Positions 1 to 64,000 of a stretch of 64,000 nucleotides of DNA are shown here, one piece after another. The stretch is from NCBI GenBank assembly GCA_945861665.1, contig CAMAVS010000004.1:1-64000 (forward strand), in the 5' to 3' direction. The stretch is from Chitinophaga pinensis (GTDB taxonomy: Bacteria; Bacteroidota; Bacteroidia; UBA4408). The translations under genes were made by a program, and so were the position numbers. The notes below the pieces were generated by a model, which was given only the letters and a program-made list of their open reading frames with translations, searched no databases and was not told where the DNA came from. Positions within the stretch are counted from its first letter, which is position 1. Each line of letters begins with the position of its first letter.

Positions 1-16
1 CTAACTCATTTATAGG

Positions 17-41
17 GGAAGTTTTTCTTCTAAAAACTTCC
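17..41. repeat. 10-bp inverted repeat at the window edge
   Basis: GGAAGTTTTT (17-26) and AAAAACTTCC (32-41) form a perfect 10-bp stem with a 5-nt loop. Neither side is followed by a clear T tract beyond the stem, so it is not a textbook terminator. It lies downstream of the helicase gene on the minus strand and could end that transcript or one entering from outside the window. No gene is visible in the first 121 bases. Confidence 0.4.
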
Positions 42-121
42 TCAATATCTCCAATTTGGACGTATTGGGGAAGTTTATTTGTTTATTTGTTTCCCTTTAT
101 TTTTGTAATATTTTATCTAAT

Positions 122-1336
122 TTACTTTGTATCAAAACTCTTTTTACCATTTCTAAAGCTTTTAAAGCCAGGTTTTACTTCTTGCTTTTCGGGATTGTAT
201 TCAGGTACTGCACCAAAACTTGTAGGAAGTTCTGCTTTTTTTATTTCACTGCCAATTAAATCTTCAATTTTTTTAAATTTACGTTGATCGCTTGGGTTAA
301 TAAAGGTAATAGCAAACCCTGTGGTGGCTGCTCGGGCCGTTCTTCCCACACGGTGTATATAATCCTCAGCATCGTTTGGCACATCGTAGTTCACAACCAA
401 ACTAATGGAGTCAATGTCAATTCCGCGGGAGAGTATATCTGTTGCTACCAAAGCTTGCAGTTTTTTATTTCTAAAATCCCTTAATACTTCATTTCGGGTG
501 GCTTGTTCTAAGTCGGAATGTATGGCGGAAATGTTTATGCCTGCTCGTAACAATTCCTTCTCAAGTTTTTTAACATTCTCCTTAGTGGAAGCAAAAATGA
601 TAATACTTTCCAAGCTTTTGCCTTTTAGTATTTCGGTAATGAGACGTAGTTTTTGAGCATCGTAAAGTACATAGGCACTTTGGTCAACTCCCTCAGCCGG
701 TTTTGAAACAGCAATGCTAATCTGTTCGGGGTTATTTAAAATTGTTTTAGCAAGCCCTCTAATTTTACTTGGCATAGTAGCTGAAAACAATAAAGTTTGT
801 CGCTTTTTAGGCAAATAATTAATTATTTTATTTATATCATCGCTAAATCCCATATCCAACATCCTGTCGGCTTCATCCAAAATAAGGTGTTCCAGTTTGT
901 TAATTTTTACATAACCCATATTTAAATGCGCAATTAAGCGGCCGGGCGTAGCAATAATAATATTGGCACCTTGGCTGAGTGCTTTTTTTTCCTGTTCAAA
1001 TGAAATACCATTGTTTCCGCCATATACAGCAATAGAGTTTACACTGGTAAAATAGGCAAAGCCTTCAAGGGCTTCATCAATTTGTATTGCCAACTCGCGA
1101 GTAGGGGCAATAATCAGTGTATTGATATAATCGCAGGGCGATTTTATTATCTTATTGATTACAGGAAGCAAATAAGCCGCAGTTTTTCCTGTTCCTGTCT
1201 GTGCACAGGCAATAATGTCGCGATTGTTTTGTATAAGTGGTATTGCCTGCTCTTGTATGGGTGTTGGATTATCAAATCCCATCGAAAAAAGTCCATCTGT
1301 TAATTGTTGCTCAAAGTTAAAGTCTTTAAATGTCAA
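122..1336 (-). CDS. rhlE: DEAD-box RNA helicase, RhlE type
   Basis: ATP-dependent RNA helicase that would unwind short RNA duplexes in ribosome assembly or mRNA turnover in the cytoplasm. The 404-residue protein carries the family motifs in order: a Q motif (PTPIQEQAIP, about residue 25), AQTGTGKT (about 45), PTRELA (about 79), TPGRL (about 130), DEAD (about 155), SAT (about 186) and HRVGRTAR (about 335). The C-terminal tail is short and basic, as in RhlE/DeaD-like proteins of this phylum rather than CsdA with its RNA-binding domain. The assignment to RhlE rather than another DEAD subfamily rests on length and overall look. It is a single-gene unit with a TAnnTTTG promoter box just upstream. 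Confidence 0.9.
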   Translation of the reverse strand: MTFKDFNFEQQLTDGLFSMGFDNPTPIQEQAIPLIQNNRDIIACAQTGTGKTAAYLLPVINKIIKSPCDYINTLIIAPTRELAIQIDEALEGFAYFTSVNSIAVYGGNNGISFEQEKKALSQGANIIIATPGRLIAHLNMGYVKINKLEHLILDEADRMLDMGFSDDINKIINYLPKKRQTLLFSATMPSKIRGLAKTILNNPEQISIAVSKPAEGVDQSAYVLYDAQKLRLITEILKGKSLESIIIFASTKENVKKLEKELLRAGINISAIHSDLEQATRNEVLRDFRNKKLQALVATDILSRGIDIDSISLVVNYDVPNDAEDYIHRVGRTARAATTGFAITFINPSDQRKFKKIEDLIGSEIKKAELPTSFGAVPEYNPEKQEVKPGFKSFRNGKKSFDTK

Positions 1337-1366
1337 AATATTTTTTAGTTAAATGTTTATATACCT

Positions 1367-1374
1367 CAAAGATA
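1367..1374 (-). promoter_or_regulatory. Putative -7 box of the helicase gene
   Basis: On the minus strand this reads TATCTTTG, an exact TAnnTTTG Bacteroidota -7 box, 31 nt before the helicase start codon. No good TTTG -33 box is seen at the usual distance. Confidence 0.4.
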
Positions 1375-1456
1375 GTTAAAATAAGGGTTTGATAAAATAG
1401 GTTTGATGGTGTAGTGTTTTATGTTAATTTTGATTAAATAATTTAACTAATAAAAA

Positions 1457-1657
1457 ATGCAAAAATACATACCAACACTTAGTTGATTTGTTTTTAAAAT
1501 TGCTGTAAGTGCGCAATCAATTGAATCGGGCAGTCATTTTACTCCTGGTTATATTAAAAACGGAACCGTTTAGAACAGCAGTCACGTTACCATTGGTTAT
1601 GGTAACGGTGTAAAGCCAGAGTGGGCAGCTGTTGTGTATTTCTTTTTTAAGTTTTAG
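1457..1657 (+). pseudogene. Decayed small secreted-protein relic
   Basis: From the ATG at 1457 one frame stays protein-like for 66 codons but is broken by an in-frame TGA (codon 10) and TAG (codon 39). Conceptually it begins with a hydrophobic stretch ending in ISAxAQS-like residues (KIAVSAQSIESG), as at a signal peptidase site, then FTPGYIKNGTV, stop, NSSHVTIGYGNGVKP. It looks like the remains of a short exported protein. I recognise no family. The rest of the 409-bp gap 1337-1745 holds the helicase promoter and AT-rich sequence, with nothing else supportable. Confidence 0.35.
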
Positions 1658-1745
1658 TGTGCAGCTTGTCCCGGCAAGTTGACTTTTTTTTGAATTTGTT
1701 ATTGCAAATTTTTAGATTGATATATATTTAGTGAAAATGAATATT

Positions 1746-3317
1746 ATGAAAAATTTACTACTTGTTTCTTTTGTGTTGTTTACTTCGGTGCTAAAGGCGC
1801 AGAATTTAACCTCGTCAAACTTGCCCATCGTTGTTATTCAAACATTTGGCGCTGTCCCAATTCCCAATGAACCAAAGGTTCCGGCATTCATGGGTATCAT
1901 AAAAAATGCCAATGGTGTGCGTAATAGTACCACCGATCCTTACAACGATTACAGCGGTAAAATATTGGTTGAAATGCGTGGCGCTTCTTCCCAAATGTTT
2001 TCGCAAAAGCAATATTCTATTGAAACAGTAACAATGCAAGACAGTAGTCGCGATGTTTCAATTATGGGTATGCCTGCCGAGCACGAGTGGATTTTGTACG
2101 CTCCTTACAATGATAAAACACTTATGCGAAATTATATAGTGTATAATTTAATGAGAGAAATCGGACATTGGGCTCCACGCACTGAATATTGCGAAGTAAT
2201 ATTAAATGGTGATTATAGAGGTGTATATATAATGGTTGAAAGTATTAAAAGGGATAAGAACAGGGTATCTGTAGCAAAAATGGATTTAGACGATAATGCA
2301 GCTGACAGTTTAACAGGAGGCTATATTTTTAGAACAGATTGGGATGGTGGTTTTGTTCATTATCCTAAAAATGGAGGAACGCCTCAGCAATCAAATTATA
2401 TAACAAGCTATGTAAATTCAACAGTGGATGGTATAATGAACTCGGCCAATTATAATAATCCGGTAACAGGTTATAATAAGTACTTAAAAGTATCAACATT
2501 TATCGACTATATGTTAATGATAGAGTTTTGCGGAAACCAAGACTCCTATCACGCAAGTACTTATTTTCATAAGGAAAACATCGCAAACGATAGTGGACAA
2601 ATAAAAGCGGGTCCGGTTTGGGATTATAATTTTGCATTTGGAATTAGTCCTTGGTATGGCTCCACACATAGCTTGTGGATGTACACTACCGGAAACGGTG
2701 GGATGAATGGTTGGATTAATAGAATGATGCAGGATACCAATTATGCAAACAAGGCGCGTTGCCGATGGGATTGGTTACAAACAAAAACGATGGATACGGT
2801 TTATGTATTTCATAAAATGGATTCCATTGCAAATTTATTATCCGAATCTAGAGTTCGACATTTTACCAAATATCCTATTTTGCCTGCAGGTAGCTGTGGC
2901 GATTGCTACAACAATTACAGTCCATTGCAGGAGCCATCAACTTATGAAGGTGATTTAAAATATATGAAAGATTGGATATCAAGAAGGGTAGCTTTCTTGG
3001 ATTTTAATTTAATTGGTACTTGCCACGAGGTAGGTATTGATAAAATTACTCCTACAAGTAATACCTATATGCTTTTGTACCCTAATCCAGTTGAAAATAA
3101 ATTGTATTTGAATGTATTTTTAAATACTACAGCAAATATTTCTGTCGATATTTTTAGTGCAACAGGTGAGTTAATTCTTCATAAAGAATTAGGACTTTTA
3201 AATGCCAACGATTATACATTCTCTGTTGATGAATTTACGGAAATATCTTCCGGATTATATCTTTTAAAGTTGAATTCCGGTTCACAAACTTCTACAAAAA
3301 CATTTATTAAAAAGTAA
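1746..3317 (+). CDS. Secreted CotH-family kinase with T9SS sorting domain (1)
   Basis: CotH-like protein kinase exported to the cell surface; its substrate is unknown. An N-terminal signal peptide (MKNLLLVSFVLFTSVLKAQ) leads into a CotH domain over roughly residues 60-415. Its core shows GMPAEHEWILYAPYNDK, GGYIFRTDWDGG and GPVWDYNFAFG, the last two being the Asp/Asn-rich metal- and ATP-binding segments of the fold. The last 80 or so residues (YPNPVENKLYLNVF ... GLYLLKLNSGSQ ... KTFIKK) are a type A T9SS sorting domain. I chose the ATG at 1746 because it gives a compact signal peptide; ATG 1737 or GTG 1731 would add three or five residues. Two paralogues lie at 35-39 kb. The gene is flanked by two relics. 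Confidence 0.85.
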   Translation: MKNLLLVSFVLFTSVLKAQNLTSSNLPIVVIQTFGAVPIPNEPKVPAFMGIIKNANGVRNSTTDPYNDYSGKILVEMRGASSQMFSQKQYSIETVTMQDSSRDVSIMGMPAEHEWILYAPYNDKTLMRNYIVYNLMREIGHWAPRTEYCEVILNGDYRGVYIMVESIKRDKNRVSVAKMDLDDNAADSLTGGYIFRTDWDGGFVHYPKNGGTPQQSNYITSYVNSTVDGIMNSANYNNPVTGYNKYLKVSTFIDYMLMIEFCGNQDSYHASTYFHKENIANDSGQIKAGPVWDYNFAFGISPWYGSTHSLWMYTTGNGGMNGWINRMMQDTNYANKARCRWDWLQTKTMDTVYVFHKMDSIANLLSESRVRHFTKYPILPAGSCGDCYNNYSPLQEPSTYEGDLKYMKDWISRRVAFLDFNLIGTCHEVGIDKITPTSNTYMLLYPNPVENKLYLNVFLNTTANISVDIFSATGELILHKELGLLNANDYTFSVDEFTEISSGLYLLKLNSGSQTSTKTFIKK

Positions 3318-3321
3318 TGCA

Positions 3322-3558
3322 ATGAAAAAAGGTGTCATCCTACTAAGCTTTGTAACAAGTGCAAGTTTTGCTCAAATTTGTTTAGTTACCGATTCGCTGT
3401 GTAGGGGTGTTTTATATCAATGTCAAAAAAGTAGGTGATGCAAATGTGTCGGCAACGAATTATACAATGCCTAAATGTGATATTGCTAATGGAGTATATT
3501 TGTGAAAGTAGCGTATAGCGAACAAAGTGTAGAGGTTAAAAAGTTTGTGAAACTGTAA
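3322..3558 (+). pseudogene. Frameshifted remnant of a T9SS-exported protein
   Basis: Begins with a signal peptide-like MKKGVILLSFVTSASFAQ, then changes frame (+1) to YINVKKVGDANVSATNY and CDIANGVYL-stop. After a further single-base shift it ends VKVAYSEQSVEVKKFVKL-stop. Rejoined, the end reads NGVYFVKV...KKFVKL, the hallmark of a type A T9SS sorting domain. Signal and sorting ends remain while the passenger is almost gone, which suggests deletion plus frameshifts after duplication. It lies 5 nt downstream of the CotH gene in the same direction and was probably once co-transcribed with it. A sequencing error could explain one shift but not the missing body. Confidence 0.55.
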
Positions 3559-3565
3559 AATGTTT

Positions 3566-3928
3566 TTAGTAATTCTTTACTGCAAGCATTACTAAGGTAC
3601 AGGCCTCAATAGCCTCTATTCCATTTTTTATGAGCAATTGCTCAAAGGCTCTATTCTCTGTACCTGGATTAAAAATTACACGTTTAGGTTTTAAGTTAAG
3701 TATGTAATCATAATAATCTGCTTGCCTTTCGGGGGCTAGGTATAAAGTAACAGTATTAATATCTGTTAAAATGGGTCTATCATTTAATATAACAATTCCA
3801 TTAATAGTTCCTTTTTTATTACCAATTGGTATAGCTGTATATCCTTCTTTAGTTAAAGTAATTACAGCTTTGTAGGAATACCTTTCGGGATTATCCGATG
3901 CTCCTAGTACTACCGTTCTTTTATCCAT
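3566..3928 (-). CDS. CoA-binding (Rossmann) domain protein
   Basis: Small cytoplasmic protein of about 120 residues made of a single CoA-binding domain (YccU/CoA_binding_2 type). The N-terminus TVVLGASDNPERYSYKAV is the Gly-rich nucleotide loop. PIGNKKGTINGI, LYLAPERQ and IFNPGTEN follow the family pattern, in which the C-terminal part resembles the alpha subunit of succinyl-CoA synthetase. The start at 3928 (MDKRTVVLGAS) matches the family N-terminus; an upstream ATG at 3997 would add 23 unrelated residues. The exact role is unknown. Its 3' end is 8 nt from the relic, which runs in the opposite direction. Confidence 0.75.
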   Translation of the reverse strand: MDKRTVVLGASDNPERYSYKAVITLTKEGYTAIPIGNKKGTINGIVILNDRPILTDINTVTLYLAPERQADYYDYILNLKPKRVIFNPGTENRAFEQLLIKNGIEAIEACTLVMLAVKNY

Positions 3929-4073
3929 TATGTGTATAAAAGTATAAATAATAATTAACCCACAGTTTGGTGTAGAAAACAAAATATTGCCAATCACACA
4001 TAAGTTTTATATGATATTTAGTTAATTTTATATCTTTACTCTCATAAACTAATATAAATACTAAAACGGTAAA

Positions 4074-4484
4074 ATGATACGAACAGCTAGTGCACACTGG
4101 GAAGGTACAGGAAATGAAGGTAATGGAAATCTTACTACACAAAGTACTGTTTTGAATAAAACGCAATATTCTTATAACACTCGTTTTGCGGAGGGTATTG
4201 GAACCAATCCTGAGGAGTTAATTGCCGCAGCGCACGCTGGTTGTTTTACAATGAAGTTGAGTTTCCTTATTACAAATGCTGGTTTTACACCAGGATATAT
4301 TGATACCAAAGCTAATCTTACTTTTGAGGACGGAACAGTAAAGTTAATTCACTTAGAAGTAAAAGCAAGTGTACAAGGTATGGATGCTGCTATATTTGCA
4401 GAAGCTGCTGCCGATGCAAAAGTGAATTGCCCTATCTCAAAATTGCTGAACACAACCATTACTATGGATGCTGCTTTAGTTTAA
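4074..4484 (+). CDS. osmC: OsmC-family peroxiredoxin
   Basis: Thiol-dependent peroxidase of the OsmC/Ohr superfamily that reduces organic hydroperoxides in the cytoplasm. At 136 residues it has the family length. The two redox cysteines are visible in AHAGCFTMKLS (about residue 57) and VNCPISKL (about 121). The N-terminal TASAHWEGTGNEGNG is typical of the OsmC branch rather than Ohr. It stands alone between converging genes. Stress induction is expected from the family, but no operator can be pointed to. Confidence 0.85.
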   Translation: MIRTASAHWEGTGNEGNGNLTTQSTVLNKTQYSYNTRFAEGIGTNPEELIAAAHAGCFTMKLSFLITNAGFTPGYIDTKANLTFEDGTVKLIHLEVKASVQGMDAAIFAEAAADAKVNCPISKLLNTTITMDAALV

Positions 4485-4541
4485 TAACCATAAAACAGGA
4501 GAAGTTGTGTTCTGTAATAAGAATGCCACTTCTCTTAATTA

Positions 4542-6632
4542 TTAATACGCTCCATTCCTTTTCCTCATAATCCATTCAGCAGCAAGCAAAGCTATTAGCA
4601 AAAAGAAAACCCATTTAAGGTTAATAACATCCAGTAGTTTTTTTTCGGAGTAGGATACCGTCTGAATGTCTTCGCGTTTATCAAGCAATTGTTGCAGCTT
4701 ATCCCATTCATTGCTGTATAACATTTCGCCACCGTGCTTATGTGCAAGGTTATATAATAATTGGTGGTCGGCAGTAGTATTGATACTTTCTGCCAACAAA
4801 CGGCTAATGGTAAATTCACCTTTTTGAGTCAATATTTTTTCACCCACTTTCGCTCTTGCTTCGTATTTATATTCGCCTGAAGGAAAATTGCCTGCATTGA
4901 GGATATATGCATTGGCTGTTTTTGAAAAGGTAAAAGGATATTTTTTATTCTCGTTGTTTGTAATTATTATGTTTACTTCAGCTGCGTTAATGAGTTCGTA
5001 GCTTTCGTTGTACAACTCTGCCTCAAATTGTACGGCTTCATTTTCGAAATAGTTGTTTTTTGTAATAATGCGGAACAGGCTTTTGTCTGCTTTTACAGAA
5101 AGGTACTGAACCACTTTATTGATCAACTCATTAAAAATATTTTGATTGTTGTGTGCTAAATAGTCGTTTAGTTTCCATCGCCAAATACCTTCACCTAAAA
5201 TAATACCCACTTTTTTATCGTTCACTTTATTAAAAACAATCAAAGCATGTTTACTGTCTACCGCTCCAATTTGTTGTGTTGCCAATACATTGCAGGAATT
5301 ACTTGTTTTATAGGTGCCATAAGGTGCCAGTAAAGGCGGAAAATATTTTAGATAGTTACGCGCCTCTTCAGTTATTGTAAATAAAGGGAAACTGTTGTTT
5401 AATACTGCCTGAACCTCATTTGGTTTTGAACGCGCACCGCCAATATTAACACCAAGGTTATAGGAATTAAAAATGGAAACATTGCTTTGATTGCCTAAAA
5501 TATAAAGTGACGAACAGTTGGAACTGTTTACATCAGCTATTAACTTGTTATAGTTATTATCAAAAGAAGGGATTTGATGTAGAATAACAAAATTATAACC
5601 GTTGACACTTTTGGTAAAATTATCTGCCAATGCAAATTCTACTTCGTAGTTTTGGTTGCTTTCAATGGCTTGTTTTAATACGTTAATATCCGGGTGTGGA
5701 CTGGCAGCAAGTATGAGTACTTTTTCCCTTCCATCTATCACATCAATAAAAATATCCAGCACATTGTTGCTAAAAGTAACCTCATCGGGCAATTGAGGGA
5801 GGCTTACTTTGTAATGCTGTAAGCCTTTTTGCTTGGCTTCAATTTGTACTCCAATTTTTTGCGTAAAATTAGTTGAGTTAATATCTATCTTTTGTGAAAA
5901 CAGTTTTTCGTTTCCTTTGCTAACCGTTACTTGTGTTGATTTTCCTTTAAATTGTTTAGCATCAATTAGTATTTCAATGGGGAAGGAGTTACCCAAATAG
6001 GTTATGCGGTTGTGTGCAGCCTTTGATAGAATTAAATCTTTCTTCACAGAAGTATCTCCCAAGGCAATGGTGTAAATGGGTATTTTAAATTCATCGGTAG
6101 CATATATCGGACTTTCTCCTTTGTTATATAAACCATCTGTAGCCAATATTAACGCACCCACATTACGATTAGCATATTTATTATTTAATTCATTTATGAG
6201 TGTGGATATATCCGTTTGCTTTTCACTAAAATCGAATTTCTGTTCGCTGCTTATTTTATCACCAAAAGAATAAAATTGCACATCAAATTTATTTGAAGCT
6301 TTTTCTATAAAGTCGTCTACTTGTTTTTTGTACTCGTTTTTATAATAGCTCGAGTCTTTTCCAATAATTAACGATTCCGAATTATCCTGAGCAATAAGTA
6401 AAATAGGTTTTTCGAGCTCACGAGTTTGTGTTTTGATGAGTGGAGAAAGCAGTAAGAAAGCCAATATAGCCACTACCTTAAACCGGAAAATTGCCATTAG
6501 GCGTACAGTCCAAACAGATAGTTCACTGAATTTTTTTTCCTTGCTATAAAGTACAAATGAATAAGCCGCTCCTGCCAATAGACAGAAAAAGCTGAACCAC
6601 CAAGGATACTCTGTTATAATTTTAAACCCCAT
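4542..6632 (-). CDS. Large membrane protein with a VWA-like domain
   Basis: A 696-residue inner-membrane protein of a type common in Bacteroidota and usually left unnamed. Two N-terminal membrane segments (about residues 10-28 and 48-67) precede a region with LIAQDNSES near residue 85, which fits the DxSxS metal-binding motif of von Willebrand A domains. A second globular part follows (VLILAASPHPDINVL, about 300) that resembles a glutamine amidotransferase-like fold, then beta-rich repeats. A final membrane helix near residue 675 leaves a short basic tail (RKRNGAY). It starts 26 nt after fabG and is probably co-transcribed with it. Function unknown; BatA/BatB-like complexes have a comparable arrangement. 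Confidence 0.65.
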   Translation of the reverse strand: MGFKIITEYPWWFSFFCLLAGAAYSFVLYSKEKKFSELSVWTVRLMAIFRFKVVAILAFLLLSPLIKTQTRELEKPILLIAQDNSESLIIGKDSSYYKNEYKKQVDDFIEKASNKFDVQFYSFGDKISSEQKFDFSEKQTDISTLINELNNKYANRNVGALILATDGLYNKGESPIYATDEFKIPIYTIALGDTSVKKDLILSKAAHNRITYLGNSFPIEILIDAKQFKGKSTQVTVSKGNEKLFSQKIDINSTNFTQKIGVQIEAKQKGLQHYKVSLPQLPDEVTFSNNVLDIFIDVIDGREKVLILAASPHPDINVLKQAIESNQNYEVEFALADNFTKSVNGYNFVILHQIPSFDNNYNKLIADVNSSNCSSLYILGNQSNVSIFNSYNLGVNIGGARSKPNEVQAVLNNSFPLFTITEEARNYLKYFPPLLAPYGTYKTSNSCNVLATQQIGAVDSKHALIVFNKVNDKKVGIILGEGIWRWKLNDYLAHNNQNIFNELINKVVQYLSVKADKSLFRIITKNNYFENEAVQFEAELYNESYELINAAEVNIIITNNENKKYPFTFSKTANAYILNAGNFPSGEYKYEARAKVGEKILTQKGEFTISRLLAESINTTADHQLLYNLAHKHGGEMLYSNEWDKLQQLLDKREDIQTVSYSEKKLLDVINLKWVFFLLIALLAAEWIMRKRNGAY

Positions 6633-6658
6633 CTTTTACATCCAACACCAATCGTTTA

Positions 6659-7405
6659 TTAGGTTAACATTCCGCCACACACATTAATTACTTGTCCTGT
6701 AACATAAGCGCTATTATCAGAAGCCAAGAAAGCCGTTACATTTGCAACATCTTCAGCCGTACCGACTCTTTTAAGAGGTATAGCATCTCTCCAACCCTGA
6801 ACTGTTTTTTCGTCCAAAGCACCTGTCATTTCGGTTTCAATAAAACCAGGAGCAATGGCATTGCTGCGTATATTGCGTGAGCCCAATTCCAATGCAACCG
6901 ATTTAGTAAATCCAATAATACCTGCTTTTGAAGCTGCATAGTTCGACTGACCTGGATTTCCTTTCACACCCACAACCGAACTCATATTGATGATGGAGCC
7001 TTTGCGTTGTTTTAACATTGGTTTTTGCACCGCTTTGGTAAGGTTGAAAACCGATTTAAGGTTCGCATTCATTACCTCATCCCATTGCTGTTCACTCATG
7101 CGCATCAACAAGGTGTCGCGTGTAATACCGGCATTATTTACTAAAATATCAACCGTTCCGAATTCGGCAACAACAGCTGTAACTAAATCATCGGCAGCTT
7201 TAAAGTCGGCAGCATCCGATTGGTACCCTTTGGCTTTAATGCCATACGTTTCTAATTCTTTTTCTAATGCCAAACCTTTTTCAACAGATGAAAGATAGGT
7301 AAAAGCAATATTTGCTCCTTCTTGAGCAAATTTTAAGGCAATACCACGACCAATACCTCTGGATGCACCTGTTATGATAGCCACTTTGTTCTCTAGTAAT
7401 TTCAT
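6659..7405 (-). CDS. fabG: 3-oxoacyl-[acyl-carrier-protein] reductase
   Basis: NADPH-dependent reductase of the second step of each fatty-acid elongation cycle. The 248-residue protein is a classical short-chain dehydrogenase: cofactor motif TGASRGIGRGIA (residues 13-24), NNAGITRD (about 90), catalytic Ser in INMSSVVG (about 140) and YAASK (about 155-159) with Tyr and Lys of the tetrad. The C-terminus NVCGGMLT is typical of FabG rather than other family members. It is the first gene of a two-gene minus-strand unit with the VWA-like membrane protein. Confidence 0.92.
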   Translation of the reverse strand: MKLLENKVAIITGASRGIGRGIALKFAQEGANIAFTYLSSVEKGLALEKELETYGIKAKGYQSDAADFKAADDLVTAVVAEFGTVDILVNNAGITRDTLLMRMSEQQWDEVMNANLKSVFNLTKAVQKPMLKQRKGSIINMSSVVGVKGNPGQSNYAASKAGIIGFTKSVALELGSRNIRSNAIAPGFIETEMTGALDEKTVQGWRDAIPLKRVGTAEDVANVTAFLASDNSAYVTGQVINVCGGMLT

Positions 7406-7467
7406 AAATAAATAGCTGTTAATTTATCTGCAATATTAACGATATATATGATAGCAAAAAAATAACG

Positions 7468-7475
7468 TAATTTTG
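7468..7475 (+). promoter_or_regulatory. Putative -7 box, nearly leaderless
   Basis: TAATTTTG matches TAnnTTTG and ends only 4 nt before the ATG at 7480, so the transcript would be leaderless or have a leader of a few bases. The -33 box is not obvious. Confidence 0.4.
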
Positions 7476-7479
7476 CGCT

Positions 7480-8538
7480 ATGAATTTGAAAATAGGCGAT
7501 AAAGTTCGTCCTCTTAATGAAGTGGGCGAAGGACTTGTAGTGTCAATAGATAAGAATGATTTGGTGCAGGTTAGGGGGGGAGATGGTTTTGAGATGCCTT
7601 ATGCCAAAAAAGAATTGGTAAAAGTTTACGATGAAAAGGATGGAGAGGAAATTATAGAAATAGAGTCAGCTGAAATAGATAAAGAGGAAGTCAATTTTGA
7701 AGAAGAAAATGCACAATGGGAAACAGACGCGGATTCTCCTTCACCTCTGTTGGAAGGAGTATACCTTGCCTATGAGTTGATTCAGCCAAAATATTTTTCA
7801 AACTCTGCACTGGGCTTTTGTTTAGTAAACAATACAGCATACGATGTTCAGTATAATGTGCTTATTAATGCTGGTGGCTCAATGCGTTCCATTGCATTTG
7901 ATAATTTATCGGCTAACAATTTAGTACTGCTTGAGAAAATTTCAAAAACAGCTATTGAAGCCTATTGTTCGGTAACAGTTCAGCTTTTATTTAATAAAAA
8001 TGTTTCTTTTCAACCGCGTCAACCATTTTCAGATACTATAAAAATTAAGCCTGCTAAGCTTTACAACCCATCGGGTTTCATAAAAAATAATTATACAGAT
8101 AATATAGCATTTTTTGCTCCTGTACTGATTACCGATGTAAGCAACAATACTGTTAAAATTACTCCCGATATAGCGCGAAATATTGAAAATGCTATTTTGA
8201 GCAAAGAGAAAAAGAAACTTACTATACTATCTAAAAAACACTTTCGTAATTCTGAATTATCGGAAAAGGAAATTGATTTACACATTGAAGAATTGGTAAA
8301 TAACAGCCGAAGAATGAGCAACGGTGAAATAGTAGAAGTTCAGTTAAATCATTTTCAACGTGAGCTGGATAGTGCTATTGCACAGCATTTGCATAAAATT
8401 GTATTCATTCACGGAGTAGGGACCGGCAAACTTAAAAACGAAATTCATACAATCCTCAAAACCTATACGAAAATTCGTTTTCACGATGCATCATACAGTA
8501 AATACGGTTTTGGAGCTACAGAGGTTATTATTAAGTAG
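7480..8538 (+). CDS. DUF2027-Smr domain protein
   Basis: A 352-residue cytoplasmic protein. The N-terminal 50 residues (IGDKVRPLNEVGEGLVVSI, ELVKV) resemble the small beta-barrel seen near MutS2 C-termini and in DUF2027 proteins. An acidic linker rich in Glu follows (residues 55-85), then a beta-rich middle domain. The C-terminus holds a Smr nuclease-like domain: EIDLHIEEL (about 265) and VFIHGVGTGKLKNEI (about 310), with the conserved HGxGxGxL turn. Smr domains nick or bind branched DNA or RNA, and in bacteria several act in ribosome rescue. There is no MutS ATPase part, so this is a stand-alone Smr protein, not MutS2. Confidence 0.75.
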   Translation: MNLKIGDKVRPLNEVGEGLVVSIDKNDLVQVRGGDGFEMPYAKKELVKVYDEKDGEEIIEIESAEIDKEEVNFEEENAQWETDADSPSPLLEGVYLAYELIQPKYFSNSALGFCLVNNTAYDVQYNVLINAGGSMRSIAFDNLSANNLVLLEKISKTAIEAYCSVTVQLLFNKNVSFQPRQPFSDTIKIKPAKLYNPSGFIKNNYTDNIAFFAPVLITDVSNNTVKITPDIARNIENAILSKEKKKLTILSKKHFRNSELSEKEIDLHIEELVNNSRRMSNGEIVEVQLNHFQRELDSAIAQHLHKIVFIHGVGTGKLKNEIHTILKTYTKIRFHDASYSKYGFGATEVIIK

Positions 8539-8559
8539 TTTCATCTTAATTCTTTTTAT

Positions 8560-8567
8560 TAATTTTG
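8560..8567 (+). promoter_or_regulatory. Putative -7 box of the TPR lipoprotein gene
   Basis: TAATTTTG, an exact TAnnTTTG match, 29 nt before the start codon at 8597, in the 58-bp gap after the Smr gene. Confidence 0.4.
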
Positions 8568-8596
8568 ATGCTCAATAAAAAACACTTAAAACGTTT

Positions 8597-9157
8597 ATGA
8601 AAAAAATACTTGGATTATTCTTAATAATAATATTTGCTTCTTGTGGCACTGATAAAAAAGAAAGTGAAGAAAATGCTGTTAAAGCGCCTACAAAATTAAC
8701 CAAGGAGCAATGGTTGAAACAAATTGGTGATGTAGAAAAAAAGATGAATGAAAATCCCAATGAGCCAATAAATTCCGCTGTTGCGAACATTGCAATTGAT
8801 TTTTACAACAAGTATTATTTGAATTTTCCAGATGATGAGAAAACACCAGATTATTTATACAAAGCAGGGGAGATATCCAGCGCATTGAATTACTCCGAAC
8901 CGGCAATCAATTTTTTTAAAATTATACACGATAAATATCCTTCCTACAAAAGAACTTCGTCTTGCTTGTTTTTACAAGCATTTATTTACGAAACACAATT
9001 AAATGATACAGCCAAAGCAAGGGTAATTTACCAACAGGTTATTCAAAAATACCCCAACACACAATTTGCAATTGATTCAAAAGCAAGTATCGACAATTTG
9101 GGAAAAACTCCCGAGCAACTCATAAAAGAGTTTGAAGCAAAAAATAAAAAGAAGTAA
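8597..9157 (+). CDS. Tetratricopeptide lipoprotein
   Basis: A 186-residue envelope lipoprotein. The signal peptide ends in a lipobox (IIFASC, Cys at residue 16) followed by GTDKK. The body contains TPR-like helix pairs: DDEKTPDYLYKAGEISSALN, a unit around FFKIIHDKYPSY and one around VIYQQVIQKYPNTQFA, the spacing seen in BamD/YbgF-type proteins that hold other envelope proteins. The Lys-rich end is unstructured. It converges with dapD, leaving an 11-bp gap. No specific partner can be inferred. Confidence 0.7.
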   Translation: MKKILGLFLIIIFASCGTDKKESEENAVKAPTKLTKEQWLKQIGDVEKKMNENPNEPINSAVANIAIDFYNKYYLNFPDDEKTPDYLYKAGEISSALNYSEPAINFFKIIHDKYPSYKRTSSCLFLQAFIYETQLNDTAKARVIYQQVIQKYPNTQFAIDSKASIDNLGKTPEQLIKEFEAKNKKK

Positions 9158-9168
9158 AAAATATTTAC

Positions 9169-9975
9169 TCACACTGCCACATCGTATTCCCTCAAGGCGT
9201 TATTCAAGGAAGTTTTAAGGTCGGTGCTTTCCTTACGTTTACCTATAATTAACGCACAAGGTACTTGAAAATTGCCTGCAGGAAATTTTTTGGTATACGA
9301 ACCCGGGATTACAACCGAGCGTGTAGGTACTCTTTCCTTATATTCAATAGGTGTATCACCTGTAACATCAATAATTTTAGTGGATTTAGTAAGCACCACA
9401 TTTGCTCCCAATACGGCTTCTTTTTCAACACGTACACCTTCTACTACAATACAGCGAGAGCCAATAAAACAAGCATCTTCAATAATAACCGGTGCTGCCT
9501 GTATAGGCTCTAACACACCGCCAATACCAACACCACCACTTAGATGAACATGCTTTCCAATTTGTGCACACGAGCCAACTGTTGCCCAGGTATCTACCAT
9601 TGTTCCACTGTCTACATAAGCTCCTATGTTTACATATGAAGGCATCATAATAACACCTCTTGCCAAAAATGCTCCGTAACGTGCCACAGCGTGAGGAACT
9701 ACACGTACTCCCAAGGCTTCGTAATTGGTTTTTAATTTCATTTTATCATAAAACTCCATCGGACCGGCATGCAATGTTTCCATTTTTTGAATTGGAAAAT
9801 AAAGTATCACCGCCTTTTTTATCCACTCGTTTACTTTCCAACCTTTTTCAACAGGCTCTGCTACACGTATTATTCCCTTGTCGAGTTGCTCAATTACATT
9901 GCGAATGGTTGTTAAAGTTTTCTCGTCTTTTAATAATTCACGATTTTCCCAAGCGGCTTCTATTATTTGTTGCAT
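9169..9975 (-). CDS. dapD: Tetrahydrodipicolinate N-succinyltransferase
   Basis: Transfers succinyl from succinyl-CoA to tetrahydrodipicolinate in the succinylase branch of lysine and diaminopimelate synthesis. At 268 residues it has the usual DapD length. A helical N-terminal domain is followed by left-handed beta-helix hexapeptide repeats (VIMMPSYVNIGAYVDSG, VGSCAQIGKHVHLSGGVGIG, about residues 110-165) and the FIGSRCIVVEGV / AVLGANVVLTKST segment. dapF of the same pathway is 7 kb away in a separate unit. Confidence 0.94.
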   Translation of the reverse strand: MQQIIEAAWENRELLKDEKTLTTIRNVIEQLDKGIIRVAEPVEKGWKVNEWIKKAVILYFPIQKMETLHAGPMEFYDKMKLKTNYEALGVRVVPHAVARYGAFLARGVIMMPSYVNIGAYVDSGTMVDTWATVGSCAQIGKHVHLSGGVGIGGVLEPIQAAPVIIEDACFIGSRCIVVEGVRVEKEAVLGANVVLTKSTKIIDVTGDTPIEYKERVPTRSVVIPGSYTKKFPAGNFQVPCALIIGKRKESTDLKTSLNNALREYDVAV

Positions 9976-10063
9976 AAAAATGGTTTATGATGATAATTAA
10001 TTTCCCAAAATTAAGGATTTTAAAACAAAGGGTAAATTTTAATAACTTGTTAAATACTTTGTG

Positions 10064-10093
10064 TTTGATACTAGCCCTTTTGATGTAGATTTG
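10064..10093 (+). promoter_or_regulatory. Promoter of the transaldolase gene
   Basis: TTTG (10064-10067), 18 nt, then TAGATTTG (10086-10093): both Bacteroidota elements with good spacing. Transcription would start near 10100, giving a short leader before the ATG at 10116. Confidence 0.6.
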
Positions 10094-10115
10094 TATAAAA
10101 TTAAAACAGCACAAT

Positions 10116-10772
10116 ATGAAATTTTTCATCGATACGGCCAATCTTTCACAAATTAAGGAAGCACAAGATTTAGGGGTATTGGATGGTGTAACCACCAACC
10201 CGTCTTTAATGGCGAAGGAAGGCATAAAAGGAGCCGACAATATTCTTAAGCACTATGTTGATATATGCAACATCGTTGACGGTGATGTAAGTGCTGAAGT
10301 AATTGCTACCGATTATGCAGGAATGATAAAAGAAGGGGAGAACCTTGCTGCTTTGCATCCTCAAATAGTAGTAAAAGTTCCAATGATTAAAGACGGTATC
10401 AAAGCCATTAAATATTTTTCTTCAAAAGGGATCAGAACCAATTGCACTTTGGTGTTTTCAGCTGGACAAGCATTATTAGCTGCTAAGGCGGGTGCAAACT
10501 ATGTTTCGCCTTTTATTGGTCGCTTAGACGATGTGAGTACCGATGGATTATCGCTTATTGAAGATATTCGCATCATTTATGATAATTACGGTTACGAAAC
10601 ACAAATATTGGCTGCCTCTGTGCGACACCCAATGCACATTATTGATTGTGCAAAAATAGGTGCTGATGTAGTTACCTGTCCGTTAAACGTAATTACATCT
10701 TTAATGAAACACCCGCTAACGGATAACGGCTTGGCTACTTTCTTAGCAGATCACGCAAAAAACAACGGGTAA
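10116..10772 (+). CDS. tal: Transaldolase (small, TalC/Fsa type)
   Basis: Transfers dihydroxyacetone units in the non-oxidative pentose phosphate pathway. The 218-residue length and the motifs [29 protein letters not shown] (about residue 26) and VVKVPM (about 87, with the Schiff-base lysine) place it in the short transaldolase family. SPFIGRLDD and [10 protein letters not shown] follow the family order. Sequence alone does not separate true transaldolase from fructose-6-phosphate aldolase; transaldolase is the usual function of such Bacteroidota proteins. Confidence 0.9.
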
Positions 10773-10776
10773 ATTT

Positions 10777-11613
10777 TTAAGCGGTTAACAGTTTAATTTC
10801 TTCGTTGCTAATATCAACGAGCCTTTTTTTGTAAAGATTTCCAAGGGCTTTCTTGAATAACTTTTTGCTTATACCCAGTTGGGCATATATTTCTTCGGGT
10901 GCCGAATTGTCGGATAGTTTCAATACACCTTTGTTTTGTTTTAATTTTTCAAGTAAAAATAGGGTGTTGTCATCAATAGATTCAACACCTTGCTTCTGTA
11001 AGGATATATCAATTTTACCCTCTTCTCTTAATTTCTTAACATATCCAATTGTTCTGTCTCCTACAGCAAGTTTGGAGAATATTTCGTTTTTGTAAATGAG
11101 TCCCCAATACAAATTATTGATAATTACATTGGCACCCATTTCGGTAAATTTGCTTACCAAAATATCAACTTGTTGACCTTCCTGCAAATCAACATCTTCG
11201 TGCTTTAGAAATTTATTTACTTTAGCAGATCCTATAATACGTTCGGTAAGTTCGTCAATAGTAACGCCTACAATATAATGTTTGCCTTCTTCCATCTTCG
11301 ATTGTTGCTCCCGAAAGGGTACAAATAAATCTTTTTCCAATCCCCAATCCAAAAAAGCACCGATGGGTGTAGCTTGCTTTACCTTTAAATTGGCAAATTC
11401 GCCCACCATTACAATCGGTTTTTGGGTACTTGCTATTAATCTGTCCTCAGAATCACGGTATACAAAAACCTCCAAGTTAGAACCTACACGTGCATCGGTA
11501 GGAATATATTTCATTGGAATTAAAATTTCTTTTTCGTTAAAGAGCAGGTATGCTCCAAAGTCGGTAAACTTAATTACTGGTAACTGGTGTACTTTTCCTA
11601 TTTCGAGTTTCAT
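10777..11613 (-). CDS. cvfB: CvfB-like S1 RNA-binding protein
   Basis: A 278-residue cytoplasmic protein of the CvfB/YitL family. It has S1-type beta-barrels in tandem: IGKVHQLPVIKFTDFGAYLL at the N-terminus, LKVKQATPIGAFLDWGLEKD near residue 77, and a third near residue 145. A C-terminal winged helix follows (EEIYAQLGISKKLFKKALGNL, about residue 245). In Gram-positives CvfB affects virulence gene expression; here a general RNA-binding role is all that can be said. Its ATG overlaps the stop of the preceding PF04020 gene by 4 bp, so it is translationally coupled in the gap operon. Confidence 0.82.
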   Translation of the reverse strand: MKLEIGKVHQLPVIKFTDFGAYLLFNEKEILIPMKYIPTDARVGSNLEVFVYRDSEDRLIASTQKPIVMVGEFANLKVKQATPIGAFLDWGLEKDLFVPFREQQSKMEEGKHYIVGVTIDELTERIIGSAKVNKFLKHEDVDLQEGQQVDILVSKFTEMGANVIINNLYWGLIYKNEIFSKLAVGDRTIGYVKKLREEGKIDISLQKQGVESIDDNTLFLLEKLKQNKGVLKLSDNSAPEEIYAQLGISKKLFKKALGNLYKKRLVDISNEEIKLLTA

Positions 11614-11969
11614 TCCAAGTTCTTGCCGTTATATTTGTCTGCTATGCTCTCAAACAATGAGGTTACAAGTGATAAAATGAAGCTAAATAACAGTGCCCAC
11701 CAAAAACCATTTACGTGAAATCCATCCACTAAATAATCGGCAAGCAAAATAATGATTGCATTTATAACAATAAGGAACAATCCCAAGCTAACAATGGTGA
11801 TAGGTATTGTGAATAAAACGATAATTGGTTTTACGATGGCATTTAAAAATGAAAGTACTGCCGCTACAATTACTGCAATTAGAGGTGTGTCAACCCTAAC
11901 ACCTTTTAGGAAGTACGAACTAACTATAACAGCAAGTGCAGAAACAAATAGCTTTAGTATAAATTTCAT
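11610..11969 (-). CDS. PF04020-family small membrane protein
   Basis: A 119-residue integral membrane protein with about four hydrophobic helices. Motifs GVRVDTPLIAVIVAAVLSFLNA and the C-terminal DGFHVNGFWWALLFSFI fit the PF04020 family, which databases label phage holin 4_2. Nothing near it is phage-like, so the holin label should not be taken literally. It lies 7 nt after the GAPDH gene and overlaps cvfB by 4 bp. The role is unknown. Confidence 0.8.
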   Translation of the reverse strand: MKFILKLFVSALAVIVSSYFLKGVRVDTPLIAVIVAAVLSFLNAIVKPIIVLFTIPITIVSLGLFLIVINAIIILLADYLVDGFHVNGFWWALLFSFILSLVTSLFESIADKYNGKNLE

Positions 11970-11976
11970 CTAAGTG

Positions 11977-13443
11977 TTAGTAGTAACGTAAGCGAATTAC
12001 CTTTGCCAAATATTTAGCCAAGCGCATTACCTGACGGGTATAACCATATTCATTATCATACCAAACATATAGCACCACATTTTTACTGTCTTGCGAAACA
12101 ATGGTTGCAGGACTATCCACGATACAAGCACAAGGATTACCAACCAAATCGGTTGAAACGAGCTCGTTGGAGTAGGAGTACTGTATTTGTTCTACCAAGT
12201 CGCCTTTTAAAGCAGCATCTTTAAGGATTGCGTTCACAGCATCCTTTGTGGTAGTGTTTTTAATTGCCAAACTTAATATAGCCAATGAAACATTAGGGGT
12301 TGGTACACGAACAGCGTTACCGGTAAGTTTTCCTGTAAGTTGTGGAAGTACTTTTGCGACAGCTTTATCAGCACCTGTTTCTGTAATTACAAGGTTGAGC
12401 GCAGCAGCACGACCTCTTCTGTATTTATCATGGTAATTGTCCAGTAAATTCTGGTCGTTTGTATATGAGTGTATTGTTTCAATGTGACCGCGCTCTATTC
12501 CCAAGGTTCCTTCTATCACCTTTAAAACCGGAACAATGGCATTGGTGGTACAAGACGCAGCGGAAAAAATCTTTTCCGTATCACTGCTAAATTCTTTTTC
12601 GTTAATCCCGTAAACAATGTTGGGGATATCTCCTTTGCCTGGTGCAGTTAATAAAACGTGACTTACACCTTTTGCCAATAAATGTTTGCTTAGCCCTTCA
12701 CGGTCTCTCACAATACCTGTATTGTCAATTAATAAGGCATCTGTAATTCCGTATTCCTCATAGTTAATGTCTTCAGCACTTTTTGCTGCGAGCATCAACA
12801 CGTGATGTCCGTTAACAATCAAAGATTTATTCTCCAAATCTTCCACAACAGTTCCCGGAAAAGGACCATGAACAGAATCTTTTCTTAATAAATCGGCACG
12901 TTTTGAAATGTCGATATCTGTATTACTTCTAGTTACTATGGCTCTTAAGCGTAATTGCTCACCTTTTCCTGCCTGAGATATCAATTCTCTTGCAGCCAAA
13001 CGGCCAATTCGGCCAAATCCAAACAAAATAACGTCTTTAGGTGTTATGCTACCTTTTTCATTGCCAATAAAGTCTTTTAAATTCCCCCTTACGAATTCAG
13101 CAATTTTAGCGCCTTGTTTTTTCGCAGGCAACCATTCGCCACCCAATCGTCCAATATCTATCCTAGCAGGCGCTATCTCTTCAATAGAATTAATTTCTTT
13201 GGCGAGTGCAAGAGTATCCTGCACATTAATAGGCTCCTTTATAATATTGTGAGCATATAAATGCAAGTTTAAAATTTCACTCGGACTTCTATCAATTAAT
13301 TGGTTACGGAAAATTATAAGTTCAACTGATTTTTCAAACCATAAATGACCAATTACGTGAATAAGTTCAACAGCAGCCTTCTCTTTTTCAATCCATTCGT
13401 TGAGTTTACTTTCATAGTCGTGTTTAACTTCTTGGCTTGCCAT
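11977..13443 (-). CDS. gap: Glyceraldehyde-3-phosphate dehydrogenase, long form
   Basis: Oxidises and phosphorylates glyceraldehyde-3-phosphate in glycolysis. The 488-residue protein has a helical N-terminal extension of about 130 residues before the NAD(P)-binding motif ILFGFGRIGRLAA (about 137). The catalytic cysteine is in SAASCTTNAIVPV (about 295), and ALNLVITETGADKAVAKVLPQL plus WYDNEYGYTRQV close the fold. Ordinary GAPDH is about 335 residues; the long form is common in Bacteroidota and some other groups. First gene of the gap / PF04020 / cvfB unit, starting just after the rpoD terminator. Confidence 0.92.
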   Translation of the reverse strand: MASQEVKHDYESKLNEWIEKEKAAVELIHVIGHLWFEKSVELIIFRNQLIDRSPSEILNLHLYAHNIIKEPINVQDTLALAKEINSIEEIAPARIDIGRLGGEWLPAKKQGAKIAEFVRGNLKDFIGNEKGSITPKDVILFGFGRIGRLAARELISQAGKGEQLRLRAIVTRSNTDIDISKRADLLRKDSVHGPFPGTVVEDLENKSLIVNGHHVLMLAAKSAEDINYEEYGITDALLIDNTGIVRDREGLSKHLLAKGVSHVLLTAPGKGDIPNIVYGINEKEFSSDTEKIFSAASCTTNAIVPVLKVIEGTLGIERGHIETIHSYTNDQNLLDNYHDKYRRGRAAALNLVITETGADKAVAKVLPQLTGKLTGNAVRVPTPNVSLAILSLAIKNTTTKDAVNAILKDAALKGDLVEQIQYSYSNELVSTDLVGNPCACIVDSPATIVSQDSKNVVLYVWYDNEYGYTRQVMRLAKYLAKVIRLRYY

Positions 13444-13470
13444 AAAATTTGTTTTTTTTAAATGCTGAAT

Positions 13471-13527
13471 AAAAAAATCGGATTTTGAGTGCTTTTGTTG
13501 TTATTCTGCTAGCACTCAAAATCCGAT
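13471..13527 (-). terminator. Intrinsic terminator of rpoD
   Basis: A perfect 16-bp stem (13477-13492 with 13512-13527, ATCGGATTTTGAGTGC) around a 19-nt loop, followed on the minus strand by a run of seven T. It separates rpoD from the downstream gap operon. Confidence 0.85.
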
Positions 13528-13553
13528 CTCATAAAATGTTCATTAATTGACGA

Positions 13554-14417
13554 TTAACCCAAATAACCTTTTAAGTGTTTGCTTCTAGATGAGTGTTTTA
13601 AGCGTTTTATGGCCTTTTCTTTTATTTGCCGAACCCTTTCGCGTGTAAGGTCAAATTTATCCCCAATCTCTTCTAATGTAAATTCGTGGTTGTATCCTAT
13701 TCCATAAAACAATTTTACCACATCTCTTTCTCGGTCTGTTAAAGTGGATAAAGAACGCTCTATTTCACGTTGTAGTGATTCGCTGATAAGCATACTGTCT
13801 GCTTTTGGCGAATCGCTGTTAATTAAAACATCCAATAGGGTGTTTTCTTCACCTTGAACAAATGGTGCATCCATAGAAACGTGTCTTCCAGACACCCTTA
13901 AGGTATCAGCTACCTTATCCTCAGGAAGCTCCAGCAAGGACGCTAACTCTTCGGCAGAAGGGGTTCTTTCAAACTCTTGTTCTAATTTTGAAAAGGCTTT
14001 GTTTATTTTGTTTAAAGAACCAACTTGATTTAATGGTAAACGAACAATACGTGCCTGTTCAGCTAAAGCTTGAAGGATGGATTGACGAATCCACCAAACG
14101 GCATATGAAATGAATTTAAATCCCCTTGTTTCATCAAATCGCTTTGCCGCCTTAATTAATCCTAAATTTCCCTCGTTAATTAAATCGGGTAAACTTAAGC
14201 CCTGGTTTTGATATTGTTTTGCAACAGAAACCACAAAACGAAGATTAGATTTGGTCAGTTTTTCGAGAGCAACTTGGTCGCCATCACGAATTTTTTTTGC
14301 TAAAACAACTTCTTCTTCTGCACTTATAAGTTCCTCTCTTCCAATTTCTTGAAGGTATTTATCTAATGAAGCACTTTCTCTGTTGGTGATGGATTTTGTT
14401 ATTTTTAGCTGTCTCAT
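13554..14417 (-). CDS. rpoD: Primary RNA polymerase sigma factor
   Basis: Housekeeping sigma-70 factor that recognises the TAnnTTTG-type promoters seen throughout the window. The 287-residue protein begins almost directly with region 1.2 ([20 protein letters not shown]) and lacks region 1.1 and the long non-conserved insert, as is usual in Bacteroidota. Region 2 contains [16 protein letters not shown] and [15 protein letters not shown] (about 95-115). Region 3 starts near [11 protein letters not shown], and region 4.2 is [20 protein letters not shown] (about 250). It has its own promoter and terminator. Confidence 0.94.
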
Positions 14418-14476
14418 TTTTTTATTTATTTACTACTTAACCTTACATTTATTTAAACCCAAAATATAATATTTCG

Positions 14477-14507
14477 CAAAGGTACTTTAAAAATACGTTG
14501 GTTCAAC
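14477..14507 (-). promoter_or_regulatory. Promoter of rpoD
   Basis: On the minus strand GTTG, 19 nt, then TACCTTTG (plus positions 14484-14477). The -7 box is an exact match and the spacing is good. The leader would be about 55 nt. Confidence 0.6.
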
Positions 14508-14571
14508 CTTGTTTGTCGAATATTTTTTGACAATGGTCGTAAAGAATTCGAAATCCGTTACGACCAAAAAC

Positions 14572-16023
14572 TTACAATCCAAATCCATAATAAGCCCTTA
14601 AACCATTTGGGTAAATCCCCTCCATTAAAACTCCTCCTGTTTTATTGTCCAAAATGCTGCTAATGTCTTGTACAGAGCTAATTGGTTTCTTATCAACGTG
14701 TGTGATTATAAAACCCTCTCTAATGCCAGCATTTTTTAGTTTTCCATTGCTAAGCGTCATTACCTTTAAGCCATTGTTGATTCTTAATTTTTTCAACTCT
14801 TCCGCTGAAGGAACATTAAAGGTAGCGCCCAATACATTGATACTTTCTACTTTTTCCTTTTTTACCACATCGGTATTACCATTTTTGTTCTTCAAAACAA
14901 CAGGTATTTCCATTAATTTTCCCAATCTGGCAAGGCTGATATTTATTTTATCACCTGGACGGTATTTCCCAACCTGTTCTTGCAATTCAGGTGAATTATT
15001 CACCGCTACATCACCAATTTTCATAATAACATCACCCTCTTTAATTCCTGCTAATTCAGCACTGCCGCCATCTACCAATCCCGAAACATAAACGCCCTTG
15101 TATTCTTTTATACTGCGCTCTTCAGCTAGTTTAGAATCAATTTCCCGCATATAAACACCCAAAAATCCTCTTTGTACGGTACCGAACTCCAATAAATCAT
15201 TCATTACTTTTTTTACAATGTTTACTGGCACAGCAAAGGAATATCCGGAATAGGATCCAGTATTGGATGCTATGGCCGAGTTAATCCCCACCAATTCTCC
15301 TTTTGTATTTACGAGTGCTCCGCCACTATTGCCTGGATTTACTGCTGCATCTGTTTGTATAAATGATTCTATAGGGAATATTCCTTTTTCAGGATTGTTT
15401 TCCAGTATATTTATATTTCTACCCTTTGCGCTGATAATACCTGCCGTAACAGTTGAAGTTAAGTTAAAAGGGTTTCCAACGGCCAATACCCATTCTCCAA
15501 CTCTAACCTCATCAGAATTTCCATAATTTAAAAAGGATAAGCTCTTCTCATCAATTTTAAGCAAAGCAAGGTCAGTAGTGGGGTCTTTTCCTATTACTTC
15601 CGCAGTATATGTTTTATTGTTATTCAGCGTGACTTCAATTTTATCGGCTCCATTCACAACGTGGTTATTGGTTGCTATGTAACCATTTTCAGAAATAATA
15701 ACTCCCGAACCGGAACCCATAATTGGCTGAGGATTTCCTCTGTAAGGACCAAAGAAGTCGCGAAAAGGATCATTCATACTATTACTGAAATTATCGCCTT
15801 GCGACATTGTTTTAATGTGAACCACTGAATGAACCGATATTTCTGCCGCTGTTTGAAAATTAACAGCCCCCTCGGGAGTGGCACCACTTACAAACCGAAA
15901 TTCTGTTTTCGGTGAAGTGTTGGTGAATGATGGTTCTGCTTTTTTTTCTACAAATTGGTAACAAACAACACCGGATACTCCTCCGATGATAGCTATTAAA
16001 GCTGAATTGATTATTTTTTTCAT
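14572..16023 (-). CDS. degQ: Do/DegQ-type periplasmic serine protease
   Basis: Trypsin-like protease with PDZ domains that degrades or chaperones misfolded envelope proteins. The N-terminal hydrophobic segment (residues 4-25) exports or anchors it. The catalytic triad is visible: His in ATNNHVVNGAD (about 115), Asp in TTDLALLKI (about 150) and Ser in NPGNSGGALV (about 235). PDZ1 begins near GFLGVYMREI (about 295). A second, more divergent PDZ-like domain (NAGIREGFIITHVDKKPI, about 430) reaches the C-terminus. At 483 residues it is a full-length Do protease. Confidence 0.9.
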   Translation of the reverse strand: MKKIINSALIAIIGGVSGVVCYQFVEKKAEPSFTNTSPKTEFRFVSGATPEGAVNFQTAAEISVHSVVHIKTMSQGDNFSNSMNDPFRDFFGPYRGNPQPIMGSGSGVIISENGYIATNNHVVNGADKIEVTLNNNKTYTAEVIGKDPTTDLALLKIDEKSLSFLNYGNSDEVRVGEWVLAVGNPFNLTSTVTAGIISAKGRNINILENNPEKGIFPIESFIQTDAAVNPGNSGGALVNTKGELVGINSAIASNTGSYSGYSFAVPVNIVKKVMNDLLEFGTVQRGFLGVYMREIDSKLAEERSIKEYKGVYVSGLVDGGSAELAGIKEGDVIMKIGDVAVNNSPELQEQVGKYRPGDKINISLARLGKLMEIPVVLKNKNGNTDVVKKEKVESINVLGATFNVPSAEELKKLRINNGLKVMTLSNGKLKNAGIREGFIITHVDKKPISSVQDISSILDNKTGGVLMEGIYPNGLRAYYGFGL

Positions 16024-16177
16024 ACAATAAAAATTTTAGTTTTTATATACTTTTGACAAATCAAAAATTATGCCTGTTCATTTAATGCAAGTATAACGAA
16101 TAACACGCATTGCTTGTTGCATCTGCTGTTCATTTGTATTGTTAATTATTGTTAAGCATAAAATGCGGGAAATGTTG

Positions 16178-16185
16178 TAATTTTG
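16178..16185 (+). promoter_or_regulatory. Putative -7 box of the dapF unit
   Basis: TAATTTTG ends 7 nt before the ATG of the 254-residue gene, so the leader would be almost absent. No clear -33 box. Confidence 0.4.
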
Positions 16186-16192
16186 GCAGATA

Positions 16193-16957
16193 ATGAATGA
16201 TAAAAAACATAGAATTCTACTTTTTGCTTTAGGCATAAGTCTAGGTATGCTTGCGGGAGGGGCATTTGTTTATTTTTCAAATAAAGAAAACGACAAAAAC
16301 ACTGTTTCGGATAGTTTCATTGATGATATTGTAAATCGGGTAGGCGGTTTGATACGCTCAAAAGATGATGATAGTAAGAAGGAGAATGAAACAAAGTCAA
16401 ACAGGTCGAACAAACAAAAAGCGAAAAAAGTTGCGAATGATATAGAGCAAAAGGAAGATAATGAAAATAATACTTATGATTCATTGAGAGAAAGAAATGA
16501 GATACTTGGAACAAGTGACACAACACTAGTTGATTCAATGGATGTAAACTTTAATCAAGAAAACATTGTCGTTAAAAAAGATGTATTATTGACTTCATCC
16601 AATATCTTTATGTATAATTTAGATGTTTCCGATAAAGGAGACTTGCGTTCCGATTCGATTCTTAAATTATCCTCAGGATTAAAAGATGAAAATAAAATTG
16701 TTAACTCAAGGTACTCCTTCAATGTTGAGTATTGGCAGTCACCTATTAATTACAAAGGGTATAAGCTGGGTAAAAACAAACTTGTATTATTCGGTTTTGA
16801 CGCAGGTAGTGCAACAAAAATGTATTTTTATAAAGACGAAGTTTATTTAAAACAAAAAGATATCTATTACAGACTAGAATACACAAATGATTTTAAAGCC
16901 TTTGAAAAGGTTATAAACAATACTATTACCTCACAGCTACAGCAAAATAAATTATGA
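16193..16957 (+). CDS. Unknown single-pass membrane protein upstream of dapF
   Basis: A 254-residue protein I do not recognise. One hydrophobic helix (residues 8-28, LLFALGISLGMLAGGAFVYF) anchors it. A very polar Lys/Asp/Glu/Asn-rich linker (about 30-110) follows, then a more regular C-terminal domain (about 130-250: YSFNVEYWQSPINYKGYKLG, LVLFGFDAGSATKMYFYKDEVYLKQ) that looks globular and beta-rich. The helix-linker-domain plan suits a protein reaching across the periplasm. Its stop overlaps the dapF start (ATGA), so the two are translationally coupled. Confidence 0.6.
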   Translation: MNDKKHRILLFALGISLGMLAGGAFVYFSNKENDKNTVSDSFIDDIVNRVGGLIRSKDDDSKKENETKSNRSNKQKAKKVANDIEQKEDNENNTYDSLRERNEILGTSDTTLVDSMDVNFNQENIVVKKDVLLTSSNIFMYNLDVSDKGDLRSDSILKLSSGLKDENKIVNSRYSFNVEYWQSPINYKGYKLGKNKLVLFGFDAGSATKMYFYKDEVYLKQKDIYYRLEYTNDFKAFEKVINNTITSQLQQNKL

Positions 16958-17730
16958 AAATTTCATTTTTTAAATACCAAGGAACGGGTAATGATTTTGT
17001 ACTAATTGATAATCGAAGCCTTTCATTTAAGCGCAATAATTGTGATTTAGTAAAAAAAATGTGTGACCGGAGGTTTGGCATAGGTGCTGACGGTTTAATG
17101 TTATTACAAAACAAAGAAGCTTTTGATTTTGAGATGGTTTATTACAATTCAGACGGTAATGAAAGTAGCATGTGTGGCAATGGAGGCAGGTGTTTGGTTG
17201 CCTTTGCGCATTTTTTGGGAATCATAACCGAAAAAGCTCATTTTATTGCAACAGATGGGGAACATTTTGCCTTTATTAACAATAATGTTGTTCGTTTGAA
17301 AATGAATGATGTAAAAGGCATAGAGGTAGGGGACGGCTTCGATTTTTTAAACACCGGTTCTCCACACTATATAAAGTATGTAGATGCGGTTAAAGATTTA
17401 GATGTGTACAATGAAGGGAAAAAAATCAGATACAATGAGCGTTTTAAAGAGCTAGGCACCAATGTGAATTTTGTACAAGTAGAAGGGGACGGTATTTTTG
17501 TAAGAACCTATGAAAGAGGAGTAGAAGGGGAAACCTATTCTTGTGGAACAGGCGTGACGGCTGCAGTATTGAGCTATGCTCAAATAAAAAGTGATATAAA
17601 GCAATGCAAGGTGAAAACCCTTGGAGGTGATTTACTAGTTACCTTTAATAATAAAGGAAAAGGTGAGTATAAAGATATATGGCTAGAGGGGTCTGCTTTA
17701 CTTATTTTTGAAGGTGCTTTTGAAATTTAG
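16954..17730 (+). CDS. dapF: Diaminopimelate epimerase
   Basis: Converts LL- to meso-diaminopimelate, the last cofactor-free step before lysine and peptidoglycan. At 258 residues it has the family size. The two catalytic cysteines appear in SSMCGNGGRCL (about residue 72) and YSCGTGVTAAVL (about 193), with the N-terminal FFKYQGTGNDFVLIDNR signature. It begins inside the stop of the preceding membrane-protein gene and is followed after 3 nt by another unknown gene, forming a three-gene operon. Confidence 0.94.
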   Translation: MKISFFKYQGTGNDFVLIDNRSLSFKRNNCDLVKKMCDRRFGIGADGLMLLQNKEAFDFEMVYYNSDGNESSMCGNGGRCLVAFAHFLGIITEKAHFIATDGEHFAFINNNVVRLKMNDVKGIEVGDGFDFLNTGSPHYIKYVDAVKDLDVYNEGKKIRYNERFKELGTNVNFVQVEGDGIFVRTYERGVEGETYSCGTGVTAAVLSYAQIKSDIKQCKVKTLGGDLLVTFNNKGKGEYKDIWLEGSALLIFEGAFEI

Positions 17731-17733
17731 GCA

Positions 17734-18258
17734 ATGCTTAGAATTGATCATATTGTACCAGCTAAAGAAGATGCATTATATAAAGGTTTGTATATTGTAA
17801 TTATTCATCTTTTTAGAATTCCGCCTCATTTATTTTTAGCATTTAATGGGAAGCTCTTTTCAATTACAATTTCAGGGCCAAAACCCAATGAGCCGATTGA
17901 AGGAATTATAAGAGCTTCGTCACAAAAATTTTTCCCTATTTTGTTTTGTAAAATAAAAGAAAACAATATTGCCGAGGAATATATTTTAAAAAGTCTTGAG
18001 AAAGCTGTTGAAAAACATCAAAAAGTAAGCCTTGCTGGAGCAACTTGCTTGTCGCCATTGAAGAGTTTTTTCGAAGAAGTTTATTCTTTAAATATGAAAA
18101 ATGTAAATTTTATTTTTGATTTTATTCCCTTATTGGAGTCTGAAAAGTTAATAGAAGCTTATTATAGTATTGGTTTTAGCGATACTTCCCTAACAATAAA
18201 TAGCTATGGTCAGAATGAAATTGACCAAGAAATATTAAGGGCTTTAAGTTTTCAGTAA
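17734..18258 (+). CDS. Conserved-looking unknown protein downstream of dapF
   Basis: A 174-residue protein with no recognised domain. It has mixed alpha/beta character without signal peptide or membrane helix and is probably cytoplasmic. Segments such as NGKLFSITISGPKPNEPIEG, SLAGATCLSPLKSFFEEVY and YYSIGFSDTSLTINSYGQNE look structured. It starts 3 nt after dapF and ends about 50 nt before the TPR gene, so it is the last gene of the dapF unit. Position alone suggests a link to cell-wall metabolism, but nothing in the sequence proves one. Confidence 0.6.
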   Translation: MLRIDHIVPAKEDALYKGLYIVIIHLFRIPPHLFLAFNGKLFSITISGPKPNEPIEGIIRASSQKFFPILFCKIKENNIAEEYILKSLEKAVEKHQKVSLAGATCLSPLKSFFEEVYSLNMKNVNFIFDFIPLLESEKLIEAYYSIGFSDTSLTINSYGQNEIDQEILRALSFQ

Positions 18259-18306
18259 TTAGTATTAAAATACAGACAAATTACTATATTTACGCAATTT
18301 TTTTGT

Positions 18307-21129
18307 ATGAAGAAAAGTATAGTATTTCTAATTGCACAACTGCTCTATTTATCGGGCTTTACTCAAAATAACTATGTTGATTCATTGTTTGTGTTAAGTC
18401 AAAGTAAAATTGAGAATGCAAATTATATTGGAGCATTAAAGGATCTTAATTTAGCCATTTCAAAGGAGAAAAACAGTGATGATGCCTACTACAGAAGAGC
18501 ATCTGTAAAAATGCTATTGTTAGATTACAGAGGTGCTAGTCAAGATTTAAGTAAAGTTCTTCAGTTGAATCCTGAGTATGAAGATGCACTCTTAAAAAGA
18601 GGATATTGTAAGTTGATGTATGGCGATTATAAGTCTTCTGTTGTAGATGCATCCAATGTATCTCGTTCCCAATCGGAATCCTATTTGTGTTATGTTTATA
18701 GGGCTAGGGCAAAAGCTTCTATGGGCGATCAAAGAGGTGCAATTGCAGATTTTAGCAGAGCAATTGAATTTAATCCGAATAGGGTAGATAAAATTTATTT
18801 TGCTCGGGCACAAGCTAAATTTAAAATAAGGAATTTTACAGATGTAATTATTGATTGCAATAAGGCTATTGCTTTAAAGGATGATACCGCTGCCTATTAT
18901 TTTTTGAAAGGTTTTGCGAAGGAAAGTCTGGATAATTATATAGAAGCCATACAGGATTATAATCAAGCGCTTGTTTTGCAAAACGATTACGTTGAAGCCT
19001 TAAACAATCGCGCTAACTGTTACTACAATAACGGTGAATATCAAAAAGCTGTGAATGATGTAAACAGATCAATGGAATTAATGAGCCTTAATTACCAATG
19101 CTATTTGGTTCGTGGAAAAGCCCGCCAACAATTAAATGATTTTACAGGAGCATTAGATGACCTCAATAAAGCTATTGAGTTGAATGTTGAAAGTCCCGAC
19201 CCTTACATATTAAGATGTAAATTAAAAATTAAGTTCGATGATAATGAAGGCGCTATTAACGATTGCGATAATATACTTGAAAAAAGACCGGATTTCATAT
19301 TTGCCTATGTTACACGTGCCAATGCTAAAGTGAATTTAAACAAGGTGTCGGAAGCCTTTATTGATTTTAATAAGGCAATAGAAATGGACCCTAAAAATGC
19401 GACCTATTACTTTGAAAGAGGAAAAGCAGAATTTAAGTTTTTACTTTATTCGAAGGGCATTTCCGATTTCTCGAAGGCTATAGACTTAAATTCAAAATAT
19501 GGCGAAGCCTTTTATTATAAAGGATTATCAGAATTTTATATACTTGATTCAAAGGCAGCGGTTATTGATTTTAAAAAAGCATTATCATTCAATTATAAAA
19601 CACCTGAATTGTATCATTACTTAGCTATTGCATATGTTGAAATTGGCTCCGAAGTAGAAGCAAAAGAAGCCAGTGCTTTATTAACTGAAATTTTCCCACA
19701 ATATGTTTATCAAAATGAAGATTCATCGAAAATTTCAAATTTATTGACTTTAAAAGTGGCAGAAGACTACATCTTCAATTCAGAAGAGAAGGCAAAGGAA
19801 GGCAATTATTCACTTTCAACGGTGGATGTGTACACAAAAATGATTAATATGATGAAAGAGCCAAGTGCAGAACATTATCATATGAGGGGAAATGCACGTT
19901 TAAAATCAAGAGATTTTAGGGGTGCAGTAAGAGATTATACAAAAGCACTTTCTTTAAAACCAAATTATTCGCTTGCATACATCAACAATGGAATAGCCAA
20001 ATCCGTTTTAGGTGATAATGAAGGTGCCATAGCCGATTATAATAAAGGAATTGAAACGAACTTGAATTACACCTTTGTTTATCTTGTAAGAGGTAATGCA
20101 GAGTCGGAAATAGGCCTATTAGAAGCTTCTATGAAAGATTACAATGTTGTATTGCAAGAAAAGCCAGATTATGATGAGGCACTTTATTATCGTTCATTAT
20201 TGAAACTTAAGCAAAAGAATTTTAAAGGTTCGATTGAAGACATCACAAAGGCAATTGCCTTAAATCCTCCTAGTGTCGAAAAATACTATTATCAAAGAGC
20301 TGTGTCAAGATATAGTAGCGAGCTTCATCGGGAGGCACTGCCTGACCTTAATTCTGCTATAGCTATTAACAAAGACTTTTCTGATGCCTACCAATTAAGA
20401 TGCAATGTTTATTGTGTATTGGAAAAGTATTCAAATGCATTTGATGATTGTGATAAGGTAATAGAATTACAACCAACAAATATTGCAGCTTATTTTAAGA
20501 GAGCACAAATAAAAAATAAATTAGGTGATTTTGATGGAGAAGCGCAGGATTACGATCAAGCAATTCGTTTGAAACCCAATTATTATACTGTATATTATTA
20601 CCGAGCACTTTCAAAATATAATAAGGCTAATTATAATGATGCTTTGGTTGACCTTGATATTGTAGTATCACTTCAGCCTGATTTTGTAGATGCATATATA
20701 TACAGAGGCAAAACAAAGATACAATTGAATGATGGTAGGGGTGCGGTAAAGGATGGTACAACAGCACTTAATTATTTACCTAACTATGTGAATGCCTTAA
20801 TTATGAGAGGATCTGCAAAAATTAATGCAGAAGAGTATGATGGTGCAATAAAAGACTTTGAAAGAGCTTTGGCAATTGAACCTTTAAGCTCGGATGCTTT
20901 TATGGGTAGAGGTAATGCTAAAGACAATAAAGAAGATTATAAAGGCGCAATTGAAGATATTTCTAAGTCAATTGAATTGAATCCGGACAATGCTTTGGCT
21001 TACTTTTATAGAGGAAATGCAAAGTTCAATAAAAACGATATTGATGGTGCTTGCCTCGACTGGAGCCGATCAGGTGAGCTTGGATACAACAACGCTTACC
21101 TATATATAAAAGATAATTGTTCAAAATAA
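18307..21129 (+). CDS. Exported protein built of about two dozen TPR repeats
   Basis: A 940-residue protein with a signal peptide (cleavage likely after GFTQ near residue 20). The rest is almost entirely tetratricopeptide repeats of about 34 residues: the pattern AYYYRA.xK....G..K.A..D..KAIEL.P.. recurs (for example ALSLKPNYSLAYINNGIA, DLDIVVSLQPDFVDAYIYRG, AIEDISKSIELNPDNALAYF). Such arrays form a superhelical scaffold for protein binding. No enzymatic domain is attached. A shorter homologue follows 61 bp downstream. Signal peptide and absence of a lipobox suggest a periplasmic location; partner unknown. Confidence 0.8.
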   Translation: MKKSIVFLIAQLLYLSGFTQNNYVDSLFVLSQSKIENANYIGALKDLNLAISKEKNSDDAYYRRASVKMLLLDYRGASQDLSKVLQLNPEYEDALLKRGYCKLMYGDYKSSVVDASNVSRSQSESYLCYVYRARAKASMGDQRGAIADFSRAIEFNPNRVDKIYFARAQAKFKIRNFTDVIIDCNKAIALKDDTAAYYFLKGFAKESLDNYIEAIQDYNQALVLQNDYVEALNNRANCYYNNGEYQKAVNDVNRSMELMSLNYQCYLVRGKARQQLNDFTGALDDLNKAIELNVESPDPYILRCKLKIKFDDNEGAINDCDNILEKRPDFIFAYVTRANAKVNLNKVSEAFIDFNKAIEMDPKNATYYFERGKAEFKFLLYSKGISDFSKAIDLNSKYGEAFYYKGLSEFYILDSKAAVIDFKKALSFNYKTPELYHYLAIAYVEIGSEVEAKEASALLTEIFPQYVYQNEDSSKISNLLTLKVAEDYIFNSEEKAKEGNYSLSTVDVYTKMINMMKEPSAEHYHMRGNARLKSRDFRGAVRDYTKALSLKPNYSLAYINNGIAKSVLGDNEGAIADYNKGIETNLNYTFVYLVRGNAESEIGLLEASMKDYNVVLQEKPDYDEALYYRSLLKLKQKNFKGSIEDITKAIALNPPSVEKYYYQRAVSRYSSELHREALPDLNSAIAINKDFSDAYQLRCNVYCVLEKYSNAFDDCDKVIELQPTNIAAYFKRAQIKNKLGDFDGEAQDYDQAIRLKPNYYTVYYYRALSKYNKANYNDALVDLDIVVSLQPDFVDAYIYRGKTKIQLNDGRGAVKDGTTALNYLPNYVNALIMRGSAKINAEEYDGAIKDFERALAIEPLSSDAFMGRGNAKDNKEDYKGAIEDISKSIELNPDNALAYFYRGNAKFNKNDIDGACLDWSRSGELGYNNAYLYIKDNCSK

Positions 21130-21165
21130 GATTCGGTTCGTTGAATTCGTATTTGTTTTCTACAG

Positions 21166-21173
21166 TATATTTG
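21166..21173 (+). promoter_or_regulatory. Putative -7 box of the second TPR gene
   Basis: TATATTTG matches TAnnTTTG 17 nt before the ATG at 21191; a GTTG lies about 22 nt upstream, slightly beyond the usual spacing. Confidence 0.4.
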
Positions 21174-21190
21174 TTAAATATATAATCACA

Positions 21191-22006
21191 ATGATAGCTA
21201 TACGAATTATTCTTTTGATTTTTTTATTTTCTACTGGAATTTCTTTCGCTCAAAAATCAAAAGAAAATTATGTTTCAGAGGGTATCTTATTGTATTCTAA
21301 AAAAGATTATTTAAATGCATTAAAATCGTTTGAAATTGCACTTATTATGGACTCTACTTATGCCGAAGCTTATTTTTATAGAGGAAGGGTTAAGTTTAAA
21401 AAAGATGATATTATTGGTGAAATTCAAGATTACAATATGGCAATTTTATGCAATCCAAATTTACCGAGCCAATTTTTTGAAAATGCAAAAGTGAAAGCTG
21501 ATAATAAAGATTATATAGGTGCCTATGAAGATTGTGCTAAAGCCTTGGAACTAAAGCCAAACTCAAAAGATATGTTGCTTTTTAAAAGTCAATTATTGTT
21601 AGAAAAGCACGATTATTTTGGTTGTGTTAATTCATTGAACAGTCTTATTTTACTGGACCCCAAAAACGACCAAGCATATCTTATTAAGGCTATGGTAGAA
21701 GTGAAGTTGGAAGAGTTTAGTGATGCTTTTTATAATTTTGATAAATCGATTGAGCTGAATCCTTTAAATAGCGATGCCTACTTATATAGGGCATTGTTTC
21801 GCGACCAAAATAATAAATACGTGGAAGCCATTGAGGATTATTCTAAATACATCGTAATGAAACCCGATAATGCACAAGCATATCACTTTAGAGCCATTTC
21901 GCGACTTAAAAATAACGACAAACAAGGTGCTTGCGAAGATTTTAGAAAAGCAACAGAAATGAATTACGTTGACTCATTCCAGTATTTAAAGGATAATTGC
22001 CAGTGA
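21191..22006 (+). CDS. Exported TPR protein, short paralogue
   Basis: A 271-residue protein with a signal peptide ending at SFAQ (about residue 21) and about seven TPR units (ALKSFEIALIMDSTYAEAYF, KALELKPNSKDMLLFKSQ, FDKSIELNPLNSDAYLYRAL). The last repeat, KQGACEDFRKATEMNYVDSF with a terminal DNCQ, matches the end of the 940-residue protein (DGACLDWSRSGELGYNNAYL, DNCSK), which indicates tandem duplication of the 3' part. It overlaps the start of the acyltransferase gene by 4 bp. Confidence 0.8.
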   Translation: MIAIRIILLIFLFSTGISFAQKSKENYVSEGILLYSKKDYLNALKSFEIALIMDSTYAEAYFYRGRVKFKKDDIIGEIQDYNMAILCNPNLPSQFFENAKVKADNKDYIGAYEDCAKALELKPNSKDMLLFKSQLLLEKHDYFGCVNSLNSLILLDPKNDQAYLIKAMVEVKLEEFSDAFYNFDKSIELNPLNSDAYLYRALFRDQNNKYVEAIEDYSKYIVMKPDNAQAYHFRAISRLKNNDKQGACEDFRKATEMNYVDSFQYLKDNCQ

Positions 22007-22869
22007 TATTATTTCATTATCTTTTATATTACTTCATTATTATCCCTGTTTCTTATTTGCCTTTTCCCATTCTTTATGGATTTTCGACTGCTATCTATTT
22101 GTTTTTATATTACATAACTCCTTATCGTAAGAAAATTGTTTTGCAGAATTTACGCAGTTCATACCCAGAGAAAACAGAACAAGAAATTCAAACGATTTGC
22201 AAATTGTTCTATAAGCATTTAGCCGATGTTATTGTTGAAAGTATAAAAGTGTTCACTGCTTCACAAGAAGTATTATTAAAACGAATGAAATGTGTTAACC
22301 CCGAATTGCTAGACGCTTATTATAATAATGGAAAAAGTGTAATATTAGTAACCGGACATTATGCCAATTGGGAATGGGCAGCAATTACTGTTGGAACAAA
22401 TAGAAAACATTATGCTTTGGGTATTTACCAAGTAATTAAAAATAAGTTTTGGGATTCTAAAATGCAACAAACGCGCAGTAGGTATGGTACCAATTTAATG
22501 AGTACGCGTGAGGTTGCTCAATTTTTTGAGCGATTTAAAAACAAATTAAGCTTGTATGGTTTTATTGCCGATCAAACTCCGTCCAATCCTGATAAGTGCC
22601 ATTGGATGACTTTTTTAAATCAGGATACTCCAGTAATGTTTGGTGCCGAAAAGTACGCAATTGAATACAATTATCCTGTTCTGTACGGCAAGATAACAAA
22701 ATTAAGAAGGGGTTATTACCAAATTGAATATGTTCCAATTTGCGATGAGCCTACTAAGACAAAAAAAGGAGAAATTACAGAATTGCATACACGTTTCAAT
22801 GAGCAAATTATTAATGCAGCTCCCCAGTATTGGCTTTGGACACACAGGAGATGGAAGCATAAAAGATAA
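22003..22869 (+). CDS. Lysophospholipid / lipid A acyltransferase (LpxL/HtrB family)
   Basis: Membrane-bound acyltransferase of about 288 residues that would add a secondary acyl chain to lipid A or a related lipid. It has an N-terminal membrane segment. The catalytic HxxxxD-type motif is HYANWEWAA (about residue 113; His with Glu in place of Asp, as in LpxL/LpxM). IADQTPSNPDKCHWMTFLN (about 188) and the terminal YWLWTHRRWKHKR are classical for the family. The GTG at 22003 overlaps the previous stop (GTGA) and is preferred to a TTG six bases upstream. Confidence 0.87.
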   Translation: MILFHYLLYYFIIIPVSYLPFPILYGFSTAIYLFLYYITPYRKKIVLQNLRSSYPEKTEQEIQTICKLFYKHLADVIVESIKVFTASQEVLLKRMKCVNPELLDAYYNNGKSVILVTGHYANWEWAAITVGTNRKHYALGIYQVIKNKFWDSKMQQTRSRYGTNLMSTREVAQFFERFKNKLSLYGFIADQTPSNPDKCHWMTFLNQDTPVMFGAEKYAIEYNYPVLYGKITKLRRGYYQIEYVPICDEPTKTKKGEITELHTRFNEQIINAAPQYWLWTHRRWKHKR

Positions 22870-22892
22870 TATTCTTATCTTGTTTCGATAAA

Positions 22893-24365
22893 ATGAATTC
22901 CCGAAAAAAAATAGCACTCCTATTAGGCCCTTTGCTTGCATTTATTATTTATGCAAGTGCCGACTTATCGCCAGGCAACCCAATGGTTACTAAAATGGCT
23001 GCCATAGCTGTTTGGATGGCTGTATGGTGGCTAACAGAATCTGTACACCTTGCTGTTACAGCTCTTTTACCAATTGCATTAGTTCCCATATTAGGAATTG
23101 CAGATTCAAGAACCATTGCACAGCAATATATGGATCCCATTATTTTTCTATTTATTGGTGGTTTTATTATTGCCTTTGCAATTGAACGCTGGAATTTACA
23201 TCAACGCATCGCTTTAGGCATACTAATGAAAGTAGGCGCAAGTCCGTCCCGAATATTGTTTGGGATAATGCTTACTTCATATCTTATTTCAATGTGGATA
23301 TCGAATACAGCAACTGTTATGATGCTTATTGCGATGGTATTGGCAGTAATAGTTCAAATAGAAAACCATTTTAAGGAAGAACATCATTCGCATAAAATGG
23401 CAACGGCTTTACTTATAGGTTTAGCATATTCAGCTAGTATTGGCGGAATGGCAACCCTTGTAGGTACACCAACCAATATGATTTTTTTGCGCGAGTACCA
23501 AGAAAATTTTCCTATGAACAATGATATGAACTTTTTTTCTTGGTTTAAAATTGGCTTTCCATTGTCGCTTGCCCTTCTTCTTGTTGCTTTTTTTGTTATA
23601 AAAATTCTATTCATAAAGAAAGATGTTTCATTAACCTTAGACAAAGATTATTTTTCGGCAGCTTACAAAAAGCTTGGTAAAATGAGCTATGAAGAGAAAA
23701 TAGTAGCACTTGTATTTGTATCAACAGCGTTGCTATGGTTTACCCGTGCAGATATTGATTTTGGATTGTTTACTTTGACGGGTTGGAGTAATTTGTTTCC
23801 TAAGATGGATTATATCCAAGATAGCACTGTAGGAATAGTTATGGCATTATTACTTTTTATCATCCCTTCCAAAAATATTAAAGGAAGGGCAATTATTATT
23901 TGGGACGATGTAACAAAACTTCCTTTTGATATTGTTCTATTGTTCGGAGGAGGTTTTGCGCTAGCTAAAGGTTTCGAACTTTCCGGTTTAAGTACCTGGC
24001 TGGGATCGCAACTGCAATTTAACTCCGAAACCAGCCTTTATATTCTATTGTGTGCGATGTGTGTACTTGTTACAATTATAAGTGAGTTTGCTTCCAATGT
24101 TGCCTGCATACAACTAATGATTCCAATACTTATTGCCCTACAGAAAACGATAGATGTACACCCTTTGATGTTGATGGTTCCAGCAACCTTAGCAGCATCT
24201 TTGGGATTTATGTTGCCAGTTGCTACTGCCCCAAATACTATCATTTTCGGAAGCAAGCGTTTGCGTGCGAACGATATGCTAAAAGCAGGTTTTGTGCTCG
24301 ACCTTGCAGGTGTAGTGCTGATTGTAATTGCTATGATGATAGTGGGGAAGTACTTGTATCATTGA
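22893..24365 (+). CDS. DASS-family anion (dicarboxylate) transporter
   Basis: Sodium-coupled carrier of the divalent anion:Na+ symporter family (SLC13-like), for succinate, citrate, sulfate or a similar anion. The 490-residue protein has about eleven to twelve membrane helices. Family markers are WISNTATVMMLIAM (about 135, SNT motif), GTPTNMIF (about 195), the second half repeat with SEFASNVACIQLMIPI (about 400) and ATAPNTIIFGSKRL (about 450). The substrate cannot be read from the sequence. It starts 23 bp after the acyltransferase and may be co-transcribed. Confidence 0.87.
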   Translation: MNSRKKIALLLGPLLAFIIYASADLSPGNPMVTKMAAIAVWMAVWWLTESVHLAVTALLPIALVPILGIADSRTIAQQYMDPIIFLFIGGFIIAFAIERWNLHQRIALGILMKVGASPSRILFGIMLTSYLISMWISNTATVMMLIAMVLAVIVQIENHFKEEHHSHKMATALLIGLAYSASIGGMATLVGTPTNMIFLREYQENFPMNNDMNFFSWFKIGFPLSLALLLVAFFVIKILFIKKDVSLTLDKDYFSAAYKKLGKMSYEEKIVALVFVSTALLWFTRADIDFGLFTLTGWSNLFPKMDYIQDSTVGIVMALLLFIIPSKNIKGRAIIIWDDVTKLPFDIVLLFGGGFALAKGFELSGLSTWLGSQLQFNSETSLYILLCAMCVLVTIISEFASNVACIQLMIPILIALQKTIDVHPLMLMVPATLAASLGFMLPVATAPNTIIFGSKRLRANDMLKAGFVLDLAGVVLIVIAMMIVGKYLYH

Positions 24366-24507
24366 GATTTATTTTCATTTCGGAAAAAATTTCTATTTCA
24401 TAAGGAAAATAAGTAAGTATATTTCTTTATTTGAAATTATTTTGCGTTTACCACATTCATATTAAAATAGGATAACTCTTGAATAATTAAGAAACGATTA
24501 ACTGTTT

Positions 24508-26163
24508 TTAATTCATTAACAATTCCTTCGCATTCTTTATTGCAGCAGCAGTAGGGTTTTCGGTGCTTAGCATTTTTGCAATTTCTTGTATGCGTTCATC
24601 TTTGTTCAGTTTTTTAATTTGAGAATGAGTTTTGTTTACCTTTTCTTGCTTGTAAACAAATAAATGTGAGGAGCCTTTGGCTGCAATTTGCGGCAAGTGT
24701 GTAATAGCTATTACTTGCATTGTGTTTGCCATTTTATCCATTATAATGCCCATTTTGTTGGCTATGTCACCCGACACTCCTGTGTCAATCTCATCAAAAA
24801 TAATGGTGGGCAATTGTTTGGAACTGGCTACTAAGGATTTTATACTCAACATCAAGCGCGACAATTCACCGCCAGATGCAACTTTGTTCAATTCTTTTAC
24901 AGAGACTCCTTTGTTGGCCGAAAATAAAAACACAATGTTATCCTTGCCAAGTATATTTAGTTCATTTAATTCGCTCTGTTCAATTTTTAGCAGCGCATTC
25001 GGCATTCCCAATTCAGAGAGAGTTTGTTGCAATTGTTTTTCAATAGGGGAGATATGTGATCTCCTTTTTTTTGAAAGTTCAACAGCCTGCTTTTCCAATA
25101 CTTTTTTATCGGCAACAAGTTGTTGTGTTACTTTTTTTATAGTATTTTCAATTGAATTAAAGTCAAGCAGTTTTTTGTCAAGATCTACTTTAATGACGAT
25201 TAATTCTTCAACGCTTCTAACACGGTGTTTTTGCTGAAGGGTATACAATAAGTTTAATCTGTCATTAAGTAATTCAAGTTTTATGGAATCAAACACAATA
25301 TTGTCCTGTACATTTTCAAGTTCATCGGATATATCCTTTAACTCAATAAAAGAGGTATTAATTCGAGAACTTAATTCTTGTAAATCATCTCCAAATTTAG
25401 CCAAGTCAGCTGCAGAAACCTTAATACTGTTTAAGGCACTTATTAAACTCGAATCACTTTCATTGAATGCCAACAATACATTCGCTATTTTCGATTTTAT
25501 TTCTTCCGCATTATTAAGTATTGACAATTGTGATTCCAAGCTCTCCTGTTCATTTGTATGGAAATTTGCTTCTTGCAATTCATTGAATTGAAACAATAAG
25601 TAGTCGCTTTCTTTCTGAGCACTGGTTTCCTTCTCCGTTAATTTAATCAATTCGGCTTCGAGTAACTTACAAGCATTAAAATTTGCTTTATATGCTTTTA
25701 GTGCTGTGGTATTATCTGCAATAGCATCTAGAATACTCAATTGGAAATTATTGTTTTGTAAAGCGAGTGTTTCGTGCTGTGAATGAATATCAATAAGCAG
25801 TGCACTCATTTGTTTAAGCTGACTTAGTGTAACTGGTGTGTCGTTTATAAAAGCCCTTGAATTTCCGGCAGGGTTTATTTCCCTCCGAATTGTCGTGTGA
25901 TTGTCGTAATCCAATTCGTGAGCAGTAAAAAAATCCTGTAATGCGTAATTTTTAATATTAAAAACTGCTTCAACAGTGCATTTTTTTGATTTGTCGTTTA
26001 AGGATGTTATGTCGGAACGATTCCCGGCAATTAATCCTAAAGCACCTAAAAGTATTGATTTTCCGGCACCTGTTTCACCTGTAATAATGGTTAAGTGCTC
26101 ATCTAGGTCAATACTTAAGGAATCAATAAGCGCGTAATTCTGAATAGACAAATGCTGTAACAT
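24508..26163 (-). CDS. recN: DNA repair protein RecN
   Basis: SMC-like ATPase acting at double-strand breaks. The 551-residue protein shows Walker A in ITGETGAGKSILLGALG (about residue 30), two long coiled-coil arms (about 150-370), the ABC signature ASGGELSRLMLSIKSL (about 430) and Walker B TIIFDEIDTGVSG (about 460), ending with the AITHLPQIAAKGSSH switch region. It is the last gene of the five-gene minus-strand block beginning with bamD, and starts 3 nt after the DUF4835 gene. Confidence 0.95.
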   Translation of the reverse strand: MLQHLSIQNYALIDSLSIDLDEHLTIITGETGAGKSILLGALGLIAGNRSDITSLNDKSKKCTVEAVFNIKNYALQDFFTAHELDYDNHTTIRREINPAGNSRAFINDTPVTLSQLKQMSALLIDIHSQHETLALQNNNFQLSILDAIADNTTALKAYKANFNACKLLEAELIKLTEKETSAQKESDYLLFQFNELQEANFHTNEQESLESQLSILNNAEEIKSKIANVLLAFNESDSSLISALNSIKVSAADLAKFGDDLQELSSRINTSFIELKDISDELENVQDNIVFDSIKLELLNDRLNLLYTLQQKHRVRSVEELIVIKVDLDKKLLDFNSIENTIKKVTQQLVADKKVLEKQAVELSKKRRSHISPIEKQLQQTLSELGMPNALLKIEQSELNELNILGKDNIVFLFSANKGVSVKELNKVASGGELSRLMLSIKSLVASSKQLPTIIFDEIDTGVSGDIANKMGIIMDKMANTMQVIAITHLPQIAAKGSSHLFVYKQEKVNKTHSQIKKLNKDERIQEIAKMLSTENPTAAAIKNAKELLMN

Positions 26164-26166
26164 AAG

Positions 26167-27075
26167 TTAGTTACTATTTTGAATCTTCAAGTATTTATTT
26201 GAATTTCCGGGGTCGATATTGGATAATATGGGAACAATTTTAGCTTTCATATCACCAAATGATTGTGAAAAAATATTGATAATCTCATCCGATTTTGCCG
26301 TAAAAAAAATATTCATCAAAAAGGAAAGGGGGTTTGTATTAAATAATTTTTGTAAATTTTCAATGCTTTCGAAAATAATTTTCCTTCCTGATTCTAGGTC
26401 TGTTGCCATTATATCCAAACCTAAGCGGTGGTATTTATAAATTGTTGCCCTTAATGGTTTAAAATTGGGATTTAGCATATTTTCTACAAACCAATACCTG
26501 TTTTTTGTTCCTTCAAAAGCTTTCCACCCTTCGTAGCGGTAATCACTTTGTGCATTTGTTACAATTTGTTGTGCTTTTTGATAGTAAGGTGTGCCACCTT
26601 CTAAGGCATAAGAATCGTAATCTATTCCAATTATCATATAGGCATAGAAGGCCATAATAGATGTTAGGTTACTTAGAAATGTACTGGGATTAAACTCAAA
26701 ATTTTGATTCTCAATGTACTTAAAAGTAAACTTCTCATCGTTGTAATTGAGCATTGTACTCGGATAGGAGGTTTTAAACGCAATTCTTCTTGATTGAACC
26801 TGAATAGTGCCTTTAAACTCATCAACGGATAGGGCAGATACAATGTTTATAAAAATACTGCACTCAATTCTTTCGTCTGTTTTATAAATATCTCCGGTCC
26901 ATTTTGTATTATTCATAAATTCCAACATTGAGGTTCTTAGAGTTTCAAAAACACGTTTATCAACATTCGAAACGGCATCAGACTTAATAGTAACAGCACA
27001 ATTAAGTTCTTGCGCATGAGCAGATGCAATCAAAAAGTATAAAAAAGAAAACAGGTACGTGAATTTTTTAATCAT
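26167..27075 (-). CDS. DUF4835 family protein (PorD-like)
   Basis: A 302-residue exported protein with a clear signal peptide (FTYLFSFLYFLIASAHAQ). Motifs ELNCAVTIKSDAVSNVDKRVF, LEFMNNTKWTGD and the central MIIGIDYDSYALEGGTPYYQKAQQIV are characteristic of the DUF4835 family, which is restricted to Bacteroidota and which I recall being named type IX secretion protein PorD in some annotations; I cannot verify that name here. It sits 2 nt after coaBC in the bamD-rpoZ-coaBC-recN block. An envelope role fits both the neighbour bamD and the T9SS cargo seen in this window. Confidence 0.75.
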   Translation of the reverse strand: MIKKFTYLFSFLYFLIASAHAQELNCAVTIKSDAVSNVDKRVFETLRTSMLEFMNNTKWTGDIYKTDERIECSIFINIVSALSVDEFKGTIQVQSRRIAFKTSYPSTMLNYNDEKFTFKYIENQNFEFNPSTFLSNLTSIMAFYAYMIIGIDYDSYALEGGTPYYQKAQQIVTNAQSDYRYEGWKAFEGTKNRYWFVENMLNPNFKPLRATIYKYHRLGLDIMATDLESGRKIIFESIENLQKLFNTNPLSFLMNIFFTAKSDEIINIFSQSFGDMKAKIVPILSNIDPGNSNKYLKIQNSN

Positions 27076-27077
27076 AA

Positions 27078-28286
27078 TTAATGTGTGGGCAATCCTATTC
27101 CGATTATTTCATTTACAATGTCGTTGGCAACCTCTTGCTTCGATTTTAACTCAAATTTTCTAATATTATTGTGTTTGTCGATAATGCTAATCTTGTTTGT
27201 GTCTACCTTAAAGCCAGCACCAGTGTCATTTAAAGAGTTAAGTACAATAAAATCTAAATTTTTACTTACTACTTTCTTCTGTGCATTTTCAATTTCATTT
27301 TCTGTCTCTAGCGCAAAACCAATCAATACTTGATTGGTTTTTTTTTGTTTTCCTAATGTTGCTAATATATCTACCGTTTCGGCTAACTCGAGTAGGTGTG
27401 AACTGCTGCTTTTCTTTATTTTTTTTGTGGCAATCAGTGTGGGTTTATAGTCGGCAACAGCAGCAGAAAATACTGCAATGTTCACTTTTGGAAATATGTT
27501 TAAACAAGCTTCCAACATTTCATTGGCCGTAATAACATTCTGAATTAAAACATTTTCATTGTTTATAGTTTGAGAAGTTGGTCCACTTACAAGTATTACT
27601 TTTGCCCCTTTGTTTGCTAACGATTCGGCAATTGAAAAACCCATTTTTCCCGAAGAATGGTTTCCAATAAAACGAACAGGGTCGATTGCTTCGTAGGTTG
27701 GACCTGCTGTTACCAAAGCTGTTTTGCCATATAAAGGCAATGGTTCACTTAGCTTTTTGTTCAAATATTCTACTATGTGTTCGGGCTCCGCCATTCTACC
27801 TTCTCCTACTAATCCGCTGGCTAACTCACCGTTTTCAGCATCTATGATGTGAATGCCAAAAGAGGATAATGTGTGTATGTTTTTTTTTATTGCAGGATGT
27901 TTGTACATATCCAAATCCATTGCAGGGGCAATGTAAACAGGGCATTTTGCTGAAAGATACGTTGCTAATAATAAATTATCACACAGTCCGTTTGCCATTT
28001 TTGCTATGGAATTGGCACTGGCAGGCGCAACTAGCAGTATGTCGGCCCAAAGAGCTAATTCAACGTGATTATTCCATTCACCTGAATTCCCTTCTGTAAA
28101 TTCAATAAAGACCTTGTTTTTTGAGAGCGTAGAAAGTGTAAGCGGACTAATAAACTCGGTAGCGGCTTTGGTCATAATGACCTTAACCTTAGCACCGGAT
28201 TTAACAAGAAAGCGGGTAAGTATTGCAGCTTTGTATGCGGCAATACTGCCACATACAGCAAGCAATATGTTTTTGTCTTTTAACAT
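27078..28286 (-). CDS. coaBC: Bifunctional CoaBC (phosphopantothenoylcysteine synthetase/decarboxylase)
   Basis: Makes 4'-phosphopantetheine from phosphopantothenate and cysteine in coenzyme A synthesis. The N-terminal flavin-dependent decarboxylase domain (about 1-185) starts ILLAVCGSIAAYKAA and has the substrate segment APAMDLDMYKHPA (about 117). The C-terminal CTP-dependent synthetase domain shows VTAGPTYEAIDPVRFIGNHS (about 195) and SAAVADYKP (about 275). At 402 residues the fusion is complete. The gene lies between the omega-like subunit and DUF4835. Confidence 0.93.
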   Translation of the reverse strand: MLKDKNILLAVCGSIAAYKAAILTRFLVKSGAKVKVIMTKAATEFISPLTLSTLSKNKVFIEFTEGNSGEWNNHVELALWADILLVAPASANSIAKMANGLCDNLLLATYLSAKCPVYIAPAMDLDMYKHPAIKKNIHTLSSFGIHIIDAENGELASGLVGEGRMAEPEHIVEYLNKKLSEPLPLYGKTALVTAGPTYEAIDPVRFIGNHSSGKMGFSIAESLANKGAKVILVSGPTSQTINNENVLIQNVITANEMLEACLNIFPKVNIAVFSAAVADYKPTLIATKKIKKSSSSHLLELAETVDILATLGKQKKTNQVLIGFALETENEIENAQKKVVSKNLDFIVLNSLNDTGAGFKVDTNKISIIDKHNNIRKFELKSKQEVANDIVNEIIGIGLPTH

Positions 28287-28310
28287 TGCGAATGCAATGA
28301 GAATAAATGA

Positions 28311-28643
28311 TTACTTATTTTCTTCAGTCACTTCCGGTTTACGAGAGTATATTTTGTCTTCAAGGTATTCTTGTATAGCAATCAAAGATGCCTTAGGAAG
28401 TTTTTCATAATATTTAGACACTTCAATTTGCTCTCTGTTTTCAAAAATCTCTTCCAAATTATCGCTGGTTGAAGCAAACTCGCTTAGTTTTTGAGTAAGT
28501 TCTTCTTTAATTTCAGTGCTTATTTGATTTGCTCTTTTTGAAATGATAGCGATTGTTTCGTAAACATTCCCTGTGTTTTTATCTAAATCTCTTAAGTCGC
28601 GGGTTACAGTGGTAACTTCTGAATTTGTTTTTTTAAAGTTCAT
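28311..28643 (-). CDS. rpoZ: RNA polymerase omega-like subunit
   Basis: A 110-residue protein related to RpoZ/Rpb6, which helps assemble RNA polymerase. RDLRDLDKNTGNVYETIAII and SKRANQISTEIKEELTQKL resemble the conserved helical core of omega (the family has a similar ..Ax.RA.ql.. helix). The conserved neighbours bamD and coaBC support the call. The ATG at 28643 (MNFKKTNSE) is chosen because the alternative start 48 nt upstream would run into the end of bamD. Confidence 0.75.
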   Translation of the reverse strand: MNFKKTNSEVTTVTRDLRDLDKNTGNVYETIAIISKRANQISTEIKEELTQKLSEFASTSDNLEEIFENREQIEVSKYYEKLPKASLIAIQEYLEDKIYSRKPEVTEENK

Positions 28644-28660
28644 TTTTTTTGTTTTACAGT

Positions 28661-29461
28661 TTATGATTTTTTGTTTATGTTCTTTTGGCAAGCTTCAAAT
28701 ATTTGTTCTGCTTGATTTAAATACAAGCTTTTTGGATATTTATCAATAAATTTATAATACACTTTAACCGTATTTTTTAATCGCTCAATTCTTTTATCCT
28801 CAATGCTGTTAATTGCCAAAAGGTAGTTCGATTTTAATGCTAAAAAACTTACCTCATCTCTGTAACGTGTATCAGGAAAGTCTTTTAAAATATTGTTTAA
28901 GGAAACAATAGAGGATTTGTAGTCACCCATATTGTAATACAATTTTGCGTTGTCGAAAGCTTTTGTTTCCAGTTTAAGTCGAAGTGCATCTATGTTGGTG
29001 TTGCATTCCATAATACGGTTACTGTTTGGGTACATTGTTATAAACAGCTGAAACTCCTCAATGGCACTAATAGTGTTTGATTGATCGAGTGTGCTTCCCG
29101 GTGAGTTTAACATATAACAGTAAGCATTCATATACATTGCTTCCTCAGCAAAGGTACTGTTAGGGTAGGTGCGTACAAAGTTTTTAAAATGGTAACTCGC
29201 CAAAATATAATCGTCCAAGCCATACTGACTATAAGCATAGTATAGCATTACCTTTTCGCCTTTTTCGTTTCCTCTGAATATGGTAACAAGTTCTTCTAAC
29301 AAGCCCAATGCATTTTGGTATTTTTGCTTTTCATAATACTCCAAGGCTTTTTTGTATTTCAACTCGTAATCTGTGCTTTTGAGAAAACGATTGTATTTGC
29401 TACACGATGAAGCAAAGATGAGCAAAAAACCAATAAACACTAATGTCGCTTTTTTGAGCAT
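28661..29461 (-). CDS. bamD: Outer membrane assembly lipoprotein BamD
   Basis: Lipoprotein of the BAM complex that inserts beta-barrels into the outer membrane. The 266-residue protein has a signal peptide and lipobox (FASSC, Cys near residue 20), the start SKYNRFLKSTDYELKYKKAL, and TPR-like helix pairs (YYEKQKYQNALGLLEELV, SYHFKNFVRTYPNSTFAEEA, EEFQLFITMYPNSNR). It is the first gene of a block running through rpoZ, coaBC, DUF4835 and recN, an order conserved in Bacteroidota. Confidence 0.9.
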   Translation of the reverse strand: MLKKATLVFIGFLLIFASSCSKYNRFLKSTDYELKYKKALEYYEKQKYQNALGLLEELVTIFRGNEKGEKVMLYYAYSQYGLDDYILASYHFKNFVRTYPNSTFAEEAMYMNAYCYMLNSPGSTLDQSNTISAIEEFQLFITMYPNSNRIMECNTNIDALRLKLETKAFDNAKLYYNMGDYKSSIVSLNNILKDFPDTRYRDEVSFLALKSNYLLAINSIEDKRIERLKNTVKVYYKFIDKYPKSLYLNQAEQIFEACQKNINKKS

Positions 29462-29509
29462 ACTGCAAAGATAAGAATTTTATTATTACACCGGTATATT
29501 TATCCTAAG

Positions 29510-29541
29510 TTTGCTATTATGTATTAAACCTTGTAGTTTCG
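29510..29541 (+). promoter_or_regulatory. Promoter of the serine palmitoyltransferase-type gene
   Basis: TTTG (29510-29513), 20 nt, then TAGTTTCG (29534-29541), one mismatch from TAnnTTTG. It lies in the 117-bp gap between divergent bamD and spt. Confidence 0.5.
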
Positions 29542-29578
29542 CATCGGAATTAATTAAGCTAACTAAAAACGATAAAAG

Positions 29579-30826
29579 GTGGATTTATTTGAAAAAATCA
29601 AAAAAAATAGAGGTCCTATAGGCGAGCACGCCAAGGAATCGCACGGATACTTTACTTTTCCTAAATTAGAAGGAGAGATTGGCCCATATATGGTTTTTAG
29701 AGGTAGAAAGCGATTAAACTGGAGTTTAAATAATTACTTAGGATTGGCAAATCATCCGGAAGTACGAAAGGCTGATGCCGATGCTGCTTCCGAATATGGG
29801 TTTGCATCGCCAATGGGTGCGCGTATGATGAGTGGTAACTCCAATGCCCACGAAGAGTTAGAAAAAGGATTGTCTGATTATGTTCAAAAGGAAGATACCA
29901 TACTTTGTAATTTTGGTTATCAGGCAATGGTTTCGGCTATTGACTGTTTGGTTGACAGAAGAGATGTAATTGTATACGATGCTGAAAGCCACGCATGTAT
30001 TTTGGACGGTGTACGTTTGCATATGGGTAAACGTTATGTGTTTAAGCATAACGACATTGGCGATTGTGAAAAGCAGTTGGAACGAGCTACGAAATTGGCT
30101 ACTGAAACAGGTGGTTCAATTATGCTCATTACCGAAGGCGTGTTTGGTATGCGTGGCGATCAAGGTAAATTGAAACAGATTGTTGCGCTTAAAAATAAAT
30201 TCAGTTTCCGCTTATTTGTAGACGATGCACACGGAATTGGTACAATGGGAAAAACAGGTGGCGGAACAGGCGAGGAGCAAGGTTGTCAGGCAGGTATAGA
30301 TATTTACTTTGGCACTTTTGCTAAATCTTTTGGTTTAATCGGAGGTTTTATATCAAGCGATGCGCAAATAGTAGAATATTTACGTTATAATATGCGCTCA
30401 CAAATATTTGCGAAGTCGCTACCAACTCCTTTGGTTATAGGTGCTATAAAACGATTGGAGTTGATGCGCTCTAAGCCTGAGCTAAAAGCAAACTTGTGGA
30501 AAATTACCGAGGCACTGCAAACAGGATTAAAAAATGCAGGATTTGAAATTGGCGAAACCAATTCACCGGTAACACCTGTTTATATGAATGGATCCATACC
30601 AGAAGCAACCAATTTGATTATCGACTTGCGTGAGAATTTTGATATTTTTTGCTCAATGGTAGTTTACCCTGTAGTTCCTAAAGGAATGATTATACTTCGT
30701 TTAATACCCACTGCGGTGCATACTTTGGAAGATGTAAAAAACACGATAGAAGCATTTTCGAAAATTGAGCATAAATTAAAATCGGGTCAATATATGGCGG
30801 ATAAAATTACTCCGGTTCATTTATAG
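29579..30826 (+). CDS. spt: Serine palmitoyltransferase-type PLP enzyme
   Basis: Alpha-oxoamine synthase of 415 residues that most likely condenses serine with a long acyl-CoA to start sphingolipid synthesis. The PLP lysine is in TFAKSFGLIGGF (about residue 244), in the form found in serine palmitoyltransferases (TFxKSxxxIGGF), not the TLGKA form of glycine acetyltransferase or KAPA synthase. LNWSLNNYLGLANHPEV, GSIMLITEGVFGMRGDQG and FVDDAHGIGTMG are family motifs. It starts with GTG; no in-frame ATG lies near the conserved N-terminus. The enzyme could alternatively use another amino acid (for example a sulfonolipid pathway). Confidence 0.8.
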   Translation: MDLFEKIKKNRGPIGEHAKESHGYFTFPKLEGEIGPYMVFRGRKRLNWSLNNYLGLANHPEVRKADADAASEYGFASPMGARMMSGNSNAHEELEKGLSDYVQKEDTILCNFGYQAMVSAIDCLVDRRDVIVYDAESHACILDGVRLHMGKRYVFKHNDIGDCEKQLERATKLATETGGSIMLITEGVFGMRGDQGKLKQIVALKNKFSFRLFVDDAHGIGTMGKTGGGTGEEQGCQAGIDIYFGTFAKSFGLIGGFISSDAQIVEYLRYNMRSQIFAKSLPTPLVIGAIKRLELMRSKPELKANLWKITEALQTGLKNAGFEIGETNSPVTPVYMNGSIPEATNLIIDLRENFDIFCSMVVYPVVPKGMIILRLIPTAVHTLEDVKNTIEAFSKIEHKLKSGQYMADKITPVHL

Positions 30827-31131
30827 TATTGTGTTTTTTATAAAAAGAAAAGGTTGACTTTTTTTGTTTTATTTTGGCAACGATACTATAACTTTCCTTC
30901 AGTTTGGAGTCACTGTCCTTTTAAATAATGAAAGTTAACGATCATTGTCCTGTTGAGGTTGAACTCTTCTACTCATTTTCGCCTTCTTTAATAATGTCTA
31001 TTTACATTTCCGATAAACTGTATAGCTGAAAAATAAATTAGTATATGGGTTAGGTTTGTTTATTTTTTTATACTATAGTATACTATACAGCTTACCAAAG
31101 TGTAGTTTATATGATTTATTGAGCCTCTAAA
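30827..31131. other. Gene-free AT-rich region with nested palindromes
   Basis: No gene is seen. It contains an 8-bp inverted repeat CTGTATAG (31018-31025) / CTATACAG (31083-31090), overlapping 10-bp palindromes TACTATAGTA (31071-31080) and TAGTATACTA (31076-31085), and a plus-strand TAGGTTTG (31051-31058) that fits a -7 box. This may serve as the 3' end of spt or a regulatory site; no function can be assigned. Confidence 0.4.
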
Positions 31132-31159
31132 AAAAGCCCTGAGTGACCTCAGGGCTTTT
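31132..31159 (-). terminator. Terminator of rpsA (bidirectional)
   Basis: Stem GCCCTGAG / CTCAGGGC (31136-31143 with 31148-31155) around a 4-nt loop, flanked by A4-5 on the left and T4 on the right, so it can stop rpsA transcripts on the minus strand and spt transcripts on the plus strand. Confidence 0.85.
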
Positions 31160-31180
31160 AAAATCTAATCGGCAGGAATA

Positions 31181-33025
31181 TTACTCTCCCTTTTTCTTTT
31201 TTTCCGATTTTTCCATTTCCGATTTTAGGTTAGACAAGGCACTGATATCACCCAGTGTTGATTTCTCAATATTCTCTTTCACTTTTTTAACGGCTTTTTT
31301 CTCTGCTTTTTCAGTTTCCTTTTTAGCAGTGTTTTCTTCCACCTTATCAAGCGCTACTTTATCATCGTGTAATTTTGCATGCGATACAATAATTTTTTTT
31401 GAATCTTTAGAAAATTCCAATACTTTAAAATTTTCTTTTTCATCTACTTTTAATGCACTTCCGTCAGGCTTAACTAAATGACGTGTCGGAGCAAATCCTT
31501 CAACACCATAAGGCAATGCTATGATACCGCCTTTTTCCATTATGCTAAGTACTGTTCCTTCGTGCACTGAGTCAAGTGTAAATATGGTTTCAAATACTTC
31601 CCAAGGGTTTTCCTCAAGTTGTTTGTGTCCAAGACTTAATCTTCTGTTTTCACCATCAATTTCTAGTACTTTAACGTCAATTTTGTCCCCAATTTTACAG
31701 AATTCAGATGGGTGCTTAATCTTTTTAGACCAAGACAAATCTGAAATATGAATTAATCCATCCACACCTTCTTCCATTTCTACAAATATACCAAAGTTGG
31801 TAAAGTTGCGAACAGTAGCAATGTGTTGTGAACCTACAGTGTATTTTGTGATTACATTCGCCCAAGGATCAGGAATTAATTGTTTAATTCCCAATGACAT
31901 TTTTCTTTCTTCCCTGTCCAAAGTTAAAATAACTGCTTCAACACTATCACTTACTTTTAAGAAATCGTGCGCAGTTCGCAAGTGTTGACTCCAGCTCATT
32001 TCCGAAACGTGAACCAATCCTTCTACTCCTGTAGCTACTTCTACAAATGCACCATAATCAGCAATAACAACAACTTTTCCGGTTATTTTATCTCCAATTG
32101 CAAGTTTAGCATCTAAAGCATCCCAAGGGTGTGCGCTAAGTTGTTTAAGACCTAATGCAATACGTTTTTTGTCATTATCGAAATCAAGAATAACAACATT
32201 TATTTTCTCATCCAATTTTACAAGTTCTTCCGGATGATTGATACGCCCCCAAGATAAATCTGTAATATGAACTAAACCATCAACGCCACCTAAATCGATG
32301 AATACACCATAAGAAGTGATGTTTTTTACGATACCTTCTAATATTTGACCTTTCTCTAATTTAGAGATGATTTCTTTTTTCTGTTGTTCAAGCTCTGCTT
32401 CAATAAGTGCTTTGTGCGATACTACAACGTTTTTAAATTCATTGTTAATTTTAACAACTTTAAATTCCATTGTTTTACCAACGTACACATCGTAATCACG
32501 AATAGGTTTTACATCAATTTGTGAACCCGGTAAGAAAGCTTCAATACCAAATACATCGGCAATAAGTCCACCTTTTGTACGGCATTTAACTTGACCTTGA
32601 ATAATTTCATCGTTTGCCATTGCTTGGTTAACTCGCTCCCAAGAACGTAAACCACGTGCTTTTTTGTGCGATAATATTAATTGTCCACCTTTATCTTCTT
32701 GGCTCTCAATGTATACTTCCAATGTGTCGCCAACTTTTAAATCAGGATTGTATCTAACCTCTGATGATGCAACAATACCATCGGATTTGTAGCCAATGTT
32801 TACTACAATATCACGGCTTGTTTTAGCAACTACAATTCCATCAATTACTTCGTGTTCGGTAACCGATTTTAATGTTTTGTCGTAAATAGCTTCTAATCGA
32901 GCTCTTTCTTCTTTTGAATAATTCTCTTGACGTTTGCCGATAGCATCCCAATCAAAATTTTCTAGTGTGTTTTCTGGAGCTGCTTCGATTACTGTTTCAG
33001 CTTCTAGGTTTTCGTTCTCAGACAT
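31181..33025 (-). CDS. rpsA: 30S ribosomal protein S1
   Basis: Binds mRNA at the ribosome during initiation. The 614-residue protein has six S1 domains at roughly residues 55-125, 140-210, 226-296, 311-381, 398-468 and 483-550. The central ones are canonical (GVFIDLGGVDGLVHITDLSW, GAFVEVATGVEGLVHVSEMSW). The N-terminal acidic stretch and the Lys/Glu-rich C-terminal tail (about 560-614) are typical of Bacteroidota S1. It has its own promoter, a leader of about 77 nt with a hairpin, and a strong terminator. Confidence 0.95.
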   Translation of the reverse strand: MSENENLEAETVIEAAPENTLENFDWDAIGKRQENYSKEERARLEAIYDKTLKSVTEHEVIDGIVVAKTSRDIVVNIGYKSDGIVASSEVRYNPDLKVGDTLEVYIESQEDKGGQLILSHKKARGLRSWERVNQAMANDEIIQGQVKCRTKGGLIADVFGIEAFLPGSQIDVKPIRDYDVYVGKTMEFKVVKINNEFKNVVVSHKALIEAELEQQKKEIISKLEKGQILEGIVKNITSYGVFIDLGGVDGLVHITDLSWGRINHPEELVKLDEKINVVILDFDNDKKRIALGLKQLSAHPWDALDAKLAIGDKITGKVVVIADYGAFVEVATGVEGLVHVSEMSWSQHLRTAHDFLKVSDSVEAVILTLDREERKMSLGIKQLIPDPWANVITKYTVGSQHIATVRNFTNFGIFVEMEEGVDGLIHISDLSWSKKIKHPSEFCKIGDKIDVKVLEIDGENRRLSLGHKQLEENPWEVFETIFTLDSVHEGTVLSIMEKGGIIALPYGVEGFAPTRHLVKPDGSALKVDEKENFKVLEFSKDSKKIIVSHAKLHDDKVALDKVEENTAKKETEKAEKKAVKKVKENIEKSTLGDISALSNLKSEMEKSEKKKKGE

Positions 33026-33046
33026 TCTGAACTTTGTTTTTGTATC

Positions 33047-33063
33047 CCAAAATAGCTTTGGGA
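33047..33063 (-). promoter_or_regulatory. Hairpin in the rpsA leader
   Basis: CCCAAA (33047-33052) and TTTGGG (33058-33063) form a 6-bp stem with a 5-nt loop 21-38 nt upstream of the rpsA start codon. A second palindrome, CCTAAAATTTTAGG (33090-33103), lies near the predicted transcript 5' end. S1 regulates its own mRNA in Escherichia coli, so a leader structure here may be a binding site; that is inference. Confidence 0.35.
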
Positions 33064-33108
33064 GGGGTTTATAATATAATTTATTTTCGCCTAAAATTTT
33101 AGGGACGA

Positions 33109-33138
33109 CAAAGGTAGCATTATTTTGATAAAAAGCAA
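33109..33138 (-). promoter_or_regulatory. Promoter of rpsA
   Basis: On the minus strand TTG (33138-33136), 19 nt, then TACCTTTG (33116-33109), an exact -7 match with the same box as the rpoD promoter. Confidence 0.6.
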
Positions 33139-33165
33139 GGGTACTTTGCCCACTGCAAATAGATG

Positions 33166-33975
33166 TTAGAGTAAGGAAGCCATCTCTTGCTGCATAGTTT
33201 GGGCTTCTTTTGCAGCTTTCTCAGCAAAATCACTACCATTGCCTGCATAAATAATGCTTCGCGATGCATTTACCAATAGTCCGCATTGTGAATTCATACC
33301 GTATTTAGCAACTTCTTGCAAGCTTCCACCTTGAGCACCTACACCGGGTACCAATAAAAAGTGGTTTGGGATGATACTGCGTATTTTCCCAAGCATTTCA
33401 GCTTTGGTCGCACCTACAACATACATCATATTGCCTTCATTACCCCATTGTTTTGAGGTGGTGAGCACTTGTTCGTACAGTAATCCTGATTTGGTTTCCT
33501 GGGTTTGAAAATCATCAGAACCTGAATTTGAGGTAAGTGCAAGTAGTATCACCCATTTGTTTTTGTATTCTAAAAATGGGCTAACACTGTCCTTGCCCAT
33601 ATAAGGTGCAACGGTTATTGAATCGAAGTTTAGATTTTCAAGAAATGCTGTTGCATACATTTTTGAGGTATTGCCAATATCACCTCTTTTTGCATCAGCA
33701 ATCGTAAAAAGGTTAGGGTACTTTTGATTGAGGTAATTGATAGTTTTTTCAAGGCTTTTCCAACCTTTTAATCCCATTGCTTCGTAAAAAGCGGTATTGA
33801 GTTTATAGGCCACACAATAGTTGTGTGTGGCATCAATTATTTTTTTATTGAATTCAAAAAAAGGGTCTTCTAATTGGAGTAGGTGAGTGGGTATTTTACT
33901 TAAATCGGTATCCAAGCCAATACACAAAAAGGATTTCTTTTTTGTAATTTGTTCGAACAGTTCTTCTTTGGTCAT
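33166..33975 (-). CDS. pyrF: Orotidine-5'-phosphate decarboxylase (type 2)
   Basis: Last step of UMP synthesis. At 269 residues it belongs to the longer type 2 group. [13 protein letters not shown] (residues 17-29) is the N-terminal signature, and [15 protein letters not shown] (about 90) carries the catalytic Asp-Lys-Asp set. [12 protein letters not shown] and [11 protein letters not shown] bind the phosphate. It starts 10 nt after prfA on the same strand, forming a two-gene unit. Confidence 0.93.
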
Positions 33976-33985
33976 TCGCCTTTTT

Positions 33986-35062
33986 TTAAACCAATACTCC
34001 GCCTTCTTTTAATCGTTCAGCATTTTCAGCCAATTGCAATGCGTCAATAAATTCGCTAATATCACCGTTCATAAAGGCAGTTAGATTATGCATACTTAAT
34101 CCTATGCGATGGTCGGTTACACGACTTTGCGGATAGTTATAAGTCCGTATTTTTTCGCTTCTGTCGCCTGTTTGCACCATTGTTTTACGCTTTTTTGAAG
34201 CTTCCTCCATACGTTTGTTAAATTCAATTTCGTACAAACGTGAACGCAAAACACCCATTGCTTTCGACAAGTTTTTTAATTGCGATTTCTCATCTTGGCA
34301 TTGTACCACCAATCCGGTAGGTATATGTGTTAATCGTATAGCTGATTTGGTTGTATTTACAGATTGTCCACCCGGGCCTGATGAGCAAAAGGTATCTTTT
34401 CGAATATCATTATCTTTCAACTCAATATCCCACTCATCGGCTTCGGGCATTACAATAACCGATGCTGCCGATGTGTGCACACGTCCCATTGTTTCTGTTT
34501 GTGGTACACGTTGAACACGGTGTACGCCAGATTCAAATTTTAATCTACCAAATGTGTTTTCACCGCTAACATTAAAAATTACCTCTTTGTATCCTCCTGC
34601 AGTTCCGTTCGAAAAGTCAATTAATTCTGTTTTAAACCCTATTGTTTCGCAGTATTTGGTATACATTCGGTATAAGTCGCCAGCAAAAATACTTGCTTCA
34701 TCGCCACCTGTTCCTGCACGAATTTCAATTACAGCATTTTTAGAATCTTCAGGATCTTTTGGAACCAACATGTTTCTAATTTCGGATTCTATTTGTTCTT
34801 TTTTTTGTTCCAGTCCAACTAGGTCCATTTTAGCCATATCCTTTAGCTCTTCGTCCTTTTCGTTAGCAAGTACTTCCTTGTTGTATGATACGTTCTCAAC
34901 TACATTTTTGTATATGTGATAAGCATTTACTATTTCAGTAAGGTCTTTGTATTCTTTGTTCAATTTCTTAAACATTTTCATGTCGGAAATAATTTTAGGA
35001 TCGGAAATTTGCTGCTCCACATCCTCCCAACGTCTTTTTATGGCTTGTAATTTATCTAGCAC
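33986..35062 (-). CDS. prfA: Peptide chain release factor 1
   Basis: Terminates translation at UAA and UAG. The 358-residue protein has the GGQ hydrolysis motif in [15 protein letters not shown] (about residue 230) and the codon-reading tripeptide as PQT in [15 protein letters not shown] (about 185), where Escherichia coli RF1 has PAT; the change is outside the two specificity residues. N-terminal coiled-coil domain 1 (1-100) is complete. Followed by pyrF. Confidence 0.95.
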
Positions 35063-35151
35063 AATTTTGGATTATTTTGCAAAGATAGGAATTTTGCTTG
35101 GTTAATAAATAAAACCACCGATGTAAACTCAGTGCTTTTAATAATAAAATG

Positions 35152-36750
35152 CTAATATTTTATAACAGTTTTGTTGTAAGCTTTTGTTGCTGTTAATACT
35201 CTAAGCATATACACACCGCTGGGAAGGTTATCGTAATCTGATAGTGATTGATTGTAGTCACCCGCTGTTTTTGTACCACAATTTATTATTTTAATAATTT
35301 GTCCTAAATAATTCATCAATTGTATTTGAACTTCTGTTGTTTCGTTTAGGAAATAATTTACAGTAAGTTTTTTATCGAAAGGGTTGGGGTAGATGCTTAT
35401 ATATGCATTTTTTGCGATAGAATTAGCATCTTCAACACTTACATTGTAACAAGTCCCCAACATATTGTTATCCATCCATTTTAGTCGCCCATCAAGCCAT
35501 GTTTTCATATAATCAATTTCACCTTGGAAAGTGGTTTCAAGCGGTAGCGGTTCGCTTATTACATTGGTTCCTAGCAATGGCCATTTTACAAAATGGCGTT
35601 GTTGACTTTCATTTAAATACGTTGTCATTGAGTCCAAGTAATTATTTAAATAGCCGTTCGGAATATTTTTATAACGTACCCAATCCCAACGACATTTTAG
35701 TTTATTTAAGAAGGTCGTATCCTGCATTAATTTTTCAAACCAATCCATTTTAGCTCTACAAAAATTTACTGAATATATCCAACCGGTGGTGTCGTGCATT
35801 GCGCACCAATTGAGATTCCCGAAAGAAATATTGTAATCCCAAATAGGTCCTGCTTTTATTTTACCTCCATCGGTAATTTTTTCTTTGTGAAAGAAATTAC
35901 TGGCAACATATCCATCCCAATTTTTGGTAAACTCATTCATAATAATAAAGTCAATGAATGTAGTAACATCAATGTATTTTTTGTATCCAATTAAGGGGTC
36001 GGCATAATTAATGCTGTTAAGTGCATTTTCAAAACTATCTACGAATAATTTTATGTAATTTTTTTGTTGAACACTTGGAGTATATGGATAGTGATACTGG
36101 AAACTAATACCGTTGTATTGCGAATTCCATCCGCCATATTGAACACCGGCACCCCAGTCTTGTTTAAATATATAACCGCCGGTTAAACTATCACCGTCAT
36201 TGTCGTCTAAGTCTAACTTTGAAATTTTTACTCTGTTTTCACTGCGTTTAATTTTTTCCATTAACACATAAATACCTTGGTAGCTACCATTTAAAATTAG
36301 TTCACAAAATACTGAACGTACTGCATAGTTTCCAATTTCACTTGCTATTTTAAAAGTCGTAACGTTTCTTAAAAGTGATTTGTCGCTATAAGGTGCATAC
36401 AATATCCAGTCGTTTTCGGCAGGCATATTTAACAAACTTACATCAACGGCAGAATCAAGTATGTCTCTTGTTTCAATACTGAAACATTTTTGAGGAAAAG
36501 TTTGAGAGTAATTTCCTCTTAGTTCAATTCCAATTTTACCGTTATAATTATTGAATGGGTCTGTTGTGTTATTTCTAACTCCAGGTCCATTGTAAATGAT
36601 TCCCATATTAACGGTTATCTTGGGCTCATCGGGTATTTGTTGATTATTTGTTGTAATTACAATAATAGGTAGATTAGATGATGTAAAAACCTGTGCAAAC
36701 ACTATGTTTGAAAAGGTAATGGAGATAATGAGTAATTGTGTTTTTTTCAT
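35152..36750 (-). CDS. Secreted CotH-family kinase with T9SS sorting domain (2)
   Basis: Surface-exported CotH-like kinase of 532 residues, paralogous to those at 1.7 and 36.9 kb. A signal peptide (LLIISITFSNIVFAQ) is followed by the shared start FTSSNLPIIVI and the CotH domain. Conserved segments are NMPAENDWILYAPYSDKSLL (about 110), GGYIFKQDWGAG (about 190) and GPIWDYNISFG (about 295). The C-terminal 80 residues (YPNPFDKKLTVNYFLN ... SGVYMLRVLTATKAYNKTVI) form a type A T9SS sorting domain. Adjacent and parallel to the third paralogue with 158 bp between them. Substrate unknown. Confidence 0.85.
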   Translation of the reverse strand: MKKTQLLIISITFSNIVFAQVFTSSNLPIIVITTNNQQIPDEPKITVNMGIIYNGPGVRNNTTDPFNNYNGKIGIELRGNYSQTFPQKCFSIETRDILDSAVDVSLLNMPAENDWILYAPYSDKSLLRNVTTFKIASEIGNYAVRSVFCELILNGSYQGIYVLMEKIKRSENRVKISKLDLDDNDGDSLTGGYIFKQDWGAGVQYGGWNSQYNGISFQYHYPYTPSVQQKNYIKLFVDSFENALNSINYADPLIGYKKYIDVTTFIDFIIMNEFTKNWDGYVASNFFHKEKITDGGKIKAGPIWDYNISFGNLNWCAMHDTTGWIYSVNFCRAKMDWFEKLMQDTTFLNKLKCRWDWVRYKNIPNGYLNNYLDSMTTYLNESQQRHFVKWPLLGTNVISEPLPLETTFQGEIDYMKTWLDGRLKWMDNNMLGTCYNVSVEDANSIAKNAYISIYPNPFDKKLTVNYFLNETTEVQIQLMNYLGQIIKIINCGTKTAGDYNQSLSDYDNLPSGVYMLRVLTATKAYNKTVIKY

Positions 36751-36908
36751 AAATTATTGCAATAAACAGTATTTTAAGTTTTTACTTTTATAAGATAAAG
36801 CCCGCTCAGTAATGTTTTAAATCCCTCCAACTTTTGCGTATAGTCGCTAGCTTGATTTTGAACCACAATTAACACACTTAACAGTTTTAGCTATAATTTT
36901 TATAACTC

Positions 36909-38963
36909 TTAATTCTTTACAACGATATTGGAATATGTTTTGTGCATTGTGTTAACCCTTACTAAGTAAATACCTGTTGGTAAACTGTTAAACTGATCAA
37001 TTGTCTCATTGTAGTCACCTACGGGCCTCACTCCACAATCAATATCCTTAATGATTTGCCCCAATGGATTAACAAACTCTATGGTAACTTTACTTTCTTC
37101 GTTTAAAAAGTAATTGATATTTAAAAAATCTTGAAATGGATTAGGGAAAACCGTTACAAATGCATCGTCTACCATATTGTTCTCACCAATACCAACCTCG
37201 GTACAATTCCCTTCCAAGTTTCCATCAATCCAAGCAAATCGGGCATTTATCCAACTTTTCAAATAGTCAATTTCACCTTGATAGGAAGTAGGAACAGCAA
37301 AAGGGCTCACATTATTATAGCAACAGCCAATACCCATTATTGGATATTTTTCGAAGTGTCTTTTTTGCGCTTCATTTAAAATATTCGCCATCGAATCTAA
37401 AAAGTTATTGATATAAGTATTACTTAGCGTTTTTGAGCGTAACCAAAGCCAACGGCATTTTACTTTGTTTTGGTAAATGCTGTCTTGATTTAAGCGCTCC
37501 CACCAATCTATTTGTCCAAAATTATCTAAGTAACACCATTCAGCACGCCCAGCGGTATTGCCATTTGGATTAGCACCATACCAGGGACTTAAACCGTAAC
37601 CGAAATTATAATCCCAAGCAGGTCCTGATTTTAACTGTCCACCTTTTGAATATTTGTCTTTGTAAAAATACAAACTTGCTCTGTATCCATCAGAATTACG
37701 CATCATTTCATTTATTATTTGACAATCAATGAAAGTAGAAACTTTCATGTATTTTGTATAACCTGTTATTGGGTCATTAAATGTTGGACTATACAAGGCA
37801 GTTTCGAGACTATCTACATATGACTTTATATATGTTTTTTGAGGTACTGTAATTTTGTATTTAGGGTAATGGTTGAAAAACCTGTTTCCCATAACTGAAT
37901 TAAATTGTACAATTCCATCCCAATCCCTTTTAATAATGTACCCGCCTGTTAAACTATCTCCTGCATTATCATTCGTATCTAATTTTGCAATATTCACTCT
38001 ATTATCTCCTCTTTTCACCTCTTCTAGCATTATGTAAACACCTCTGTACTGACCATTTAACACAACTTCGCAAAAACGTGTGCGGGAAGCATAGTGTCCC
38101 ATTTCGTTTGCTATATGGTAGGTTAAGAAATTTCGCAACAATGTTTTATCATTATAAGGTCCGTATAAAATCCATTTATTTTCAGCAGGCATCCCAAAAA
38201 CGGTTGTATCTAATACTGAGTCAAGCATATCATGTGTTTCAATTAACCACGATTTCTGATCGAATTGTTGAGATAGTTGACCTCTTTGTTCAATCACCAT
38301 TTTAATGGCAGGGTCGGTAACCGAGTCGCTCACATAATTGCGCACGCCAGGGGCATTTTCAATGAAGTTAATTCTTCCCGGGATTCTGGGTTCGTCAGGA
38401 ATAGTTGCCCCAAACGTATTTATCAATACAATAGGAAGGTTTGAGGACGTAAATTTTTTTGGTTTGGATGGTTTATTACTGAATTTTAATGTCCAGTTTA
38501 CTACCGTACCAATTTGGCCATTATTGTCGTTATCGGTTACCAGCAGGTTCCAGTTTCCATTTCCATTTTGATTCGTATTAACAATATAAATAGATCCTTG
38601 TGGTTTAAAGTTACCTGTAAAGGGGGCTGTTCCACCATATACATTTTGTACTGCCGAATCAATAAAAATAGTGTTTACAAAATTATCACCACTTCCGCCA
38701 ATGTTATTTGTAAGGTTAAATATTGCTCCATTAGGGGCTTGCACTTGTACACGTAAATCGCCAACGGATGAATGTGCGATGTTTATTTTAACATATTCCA
38801 GTCCATACACTGTGTCAATATTTTGCGGGATACCAACAGTGGTTATTTGACTGGTAGTTGTTTGCCCATCAATAATTGGGTTACCTAGCCCTGTAAAAAT
38901 TTGCGCAAAAGTACCAGTTGAAAAAATAGTAATGGATAAGATTGTAATGTAAATTTTTTTCAT
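36909..38963 (-). CDS. Secreted P-domain / CotH-family kinase with T9SS sorting domain (3)
   Basis: A 684-residue surface protein. After the signal peptide, residues 25-165 form a proprotein-convertase-type P-domain (VKINIAHSSVGDLRVQVQAP, WNLLVTDNDNNGQIGTVVNW), a jelly roll usually attached to secreted proteases. The CotH kinase domain follows (about 175-590) with FGMPAENKWILYGPYNDK, GGYIIKRDWDGI and GPAWDYNFGYG. The tail (FPNPFQDFLNINYFLN ... TGIYLVRVNTMHKTYS) is a type A T9SS sorting domain very close to that of the neighbouring CotH gene. The other two copies lack the P-domain. Confidence 0.85.
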   Translation of the reverse strand: MKKIYITILSITIFSTGTFAQIFTGLGNPIIDGQTTTSQITTVGIPQNIDTVYGLEYVKINIAHSSVGDLRVQVQAPNGAIFNLTNNIGGSGDNFVNTIFIDSAVQNVYGGTAPFTGNFKPQGSIYIVNTNQNGNGNWNLLVTDNDNNGQIGTVVNWTLKFSNKPSKPKKFTSSNLPIVLINTFGATIPDEPRIPGRINFIENAPGVRNYVSDSVTDPAIKMVIEQRGQLSQQFDQKSWLIETHDMLDSVLDTTVFGMPAENKWILYGPYNDKTLLRNFLTYHIANEMGHYASRTRFCEVVLNGQYRGVYIMLEEVKRGDNRVNIAKLDTNDNAGDSLTGGYIIKRDWDGIVQFNSVMGNRFFNHYPKYKITVPQKTYIKSYVDSLETALYSPTFNDPITGYTKYMKVSTFIDCQIINEMMRNSDGYRASLYFYKDKYSKGGQLKSGPAWDYNFGYGLSPWYGANPNGNTAGRAEWCYLDNFGQIDWWERLNQDSIYQNKVKCRWLWLRSKTLSNTYINNFLDSMANILNEAQKRHFEKYPIMGIGCCYNNVSPFAVPTSYQGEIDYLKSWINARFAWIDGNLEGNCTEVGIGENNMVDDAFVTVFPNPFQDFLNINYFLNEESKVTIEFVNPLGQIIKDIDCGVRPVGDYNETIDQFNSLPTGIYLVRVNTMHKTYSNIVVKN

Positions 38964-39107
38964 TTAAAAATAATTAATAAAGTGTGTATAATATACTATT
39001 CAATAAAAAACATTAAAGCATAAATTTAGCTAAAATAAATGGATAAATCAAATGAAAGTCTGCAAAGAATTGTACAAAAAAGTGCATTTTAAAATTCACT
39101 ATGAAGC

Positions 39108-41492
39108 TTAAGACTTGGTGCCTTTTTCATTTCCATAGCCATAACCGCCATAACCGCCATAACCGCCATAACCGCCATAACCATAACCACCATAACCATA
39201 TCCATATCGGTTATAGTAGTAACGAGATCGCTTACGCTGCACTCCATTCAGTATTAATCCAAAATTAGAAATGGTATTTTTGTCAACAATTTCTATAGCA
39301 TTGTTAACAGATTCTTTTGTAGCATATTTGGTGTTTAATACGAACAAATTAACATCGGTGAATTTAATTAAAACAAGTGCATCGGAAATTAAACCTACAG
39401 GTGGAGTATCAATGATGACATAATCATAATGTTTTCTGCCATAAATTAGTACTTCTTCCATGTGTTTACTCAAAATAAGCTCGGAAGCATTTGGTGGAGA
39501 TGGCCCCGCTAGTAATGCATCTAAATTTTCTAATCCGGTTTGTAAAATACAATCGCTTATCTCATCTTTTCCAATAAGAATTGAGCTCATGCCTTTGTCG
39601 CTTGATATACCAAGTCCTAAATGCACTTTGGGCTTATGCAAATCAAGTTCAATAACAAGCACTTTTTTACCCGCTTTGGCTAATATAGAAGCAATATTAA
39701 TGGAGCAGAATGTTTTTCCCTCGCCAGGATTATTGGATGTTATTAATACAATTTTAGAGTCCTTGCTTGAGCCCATATACTCTAAATTTGTTCGTATCGA
39801 CCTAAAGGATTCTGTTATTGGTGACTTAGGGTCAGCATCCACAACTATATATGAATTTTTCCCTATTTGAGAATACAAAACTTCGCCCAAAACAGGAATC
39901 GTTGTTAATGCCTTTAACTCCTCAACACTTTCAATTCTGTCGAAAAATGCTGTTCTAATAAATACAATTATAAGAGCGATTACTATACCAACACCCATAA
40001 ATGAATACAACAGTTTTGATTTGTCAGGAGATACTTGACCTAAGTAGCGTGCCGACTCAATAATTTTCGTTTCAGGAACAATGCTGGCTCTTGCAATAAC
40101 GGTATTTGCTTTTTTCTCTAGCAAAAACAAGTACATATTCTCGTGTACTTTCATCTTTCGTTGTATGTTTAATAATACACGTTGTTTTTCAGGAATTGTC
40201 TTAATGTTTCCTATGTATACATTAATTTGTTTCCCAACCCTTTCAATATTGGCAGTTATTGCAATTTTTGTATTTGTAAGATAATTTAGAATGTTTTTCT
40301 TTAGGCGACCAATTTTTTGTTCAATTTCCTTCAATGACATATTTTCATTAGTAGCCATAAACAATGAGTTTGTTCGTGCCATTTGCATATTGTAAAGTTC
40401 TCCTACTAACTTCCTCAATACATCGTCATTATTATTTACATAAAATGAAGGGGGTAAAAATTCGGGGTTTTTATCTTCAATAATATATTTTTCCAATGCT
40501 TCAATAGAACCAAATTGTAGTTTTAATGAAGTTCGTTGATTTTCATAATTTGTCAATTGTGTAAAATACTCTTGCTCTTCTTTACTAAGGTCTAAAATGG
40601 ATTTTTCCTTTTTGTAATTCTCCATAGTATCTTCAATGGAAGACAAGGTTCCAACTACTTCCCGAAGCTGCCTATCAATATACAATAATGTGTTTTCATT
40701 TATGTCTATTTGCGACTTTAATGTGTTCTCTAGGTAAACAACTGAAAGGGTATCTAAAAAGAGAACAGCTCTTTCAGCGATTTCATCTTGCACTTTAACT
40801 GTTAAAATTGCTGTAAATTCCTCATTGTCAACTGTTAAGCTGTTCTGGTATTTTGAAATTAAGTTTGCTTTGTTATGAACTACAAATTGATACTTAATTT
40901 CTTTTAAACTCCCTATGGTTGTTGGATTTAAATTTTGATTTTTCTTAATTTCAAATATAAAATCACTTGTAATATTTTGTTTGTTGAAGTAATATTCTTG
41001 GCTTACCGTTTCACTCCCTTTTTCATACGATAATGAATACCTCAATTCATCAAGTATATTAACCTTTATTGGTAGTTCATATAAATTAGGATTGATTGTT
41101 CCTGGAATTACAAGAAAAGGCACAGCATCGTATACTTCAGTTGTTTTTAAATGTCCTGCTATGTAGTAGGATACATTTAGGTTAAGCTTAGAAATAGCCC
41201 TGTCAATTAGGTTATACGACTTTATAACCCTCATTTCGTTGGCCGTTTTTTCAAAACTACCATAATTGAAACTGCTTTCATATATTACACTCGTAGTTCT
41301 GTATGGTTCGGCTGACTTTAGCAAAAGCTGTGTTTGCGCAGCGTATATACTCGTTTGCTTGTGTATATATATATTGGCAATTACTGCCGAAATAATAATT
41401 GCAACAACAAGTATAATCCAGTTTTTTGAAAAAATTCTCCAAACAACTTTTAAGTCATTAAGATCAACAATGGAATTGTTTTTTGCTGGCAT
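39108..41492 (-). CDS. Wzc-like polysaccharide co-polymerase / tyrosine autokinase
   Basis: Inner-membrane protein of 794 residues controlling length and export of a surface polysaccharide. Two membrane helices (about 27-47 and 493-513) flank a periplasmic Wzz region with long coiled coils. The cytoplasmic BY-kinase domain has Walker A SNNPGEGKTFCSINIA (about 590), Walker A' VLVIELDLHKP (about 622; Glu where the usual pattern has Asp) and Walker B YVIIDTPPVG (about 700). The last 45 residues are a Tyr/Gly cluster (RSRYYYNRYGYGYGGYGYGG...), the autophosphorylation tail. No Wza-type export channel or glycosyltransferase is adjacent. Confidence 0.88.
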   Translation of the reverse strand: MPAKNNSIVDLNDLKVVWRIFSKNWIILVVAIIISAVIANIYIHKQTSIYAAQTQLLLKSAEPYRTTSVIYESSFNYGSFEKTANEMRVIKSYNLIDRAISKLNLNVSYYIAGHLKTTEVYDAVPFLVIPGTINPNLYELPIKVNILDELRYSLSYEKGSETVSQEYYFNKQNITSDFIFEIKKNQNLNPTTIGSLKEIKYQFVVHNKANLISKYQNSLTVDNEEFTAILTVKVQDEIAERAVLFLDTLSVVYLENTLKSQIDINENTLLYIDRQLREVVGTLSSIEDTMENYKKEKSILDLSKEEQEYFTQLTNYENQRTSLKLQFGSIEALEKYIIEDKNPEFLPPSFYVNNNDDVLRKLVGELYNMQMARTNSLFMATNENMSLKEIEQKIGRLKKNILNYLTNTKIAITANIERVGKQINVYIGNIKTIPEKQRVLLNIQRKMKVHENMYLFLLEKKANTVIARASIVPETKIIESARYLGQVSPDKSKLLYSFMGVGIVIALIIVFIRTAFFDRIESVEELKALTTIPVLGEVLYSQIGKNSYIVVDADPKSPITESFRSIRTNLEYMGSSKDSKIVLITSNNPGEGKTFCSINIASILAKAGKKVLVIELDLHKPKVHLGLGISSDKGMSSILIGKDEISDCILQTGLENLDALLAGPSPPNASELILSKHMEEVLIYGRKHYDYVIIDTPPVGLISDALVLIKFTDVNLFVLNTKYATKESVNNAIEIVDKNTISNFGLILNGVQRKRSRYYYNRYGYGYGGYGYGGYGGYGGYGGYGYGNEKGTKS
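39131..39210 (-). repeat. Imperfect 9-bp tandem repeat coding a Tyr/Gly tail
   Basis: Units of CCGCCATAA (plus strand) repeat about five times without change and then degenerate (CCATAACCA, CATATCC). They encode GYG/YGG steps at the C-terminus of the tyrosine autokinase. All changes stay in frame. Repeat number could vary by slippage. Confidence 0.8.
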
Positions 41493-41625
41493 TCACAAAT
41501 AATTAGTAAGCAAAGATAATAATTATTATTTTTAACCTAATTGGTCTTTTATATCAATCCATCGATTAATTTGTTGCTTGTGTTTATACACCGCTTTTTA
41601 TAATATTTAAATTGTAATAAATTTG

Positions 41626-41655
41626 TTGTTAATAGGTAATTAATTCTTACATTTA
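41626..41655 (+). promoter_or_regulatory. Putative promoter of the repeat-protein / PID-CTERM unit
   Basis: TTG (41626-41628), 19 nt, then TACATTTA (41648-41655), one mismatch from TAnnTTTG, 17 nt before the ATG at 41673. Confidence 0.4.
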
Positions 41656-41672
41656 CAATAAATTTTATCGCT

Positions 41673-44543
41673 ATGAAAAGATATATACTACTACTTGCGG
41701 GAAACTTGTTTTTATTTGCAAATGCAAATGCAATTGTATACGTTTCGGCAGTGGCTGGTTCTTGGGATACTCCAGCGAACTGGTCGCCTGTAGGAAGACC
41801 AACTACTGGCGATAATGTAACGGTGAATCACGCAATGACTATTGCCACACCTGTGAACATTAGTATTTTTATATTAGGTGCTGCTGGAAGTGTTTCTGTG
41901 GGGACACAAACGCTAACCTTAAACAGTACCGTTACTGGTTTAGGGGGAACAATTACGTCATCATCAACAGGAACGGTAACCTACAATCAAGCATCTAATG
42001 GTCAAAATGTATTGGCTGGTAGTTATGGTAATTTAACCTTTAGTAATTTTAATAAGGTGTTGGCAGCGGCAGGCAATATTAATATAAACAATCTTTTTAC
42101 TCCTGGTGCTGCAATTGCTCATACAATTGTGGGAAGTACCATACGTTATACTAATGTTAGTAACATTGTGCAAACTATTCAGCCTTTTCATTATAATAAT
42201 ATTACTGTTTTAAACAGTTCAGCTCCAGGCTATAAAAATTTTTTCGGTAGCATGCAAATAGATGGTGTGTTTACTCCACCATCAAATTTACAGTATTGTA
42301 CTGGATGCAACGCTTCTACTATTGATTTTAGTGGTTCGGGTGCTCAAACCATACCTGTTTTATACTATAATAACTTAACTTCTTCAGGTATAGGTGCCCG
42401 AACTTTAGCATCAAGTGGAATTATTCGCATTTATAATGTATTTACACCTGGAGCAAATGCATATACAGTTACCGGCAGCACTATTGACTATCATTCAAAT
42501 CGAAACCAAACAATTCAACCCTTTAGTTATAATAATTTAATAGTTTTTGCAAGTAATGTTGGTTTTTTAAAAACATTTTCAGGGGTAATAAACGTGGCAG
42601 GTTATTTTACACCGCCAAATAATTTTTTGTATAGCACCATGGGCAATACAATTAATTACAATGGTACCGGGGCGCAAACAATTAGAGGTAATTTTTACTA
42701 TGGAACTTTATCCTCATCGTCAACCGGGGCAAGAACACTTGATCCCACTTTTATTATTGATGTATATACTGCCTTTATACCGAGAACAAATAGCTACACG
42801 ATAACAAACAGTACGATTAGATATGCCGGTAGTGTATCTGAAACAATAGCCGCATTTACATATAATCATTTAATTTCATCGGGAACCGGTGCTAGGGTTT
42901 GGGACAATTCAGCCAACGTGATTATAAACCGAGATTTTACTGCCGGTACAAATACTTACACTGCAACCGGTAGTACAGTGGTATTTAGTGGAATTGTTTC
43001 ACAAACAATAACAGGGTCTTGTACCTGGAATAATCTCACCATTAATAATGCTACTATTGGAGGTGTTACTATTGCTTCTGGAACTCACACGCTAACTGGA
43101 GCATTAAATGTAGGCGCCTCACTTTTTACAGTTGGTTCAAATTCATTTACACTAATGTCAAACGCTTCGGCTACAGCACGTGTTGGGGTACTTATTGGCG
43201 GTGGGTCAATAGTTGGAACCAATTTTATTGTTCAAAGATATGTTTCTGCTAGGAGTGCAAATTATGCTGATTTAGCATCGCCAGTAACTGCTGAAACAAT
43301 TGCTGGATGGGATACTCGTCCGGATGGAAGCAATGAAATTTATATGAGCGGAGTAGGTGGAGCTGATGGTTTTGCCTTTGGTCCTGGAGCCTCTGTTTTT
43401 AATTGGAATGAGCCTACTGCTGCGTTTGTTGCCGTTACCACTCAAGCAACTGCATTAACTCCGGGATTGGGTTTTGAATTGTTCTTAGGGGATAACTTAT
43501 TAAATTTAAATGCCTTAACATTTGATTCAAGAGGAACATTGACGCAACAAACACAAAACGTACCAGGTTTAACTTTTACCGGTGATGGTTATAACTTAAT
43601 TGGAAACCCTTTTGCATCCTATATTTCTTGGAATACTGTTTTAGCAAGTTCAACTAACATTGACAATACTTATTTAATATTTGATGCTGCAATTGGTAAT
43701 TATGTTAGCTATGGTGCAGGTAGTGAAATTCCTGCGTCACAAGGGTTTTATATTCACGCAACATCTGCACCAACTGTTTCAATTACGGAAGCTGCTAAAA
43801 CTACAACTGTTACAAGTGTTTTTCACAAGCAACCTGTTATAGAGCCATGCCTAAGTATAAAGTTGTTTAAAACAGATCAATCTATTCCTTTTTCTCACGA
43901 AACAAAAATATATGCGAATGAAGTTTCATTGGATACTTACGATAAAGGTGATTTACCATTTATGAAGAGTCCCGTAAAAGAAGCCCCATCAATTACAACA
44001 ACCAGTAGCGATGGAAAAGAGTTGTATCATAATATTATTGGTAAGGATTATAGTTCAATAGATATTCCTGTTAATGTTGGCGTAGGTATTTCCGGAACAT
44101 ATACAATAGAAGCTAATGGATTGGCTTATTTAGGTGAATACTCGTGTGCAATTCTTGAAGACAAAAAAACAGGTTCACTGGTTAATCTTAAACAAAAAAG
44201 CAATTATACTTTTACTAGTACAGTTGGCGATACTAAAGAAAGGTTTGTGCTACATTTTAATAATTCAAACTGCGCTCCATCTCCCCAAACCAATTTTACG
44301 ACCTTATCGGATGAAATCAGTATTGTTAAAAGTGAATTAGGTAATAATGTTACTTTCTATTTAGATCAAAGCGAACAGGTAATAATCAAAGTTACAAATA
44401 GTTTGGGTCAAACAATCATTGAAGATATAGAGAGTTACCTACAAGTTGGAACAATTAAGTTGTTATTGCCAATGTATACAGGTATTTACTGTGTAACGGT
44501 GATTACTCAAAAAGGAAGTATTACCAAAAAGTTTGTAAATTAA
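41673..44543 (+). CDS. Large repeat-containing surface protein with T9SS sorting domain
   Basis: A 956-residue exported protein. Signal peptide (LLLAGNLFLFANANA), then a beta-rich array (about 30-520) in which NVFTPGANAYTVTGSTIDY-like units recur with Q-T-I-(Q/A)-P-F-x-Y-N-N. I count about five strongly related units, suggesting a right-handed parallel beta-helix. Residues 520-740 form a non-repeated domain (FIVQRYVSARSANYADLASP, GDGYNLIGNPFASYISWN) often seen in Bacteroidota adhesin-like proteins. The end (EQVIIKVTNSLGQTIIEDI ... TGIYCVTVITQKGSITKKF) is a type A T9SS sorting domain. The PID-CTERM gene follows 11 nt later. Confidence 0.8.
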   Translation: MKRYILLLAGNLFLFANANAIVYVSAVAGSWDTPANWSPVGRPTTGDNVTVNHAMTIATPVNISIFILGAAGSVSVGTQTLTLNSTVTGLGGTITSSSTGTVTYNQASNGQNVLAGSYGNLTFSNFNKVLAAAGNININNLFTPGAAIAHTIVGSTIRYTNVSNIVQTIQPFHYNNITVLNSSAPGYKNFFGSMQIDGVFTPPSNLQYCTGCNASTIDFSGSGAQTIPVLYYNNLTSSGIGARTLASSGIIRIYNVFTPGANAYTVTGSTIDYHSNRNQTIQPFSYNNLIVFASNVGFLKTFSGVINVAGYFTPPNNFLYSTMGNTINYNGTGAQTIRGNFYYGTLSSSSTGARTLDPTFIIDVYTAFIPRTNSYTITNSTIRYAGSVSETIAAFTYNHLISSGTGARVWDNSANVIINRDFTAGTNTYTATGSTVVFSGIVSQTITGSCTWNNLTINNATIGGVTIASGTHTLTGALNVGASLFTVGSNSFTLMSNASATARVGVLIGGGSIVGTNFIVQRYVSARSANYADLASPVTAETIAGWDTRPDGSNEIYMSGVGGADGFAFGPGASVFNWNEPTAAFVAVTTQATALTPGLGFELFLGDNLLNLNALTFDSRGTLTQQTQNVPGLTFTGDGYNLIGNPFASYISWNTVLASSTNIDNTYLIFDAAIGNYVSYGAGSEIPASQGFYIHATSAPTVSITEAAKTTTVTSVFHKQPVIEPCLSIKLFKTDQSIPFSHETKIYANEVSLDTYDKGDLPFMKSPVKEAPSITTTSSDGKELYHNIIGKDYSSIDIPVNVGVGISGTYTIEANGLAYLGEYSCAILEDKKTGSLVNLKQKSNYTFTSTVGDTKERFVLHFNNSNCAPSPQTNFTTLSDEISIVKSELGNNVTFYLDQSEQVIIKVTNSLGQTIIEDIESYLQVGTIKLLLPMYTGIYCVTVITQKGSITKKFVN

Positions 44544-44554
44544 AATTTTAGAAC

Positions 44555-44761
44555 ATGAAAAAAACACTTTTTGTTTTTGCACTTGCAATATTTACTGTTT
44601 GTGTTGTGCCGATTAAAAAATCATTGGCAGCAGGAGCACCACCACCACCTCAAACTTGTTGGCCTCCTCCATGTATTCCTATTGATGGGGGAATAAGTTT
44701 GTTAATTGCTGCAGGAGTTGCATTGGGGGGTAAAAAAATGTACGGCTTTAGGAAAAAATAG
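44555..44761 (+). CDS. PID-CTERM exosortase-substrate micro-protein
   Basis: Only 68 residues: signal peptide (about 1-25, ending SLAA), a Pro/Cys-rich core (GAPPPPQTCWPPPC), then PIDGG, one hydrophobic helix (ISLLIAAGVALGG) and a basic tail (KKMYGFRKK). Motif + helix + Arg/Lys tail is the tripartite signal recognised by exosortases, here of the PID-CTERM class. After both cleavages the mature part would be about 20 residues with a CWPPPC pair of cysteines. It lies 11 nt after the T9SS repeat protein and is followed by a terminator, then the exosortase gene. Confidence 0.8.
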   Translation: MKKTLFVFALAIFTVCVVPIKKSLAAGAPPPPQTCWPPPCIPIDGGISLLIAAGVALGGKKMYGFRKK

Positions 44762-44781
44762 TTTAAATATTCGACAAATAG

Positions 44782-44815
44782 AAAAGGGGCAAGGTGTAAC
44801 ACTCGTCTCTTTTTT
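44782..44815 (+). terminator. Terminator after the PID-CTERM gene
   Basis: AAAAGGGGC pairs (with two G-U) with GTCTCTTTT around an inner GTG/CAC hairpin, and the downstream strand ends in a run of T. It separates the repeat-protein/PID-CTERM unit from the exosortase unit. Confidence 0.6.
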
Positions 44816-44962
44816 ATTTTATAAATACTGAATATAAGCAATTCATACTTGCTAATAATATTTATAATTCATATTGATTATCCATCTGCAAGAGAATAAT
44901 TTATCGCTTTACAAATGTTATTGGATTGTGATTTTTTGTTCCCTTCCCTCATAAAAGTTGAG

Positions 44963-44970
44963 TACTTTTG
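44963..44970 (+). promoter_or_regulatory. Putative -7 box of the exosortase unit
   Basis: TACTTTTG matches TAnnTTTG and lies 13 nt before the ATG at 44984. The -33 element is not clear. Confidence 0.4.
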
Positions 44971-44983
44971 TATTCAAGTTTAT

Positions 44984-45523
44984 ATGTATTCCAAAATAAA
45001 GCAAAATAAGGTATTGTTTTTTTTATTGAAAGCACTGATGTTATATGTGCTTTGGTATATGTTGTACGAGTTGTGGATTGGTCCAGAAGGGTATCTGGAT
45101 GCTTGGGTAATAAACAATTTAGTTGACTTATCGTCTTTTATTTTAAAAGTATTCGGCTACAGATTGATGCCCGAACCATTGTTAGCTGAAAATATACGCA
45201 CAGTTGGTATTGATGGTACGCACGGTTTATGGATTGGTGACCCCTGTAATGGTATAAGTCTTTTTGCACTTTTTATTGGTTTTGTCTTAGCGTATCCCGG
45301 TTCAGCACAAAAAAAAGTGTGGTTTATTCCATTGGGTATTTTAACGATACATTTATTGAATGTTATTCGTATTGTTCTACTCACAATTATTGTTAAAAAA
45401 GCACCCGAATACTTGGCTTTTAACCATACCTATACTTTTACATTTATAGTGTATTCATACGTGTTTATATTGTGGATGATTTGGGCGAATAAACTTTCAA
45501 TACCAAGAGAAAGTGGTAAGTAA
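44984..45523 (+). CDS. Exosortase / archaeosortase family transpeptidase
   Basis: Multi-pass inner-membrane cysteine protease or transpeptidase that cleaves the C-terminal sorting signal of exported proteins. The 179-residue form starting MYSKIKQNK has about five hydrophobic helices and all three family residues: Cys in GDPCNGISLFALF (about 88), Arg in LNVIRIVLLTI (about 127) and His in FNHTYTFTFIVYS (about 150). It is shorter than proteobacterial EpsH, as usual for Bacteroidota types (XrtF/XrtX-like; exact subclass undecided). The start at 44984 replaces one 69 nt upstream that would sit before the promoter box. The likely substrate is the PID-CTERM protein just upstream. Confidence 0.85.
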   Translation: MYSKIKQNKVLFFLLKALMLYVLWYMLYELWIGPEGYLDAWVINNLVDLSSFILKVFGYRLMPEPLLAENIRTVGIDGTHGLWIGDPCNGISLFALFIGFVLAYPGSAQKKVWFIPLGILTIHLLNVIRIVLLTIIVKKAPEYLAFNHTYTFTFIVYSYVFILWMIWANKLSIPRESGK

Positions 45524-45530
45524 TAAAAAA

Positions 45531-45995
45531 ATGATTCGGGTGCTGATACCTGCTGCTTTCATATTATTATTTTTAGGATACTTTCGCGACTATATCTTTA
45601 TAAATATTAATTTTCTTTCTGGAGTTAAGTATTATCCTAACATAATAACAGATTATAAATTACCCCAACAACTATTTTTTTTAAATGCCTTCACTTACGA
45701 ACAATTGTATTACGGTAAATTTCTTGTCACAATGCTTTTTTCGGCCTCATTTTTAGTGGTGTCAATCATTGTTATTAAAAAACTCTTTAGCAGTTTAACA
45801 TACGTAAAATGGACTGTTTATACCTACATTTCATTGATCGTACTGTCAGGTGTTTTTTATACTTACGGAATGCTCTTTAATGATTTCAATAATGGCTATA
45901 AACTGTCGAGAGTTTTTATGGGTTTTTTGCAATCTCCTTTTGTATTAATGGTGCTTGTGCCGGCCTTTAAAATTGCAGAAAAGAATAACCCATAA
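45531..45995 (+). CDS. Exosortase-associated membrane protein
   Basis: About 154 residues with four predicted membrane helices (PAAFILLFLGYFRDYIFINI, FLVTMLFSASFLVVSIIVI, TYISLIVLSGVFYTYGMLF, FMGFLQSPFVLMVLVPAF). The N-terminal FRDYIF...NINF and the closing RVFMGFLQSPF match the general look of small proteins encoded right after Bacteroidota exosortases (exosortase F/X-associated membrane protein). The ATG at 45531 lies 7 nt after the exosortase stop; a GTG at 45513 would overlap that gene. Role presumed accessory to sorting. Confidence 0.7.
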   Translation: MIRVLIPAAFILLFLGYFRDYIFININFLSGVKYYPNIITDYKLPQQLFFLNAFTYEQLYYGKFLVTMLFSASFLVVSIIVIKKLFSSLTYVKWTVYTYISLIVLSGVFYTYGMLFNDFNNGYKLSRVFMGFLQSPFVLMVLVPAFKIAEKNNP

Positions 45996-46003
45996 TAATT
46001 TTT

Positions 46004-46011
46004 TACATTTG
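46004..46011 (+). promoter_or_regulatory. Putative -7 box of glyA
   Basis: TACATTTG matches TAnnTTTG, 17 nt before the glyA ATG, suggesting glyA can be transcribed independently of the exosortase genes upstream. Confidence 0.4.
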
Positions 46012-46028
46012 TAAAAATATTAACATAT

Positions 46029-47303
46029 ATGAAACGAGATACCGTTATTTTTGATTTAATAAAGGAAGAGTTATACCGCCAAACAACGGGAATAGAATTA
46101 ATCGCTTCAGAAAATTTTGTAAGCGATCAAGTAATGGAAGCAATGGGCTCTTGCTTAACAAATAAATATGCTGAAGGCTTGCCTTCTAAGAGATACTATG
46201 GAGGTTGTGAAGTAGTAGATAAAGTAGAGCAGTTGGCAATCGATAGAGTAAAAAAACTGTTTGGAGCGGCTTGGGCTAACGTTCAGCCCCACTCAGGGGC
46301 GCAAGCAAATGCAGCAGTGATGCTTGGTGTATTAAAACCTGGCGACACCATATTGGGTTTCGACCTATCTCATGGTGGACACCTAACACACGGTTCGCCT
46401 GTTAATTTTTCAGGAAAATTATACCGCCCTACATTTTATGGTGTTGACAAAGAGACCGGGAAAATTAATTACGATAGCTTGGAAGCTACTGCTAAAAAGG
46501 AAAAACCAAAATTGATTATTTGTGGAGCTTCCTCCTATTCACGTGATTGGGATTATGTTCGTTTAAGAGCCGTTGCAGATAGTGTAGGAGCTTTGCTAAT
46601 GGCCGACATTTCACATCCCGCAGGATTGATTGCAAAAGGCTTACTAAATGATCCATTGCCACACTGCCATATTGTAACAACAACAACTCACAAAACACTT
46701 CGCGGACCAAGAGGTGGATTAATAATGATGGGTAAAGATTTTCCTAATCCTTTTGGTTTAACAAATCCCAAAGGAGAATTAAGACCAATGTCGAGCATTT
46801 TGGATGGCGCAGTATTTCCGGGAACACAAGGTGGCCCCTTGGAACACATTATTGCTGCAAAAGCCATTGCTTTTGGCGAGGCATTGTCGGACGATTTTCA
46901 AGAATACGGATTACAAGTAATGAAGAATGCGAAAGTAATGGCACAAGCATTTGTCGATAAGGGTTATGCTGTTATTTCAGGGGGGACAGACAACCATTGT
47001 ATGTTAATTGATTTGCGTTCAAAAAACATCACCGGTAAAGAAGCAGAAAACATATTGGTAAAGGCCCATATTACAGTAAATAAAAACATGGTTCCGTTCG
47101 ATGATAAATCACCGTTTGTAACTTCCGGAATTCGTGTTGGAACTTCTGCAATAACAACTAGAGGTCTCAAAGAAAATCAAATGGCTATAATTGTAGAATT
47201 GATTGATGAAGTAATCACCAATAAGGAAAATACCGAAGTGATTGAGAGCGTAAAGAAAAAGGTGAATAGCTTAATGAGCGACTTGCCTCTTTATGCTTGG
47301 TAA
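46029..47303 (+). CDS. glyA: Serine hydroxymethyltransferase
   Basis: PLP enzyme that interconverts serine and glycine with tetrahydrofolate. At 424 residues it is full length. [20 protein letters not shown] (about residue 19) opens the domain, and [13 protein letters not shown] (about 93) and the PLP lysine in [15 protein letters not shown] (about 230) are textbook. [12 protein letters not shown] near the end completes it. It faces the unknown 301-residue gene tail to tail with only 7 bp between. Confidence 0.96.
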
Positions 47304-47310
47304 TAGAGGC

Positions 47311-48216
47311 TTACTTATCTAACTTTGGTTCCTCTGTAGGAGCGTTGTATTGTTTGTCCTTTTTAGATTTTCTGTTTCGTGCATCTAAGTCATCGGTGTA
47401 GACCCACTTCCCCTTTTCAAATTTCAAGAAGTCGAAGCTTCCATCCGGTCCGTAAAATTGATAATTACCAATTAGATTTTCGGAAGGAGGAGAGAGGTGA
47501 TCAAAAACAATGGTCTTTTCATTTTCATCGTAATTTAAAGTCATAGAAGCTCGGGCAGTATATTCAAATATATAACGCTGACGAAAGGTTCGCGGTGCTT
47601 TAAAAAGATTACTTCCAAACTTTGGCTTCCCTTTACCGTCAAGAAAGAAAACATCGATTATTTTTTTATGCGATAACTTATCGTTCCAGTCTATTCCTAA
47701 TAAAGTATAGTAAGTTTTCTTTTTGTAGTTTGTTACAATTACTTTATAATACTGAGCACCAATCCAATTATCGTATTCGCAAACCGTATTTTCGGGTTTA
47801 ATAATATCAGCCGATTTATTTACGAGATGAAATAGTTGATATGCTTCTTTTTTATCTTTTGATCTTGTTTTTACTTTTGTTTGTATCAAGGCTTCGTACA
47901 TCCTAGTTCCGTTCGCTAAAGGGATATTCCAATTGAATATGCGAAAGGATTTATCTTTTGCGGCAAACTGAAATATGCTGTGTAAGGAATCAAAATAAGC
48001 ATGAAAAGAGTTTGTTTTATTAAGCTCTTCCTTCAATAAAATTAAAAGTTTAGAATTGGCAAGTAATTTTTCAGTATCACTTTTACCATACAATATTTTT
48101 TTGCTCAAAACGTTTATGGTATCTATTAAATTATCGAAATCACTCTTCTTTTCCTTAGAAAAGGAAAGATGGTGTGTTGCGACAAGTAAAAGAAATATGA
48201 TTAATTTTTTTAACAT
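47311..48216 (-). CDS. Exported protein of unknown function
   Basis: A 301-residue protein with a signal peptide (LKKLIIFLLLVATHHLSFS). The mature part has no repeat and no motif I can name. Segments such as FRIFNWNIPLANGTRMYEAL, YYTLLGIDWNDKLSHKKIID and IVFDHLSPPSENLIGNYQFY recall small Bacteroidota periplasmic proteins. The C-terminal tail is rich in Lys and Asp. It probably shares no operon: the ferredoxin terminator stands directly upstream. Confidence 0.65.
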   Translation of the reverse strand: MLKKLIIFLLLVATHHLSFSKEKKSDFDNLIDTINVLSKKILYGKSDTEKLLANSKLLILLKEELNKTNSFHAYFDSLHSIFQFAAKDKSFRIFNWNIPLANGTRMYEALIQTKVKTRSKDKKEAYQLFHLVNKSADIIKPENTVCEYDNWIGAQYYKVIVTNYKKKTYYTLLGIDWNDKLSHKKIIDVFFLDGKGKPKFGSNLFKAPRTFRQRYIFEYTARASMTLNYDENEKTIVFDHLSPPSENLIGNYQFYGPDGSFDFLKFEKGKWVYTDDLDARNRKSKKDKQYNAPTEEPKLDK

Positions 48217-48228
48217 TTATTTTTGTGC

Positions 48229-48264
48229 AAAAAAGCCATTCCATTGTTAAACGCGGAATGGCTT
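48229..48264 (-). terminator. Terminator of the ferredoxin gene
   Basis: AAGCCATTCC (48233-48242) pairs with GGAATGGCTT (48255-48264) around a 12-nt loop, followed on the minus strand by six T. Confidence 0.8.
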
Positions 48265-48286
48265 ATCTTATTTCAGTCAGGCTATA

Positions 48287-48637
48287 CTATTTTATATGCA
48301 GCGAATCCTTTTTAGCCAACAACTCTTCTTTACTTTCACGATTGTCAAGATCATCGACACAACAATCAACAGGACAAACAGCCGCACATTGTGGCTCATC
48401 GTGAAAACCAACGCATTCAGTACATTTATCAGTTACAATGTAGTATAAGTCCATTTGATTTGGCGTTTGCGGTGAGTCCGCATCTCCTGACAAGCCACTT
48501 TTTGACGTGAATAATCCTTTTAAGGAAGTTCCATCGGAAAAGCGCCATTCGTTTCCGCCTTCATAAATTGCATTATTAGGGCATTCAGGCTCACAAGCTC
48601 CACAATTTATGCACTCTTCGGTTATTTTAATTGCCAT
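48287..48637 (-). CDS. fdx: 2[4Fe-4S] ferredoxin
   Basis: Small electron carrier of 116 residues. The first cluster motif is CINCGACEPECP (about residues 9-20). The second set is CTECVGFHDEPQCAAVCPVDCC (about 75-97), where the insertion between the second and third cysteines is typical of this group. A loop of about 45 residues separates the halves. It is divergent from the LuxC-like reductase gene with overlapping promoter boxes, a pairing common in Bacteroidota. It may feed electrons to an oxidoreductase not in this window. Confidence 0.9.
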   Translation of the reverse strand: MAIKITEECINCGACEPECPNNAIYEGGNEWRFSDGTSLKGLFTSKSGLSGDADSPQTPNQMDLYYIVTDKCTECVGFHDEPQCAAVCPVDCCVDDLDNRESKEELLAKKDSLHIK

Positions 48638-48664
48638 TTTACACTTTGTTTAATCGTTTAATTT

Positions 48665-48680
48665 TAGCTTTGCAAAGTTA
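48665..48680. promoter_or_regulatory. Overlapping divergent -7 boxes
   Basis: TAGCTTTGCAAAGTTA contains TAGCTTTG on the plus strand (for the acyl-CoA reductase) and TAACTTTG on the minus strand (for the ferredoxin) back to back. Both match TAnnTTTG, so the two promoters cannot be occupied at once. Confidence 0.5.
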
Positions 48681-48708
48681 TAAAATATTTTTTAGCTATT
48701 TATTATAC

Positions 48709-49779
48709 ATGGATATACAGCAGCGTATTAAGGCTTTTGTTAAGTTGGGGAGTTTTTTAAAACAATTTGATTCAGTATTTGAAGAGGGTAGTGGCTTAAG
48801 TGATTTGAATGAAAAATATGCCGCATCTTTTAGTGAGTTAATTCTAATTCAAAAAGCACATAATGGCTGGTTTGTTGAGAGCAACGTTAGAAAGGCAATA
48901 AATGCACTTGCCGATAATTTAACTAATGCTAAACTTACAAATTGGCTAAGCAATTATAACTGTAAGAAGGAGTCTTTGAAAAGAGTAGGTGTTATAATGG
49001 CAGGAAATATACCTTTGGTCGGATTTCAAGATTATTTATGTGTGCTCATTTCAGGTAATGTTTTGGTCGCTAAATTATCGAAACAAGATAGTATGATTCT
49101 AGCCTTCATAAGCAAGGTTCTCATATCCATAGAACCTTCTTTTTCCTCAAGAATTATTTTTACAGAAGGTAAATTGGAGAATATGCATGGCTTTATTGCA
49201 ACTGGCAGTAATAATTCGGCTCGTTATTTCGAATATTACTTTAGTAAATATCCACACATCATTCGCAAAAATAGAAATTCAATTGCTGTGTTGGATGGTA
49301 ATGAGACGGATGATGAATTAGGTTTATTAGGAAACGATATATTTGATTATTTTGGACTTGGTTGCCGAAGTGTTTCAAAAGTATTTCTTCCTTGTGGTTT
49401 TCCAATCGACAAATTATTTGGTGCCTTGTATCCCTTTCATAACATCATTGAAAATAACAAATATGCAAACAACTTTGATTATAACCGGGTAATTTACTTA
49501 ATGAACCAACAGTCTATATTAGAAAATGGTTTTTTGCTATTAAAAGAAGATATTGGTTTAGGCTCGCCCATTGCTGTTCTGTATTATGAATATTATAACT
49601 CTATTGAAGCAGTAAAAAAACGTATCAATGAACAGCGCGGTGAAATACAATGTGTTATTGCTTCTAAATCTGTAATAAAAGATGCAGTAGCTTTTGGGGA
49701 TTCTCAGTGTCCTACTTTATACGATTACGCAGATGGTGTAGATGTAATGAACTTTATTGTGTCGCTTGATAAAAAATAA
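48709..49779 (+). CDS. LuxC-type acyl-CoA reductase
   Basis: NADPH-dependent enzyme reducing acyl-CoA or acyl-protein thioesters to aldehydes. The 356-residue protein from the ATG at 48709 has the aldehyde dehydrogenase-like layout: the nucleotide-binding part around VGVIMAGNIPLVGFQDYLCV (about 85) and the likely catalytic cysteine in FGLGCRSVSKVF (about 222). LuxC proteins of luminous bacteria are longer (about 480). The longer frame starting 78 nt upstream would cross the promoter and is less likely. It could make fatty aldehydes for lipids; no luciferase genes are nearby. Confidence 0.8.
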   Translation: MDIQQRIKAFVKLGSFLKQFDSVFEEGSGLSDLNEKYAASFSELILIQKAHNGWFVESNVRKAINALADNLTNAKLTNWLSNYNCKKESLKRVGVIMAGNIPLVGFQDYLCVLISGNVLVAKLSKQDSMILAFISKVLISIEPSFSSRIIFTEGKLENMHGFIATGSNNSARYFEYYFSKYPHIIRKNRNSIAVLDGNETDDELGLLGNDIFDYFGLGCRSVSKVFLPCGFPIDKLFGALYPFHNIIENNKYANNFDYNRVIYLMNQQSILENGFLLLKEDIGLGSPIAVLYYEYYNSIEAVKKRINEQRGEIQCVIASKSVIKDAVAFGDSQCPTLYDYADGVDVMNFIVSLDKK

Positions 49780-49940
49780 TTATGCAATTGTTTTTTATTT
49801 CAAATTAACGAAACAGCATTTATAAGTTAAAGTCGTTTGGTATTATTAGAATACCATACAAAAAGGCTTTCTTATAAATTAGTAGGCAGTTTTTAAATCA
49901 AACTTTGCAAACTCAGAATATTCTTGAGCTTGTTTTTAAT

Positions 49941-52900
49941 TTACATGTTTCTCCTGTATTGCCCACCAACTTCAAACAAGGCATTGGTTATTTGTCCAAG
50001 TGAGCAATATTTTGACACTTCCATTAACCCTTCAAATATATTTTTATTTTGAATTGCTAAGGTTTGCAGGTCACGCAATATTTGAGCTGATTTATCTTCA
50101 TTGCCTTTTTGTAATTCTGCTACCATTGAAATTTGATATTGCTTTTCTACCTCAGTAGCACGAATAACTTCTTTGGGAATAATGGTTGGAGAACCTTTGG
50201 ACGATAAGAATGTATTTACACCAATTATTGGGTATTCTCCTGTATGTTTTAACGTCTCATAGTATAAACTTTCCTCTTGAATTTTTCCTCGTTGGTACAT
50301 TGTCTCCATTGCACCCAAAACACCACCTCTTTCGGTAATACGTTCAAATTCTACTAAAACAGCTTCTTCTACTAAGTCAGTCAACTCTTCGATAATAAAA
50401 GATCCTTGCAATGGATTTTCATTTTTTGCTAAGCCCAACTCTCTGTTAATAATTAACTGAATGGCCATTGCTCTACGAACAGATTCTTCTGTAGGTGTTG
50501 TAATGGCTTCATCGTAAGCATTTGTGTGCAAGGAATTACAATTATCATAAATGGCGTAAAGCGCTTGTAGGGTAGTGCGTATATCGTTAAAATCAATCTC
50601 TTGAGCATGCAATGATCGTCCGGATGTTTGAATATGGTATTTCAACATTTGTGAACGTTCATTCGCGTTGTACTTCAGTTTCATTGCCTTTGCCCATATT
50701 TTTCGTGCTACACGACCAATTACTGAGTATTCCGGATCTATACCATTGCTAAAAAAGAAGGATAAGTTAGGAGCAAATTTATTGATATCCATTCCACGGC
50801 TTACATAATACTCCACATATGTAAAACCGTTTGATAGTGTTAATGCAAGTTGTGTGATAGGATTTGCGCCTGCTTCGGCAATGTGATAACCAGAAATAGA
50901 AACAGAGTAGAAGTTGCGAATGTTTTTTTGAATGAAATAATCTTGCATGTCGCCCATTAAGCGCAAGGCAAATTCGGTGGAAAAAATACAAGTATTTTGC
51001 GCTTGATCTTCCTTTAAAATGTCTGCCTGAACAGTTCCTCGAACAGCAGCAATCGTTTCGGTTTTTATTTTTTCGTAAACATCTTTTGGTAATATTTGGT
51101 CGCCTGTAGTTCCTAATAACATTAAGCCTAAACCATCATTTCCTTCCGGTAATGGACCTTGATACATTGGTTGAGCAACGCCTTTCTTTTTATATATTTC
51201 TTCAATTTTTTTAATTATTTCTTTGTCAAGCCCTTTTGACTTGATATAAATTTCACATTGTTGGTCAATAGCTGCATTCATAAAAAATCCAGTAAGTATA
51301 GCAGCTGGACCATTTATCGTCATTGATACCGATGTTTTTGCTTCGGCTAAATTAAAACCGCTGTATAATTTTTTTGCATCGTCAAGGCAACATATGGAAA
51401 CTCCTGAATTACCAATTTTACCATATATGTCTGGACGAATCGCTGGATCTTGTCCGTAAAGAGTAACACTATCAAAGGCTGTACTTAAACGGTGAGCAGG
51501 CATTCCTAGACTCACATAATGAAAACGTCTGTTGGTACGTTCAGGTCCACCTTCACCTGCAAACATGCGGGTTGGGTCTTCGCCTTCGCGCTTAAATGGA
51601 AATACTCCGGCAGCATAAGGGAATTCACCAGGTACATTTTCCTGTAAGTTCCATTTTAAAATATCGCCCCAAGCTTCGTAACGGGGAGTTGATATTTTAG
51701 GTATCTGACTGTGAGAAAGTGATTCGTAATGCGTTTTTATTTTTAATTCCTTATCGCGTACTTTGAAGAGAAAGAACTCATTTTTGTATTGCTGAACCTT
51801 ATTCGCCCAGCCTTCCAGAATTTTTTTGTTGTGACCGTCAAAGCCCAGTTCTATTTGCACATATGTTTCTTCAAGGCCCTTAATAATTCTGTCTTTATCA
51901 TCTAACTTCGATTGCTTTAAGGCTGCAATTGAGTTTTTAATTGAGTAGAGTGTTTGTGCAATTTCTTTCTGTTCATTCACCCACTTGTCGTAGCCTCTAT
52001 TATTTTCGGAAATTTCAGCTAAATAACGTGTGCGGTGTGGTGGAATGATGTATATCTTTTCACTCATCTCATCCGTTACCGCAAAATACGATTTTAAATC
52101 CGCACCCGTTTTTTCTGCTAATTTGTTTACCACAGCTTTATACAGCTTGTTCATTCCGGGGTCGTTGAATTGAGATGCAATGGTTCCATAAACAGGAACA
52201 GCATCATCGTCTACATCCCATAATTGGTGGTTACGCTTGTATTGTTTTTTTACATCACGAATAGCATCTAATGCCCCACGTTTATCAAACTTATTCAGTG
52301 CAATAATATCTGCAAAGTCGAGCATATCAATCTTCTCCAATTGGGTAGCAGCACCGTACTCAGGTGTCATCACATACAAACTCATATCGCTGTGCTCGGT
52401 AATCTCGGTATCACTTTGTCCAATACCAGATGTTTCCAAAATAATTAAATCGTAGGCTGCTGCTTTTACAATTTCAACAGCTTCTTTTACGTATTTCGAT
52501 AATGCTAAATTACTTTGTCTGGTTGCTAAGGATCGCATATATACTCGCTCATTTTTAATAGCATTCATTCTAATTCTATCGCCAAGCAATGCGCCACCTG
52601 TTTTCCTTTTTGACGGGTCGACCGAAATAATGGCAATGGTTTTATCTTTAAAATCTATTAAAAACCTTCGAACGAGTTCGTCTACTAAACTTGATTTTCC
52701 AGATCCCCCTGTGCCAGTAATGCCAAGTACAGGAACGTTTTTTATTTTTACGATCCCGGCAATTTCTTTACCAAATTTTGCAAAATCAGCAGGAAAGTTT
52801 TCTGCTGCCGAAATCAATCGGGCAATTGATTTCACATCTTTTTCTTTCAAATTACTTACTTCACCGTTTAAATTCGCCCCTGTTGGGAAATCGCATTTCT

Positions 52901-53321
52901 CCAACATATCGTTTATCATTCCTTGTAAACCCATTGCACGACCATCGTCTGGAGCATAAATTCGTGTAATGCCGTATTTCTGTAATTCTGCAATTTCACT
53001 TGGAAGGATAGTTCCACCACCACCACCAAAAATTTTAATATGTCCACAACCCTTCTCTTTCAGCAAATCAAACATATACTTAAAAAACTCGTTGTGTCCG
53101 CCTTGATAGGAGGTAAGTGCTATTGCATTTGCGTCTTCTTGTATGGCACAATTCACAATTTCCTCAACACTTCTATCATGACCTAAATGAATAACTTCTA
53201 CACCACTGCTTTGTATAATTCTGCGCATAATATTAATAGCTGCATCGTGCCCGTCAAATAGGGAAGCGGCAGTAACAATTCTAATCTTGTTTTTCGCTTT
53301 ATAGGGTTTCGTTTCTGTCAT
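49941..53321 (-). CDS. icmF: Fused isobutyryl-CoA mutase IcmF
   Basis: Adenosylcobalamin-dependent mutase with its own G-protein chaperone in one 1126-residue chain. The B12-binding domain is first (about 1-150; [12 protein letters not shown] holds the lower-ligand His). A MeaB-type GTPase follows (about 190-430) with Walker [18 protein letters not shown]. The mutase barrel starts near residue 560: [20 protein letters not shown] has Phe where methylmalonyl-CoA mutase has its substrate Tyr, which favours IcmF. It interconverts isobutyryl- and butyryl-CoA (some relatives also use pivalyl- or isovaleryl-CoA). Own promoter upstream. Confidence 0.92.
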
Positions 53322-53345
53322 TTATTGAAAATCATTTTCATCACG

Positions 53346-53376
53346 CAAATTTAAGGTTAAAGCAGCATTTAAACAA
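53346..53376 (-). promoter_or_regulatory. Promoter of icmF
   Basis: On the minus strand TTG (53376-53374), 20 nt, then TAAATTTG (53353-53346), an exact -7 match in the 58-bp gap before icmF. Confidence 0.5.
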
Positions 53377-53379
53377 GAT

Positions 53380-54411
53380 TTATAAATAAGGGTATTTGGC
53401 CTTGTAAAATTGCAGAAATAAGGATAGATTGGTGTTGAATTTTTGTTTTAATTCCTTTTTGAAAATATCTTGATGCGATTCGTATCGTTCAAAAGACATA
53501 AAAAAGGCATTTCCTGAATAAATGGCTTTTTTTAATACTTTGCGGTAGCGTTTTGTATCTCGAATGTTTGTGTTATCGACCTTTTCAATGGAAATCATAA
53601 TAAGCTTGAGCTTTTCTTTTTCCAAGTTTAATGTATCTAGTTTAGAGTGTTTATAAAGATTTGCTAATTTATCTTTTGTTTTCAAAACATAGTCAATGAA
53701 TTTTTTTTCATCTTCTAATCCCCTTACATATTCAGTTACTTCTTCCGAACTATAGCCGTATTTATGTTCTAAAAAGAGCAATGCTCCTTTTTTTCCAATA
53801 AAGTTGGCAAGGTTTTCGTTAAAATCAGCTTTATTTTTCACAAAAATACTTGAGTGGCTTAACTCGTGAATGATAATGTTAGCAATATTTCCAACGGTAT
53901 TTTGCAACATATTGGAAAGTACAGGGTCTTTAAAAAAACCTAAGGTCGACCATCCGCTTACTCTTCCCAAATCAACATCATAACCTTCCTTACGAAGGTT
54001 AACGGCTTCCAATACTGCTGAGTTTTCATTAAAAAATCCTTTGTAAGGAACATTTCCAAGCACCGGAAAGTGCCATTCTTTTGCCGTAAATTCAAAGGGT
54101 TTAGAGCCTGTGACAACCAACAGTAACGCTTTGCCTTTTTGATCGTAATAAGTATTGTAATTATTAGTAGGGCTTAAGCCCAGGCTATCGGTTGCAAATT
54201 GTTTTATTTCTGCTATTAATTTCAGCTTTACTTTTAAGGAATCGGCAAAGCTAGTATCATTTAATACTTCATTGATGGGGCGGCTTTTGTAAATTATTGT
54301 AAGCTGACCCTTTGCTTGAGATAAACCATACATTACCAGCTTATATTTATACATTGCTGCTATTAGCAGCAGCAGAAAGCAAATATGTATTAAAAGGGAT
54401 ATTTTTTTCAA
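53380..54411 (-). CDS. Putative zinc aminopeptidase (PF10023-like)
   Basis: A 343-residue protein with an N-terminal membrane or signal helix (LLIHICFLLLLIAAMYKYKL). The centre contains ANIIIHELSHSSIFVKNKAD (about 185), a HExxH zinc motif, followed by NENLANFIGKKGALLFLEHK, where a glutamate about 20 residues later could be the third ligand. This matches the putative aminopeptidase family annotated as PF10023. It also carries SGWSTLGFFKDPVLSNML, typical for that group. It is probably exported. Proteolytic activity is inferred, not shown. Confidence 0.78.
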   Translation of the reverse strand: MKKISLLIHICFLLLLIAAMYKYKLVMYGLSQAKGQLTIIYKSRPINEVLNDTSFADSLKVKLKLIAEIKQFATDSLGLSPTNNYNTYYDQKGKALLLVVTGSKPFEFTAKEWHFPVLGNVPYKGFFNENSAVLEAVNLRKEGYDVDLGRVSGWSTLGFFKDPVLSNMLQNTVGNIANIIIHELSHSSIFVKNKADFNENLANFIGKKGALLFLEHKYGYSSEEVTEYVRGLEDEKKFIDYVLKTKDKLANLYKHSKLDTLNLEKEKLKLIMISIEKVDNTNIRDTKRYRKVLKKAIYSGNAFFMSFERYESHQDIFKKELKQKFNTNLSLFLQFYKAKYPYL

Positions 54412-54435
54412 TATGTTTATTTTAATCTAAACTTA

Positions 54436-54467
54436 TTTGAGCATCAATTATAAAAAATTTACTTTTG
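54436..54467 (+). promoter_or_regulatory. Promoter of the M28 peptidase gene
   Basis: TTTG (54436-54439), 20 nt, then TACTTTTG (54460-54467), 27 nt before the ATG at 54495. Both boxes match. Confidence 0.58.
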
Positions 54468-54494
54468 TTGGTGAAACAATAATTTGTTAATAAA

Positions 54495-55871
54495 ATGAAA
54501 ACTAAAATTATACTATTATTTCTTTGCAGCACACTTGTTGTTGGAGCCAATGCTCAGAACAACGATTCTCTAATGTTACGAAAAATATATGATGAAGCAC
54601 TTACAAATGGGCAATCTTATAAAAATCTGGAATATTTGTGTAAGAGTATTGGGGGGCGACTTGCCGGTTCACCAGAGGCAGCAAAGTCGGTCGATTTTGT
54701 AAAAGCTACGATGGATAAAATGGGATTGGACTCAGTTTACTTGCAGCCTTGCATGGTTCCGCATTGGGTAAGAGGAGCAAAGGAAGTAGGCGAAATTGTG
54801 GATGTAAATACTTCAAAACATACAAGTGTTTCAATTTGTGCATTAGGGGGGTCTATTTCAACTGTTCCTGAAGGCATTACAGCAAAAGTGGTGGAAGTAC
54901 ATTCCTTTGATGAGTTAGCAAAATTGGGTAGGAAGTTTATTGAAGGTAGAATTGTTTTTTACAATCGCCCTATGGACCCCAAACATATAGAAACATTTAA
55001 AGCCTATGGTGGAGCTGTTGATCAACGATATTCTGGTGCAATGCAGGCTGCTAAATACGGTGCTGTGGGAGTTATTGTTCGTTCAATGACATTGACTAAA
55101 GACGATTATCCACATACGGGTTCAATGGGTTATGTTGACAGCTTAATAAAAATACCAGCTTGTGCTATAAGTACCAACGGTGCAGATTATTTAAGCTTGG
55201 CAATGCAAATGAGTAGTGGTACTAAATTTTTCATGAAAATTAATTCTACAACCTTAGCGGATGAGCCTTCTTTTAATGTCGTAGGAGAAATAAAGGGAAG
55301 CGAAAAACCAGAAAAAATTATTGTAGTAGGTGGACACCTAGATTCTTGGGACAATGGTGAAGGGGCGCACGATGATGGAGCAGGAGTGGTGCAGTCAATT
55401 GAAGTTTTGCGGATACTAAAAGCACTTAATTATAAACCCAAATATACTATTCGTGCTGTTGCTTTTATGAATGAAGAGAATGGTTTGCGCGGTGGTAAAA
55501 AATACGCTGAATTAGCAAAGCAAAATAATGAAACACATATTGCGGCAATTGAAAGTGATGCCGGAGGGTTTTCACCGCGTGGTATGAGTATGGATTGTAC
55601 ACTCAAGCAGAAACAAAAAGTTAAGCAATGGCAAAAGCTATTTTTACCTTATGGAGTATATGATTTTGACAAAAATGGAGGAGGGGCAGATATTGGACCT
55701 TTAAAAGAACAAGGTGTTGCTTTGTTTGAGTTGTTGCCCGACTCTCAACGCTATTTTGATTTGCACCATACAGCCAACGATACTTTTGATAAGATAAACA
55801 AACGTGAACTAGAATTGGGCGGAGCAACTTTGGCTTCCTTTATTTATTTGATTTGCGTTAATGCTTTGTAG
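54495..55871 (+). CDS. Secreted M28-family zinc peptidase (carboxypeptidase Q-like)
   Basis: Exported metallopeptidase of 458 residues with a signal peptide (IILLFLCSTLVVGANAQ). A PA-like insertion (about 130-240) precedes the catalytic domain. Both zinc ions are ligated by residues in VVGGHLDSWDNGEGAHDDGAG (His and Asp, about 280-295), the catalytic Glu pair in FMNEENGLRGGKKY (about 335), Asp in ESDAGGFSP (about 360) and His in LHHTANDTFDKI (about 437). The order and length match plasma glutamate carboxypeptidase / carboxypeptidase Q. It would clip dipeptides or unblock N-termini outside the cytoplasm. Confidence 0.9.
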   Translation: MKTKIILLFLCSTLVVGANAQNNDSLMLRKIYDEALTNGQSYKNLEYLCKSIGGRLAGSPEAAKSVDFVKATMDKMGLDSVYLQPCMVPHWVRGAKEVGEIVDVNTSKHTSVSICALGGSISTVPEGITAKVVEVHSFDELAKLGRKFIEGRIVFYNRPMDPKHIETFKAYGGAVDQRYSGAMQAAKYGAVGVIVRSMTLTKDDYPHTGSMGYVDSLIKIPACAISTNGADYLSLAMQMSSGTKFFMKINSTTLADEPSFNVVGEIKGSEKPEKIIVVGGHLDSWDNGEGAHDDGAGVVQSIEVLRILKALNYKPKYTIRAVAFMNEENGLRGGKKYAELAKQNNETHIAAIESDAGGFSPRGMSMDCTLKQKQKVKQWQKLFLPYGVYDFDKNGGGADIGPLKEQGVALFELLPDSQRYFDLHHTANDTFDKINKRELELGGATLASFIYLICVNAL

Positions 55872-55991
55872 GTTTTGGGAGGAAGTTATTGGTAACAATA
55901 ATTATCCTCTTGCTGAATACCAATCATTTGTTAAAGTAAAGGCTTAAATAAAGATGATAAAATATTGCTAATCAAGTTATTGAAAAATATA

Positions 55992-56951
55992 TTATTTTAC
56001 TTTTCTGGCTATGGAACGCAGTGCAACATCCACAATATTTATAGCATCTAAGCCATATTTTGTCATCAACTCATCCGGTGTTCCGCTTTCTCCAAAACTG
56101 TCTTTTACTGCAACCATTTCTAATGGCGTTGGCAAGTGCAGTGCTAGTAATTGTGCTATACTGTCGCCTAAACCTCCATTCATTTGATGCTCTTCTGCTG
56201 TAACTACACACTTTGTTTTCATAGCCGACTGTAAGACTGCAATACTATCCAAAGGCTTAATGGTATGAATATTTATTATTTCGGCATTGACTCCTTTTGC
56301 AGCCAGCATTTCTCCGGCTTCAATGGCTTTCCAAACTAAATGACCAGTTGCAAAAATGGATACATCGGTGCCTTCGTTCAGCATAACAGCTTTTCCTATT
56401 TCAAATTTCTGGTCGGCAGGAGTAAAAACGGGTACGGCTGGTCGTCCAAAACGCAAATAAACAGGGCCATGATGTGCAGCAATTGCAATAGTTGCCGCCT
56501 TTGTTTGATTGTAATCGCATGGATTTATTACTGTCATTCCGGGAAGCATTTTCATTAACCCTAAATCTTCTAGTATTTGGTGTGTTGCACCATCTTCACC
56601 CAAAGTTAAACCTGCATGAGAGGCGCATATTTTTACATTTTTGCCAGAGTAGGCAATTGATTGTCTTATTTGATCGTATACGCGTCCGGTTGAGAAATTT
56701 GCAAAAGTACCCGTAAATGGAATTTTACCACCAATGGTCATTCCTGCTGCAATTCCTATCATATTTGCTTCAGCAATTCCTATCTGAAAAAAACGATCCG
56801 GGAATTCCTTTTCAAAAGCATCCATTTTTAAGGACCCTGTAAGGTCGGCACATAAGGCTACCACATTTGGGTTTGTTTTACCAAGCTCTAACAAGCCAGC
56901 ACCAAAGCCTGAACGTGTATCCTTTTTTTCAGTAAAGGTGTATTTTTTCAT
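55992..56951 (-). CDS. Transketolase C-terminal subunit (lone half)
   Basis: A 319-residue protein equal to the pyrimidine-binding and C-terminal domains of transketolase. The N-terminus KKDTRSGFGAGLLELGKTNPN is that of separate tktB-type subunits. GIAEANMIGIAAGMTIGGK carries the conserved cofactor-activating Glu, and SHAGLTLGEDGATHQ plus TAEEHQMNGGLGDSIA are family hallmarks. In many Bacteroidota the matching N-terminal subunit lies directly upstream; here the upstream gene is accD. The ATG at 56951 is chosen since the one at 56966 overlaps accD; either is possible. Confidence 0.85.
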   Translation of the reverse strand: MKKYTFTEKKDTRSGFGAGLLELGKTNPNVVALCADLTGSLKMDAFEKEFPDRFFQIGIAEANMIGIAAGMTIGGKIPFTGTFANFSTGRVYDQIRQSIAYSGKNVKICASHAGLTLGEDGATHQILEDLGLMKMLPGMTVINPCDYNQTKAATIAIAAHHGPVYLRFGRPAVPVFTPADQKFEIGKAVMLNEGTDVSIFATGHLVWKAIEAGEMLAAKGVNAEIINIHTIKPLDSIAVLQSAMKTKCVVTAEEHQMNGGLGDSIAQLLALHLPTPLEMVAVKDSFGESGTPDELMTKYGLDAINIVDVALRSIARKVK

Positions 56952-56955
56952 AAAA

Positions 56956-57801
56956 TTAGTTGGCAAGCATTTTTAGCAATGACGATAACTTACTTTTAAG
57001 TTCAGTTCGTGAAACAATAAAATCTAAAAATCCGTGTTCTAAAACAAACTCAGCTGTTTGAAATCCTTTTGGTAGATCTTTCCCAATGGTTTCTTTCACA
57101 ACTCGCGGACCTGCAAATGCAATTAATGAAGCTGGTTCAGCAATATTGAAATCGCCCAGCATTGCATAGGAAGCGGTAACGCCACCCGTTGTTGGGTCGG
57201 TAAGCAATGAAATATATGGAATTTTCGCCTTTGAAAGTAAGGCTAATTTCACAGATGTTTTTGCCATTTGCATCAATGAATATGCAGCTTCCATCATACG
57301 GGCTCCTCCCGATTTAGAGATAATTAATAGGGGAGTGCGTGTTTCGATGGCATAATCGATTGCTCGTGATATTTTTTCGCCCACTACAGAACCCATTGAG
57401 CCTCCAATAAATCCAAAATCCATACATGCAATAATTATGTTATGTCCGTAAATTGTACCGTGTGCAGTTCGTATGGCATCTTTTAATCCCGATTTTTTTT
57501 GTGTATCCGCCAAACGATCTGAATATTTTTTTGTATCAGTAAACTCAAGTGGGTCAGCGGAAGTAATGTTTTTGTTTATTTCAACGTACTTGTTATCATC
57601 AAAAATTATTTCGAAATAATCTAATGAAGCAATCTTTTCGTGATAACCACAATTTGTACAAACAAACAAATTTGCAACATGGTCTTGTGTTGTAGCTATT
57701 TGCTTGCAAGATGGGCATTTATACCACAAACCTTCTGGAGTTTCCTTTTTTTCGTTGGTTGATGTTGTAATACCTTCTTTAATTCTTTTAAACCAGCTCA
57801 T
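56956..57801 (-). CDS. accD: Acetyl-CoA carboxylase carboxyltransferase subunit beta
   Basis: Beta subunit of the carboxyltransferase that makes malonyl-CoA for fatty acid synthesis. The 281-residue protein has the zinc ribbon at its N-terminus: CPSCKQ (about 28) and CTNCGYHE (about 47). The crotonase-like domain follows with [19 protein letters not shown] (about 165), [17 protein letters not shown] (about 200) and [20 protein letters not shown] (about 225). It lies 52 bp after the aldolase gene and 4 nt before the transketolase half, on the same strand. Confidence 0.95.
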
Positions 57802-57853
57802 TTGTTTAATTTGAAAATTAGAAAATTAATTAAATTTTTAAATGGGCACATTG

Positions 57854-58912
57854 CTATGCAATTGTTATCTCTTTTGACAAGTAAACATCCTGTATGGTAT
57901 TAAGTAATGCAATACCATCTTTCATTGATTTTTGAAATGCTTTTCGACCGGAAATTAAGCCTGTGCCACCGGCACGTTTGTTAATTACTGCTGTAGTTAC
58001 CGCTTCCGACAAATCGGAAGCACCTTTTGATTCGCCACCAGAGTTAATTAGGCCCATACGCCCCATATAGCAGTTTGCTATTTGGTAGCGACACAGGTCT
58101 ATAGGGTGATTGCTGGTAAGCTCGGAGTATACCTTAGGGCTTGTTTTTCCAAAGTTTATAGCTGTATAGCCACCGTTAATGGTTGGTAATTTTTGCTTAA
58201 TAATATCGGCTTGAATGGAAACGCCTAAGTGATTTGCTTGACCTGTAATATCGGTAGCGGTATGGTAATCAATATCGTCTTTTTTAAAACCATTATTGCG
58301 TAAATAACACCATAGAATGGTTGCCATTCCTAATTCGTGTGCACGTTCAAAAGCTTGAGCAACCTCAACAAGTTGTCGCCCTGATTCCTCGGAACCAAAA
58401 TAGATTGTGGCTCCAACAGCTGTAGCACCTAAGTTCCAAGCTTCTTCAACCGACCCGAACATAATTTGATCATATTTGTTAGGGTAAGTAAGAAACTCAT
58501 TGTGGTTGAGTTTAACAATAAAAGGTATTTTATGGGCATATTTGCGTGAAACTGACCCCAATACTCCAAATGTTGTAGCAACAGCATTACAACCGCTTTC
58601 CATTGCTAATTTAACGATATTTTCGCCATCAAAATAAATAGGATTTGGTGCAAAAGAAGCACCTGCTGAATGCTCAATACCTTGATCGACAGGTAAAATT
58701 GACATATATCCAGTACCGCTTAAACGACCGTGATTATATAAAGTAGATAAACTTCTTAATACCTGAGGATTGCGGTTGGTTTGTGCAAAAATTCGGTCAA
58801 CGAAATCGCCACCTGGTAAATGTAAAAGATCCTTAGAAATAGTTTTGCTTTGGTGGTTCAATAAGCTGTCGGCATCTTTGCCCAACAACTCAACAATTTT
58901 TGAATGAGACAT
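57854..58912 (-). CDS. fbaB: Fructose-bisphosphate aldolase, class I
   Basis: Schiff-base (metal-independent) aldolase of glycolysis, of the DhnA/FbaB type, 352 residues. [20 protein letters not shown] (about 74) opens the active site, and the lysine in [20 protein letters not shown] (about 130) or the one in [13 protein letters not shown] (about 255) forms the Schiff base. [16 protein letters not shown] (about 325) binds phosphate. First gene of the fba-accD-transketolase unit; a -7 box lies 27 nt upstream. Confidence 0.9.
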
Positions 58913-58938
58913 ATTCTTTTATTAAATTTTAAGAAACA

Positions 58939-58946
58939 CAAATCTA
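58939..58946 (-). promoter_or_regulatory. Putative -7 box of the aldolase unit
   Basis: Reads TAGATTTG on the minus strand, an exact match. A TTTG lies 16 nt upstream, slightly closer than usual. Confidence 0.42.
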
Positions 58947-59123
58947 GTAAAATTTACCTCACCAAAAAAAGAGTAGGGATATAGAACTAAGATATATATT
59001 TTGTTTCATTTTCGTATATCGGCCAAAAAATCGTGTTGCTAAATGTCCTATAATTAATATTATGTTAAATAGCCACACAGACATCACTCATATCAGCCTA
59101 TTAGTAGGTTTTAAATCGCTCAC

Positions 59124-59153
59124 AAAAAAACCCAATATGTTGAATATTGGGTT
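59124..59153 (-). terminator. Minus-strand terminator bounding the unexplained segment
   Basis: AACCCAATAT (59129-59138) pairs with ATATTGGGTT (59144-59153) over 10 bp with a 5-nt loop; on the minus strand it runs straight into seven T. It would end a minus-strand transcript coming from 59.2-59.56 kb. No gene sits immediately upstream on that strand except the GreA-like gene 400 nt away. Confidence 0.75.
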
Positions 59154-59159
59154 AAATTT

Positions 59160-59230
59160 GCCAAGCATCTATGTCTGTTCATAGATGCAAGTATTTTGGC
59201 AGTTCGCTCTAGCCGTCACTTGGAGCAACT
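59160..59230. other. Structured RNA-like segment
   Basis: GCCAA (59160-59164) pairs with TTGGC (59196-59200) and encloses a perfect 9-bp hairpin GCATCTATG / CATAGATGC (59165-59173 with 59180-59188). Next to it AGTT-c-GCTC (59201-59209) pairs with GAGC-AACT (59223-59230) with one bulged base. The pairing works on either strand. It could be part of a small RNA or a leader; no known riboswitch class is recognised. Confidence 0.45.
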
Positions 59231-59244
59231 AAAAACAACTCAAA

Positions 59245-59325
59245 ATGAAAATAATCATTAGAGATTTTAGTGTTGAAGTAAACTTGGTTGACCTAACCGT
59301 CTTGCTAAGTTTGTTTCTGAGTTAA
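59245..59325 (+). CDS. Possible 26-codon ORF in the terminator-bracketed segment
   Basis: ATG at 59245 to TAA at 59325 encodes a hydrophobic peptide, MKIIIRDFSVEVNL followed by VDLTVLLSLFLS. It is preceded by an A-rich stretch and the structured segment, and followed by a strong plus-strand terminator. There is no homologue known to me. The opposite strand holds an equally long protein-like frame (59267-59380), so real coding on this strand is far from certain. Confidence 0.2.
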   Translation: MKIIIRDFSVEVNLVDLTVLLSLFLS

Positions 59326-59380
59326 GATAGTACGCTACCAAAGTATCAATTGAGAAGCGACCTTTGTGTCGCTTCTTTTT
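59267..59380 (-). pseudogene. ATG-less protein-like frame, possible gene relic
   Basis: On the minus strand 37 sense codons run between two stops and read KKKRHKGRF, then SIDTLVAYYLNSETNLARRL and GQPSLLQH-stop. The composition is protein-like, but there is no ATG and the first third coincides with the arms of the plus-strand terminator hairpin. It could be the 3' end of a lost gene, or chance. I recognise no family. Confidence 0.2.
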
Positions 59381-59382
59381 TT
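59353..59382 (+). terminator. Strong plus-strand terminator without an annotated gene
   Basis: AGAAGCGAC (59353-59361) pairs perfectly with GTCGCTTCT (59368-59376) with a 6-nt loop, followed by six T. No plus-strand gene precedes it for more than 9 kb except the tiny frame at 59245, so it should end an unannotated plus-strand transcript. A TAAGTTTG at 59306-59313 with TTGG 18 nt upstream could be its promoter. Confidence 0.8.
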
Positions 59383-59557
59383 AGCTTAAAGAACTAGCTA
59401 GAAAATAAAAAAACAGAAGTCGTTATCTGCCCTCACACAACCGAAGCAAAGTAACATAATATTGTATTATACGACTAGCTAGAGTACTTAATTTTACAAG
59501 GCTTCTAGCTCGTCCTATAATAGGTTTTTATGTTAAGTATGTTTTTAAAAACTCCTA
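59383..59557. repeat. Gene-free region with direct and inverted repeats
   Basis: ACTAGCTAGA occurs twice in direct orientation (59393-59402 and 59474-59483). ATAATAGG (59517-59524) with CCTATTAT (59554-59561) plus adjoining T5/A5 form an imperfect hairpin overlapping the stop codon of the GreA-like gene. Nothing else is supportable here. Confidence 0.4.
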
Positions 59558-60016
59558 TTATCCCACTTTCAAAATACGATATTCTTTCCCATTGAAAGAG
59601 AAACTATTTTTAGCTTCAACCAAAGCCATTCCAATTGGCGACTCAACGGAAACGGCAAAATAATCTTGTTTATCGATACATACTTTACCTGCACTAATAG
59701 ATAGATAATAATTCCCATTATTGGTAAGCACTAAACTTCCGGTTTTTATTTTATGTGTAATTAGCTCGAAACTTCTTGAATTTAATATCATTTGTTGCTT
59801 TTGAACATCCATTAATTGGTATGATAATTTCTCTTGCTCCAATTGAGCCATAGTTCGGCCTGTTTCGTGTTTATCACCTACGCTGCTTTTTGTTTCATCG
59901 TTTGCCGATTCACTTAACGAAGCCATTGCTGTTTGAATGTTATGTAAACGATTGTTTACATAATCAATACAACATTTATGAAGTTTACCCTTTAAAGCTA
60001 TAAAATCATTCACCAA
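59558..60016 (-). CDS. GreA/GreB C-terminal domain-like protein
   Basis: A 152-residue protein resembling transcript cleavage factors. An N-terminal helical region (about 1-85) could form the coiled coil, though it lacks the clear acidic tip of GreA. The C-terminal part ITHKIKTGSLVLTNNGNYYL ... ISAGKVCIDKQDYFAVSVES and SPIGMALVEAKN matches the FKBP-like GreA C-domain, where SPLGxALxG is typical. Similar Bacteroidota proteins are sometimes mislabelled 3-oxoacyl-ACP synthase. It overlaps the upstream MFS gene by 11 bp and is likely co-transcribed with it. Confidence 0.7.
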   Translation of the reverse strand: MVNDFIALKGKLHKCCIDYVNNRLHNIQTAMASLSESANDETKSSVGDKHETGRTMAQLEQEKLSYQLMDVQKQQMILNSRSFELITHKIKTGSLVLTNNGNYYLSISAGKVCIDKQDYFAVSVESPIGMALVEAKNSFSFNGKEYRILKVG

Positions 60017-61457
60017 GTTCCCGTTTTTTATTTTGTATCAAAAATACACCTAATGCAACTGTTATAAGTGCTACAGTAATGGGATAATAAAGTCCTGCAA
60101 ACATATTTCCAGATTTAATAACTACTGTTTCGGCAATTAATGGTGTTAAGCCTCCAAATACTCCATTTCCAATATGGTAAGGAAGCGACAAGGACGTGTA
60201 CCTTATTTTTGCAGGAAATAATTCCACTAAAAAAGCGGCTATTGGCCCGTAAGCCATCGCCACAAATAGCAATTGAATAAAAATTAGCATACCAATTATC
60301 CAAAGATTGTGGTTTGGAAGTATTAATGTACTTGCACTTTTTTGTTTTTCTATCTTTTCAATTCTAATAACACCGTTTGAGTATTCGTATTTATTCACAA
60401 TGAGAGAATCTCCTCCTCCTGTTATTTTTGTTTCAATACTGCTCGGCATAGTATTTTCAATTTGTTGCCAGCTTTTCCAGTCGGCTTGCTTCGCCATATT
60501 TTTATACAGGCTCATATAGCTTATAGCAGCTAAAAATATTCCACTTAACATAATCCATTTTCGCCCTACCCTATCCGAAATACTTGCAAACAGGATAAAT
60601 AGAGGGGTGCCAATAATTAAAACCGGAATAAGCAACCACTGTATTTGAGTTGCTTCGATACCCAATGTTTTAATACAAAAATTCATTGCATAAAATTGCC
60701 CTGTATACCACACCACTCCTTGTCCAGCTGTTACACCAAACAAAGCAATTAATACCCATTTTAAATTGTTCCAATTGCCAAAACTTTCACGAATAGGATT
60801 TTTGGATGACTTACCTTGTTCTTTTAATTTTTTAAAAACGGGCGATTCATCCATTTTAAGTCGTATGTAATACGAAACAGCAACCAACAAAATAGAACCC
60901 AAAAAAGGTATTCGCCAACCCCAAGCATTGAAATTATCGTTGCTCATTAATGCTTTACAAGATAAAATAACCAGAAGCGATATTAACAATCCAATGGTAG
61001 CTGTTGTTTGAATAAAACTGGTATAAAATCCTTTTCTATTTTCTGGCGCGTGTTCTGCAACGTATATTGCAGCGCCCCCATACTCGCCTCCTAATGCAAG
61101 TCCTTGTAGAGCGCGAAGCAGAAATACAATGATGGGTGCAAATACCCCTATAGTATCGTACGAAGGTATCAGTCCAATTGCAAACGTGGACCCACCCATA
61201 ATAAGTAAAGTTACAAGAAAGGTGTATTTTCTTCCAATCATATCGCCCAGCCTGCCAAAGACAATTGCCCCGAAAGGACGGACAACAAAGCCAACTCCAA
61301 AGGCAGCTAAGGTGGCTAAAAATCCTGCTGTTGGGTTCTCTTTTGGAAAAAACTGGGTTGAGATAATGGTTGCTAAGCTGCCAAAAATATAAAAGTCATA
61401 CCACTCTATCATTGTACCTACCGATGATGCACCAATAACCTTCCAAATATTTTTCAT
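60006..61457 (-). CDS. MFS transporter, metabolite:H+ symporter type
   Basis: Proton-coupled transporter of 483 residues with twelve predicted helices, similar to ProP/KgtP-like (MHS) carriers. ASSVGTMIEWYDFYIFGSLA (about 10) and GRLGDMIGRKYTFL (about 70) are group hallmarks, as is LALGGEYGGAAIYVAEHAPE (about 120). A loop of about 70 residues (about 325-395) between two C-terminal helices is long for the family. The substrate cannot be predicted (dicarboxylate, proline, betaine or similar). Confidence 0.85.
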   Translation of the reverse strand: MKNIWKVIGASSVGTMIEWYDFYIFGSLATIISTQFFPKENPTAGFLATLAAFGVGFVVRPFGAIVFGRLGDMIGRKYTFLVTLLIMGGSTFAIGLIPSYDTIGVFAPIIVFLLRALQGLALGGEYGGAAIYVAEHAPENRKGFYTSFIQTTATIGLLISLLVILSCKALMSNDNFNAWGWRIPFLGSILLVAVSYYIRLKMDESPVFKKLKEQGKSSKNPIRESFGNWNNLKWVLIALFGVTAGQGVVWYTGQFYAMNFCIKTLGIEATQIQWLLIPVLIIGTPLFILFASISDRVGRKWIMLSGIFLAAISYMSLYKNMAKQADWKSWQQIENTMPSSIETKITGGGDSLIVNKYEYSNGVIRIEKIEKQKSASTLILPNHNLWIIGMLIFIQLLFVAMAYGPIAAFLVELFPAKIRYTSLSLPYHIGNGVFGGLTPLIAETVVIKSGNMFAGLYYPITVALITVALGVFLIQNKKRELGE

Positions 61458-61499
61458 GTTTCAGTTTGGATGTTTCCTTTTTGAGTTGAATCAATAGGA

Positions 61500-62708
61500 T
61501 TAATCAAAATCCTTATACAGCAAATACTTTTTTCGAATAATTTTATATTCATTTAATTTTGTTTTCCAAGAATCGCGAATATTGTCTTCACTCATTCCTG
61601 CTTCAATTTGCAACTTTAATTCATCATTTCCGGCAAGTGTATTAAAATAGTTGTTGAAATATTCTTTTTTATTGGGATACTTTTTATACAAATCTATTAA
61701 CCAAAATAAGTTTATTCTTTTTTCATACCGCATTATCATATCGCCATAATTACTAAGATCATATCCTTTGCATACTTTATCCATATACAATGGCGATTTG
61801 GCTCCTGATGTGCTTTTTGGTGTAAACGAATACCTACCATCGCTTACAGAAGGATGTCCTACAACCTGAAAAGGCTTGTCGGTTCCACGACCTATACTTA
61901 TAACCGTGCCTTCAAAAAAACACAAACTTGGATACAAGTAAACTGATTTCATATCCGGTAAATTAGGTGATGGTTTAATAGGTAAAGTATAATAATGGTT
62001 ATGATTATATCCATCACAAACAATAACTGTTAAGTTGCAAATTGCTTTATTGGGCAACCAACCTTCACCGTTCAACATTTTTGCATATTCTCCAATGGTT
62101 AGTCCATAAACAACCGGAACCGGATCAACTCCAACAAAAGAAGTAAATGCTTTATCCAAAACCGGACCATCCACAAAATAACCGTTAGGATTTGGTCTAT
62201 CGAGTACAATAAGCTGTTTTTTGTTTTCAGCACAAGCCTCCATCATATAATGCAAAGTTGAAACATAGGTATAAAAGCGTACTCCTACGTCTTGAATATC
62301 GTATACAACAATGTCAATATCGGCCATATCACTTCTAGAGGGCTTTTTTTTATCGCCATACAATGAAACAATTCGTATTCCAGTTTTTTTATCCTTTGAA
62401 TTTGGAATGTCTTCTCCTGCATCGTTGCTTCCCCTAAATCCGTGTTCCGGACAAAACACCTTTTTTATATTTACACCCAGTTTTAATAAGCTATCCACTA
62501 AACTAGTTTTGTTAATTACCGATGTTTGATTTACCAGGAGTGCAACTCTTTTGCCTGTTAACAAAGGGACATAGCTTTTTGTATTATTAGCTCCTACCGT
62601 AATTTCTTGTTGATTTTTTGTGTCAGGGATTAAGTGGGTATAATTTTGAGCTGTACAAAAATTAGAATACAATAAACTACAAAGTATTAAAAAATGTTTA
62701 GTGAACAT
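61500..62708 (-). CDS. namZ: DUF1343 protein, NamZ-like exo-beta-N-acetylmuramidase
   Basis: Exported 402-residue protein with a signal peptide (LILCSLLYSNFCTAQ). The DUF1343 domain fills the chain: GKRVALLVNQTSVI (about 52), FCPEHGFRGSNDAGED (about 85, with the acidic residues of the active site), VVYDIQDVGVRFYTYVSTL (about 130), IVLDRPNPNG (about 165) and VISIGRGTDKPFQVVGHPS (about 262). Characterised members (NamZ, GH171) release terminal MurNAc from peptidoglycan fragments, so a wall-recycling role is expected in the periplasm. Confidence 0.88.
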   Translation of the reverse strand: MFTKHFLILCSLLYSNFCTAQNYTHLIPDTKNQQEITVGANNTKSYVPLLTGKRVALLVNQTSVINKTSLVDSLLKLGVNIKKVFCPEHGFRGSNDAGEDIPNSKDKKTGIRIVSLYGDKKKPSRSDMADIDIVVYDIQDVGVRFYTYVSTLHYMMEACAENKKQLIVLDRPNPNGYFVDGPVLDKAFTSFVGVDPVPVVYGLTIGEYAKMLNGEGWLPNKAICNLTVIVCDGYNHNHYYTLPIKPSPNLPDMKSVYLYPSLCFFEGTVISIGRGTDKPFQVVGHPSVSDGRYSFTPKSTSGAKSPLYMDKVCKGYDLSNYGDMIMRYEKRINLFWLIDLYKKYPNKKEYFNNYFNTLAGNDELKLQIEAGMSEDNIRDSWKTKLNEYKIIRKKYLLYKDFD

Positions 62709-62782
62709 AATGTCTTTTTTTTGCTAGTATACACAATTATTGCAAAATTTACACCAAATTGCACTACTAAAAATTATATTTT

Positions 62783-64000
62783 TTGAATACCGAACTATTT
62801 ATTGCAAAGCGAATATTATTAGGCGGTGGACAGCGTTTATCCAGTCCCATTGTAAACATTGCTATAATTGCAATTGTATTAAGCATTACTGTGATGATAA
62901 TTTCGGTGGCTGTATTAAACGGATATAAGCAGGAAATTACAAGTAAGGTTATAGGTTTTGGCTCTCATATTGTAATTAATCCTTTTGGCGAAGATGATTT
63001 GATGGAGGCTAAACCCATTAGCAGGTTCAAGTTGTTTGTTAACGACATAAAAAAACAAAAAGAAATTAAACACGTTCAGGTATTTGCAAATAAAGCTGGT
63101 ATTATAAAAACAAAAACAGACATTGAAGGTGTTGTTCTAAAAGGTATTGGTGAAGATTTTGATTGGACTTTTTTTAATAAAAACATCGTTGAAGGAAGAT
63201 CTTTTAAGGTGTTGCCAAACAAAAATTGCTATGAAATAATTATTTCGAAAAACATTGCAAATAAACTTAACTTAAAGGTTGGAAGCGATGTGGTGATGTA
63301 TTTTATTCAAAAACCTCCAAGAGTTCGAAAATTTAAAGTGTCGGGGATTTACCAAAGTGGATTAGAAGAGTTTGATGATAAATTTATTTTAGGTGATATT
63401 TCACATATACAAAAATTAAATGATTGGGATAGTTCTAACGTAGCAGGCTTTGAAGTGTTGGTGAATGATTTTAATTTAGTAGATAAAACAGCTGAAACTT
63501 TATATGATATGGTTGATTCGGATATGAATGTTAGGACGATTAAAGAAGTAAATCCACAATTGTTTGACTGGTTGGAGCTTCAGAATATTAGTGTGTTGAT
63601 ACTTTTAGTAATGATGATTGTGGTTGCTGTAATAAATATGACAACGGCATTACTCATTTTAATTCTTGAAAGAACCAATATGATTGGTATTTTAAAAGCA
63701 TTGGGCTCACCCAATTGGAGTGTACGTAAAGTGTTTTTGTACAATGCTGGCTTTATAATTGCAAAAGGTCTTTTTTTTGGAAACATACTAGGTTTAGGAT
63801 TGTGCTTCTTACAAAAACAATTTTCTATACTATCACTCGATAAAACTATTTACTATGTTTCAACGGTGCCAATAGATTTAAGTATAGGTAATATTATTGT
63901 ATTAAACGCAACAACATTAATAATTTGCTTTTTTATACTGATAATACCTTCCTATATTATTACTCGAATTAGTCCTCTAAAGGCTATACGATATAATTAA
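62783..64000 (+). CDS. LolC/LolE-type ABC transporter permease
   Basis: FtsX-fold permease of 405 residues in the family that extracts lipoproteins from the inner membrane. An N-terminal helix (IVNIAIIAIVLSITVMIISV, about 23-45) is followed by a large periplasmic domain, and three C-terminal helices (about 270-400) with ERTNMIGILKALGSPNWSVR, the coupling segment of this family. FIAKRILLGGGQRLSSPIVN is the LolC/E N-terminal signature. It starts with TTG, since no ATG is near the conserved N-terminus. The stop codon is the last three bases of the window. The ATPase partner is not in view. Confidence 0.83.
   Translation: MNTELFIAKRILLGGGQRLSSPIVNIAIIAIVLSITVMIISVAVLNGYKQEITSKVIGFGSHIVINPFGEDDLMEAKPISRFKLFVNDIKKQKEIKHVQVFANKAGIIKTKTDIEGVVLKGIGEDFDWTFFNKNIVEGRSFKVLPNKNCYEIIISKNIANKLNLKVGSDVVMYFIQKPPRVRKFKVSGIYQSGLEEFDDKFILGDISHIQKLNDWDSSNVAGFEVLVNDFNLVDKTAETLYDMVDSDMNVRTIKEVNPQLFDWLELQNISVLILLVMMIVVAVINMTTALLILILERTNMIGILKALGSPNWSVRKVFLYNAGFIIAKGLFFGNILGLGLCFLQKQFSILSLDKTIYYVSTVPIDLSIGNIIVLNATTLIICFFILIIPSYIITRISPLKAIRYN

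Follow-up and report, generated by a model that had tools for sequence, protein, structure and literature searches.

Genes for T9SS cargo proteins and genes for PID-CTERM micro-proteins are paired, and this pairing is not incidental. The recurring unit consists of a variable surface part, a constant RemA-like module and a T9SS sorting domain, followed by a PID-CTERM gene. Its occurrence in Bacteroidota and in allied lineages suggests that the T9SS and exosortase surface-sorting systems work together, and on balance we favor the reading that it is a two-gene surface unit with a dedicated enzyme, in which the exosortase XrtX would process a peptide that is the partner of a RemA-like T9SS adhesin. 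We analyzed one such locus in the window, the whole 64,000-nt stretch of DNA studied here, which belongs to a genome of 2.49 Mb in 13 contigs (99.8% complete).

All five features that a sequence-only reading had placed at positions 41673-45995 were present there. The T9SS cargo gene (41673-44543, plus strand) encodes a 956-aa protein with a signal peptide, a variable repeat region, a conserved module and a sorting domain. The sorting domain (residues 891-955; 44343-44537, plus strand) was identified as type A by TIGR04183 (27.2 bits, cut-off 23), and Pfam PF18962 gave 17.3 bits on the same C-terminus, under its cut-off of 27. PorU, the T9SS sortase, is encoded in the same genome (1335 bits). 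The cargo protein was predicted to be all-beta, and its structure model was only moderate (pLDDT 74); a fold search with this model gave no match below E 0.001. Pfam and NCBIfam scans detected no lectin domain in the protein.

The conserved module covers about 370 residues (500-870; 43170-44282, plus strand) and has no Pfam or NCBIfam name. When its profile was compared with the PDB, RemA (2.3e-17) and RemZ (5.4e-14) of F. johnsoniae were matched, indicating homology beyond the sorting domain; a single-sequence search found nothing. RemZ is a homologue of the gliding adhesin RemA in F. johnsoniae (PMC10994853). Module-bearing T9SS proteins also occur away from the XrtX locus, at 1 to 8 per genome; the single micro-protein might serve them in trans, or they might need none. 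In the genome of the window, contig C3 carries a 1521-aa M4 thermolysin-type peptidase fusion (L144:3165-7730) whose body is 65% identical to the window cargo; its gene sits in a tandem of three M4 genes, and no PID-CTERM gene follows it.

The 11-nt gap reported behind the cargo gene was confirmed, with the cargo ORF stop at 44543 and the next ATG at 44555. The gene that starts there (44555-44761, plus strand) encodes a 68-aa protein, and NF046080 verified that it is a PID-CTERM protein (39.2 bits, cut-off 26). Its sorting signal (residues 42-63; 44678-44743, plus strand) consists of PIDGG, a hydrophobic helix and a KK tail. Directly before PID lies a CWPPPC motif (44657-44674, plus strand), which occurs once in the genome; the CxPPPC box falls outside the 25-position PID model of NF046080. 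A signal peptide (judged by eye) and the C-terminal motif, helix and basic tail are kept across 72 relatives, with signal peptides that differ among them. In these cluster-type relatives (n = 72), the first cysteine of C-x-P-P-P-C was found in 67, the second in 68 and the prolines in 68-69. All four proline codons are used at these positions, which indicates conservation at the protein level. Once the signal peptide and the PID helix are taken off, a predicted mature part of roughly 13 to 34 residues is left, with a median of 20 as a rough estimate. A glutamine follows the likely signal-peptide cleavage site in 49 of 67 proteins, which fits the Bacteroidetes Q-rule (PMC5837995).

The two motif cysteines are absent from the PID-CTERM proteins of other classes. 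In the T9SS module, C825 and C867 are conserved in linked proteins, and we considered module cysteines as partners of the CxPPPC box. This candidate was dropped, since unlinked T9SS proteins likewise have a cysteine before the sorting domain (20/26) and partners in other classes have none there. At locus L082, neither the T9SS protein nor the micro-protein contains cysteines.

A terminator had been read 3′ of the micro-protein gene. We found a hairpin at about 44776-44819 (plus strand; -16.6 kcal/mol, z -4.1) that was not listed by a consensus terminator scan, so the assignment as a terminator is likely and not certain. The micro-protein and XrtX genes touch in most relatives (median gap 3 nt, 70 loci), which makes the 222 nt in the window an outlier; this gap with its hairpin is a local departure. 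A TACTTTTG box (44963-44970, plus strand) stands before ATG 44984 and may be a separate XrtX promoter. The -7 box of Bacteroidota is TAnnTTTG, which the sequence fits.

The exosortase gene (44984-45523, plus strand) scored 204 bits with the XrtX model NF046081 (cut-off 170) and 95.5 with XrtF (cut-off 90). By comparison with relatives, its start is likely ATG 44984 (179 aa), not 44915. The Cys/Arg/His residues are intact, as had been proposed: of 79 homologues, 78 have C111 and all 79 have R152 and H171 (numbering from 44915). Five genomes of the same family (L012-L016) contain a second exosortase that scores 107-141 bits with XrtX, below the cut-off, and 72-75 with XrtY in the two scanned; no PID-CTERM gene lies beside it.

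The membrane partner (45513-45995, plus strand) probably starts at ATG 45531 rather than GTG 45513. It was predicted to be all-helical (AlphaFold2 pLDDT 94.9), a fold search against the PDB gave no match, and profile comparison showed a distant relationship to the XrtF partner (93%). Its description as an exosortase-associated protein was upheld by its place next to XrtX in most relatives and not by the curated model, since it reached 58.6 bits against the NF046082 cut-off of 75. Close relatives of the partner were under the cut-off as well (57 and 71 bits), and we therefore name it XrtX-associated by position and homology.

The enzyme had been described as having a single substrate. A genome-wide scan revealed one PID-CTERM protein and one XrtX, and the micro-protein is thus the sole predicted exosortase substrate found in the genome. 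Weak matches at C3:320958 and C1:236947 were rejected as a second PID-CTERM protein (no signal peptide; inside a large protein). Exactly one PID-CTERM protein, adjacent to XrtX, was present in each of the 39 related genomes tested (39/39). Among 296 genomes sampled from the phylum, XrtX was found in 53, PID-CTERM in 48 and both in 44 (Fisher 1e-38, a value that overstates the strength because related genomes are not independent). Genomes of other lineages carry 1 to 9 PID-CTERM proteins, mostly away from XrtX, and among the XrtX loci fetched in the 296-genome sample a PID-CTERM gene was adjacent in 1 of 28.

To compare the gene order, 68 XrtX loci were fetched, 66 of them with enough upstream sequence. 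Among these 66, the micro-protein gene lay directly upstream in 60 and the partner gene was found in 63. The usual order is a divergent Wzc-type kinase, the T9SS gene where present, the micro-protein, XrtX, the partner and glyA. Instead of many PID-CTERM proteins and an unconserved order, we thus observed one such protein in this genome and an order conserved over many families. A T9SS gene was directly upstream of the PID-CTERM gene in 12/18 loci of an even class sample and 19/54 of a contig set, versus 6/372 background genes. In 11 of the 12 genomes with the link, the T9SS gene beside XrtX was also the best match of the window cargo in the whole genome, as judged by manual comparison of positions. 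Most loci have T9SS and micro-protein genes that overlap or are at most 45 nt apart, and at L028 and L029 the two are flipped as a block with respect to XrtX and its partner.

XrtX loci that lack a T9SS gene form a large clade (>30 loci) and also include those of the closest relatives sampled within the same family; in one genus of that family, the micro-protein, XrtX and partner genes lie together at a new site with no T9SS gene. On the XrtX tree, several deep branches have the T9SS link and one large clade does not (a minimum of 5 changes). Other arrangements were also seen. At L039:4817-8537, XrtX directly follows a T9SS gene, with no gene for the micro-protein or the partner, and at L170:1466-2736 XrtX and its partner are followed by a PID-CTERM protein that has no cysteines.

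In the window, the Wzc-type polysaccharide tyrosine autokinase (39108-41492, minus strand; TIGR01007 167 bits) is the divergent neighbor, and serine hydroxymethyltransferase glyA (46029-47303, plus strand) is a housekeeping neighbor that is conserved beside the cluster and is not thought to be part of the XrtX system. The kinase ends in YGYGGYGGYGG, and the kinase has a similar glycine-tyrosine end in many relatives. Three CotH-like proteins with T9SS-type C-terminal tails are encoded at 1731-3317 and 35152-38963; two of their genes form a tandem close to that of the kinase.

We then turned to scattered PID-CTERM genes, which stand apart from XrtX, and read 90 such places in 42 genomes, 83 of which had an upstream reading frame. 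A gene with a T9SS sorting domain lay directly before the PID-CTERM gene in 69 of these 83, compared with 4 of 141 background genes (Fisher 3e-38, which relatedness among the genomes inflates in the same way); here and above, background rates refer to genes in the fetched stretches and not to whole genomes. The 69 pairs are spread over 32 genomes. All ten partners checked (10/10) passed the curated T9SS cut-off, and their N-terminal parts differ, with ice-binding, lamin tail, PARCEL repeat and choice-of-anchor E regions. The module of about 370 residues next to the sorting domain, in contrast to these variable parts, is common to 66 of the 69 partners and to the window T9SS protein. Since the scattered PID-CTERM genes still stand behind module-bearing T9SS genes, these results indicate that the small protein belongs with the large one, and the link suspected between them is better supported than the window alone could tell. 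At two loci (L131, L218), a tandem pair of PID-CTERM genes lies behind one T9SS gene.

Starting from the observed genes, catalytic residues, single substrate per genome, motif conservation and phylum-wide pairing, we propose the following course. The large protein would be a RemA-like adhesin that the T9SS carries across the outer membrane. Sec would export the micro-protein, whose C-terminal helix would keep it in the inner membrane, where XrtX and its membrane partner may cut it at PID. The remaining Pro/Gly-rich peptide of about 20 residues, with its CxPPPC box, could then be joined to an acceptor, such as a lipid or a polysaccharide, and the conjugated peptide might aid the maturation of the paired adhesin or its retention at the surface. 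A stronger version, in which the PID-CTERM peptide is an anchor or linker, covalently bound to or docked on the RemA-like module, so that the two systems assemble one structure, is put forward only tentatively. Independent support for a processed peptide that serves a T9SS partner, or is displayed with it, comes from F. johnsoniae, in which deletion of xrtF or its partner gene reduced colonization, abolished zorbs and strongly reduced biofilm, the same phenotype class as for the T9SS attachment genes porU and porZ (PMC10936215). The XrtX loci that lack a T9SS gene count against the proposed course, as do the off-locus module proteins, one of them in this genome, and the use in F. johnsoniae of the sister enzyme XrtF, at whose examined loci no PID-CTERM gene was found.

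The loci free of T9SS genes persist, and they favor another account, in which the XrtX product is a matrix or lipid-linked surface peptide in its own right, tied to Wzc-dependent polysaccharide, and the adhesin is merely co-expressed for attachment. Most cluster loci, with or without the T9SS gene, are flanked by a divergent Wzc-type kinase, and exosortase systems are classically tied to exopolysaccharide (PMC1569441). However, the ORF inventory recognized no polysaccharide cluster in the 64,000-nt window beyond the kinase, and the PID-CTERM genes of other classes stand beside T9SS genes that have one particular module in common. We regard this account as rather doubtful. The link to a neighboring polysaccharide that the sequence-only reading had also offered is the weaker of its two suggestions, as the kinase is a frequent and not a universal neighbor; one genus (g2) has no Wzc beside the cluster.

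The tight coupling of the T9SS and micro-protein genes, the very short mature part and the position of the partner's constant module next to the sorting domain would also fit a role ahead of secretion, in which the micro-protein serves its T9SS partner as a helper or checkpoint in the inner membrane or periplasm, is released by XrtX cleavage and never becomes part of the surface. Known exosortase and archaeosortase substrates are, however, thought to end at the cell surface (PMC11980579), and we consider such a role unlikely. Finally, glyA and Wzc also stay beside the cluster, which indicates that the region is syntenic in general, and the neighborhood could be inherited synteny with no functional meaning. 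The pairing, however, recurs at the scattered places in other lineages, where PID-CTERM genes lie away from XrtX, so it is not merely inherited synteny around XrtX; this explanation is largely refuted and appears highly improbable.

For F. johnsoniae, an exosortase phenotype has been reported with no substrate known (PMC10936215). The rule described here, by which each PID-CTERM micro-protein is produced next to a T9SS adhesin that carries one particular module, identifies the two partners, predicts a defined product of about 20 residues as a target for mass spectrometry, and opens the link between exosortase, T9SS anchoring and biofilm to direct testing. Among the papers searched, we found none that describes the T9SS/PID-CTERM pairing, the single-substrate rule or the CxPPPC box.

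Classic PEP-CTERM/EpsH systems have many substrates per enzyme. They share with the window an exosortase, a C-terminal motif with helix and basic tail, and a Wzc-type neighbor, whereas the window system has one micro-protein and a T9SS partner. In the MYXO-CTERM/myxosortase system, a cysteine lies next to the C-terminal sorting helix, as it does here, but myxosortase is an unrelated CPBP-type enzyme (PMC11980579); moreover, the window-type micro-protein has two cysteines, and the PID-CTERM proteins of other classes lack them. RemA and RemZ (PDB 8gl6, 8gl8) match the conserved module and the sorting domain over about 350 residues, although the match excludes the N-terminal part and a lectin domain was not detected in the window protein. 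XrtF and its partner in F. johnsoniae (TIGR04128, TIGR04127) are a sister exosortase and a distantly related partner, but the XrtX score is far higher here, and no PID-CTERM gene stood beside a true XrtF in the XrtF loci examined. A further counterpart is the set of XrtX, PID-CTERM and XrtX-associated families (NF046081, NF046080, NF046082), all three components of which are present and adjacent in the window. The NCBIfam models name these parts, which are known families. Pairing with a module-bearing cargo, one substrate per enzyme and the CxPPPC box are additional here, and in the literature searched the rule of pairing and the box seem to be undescribed.
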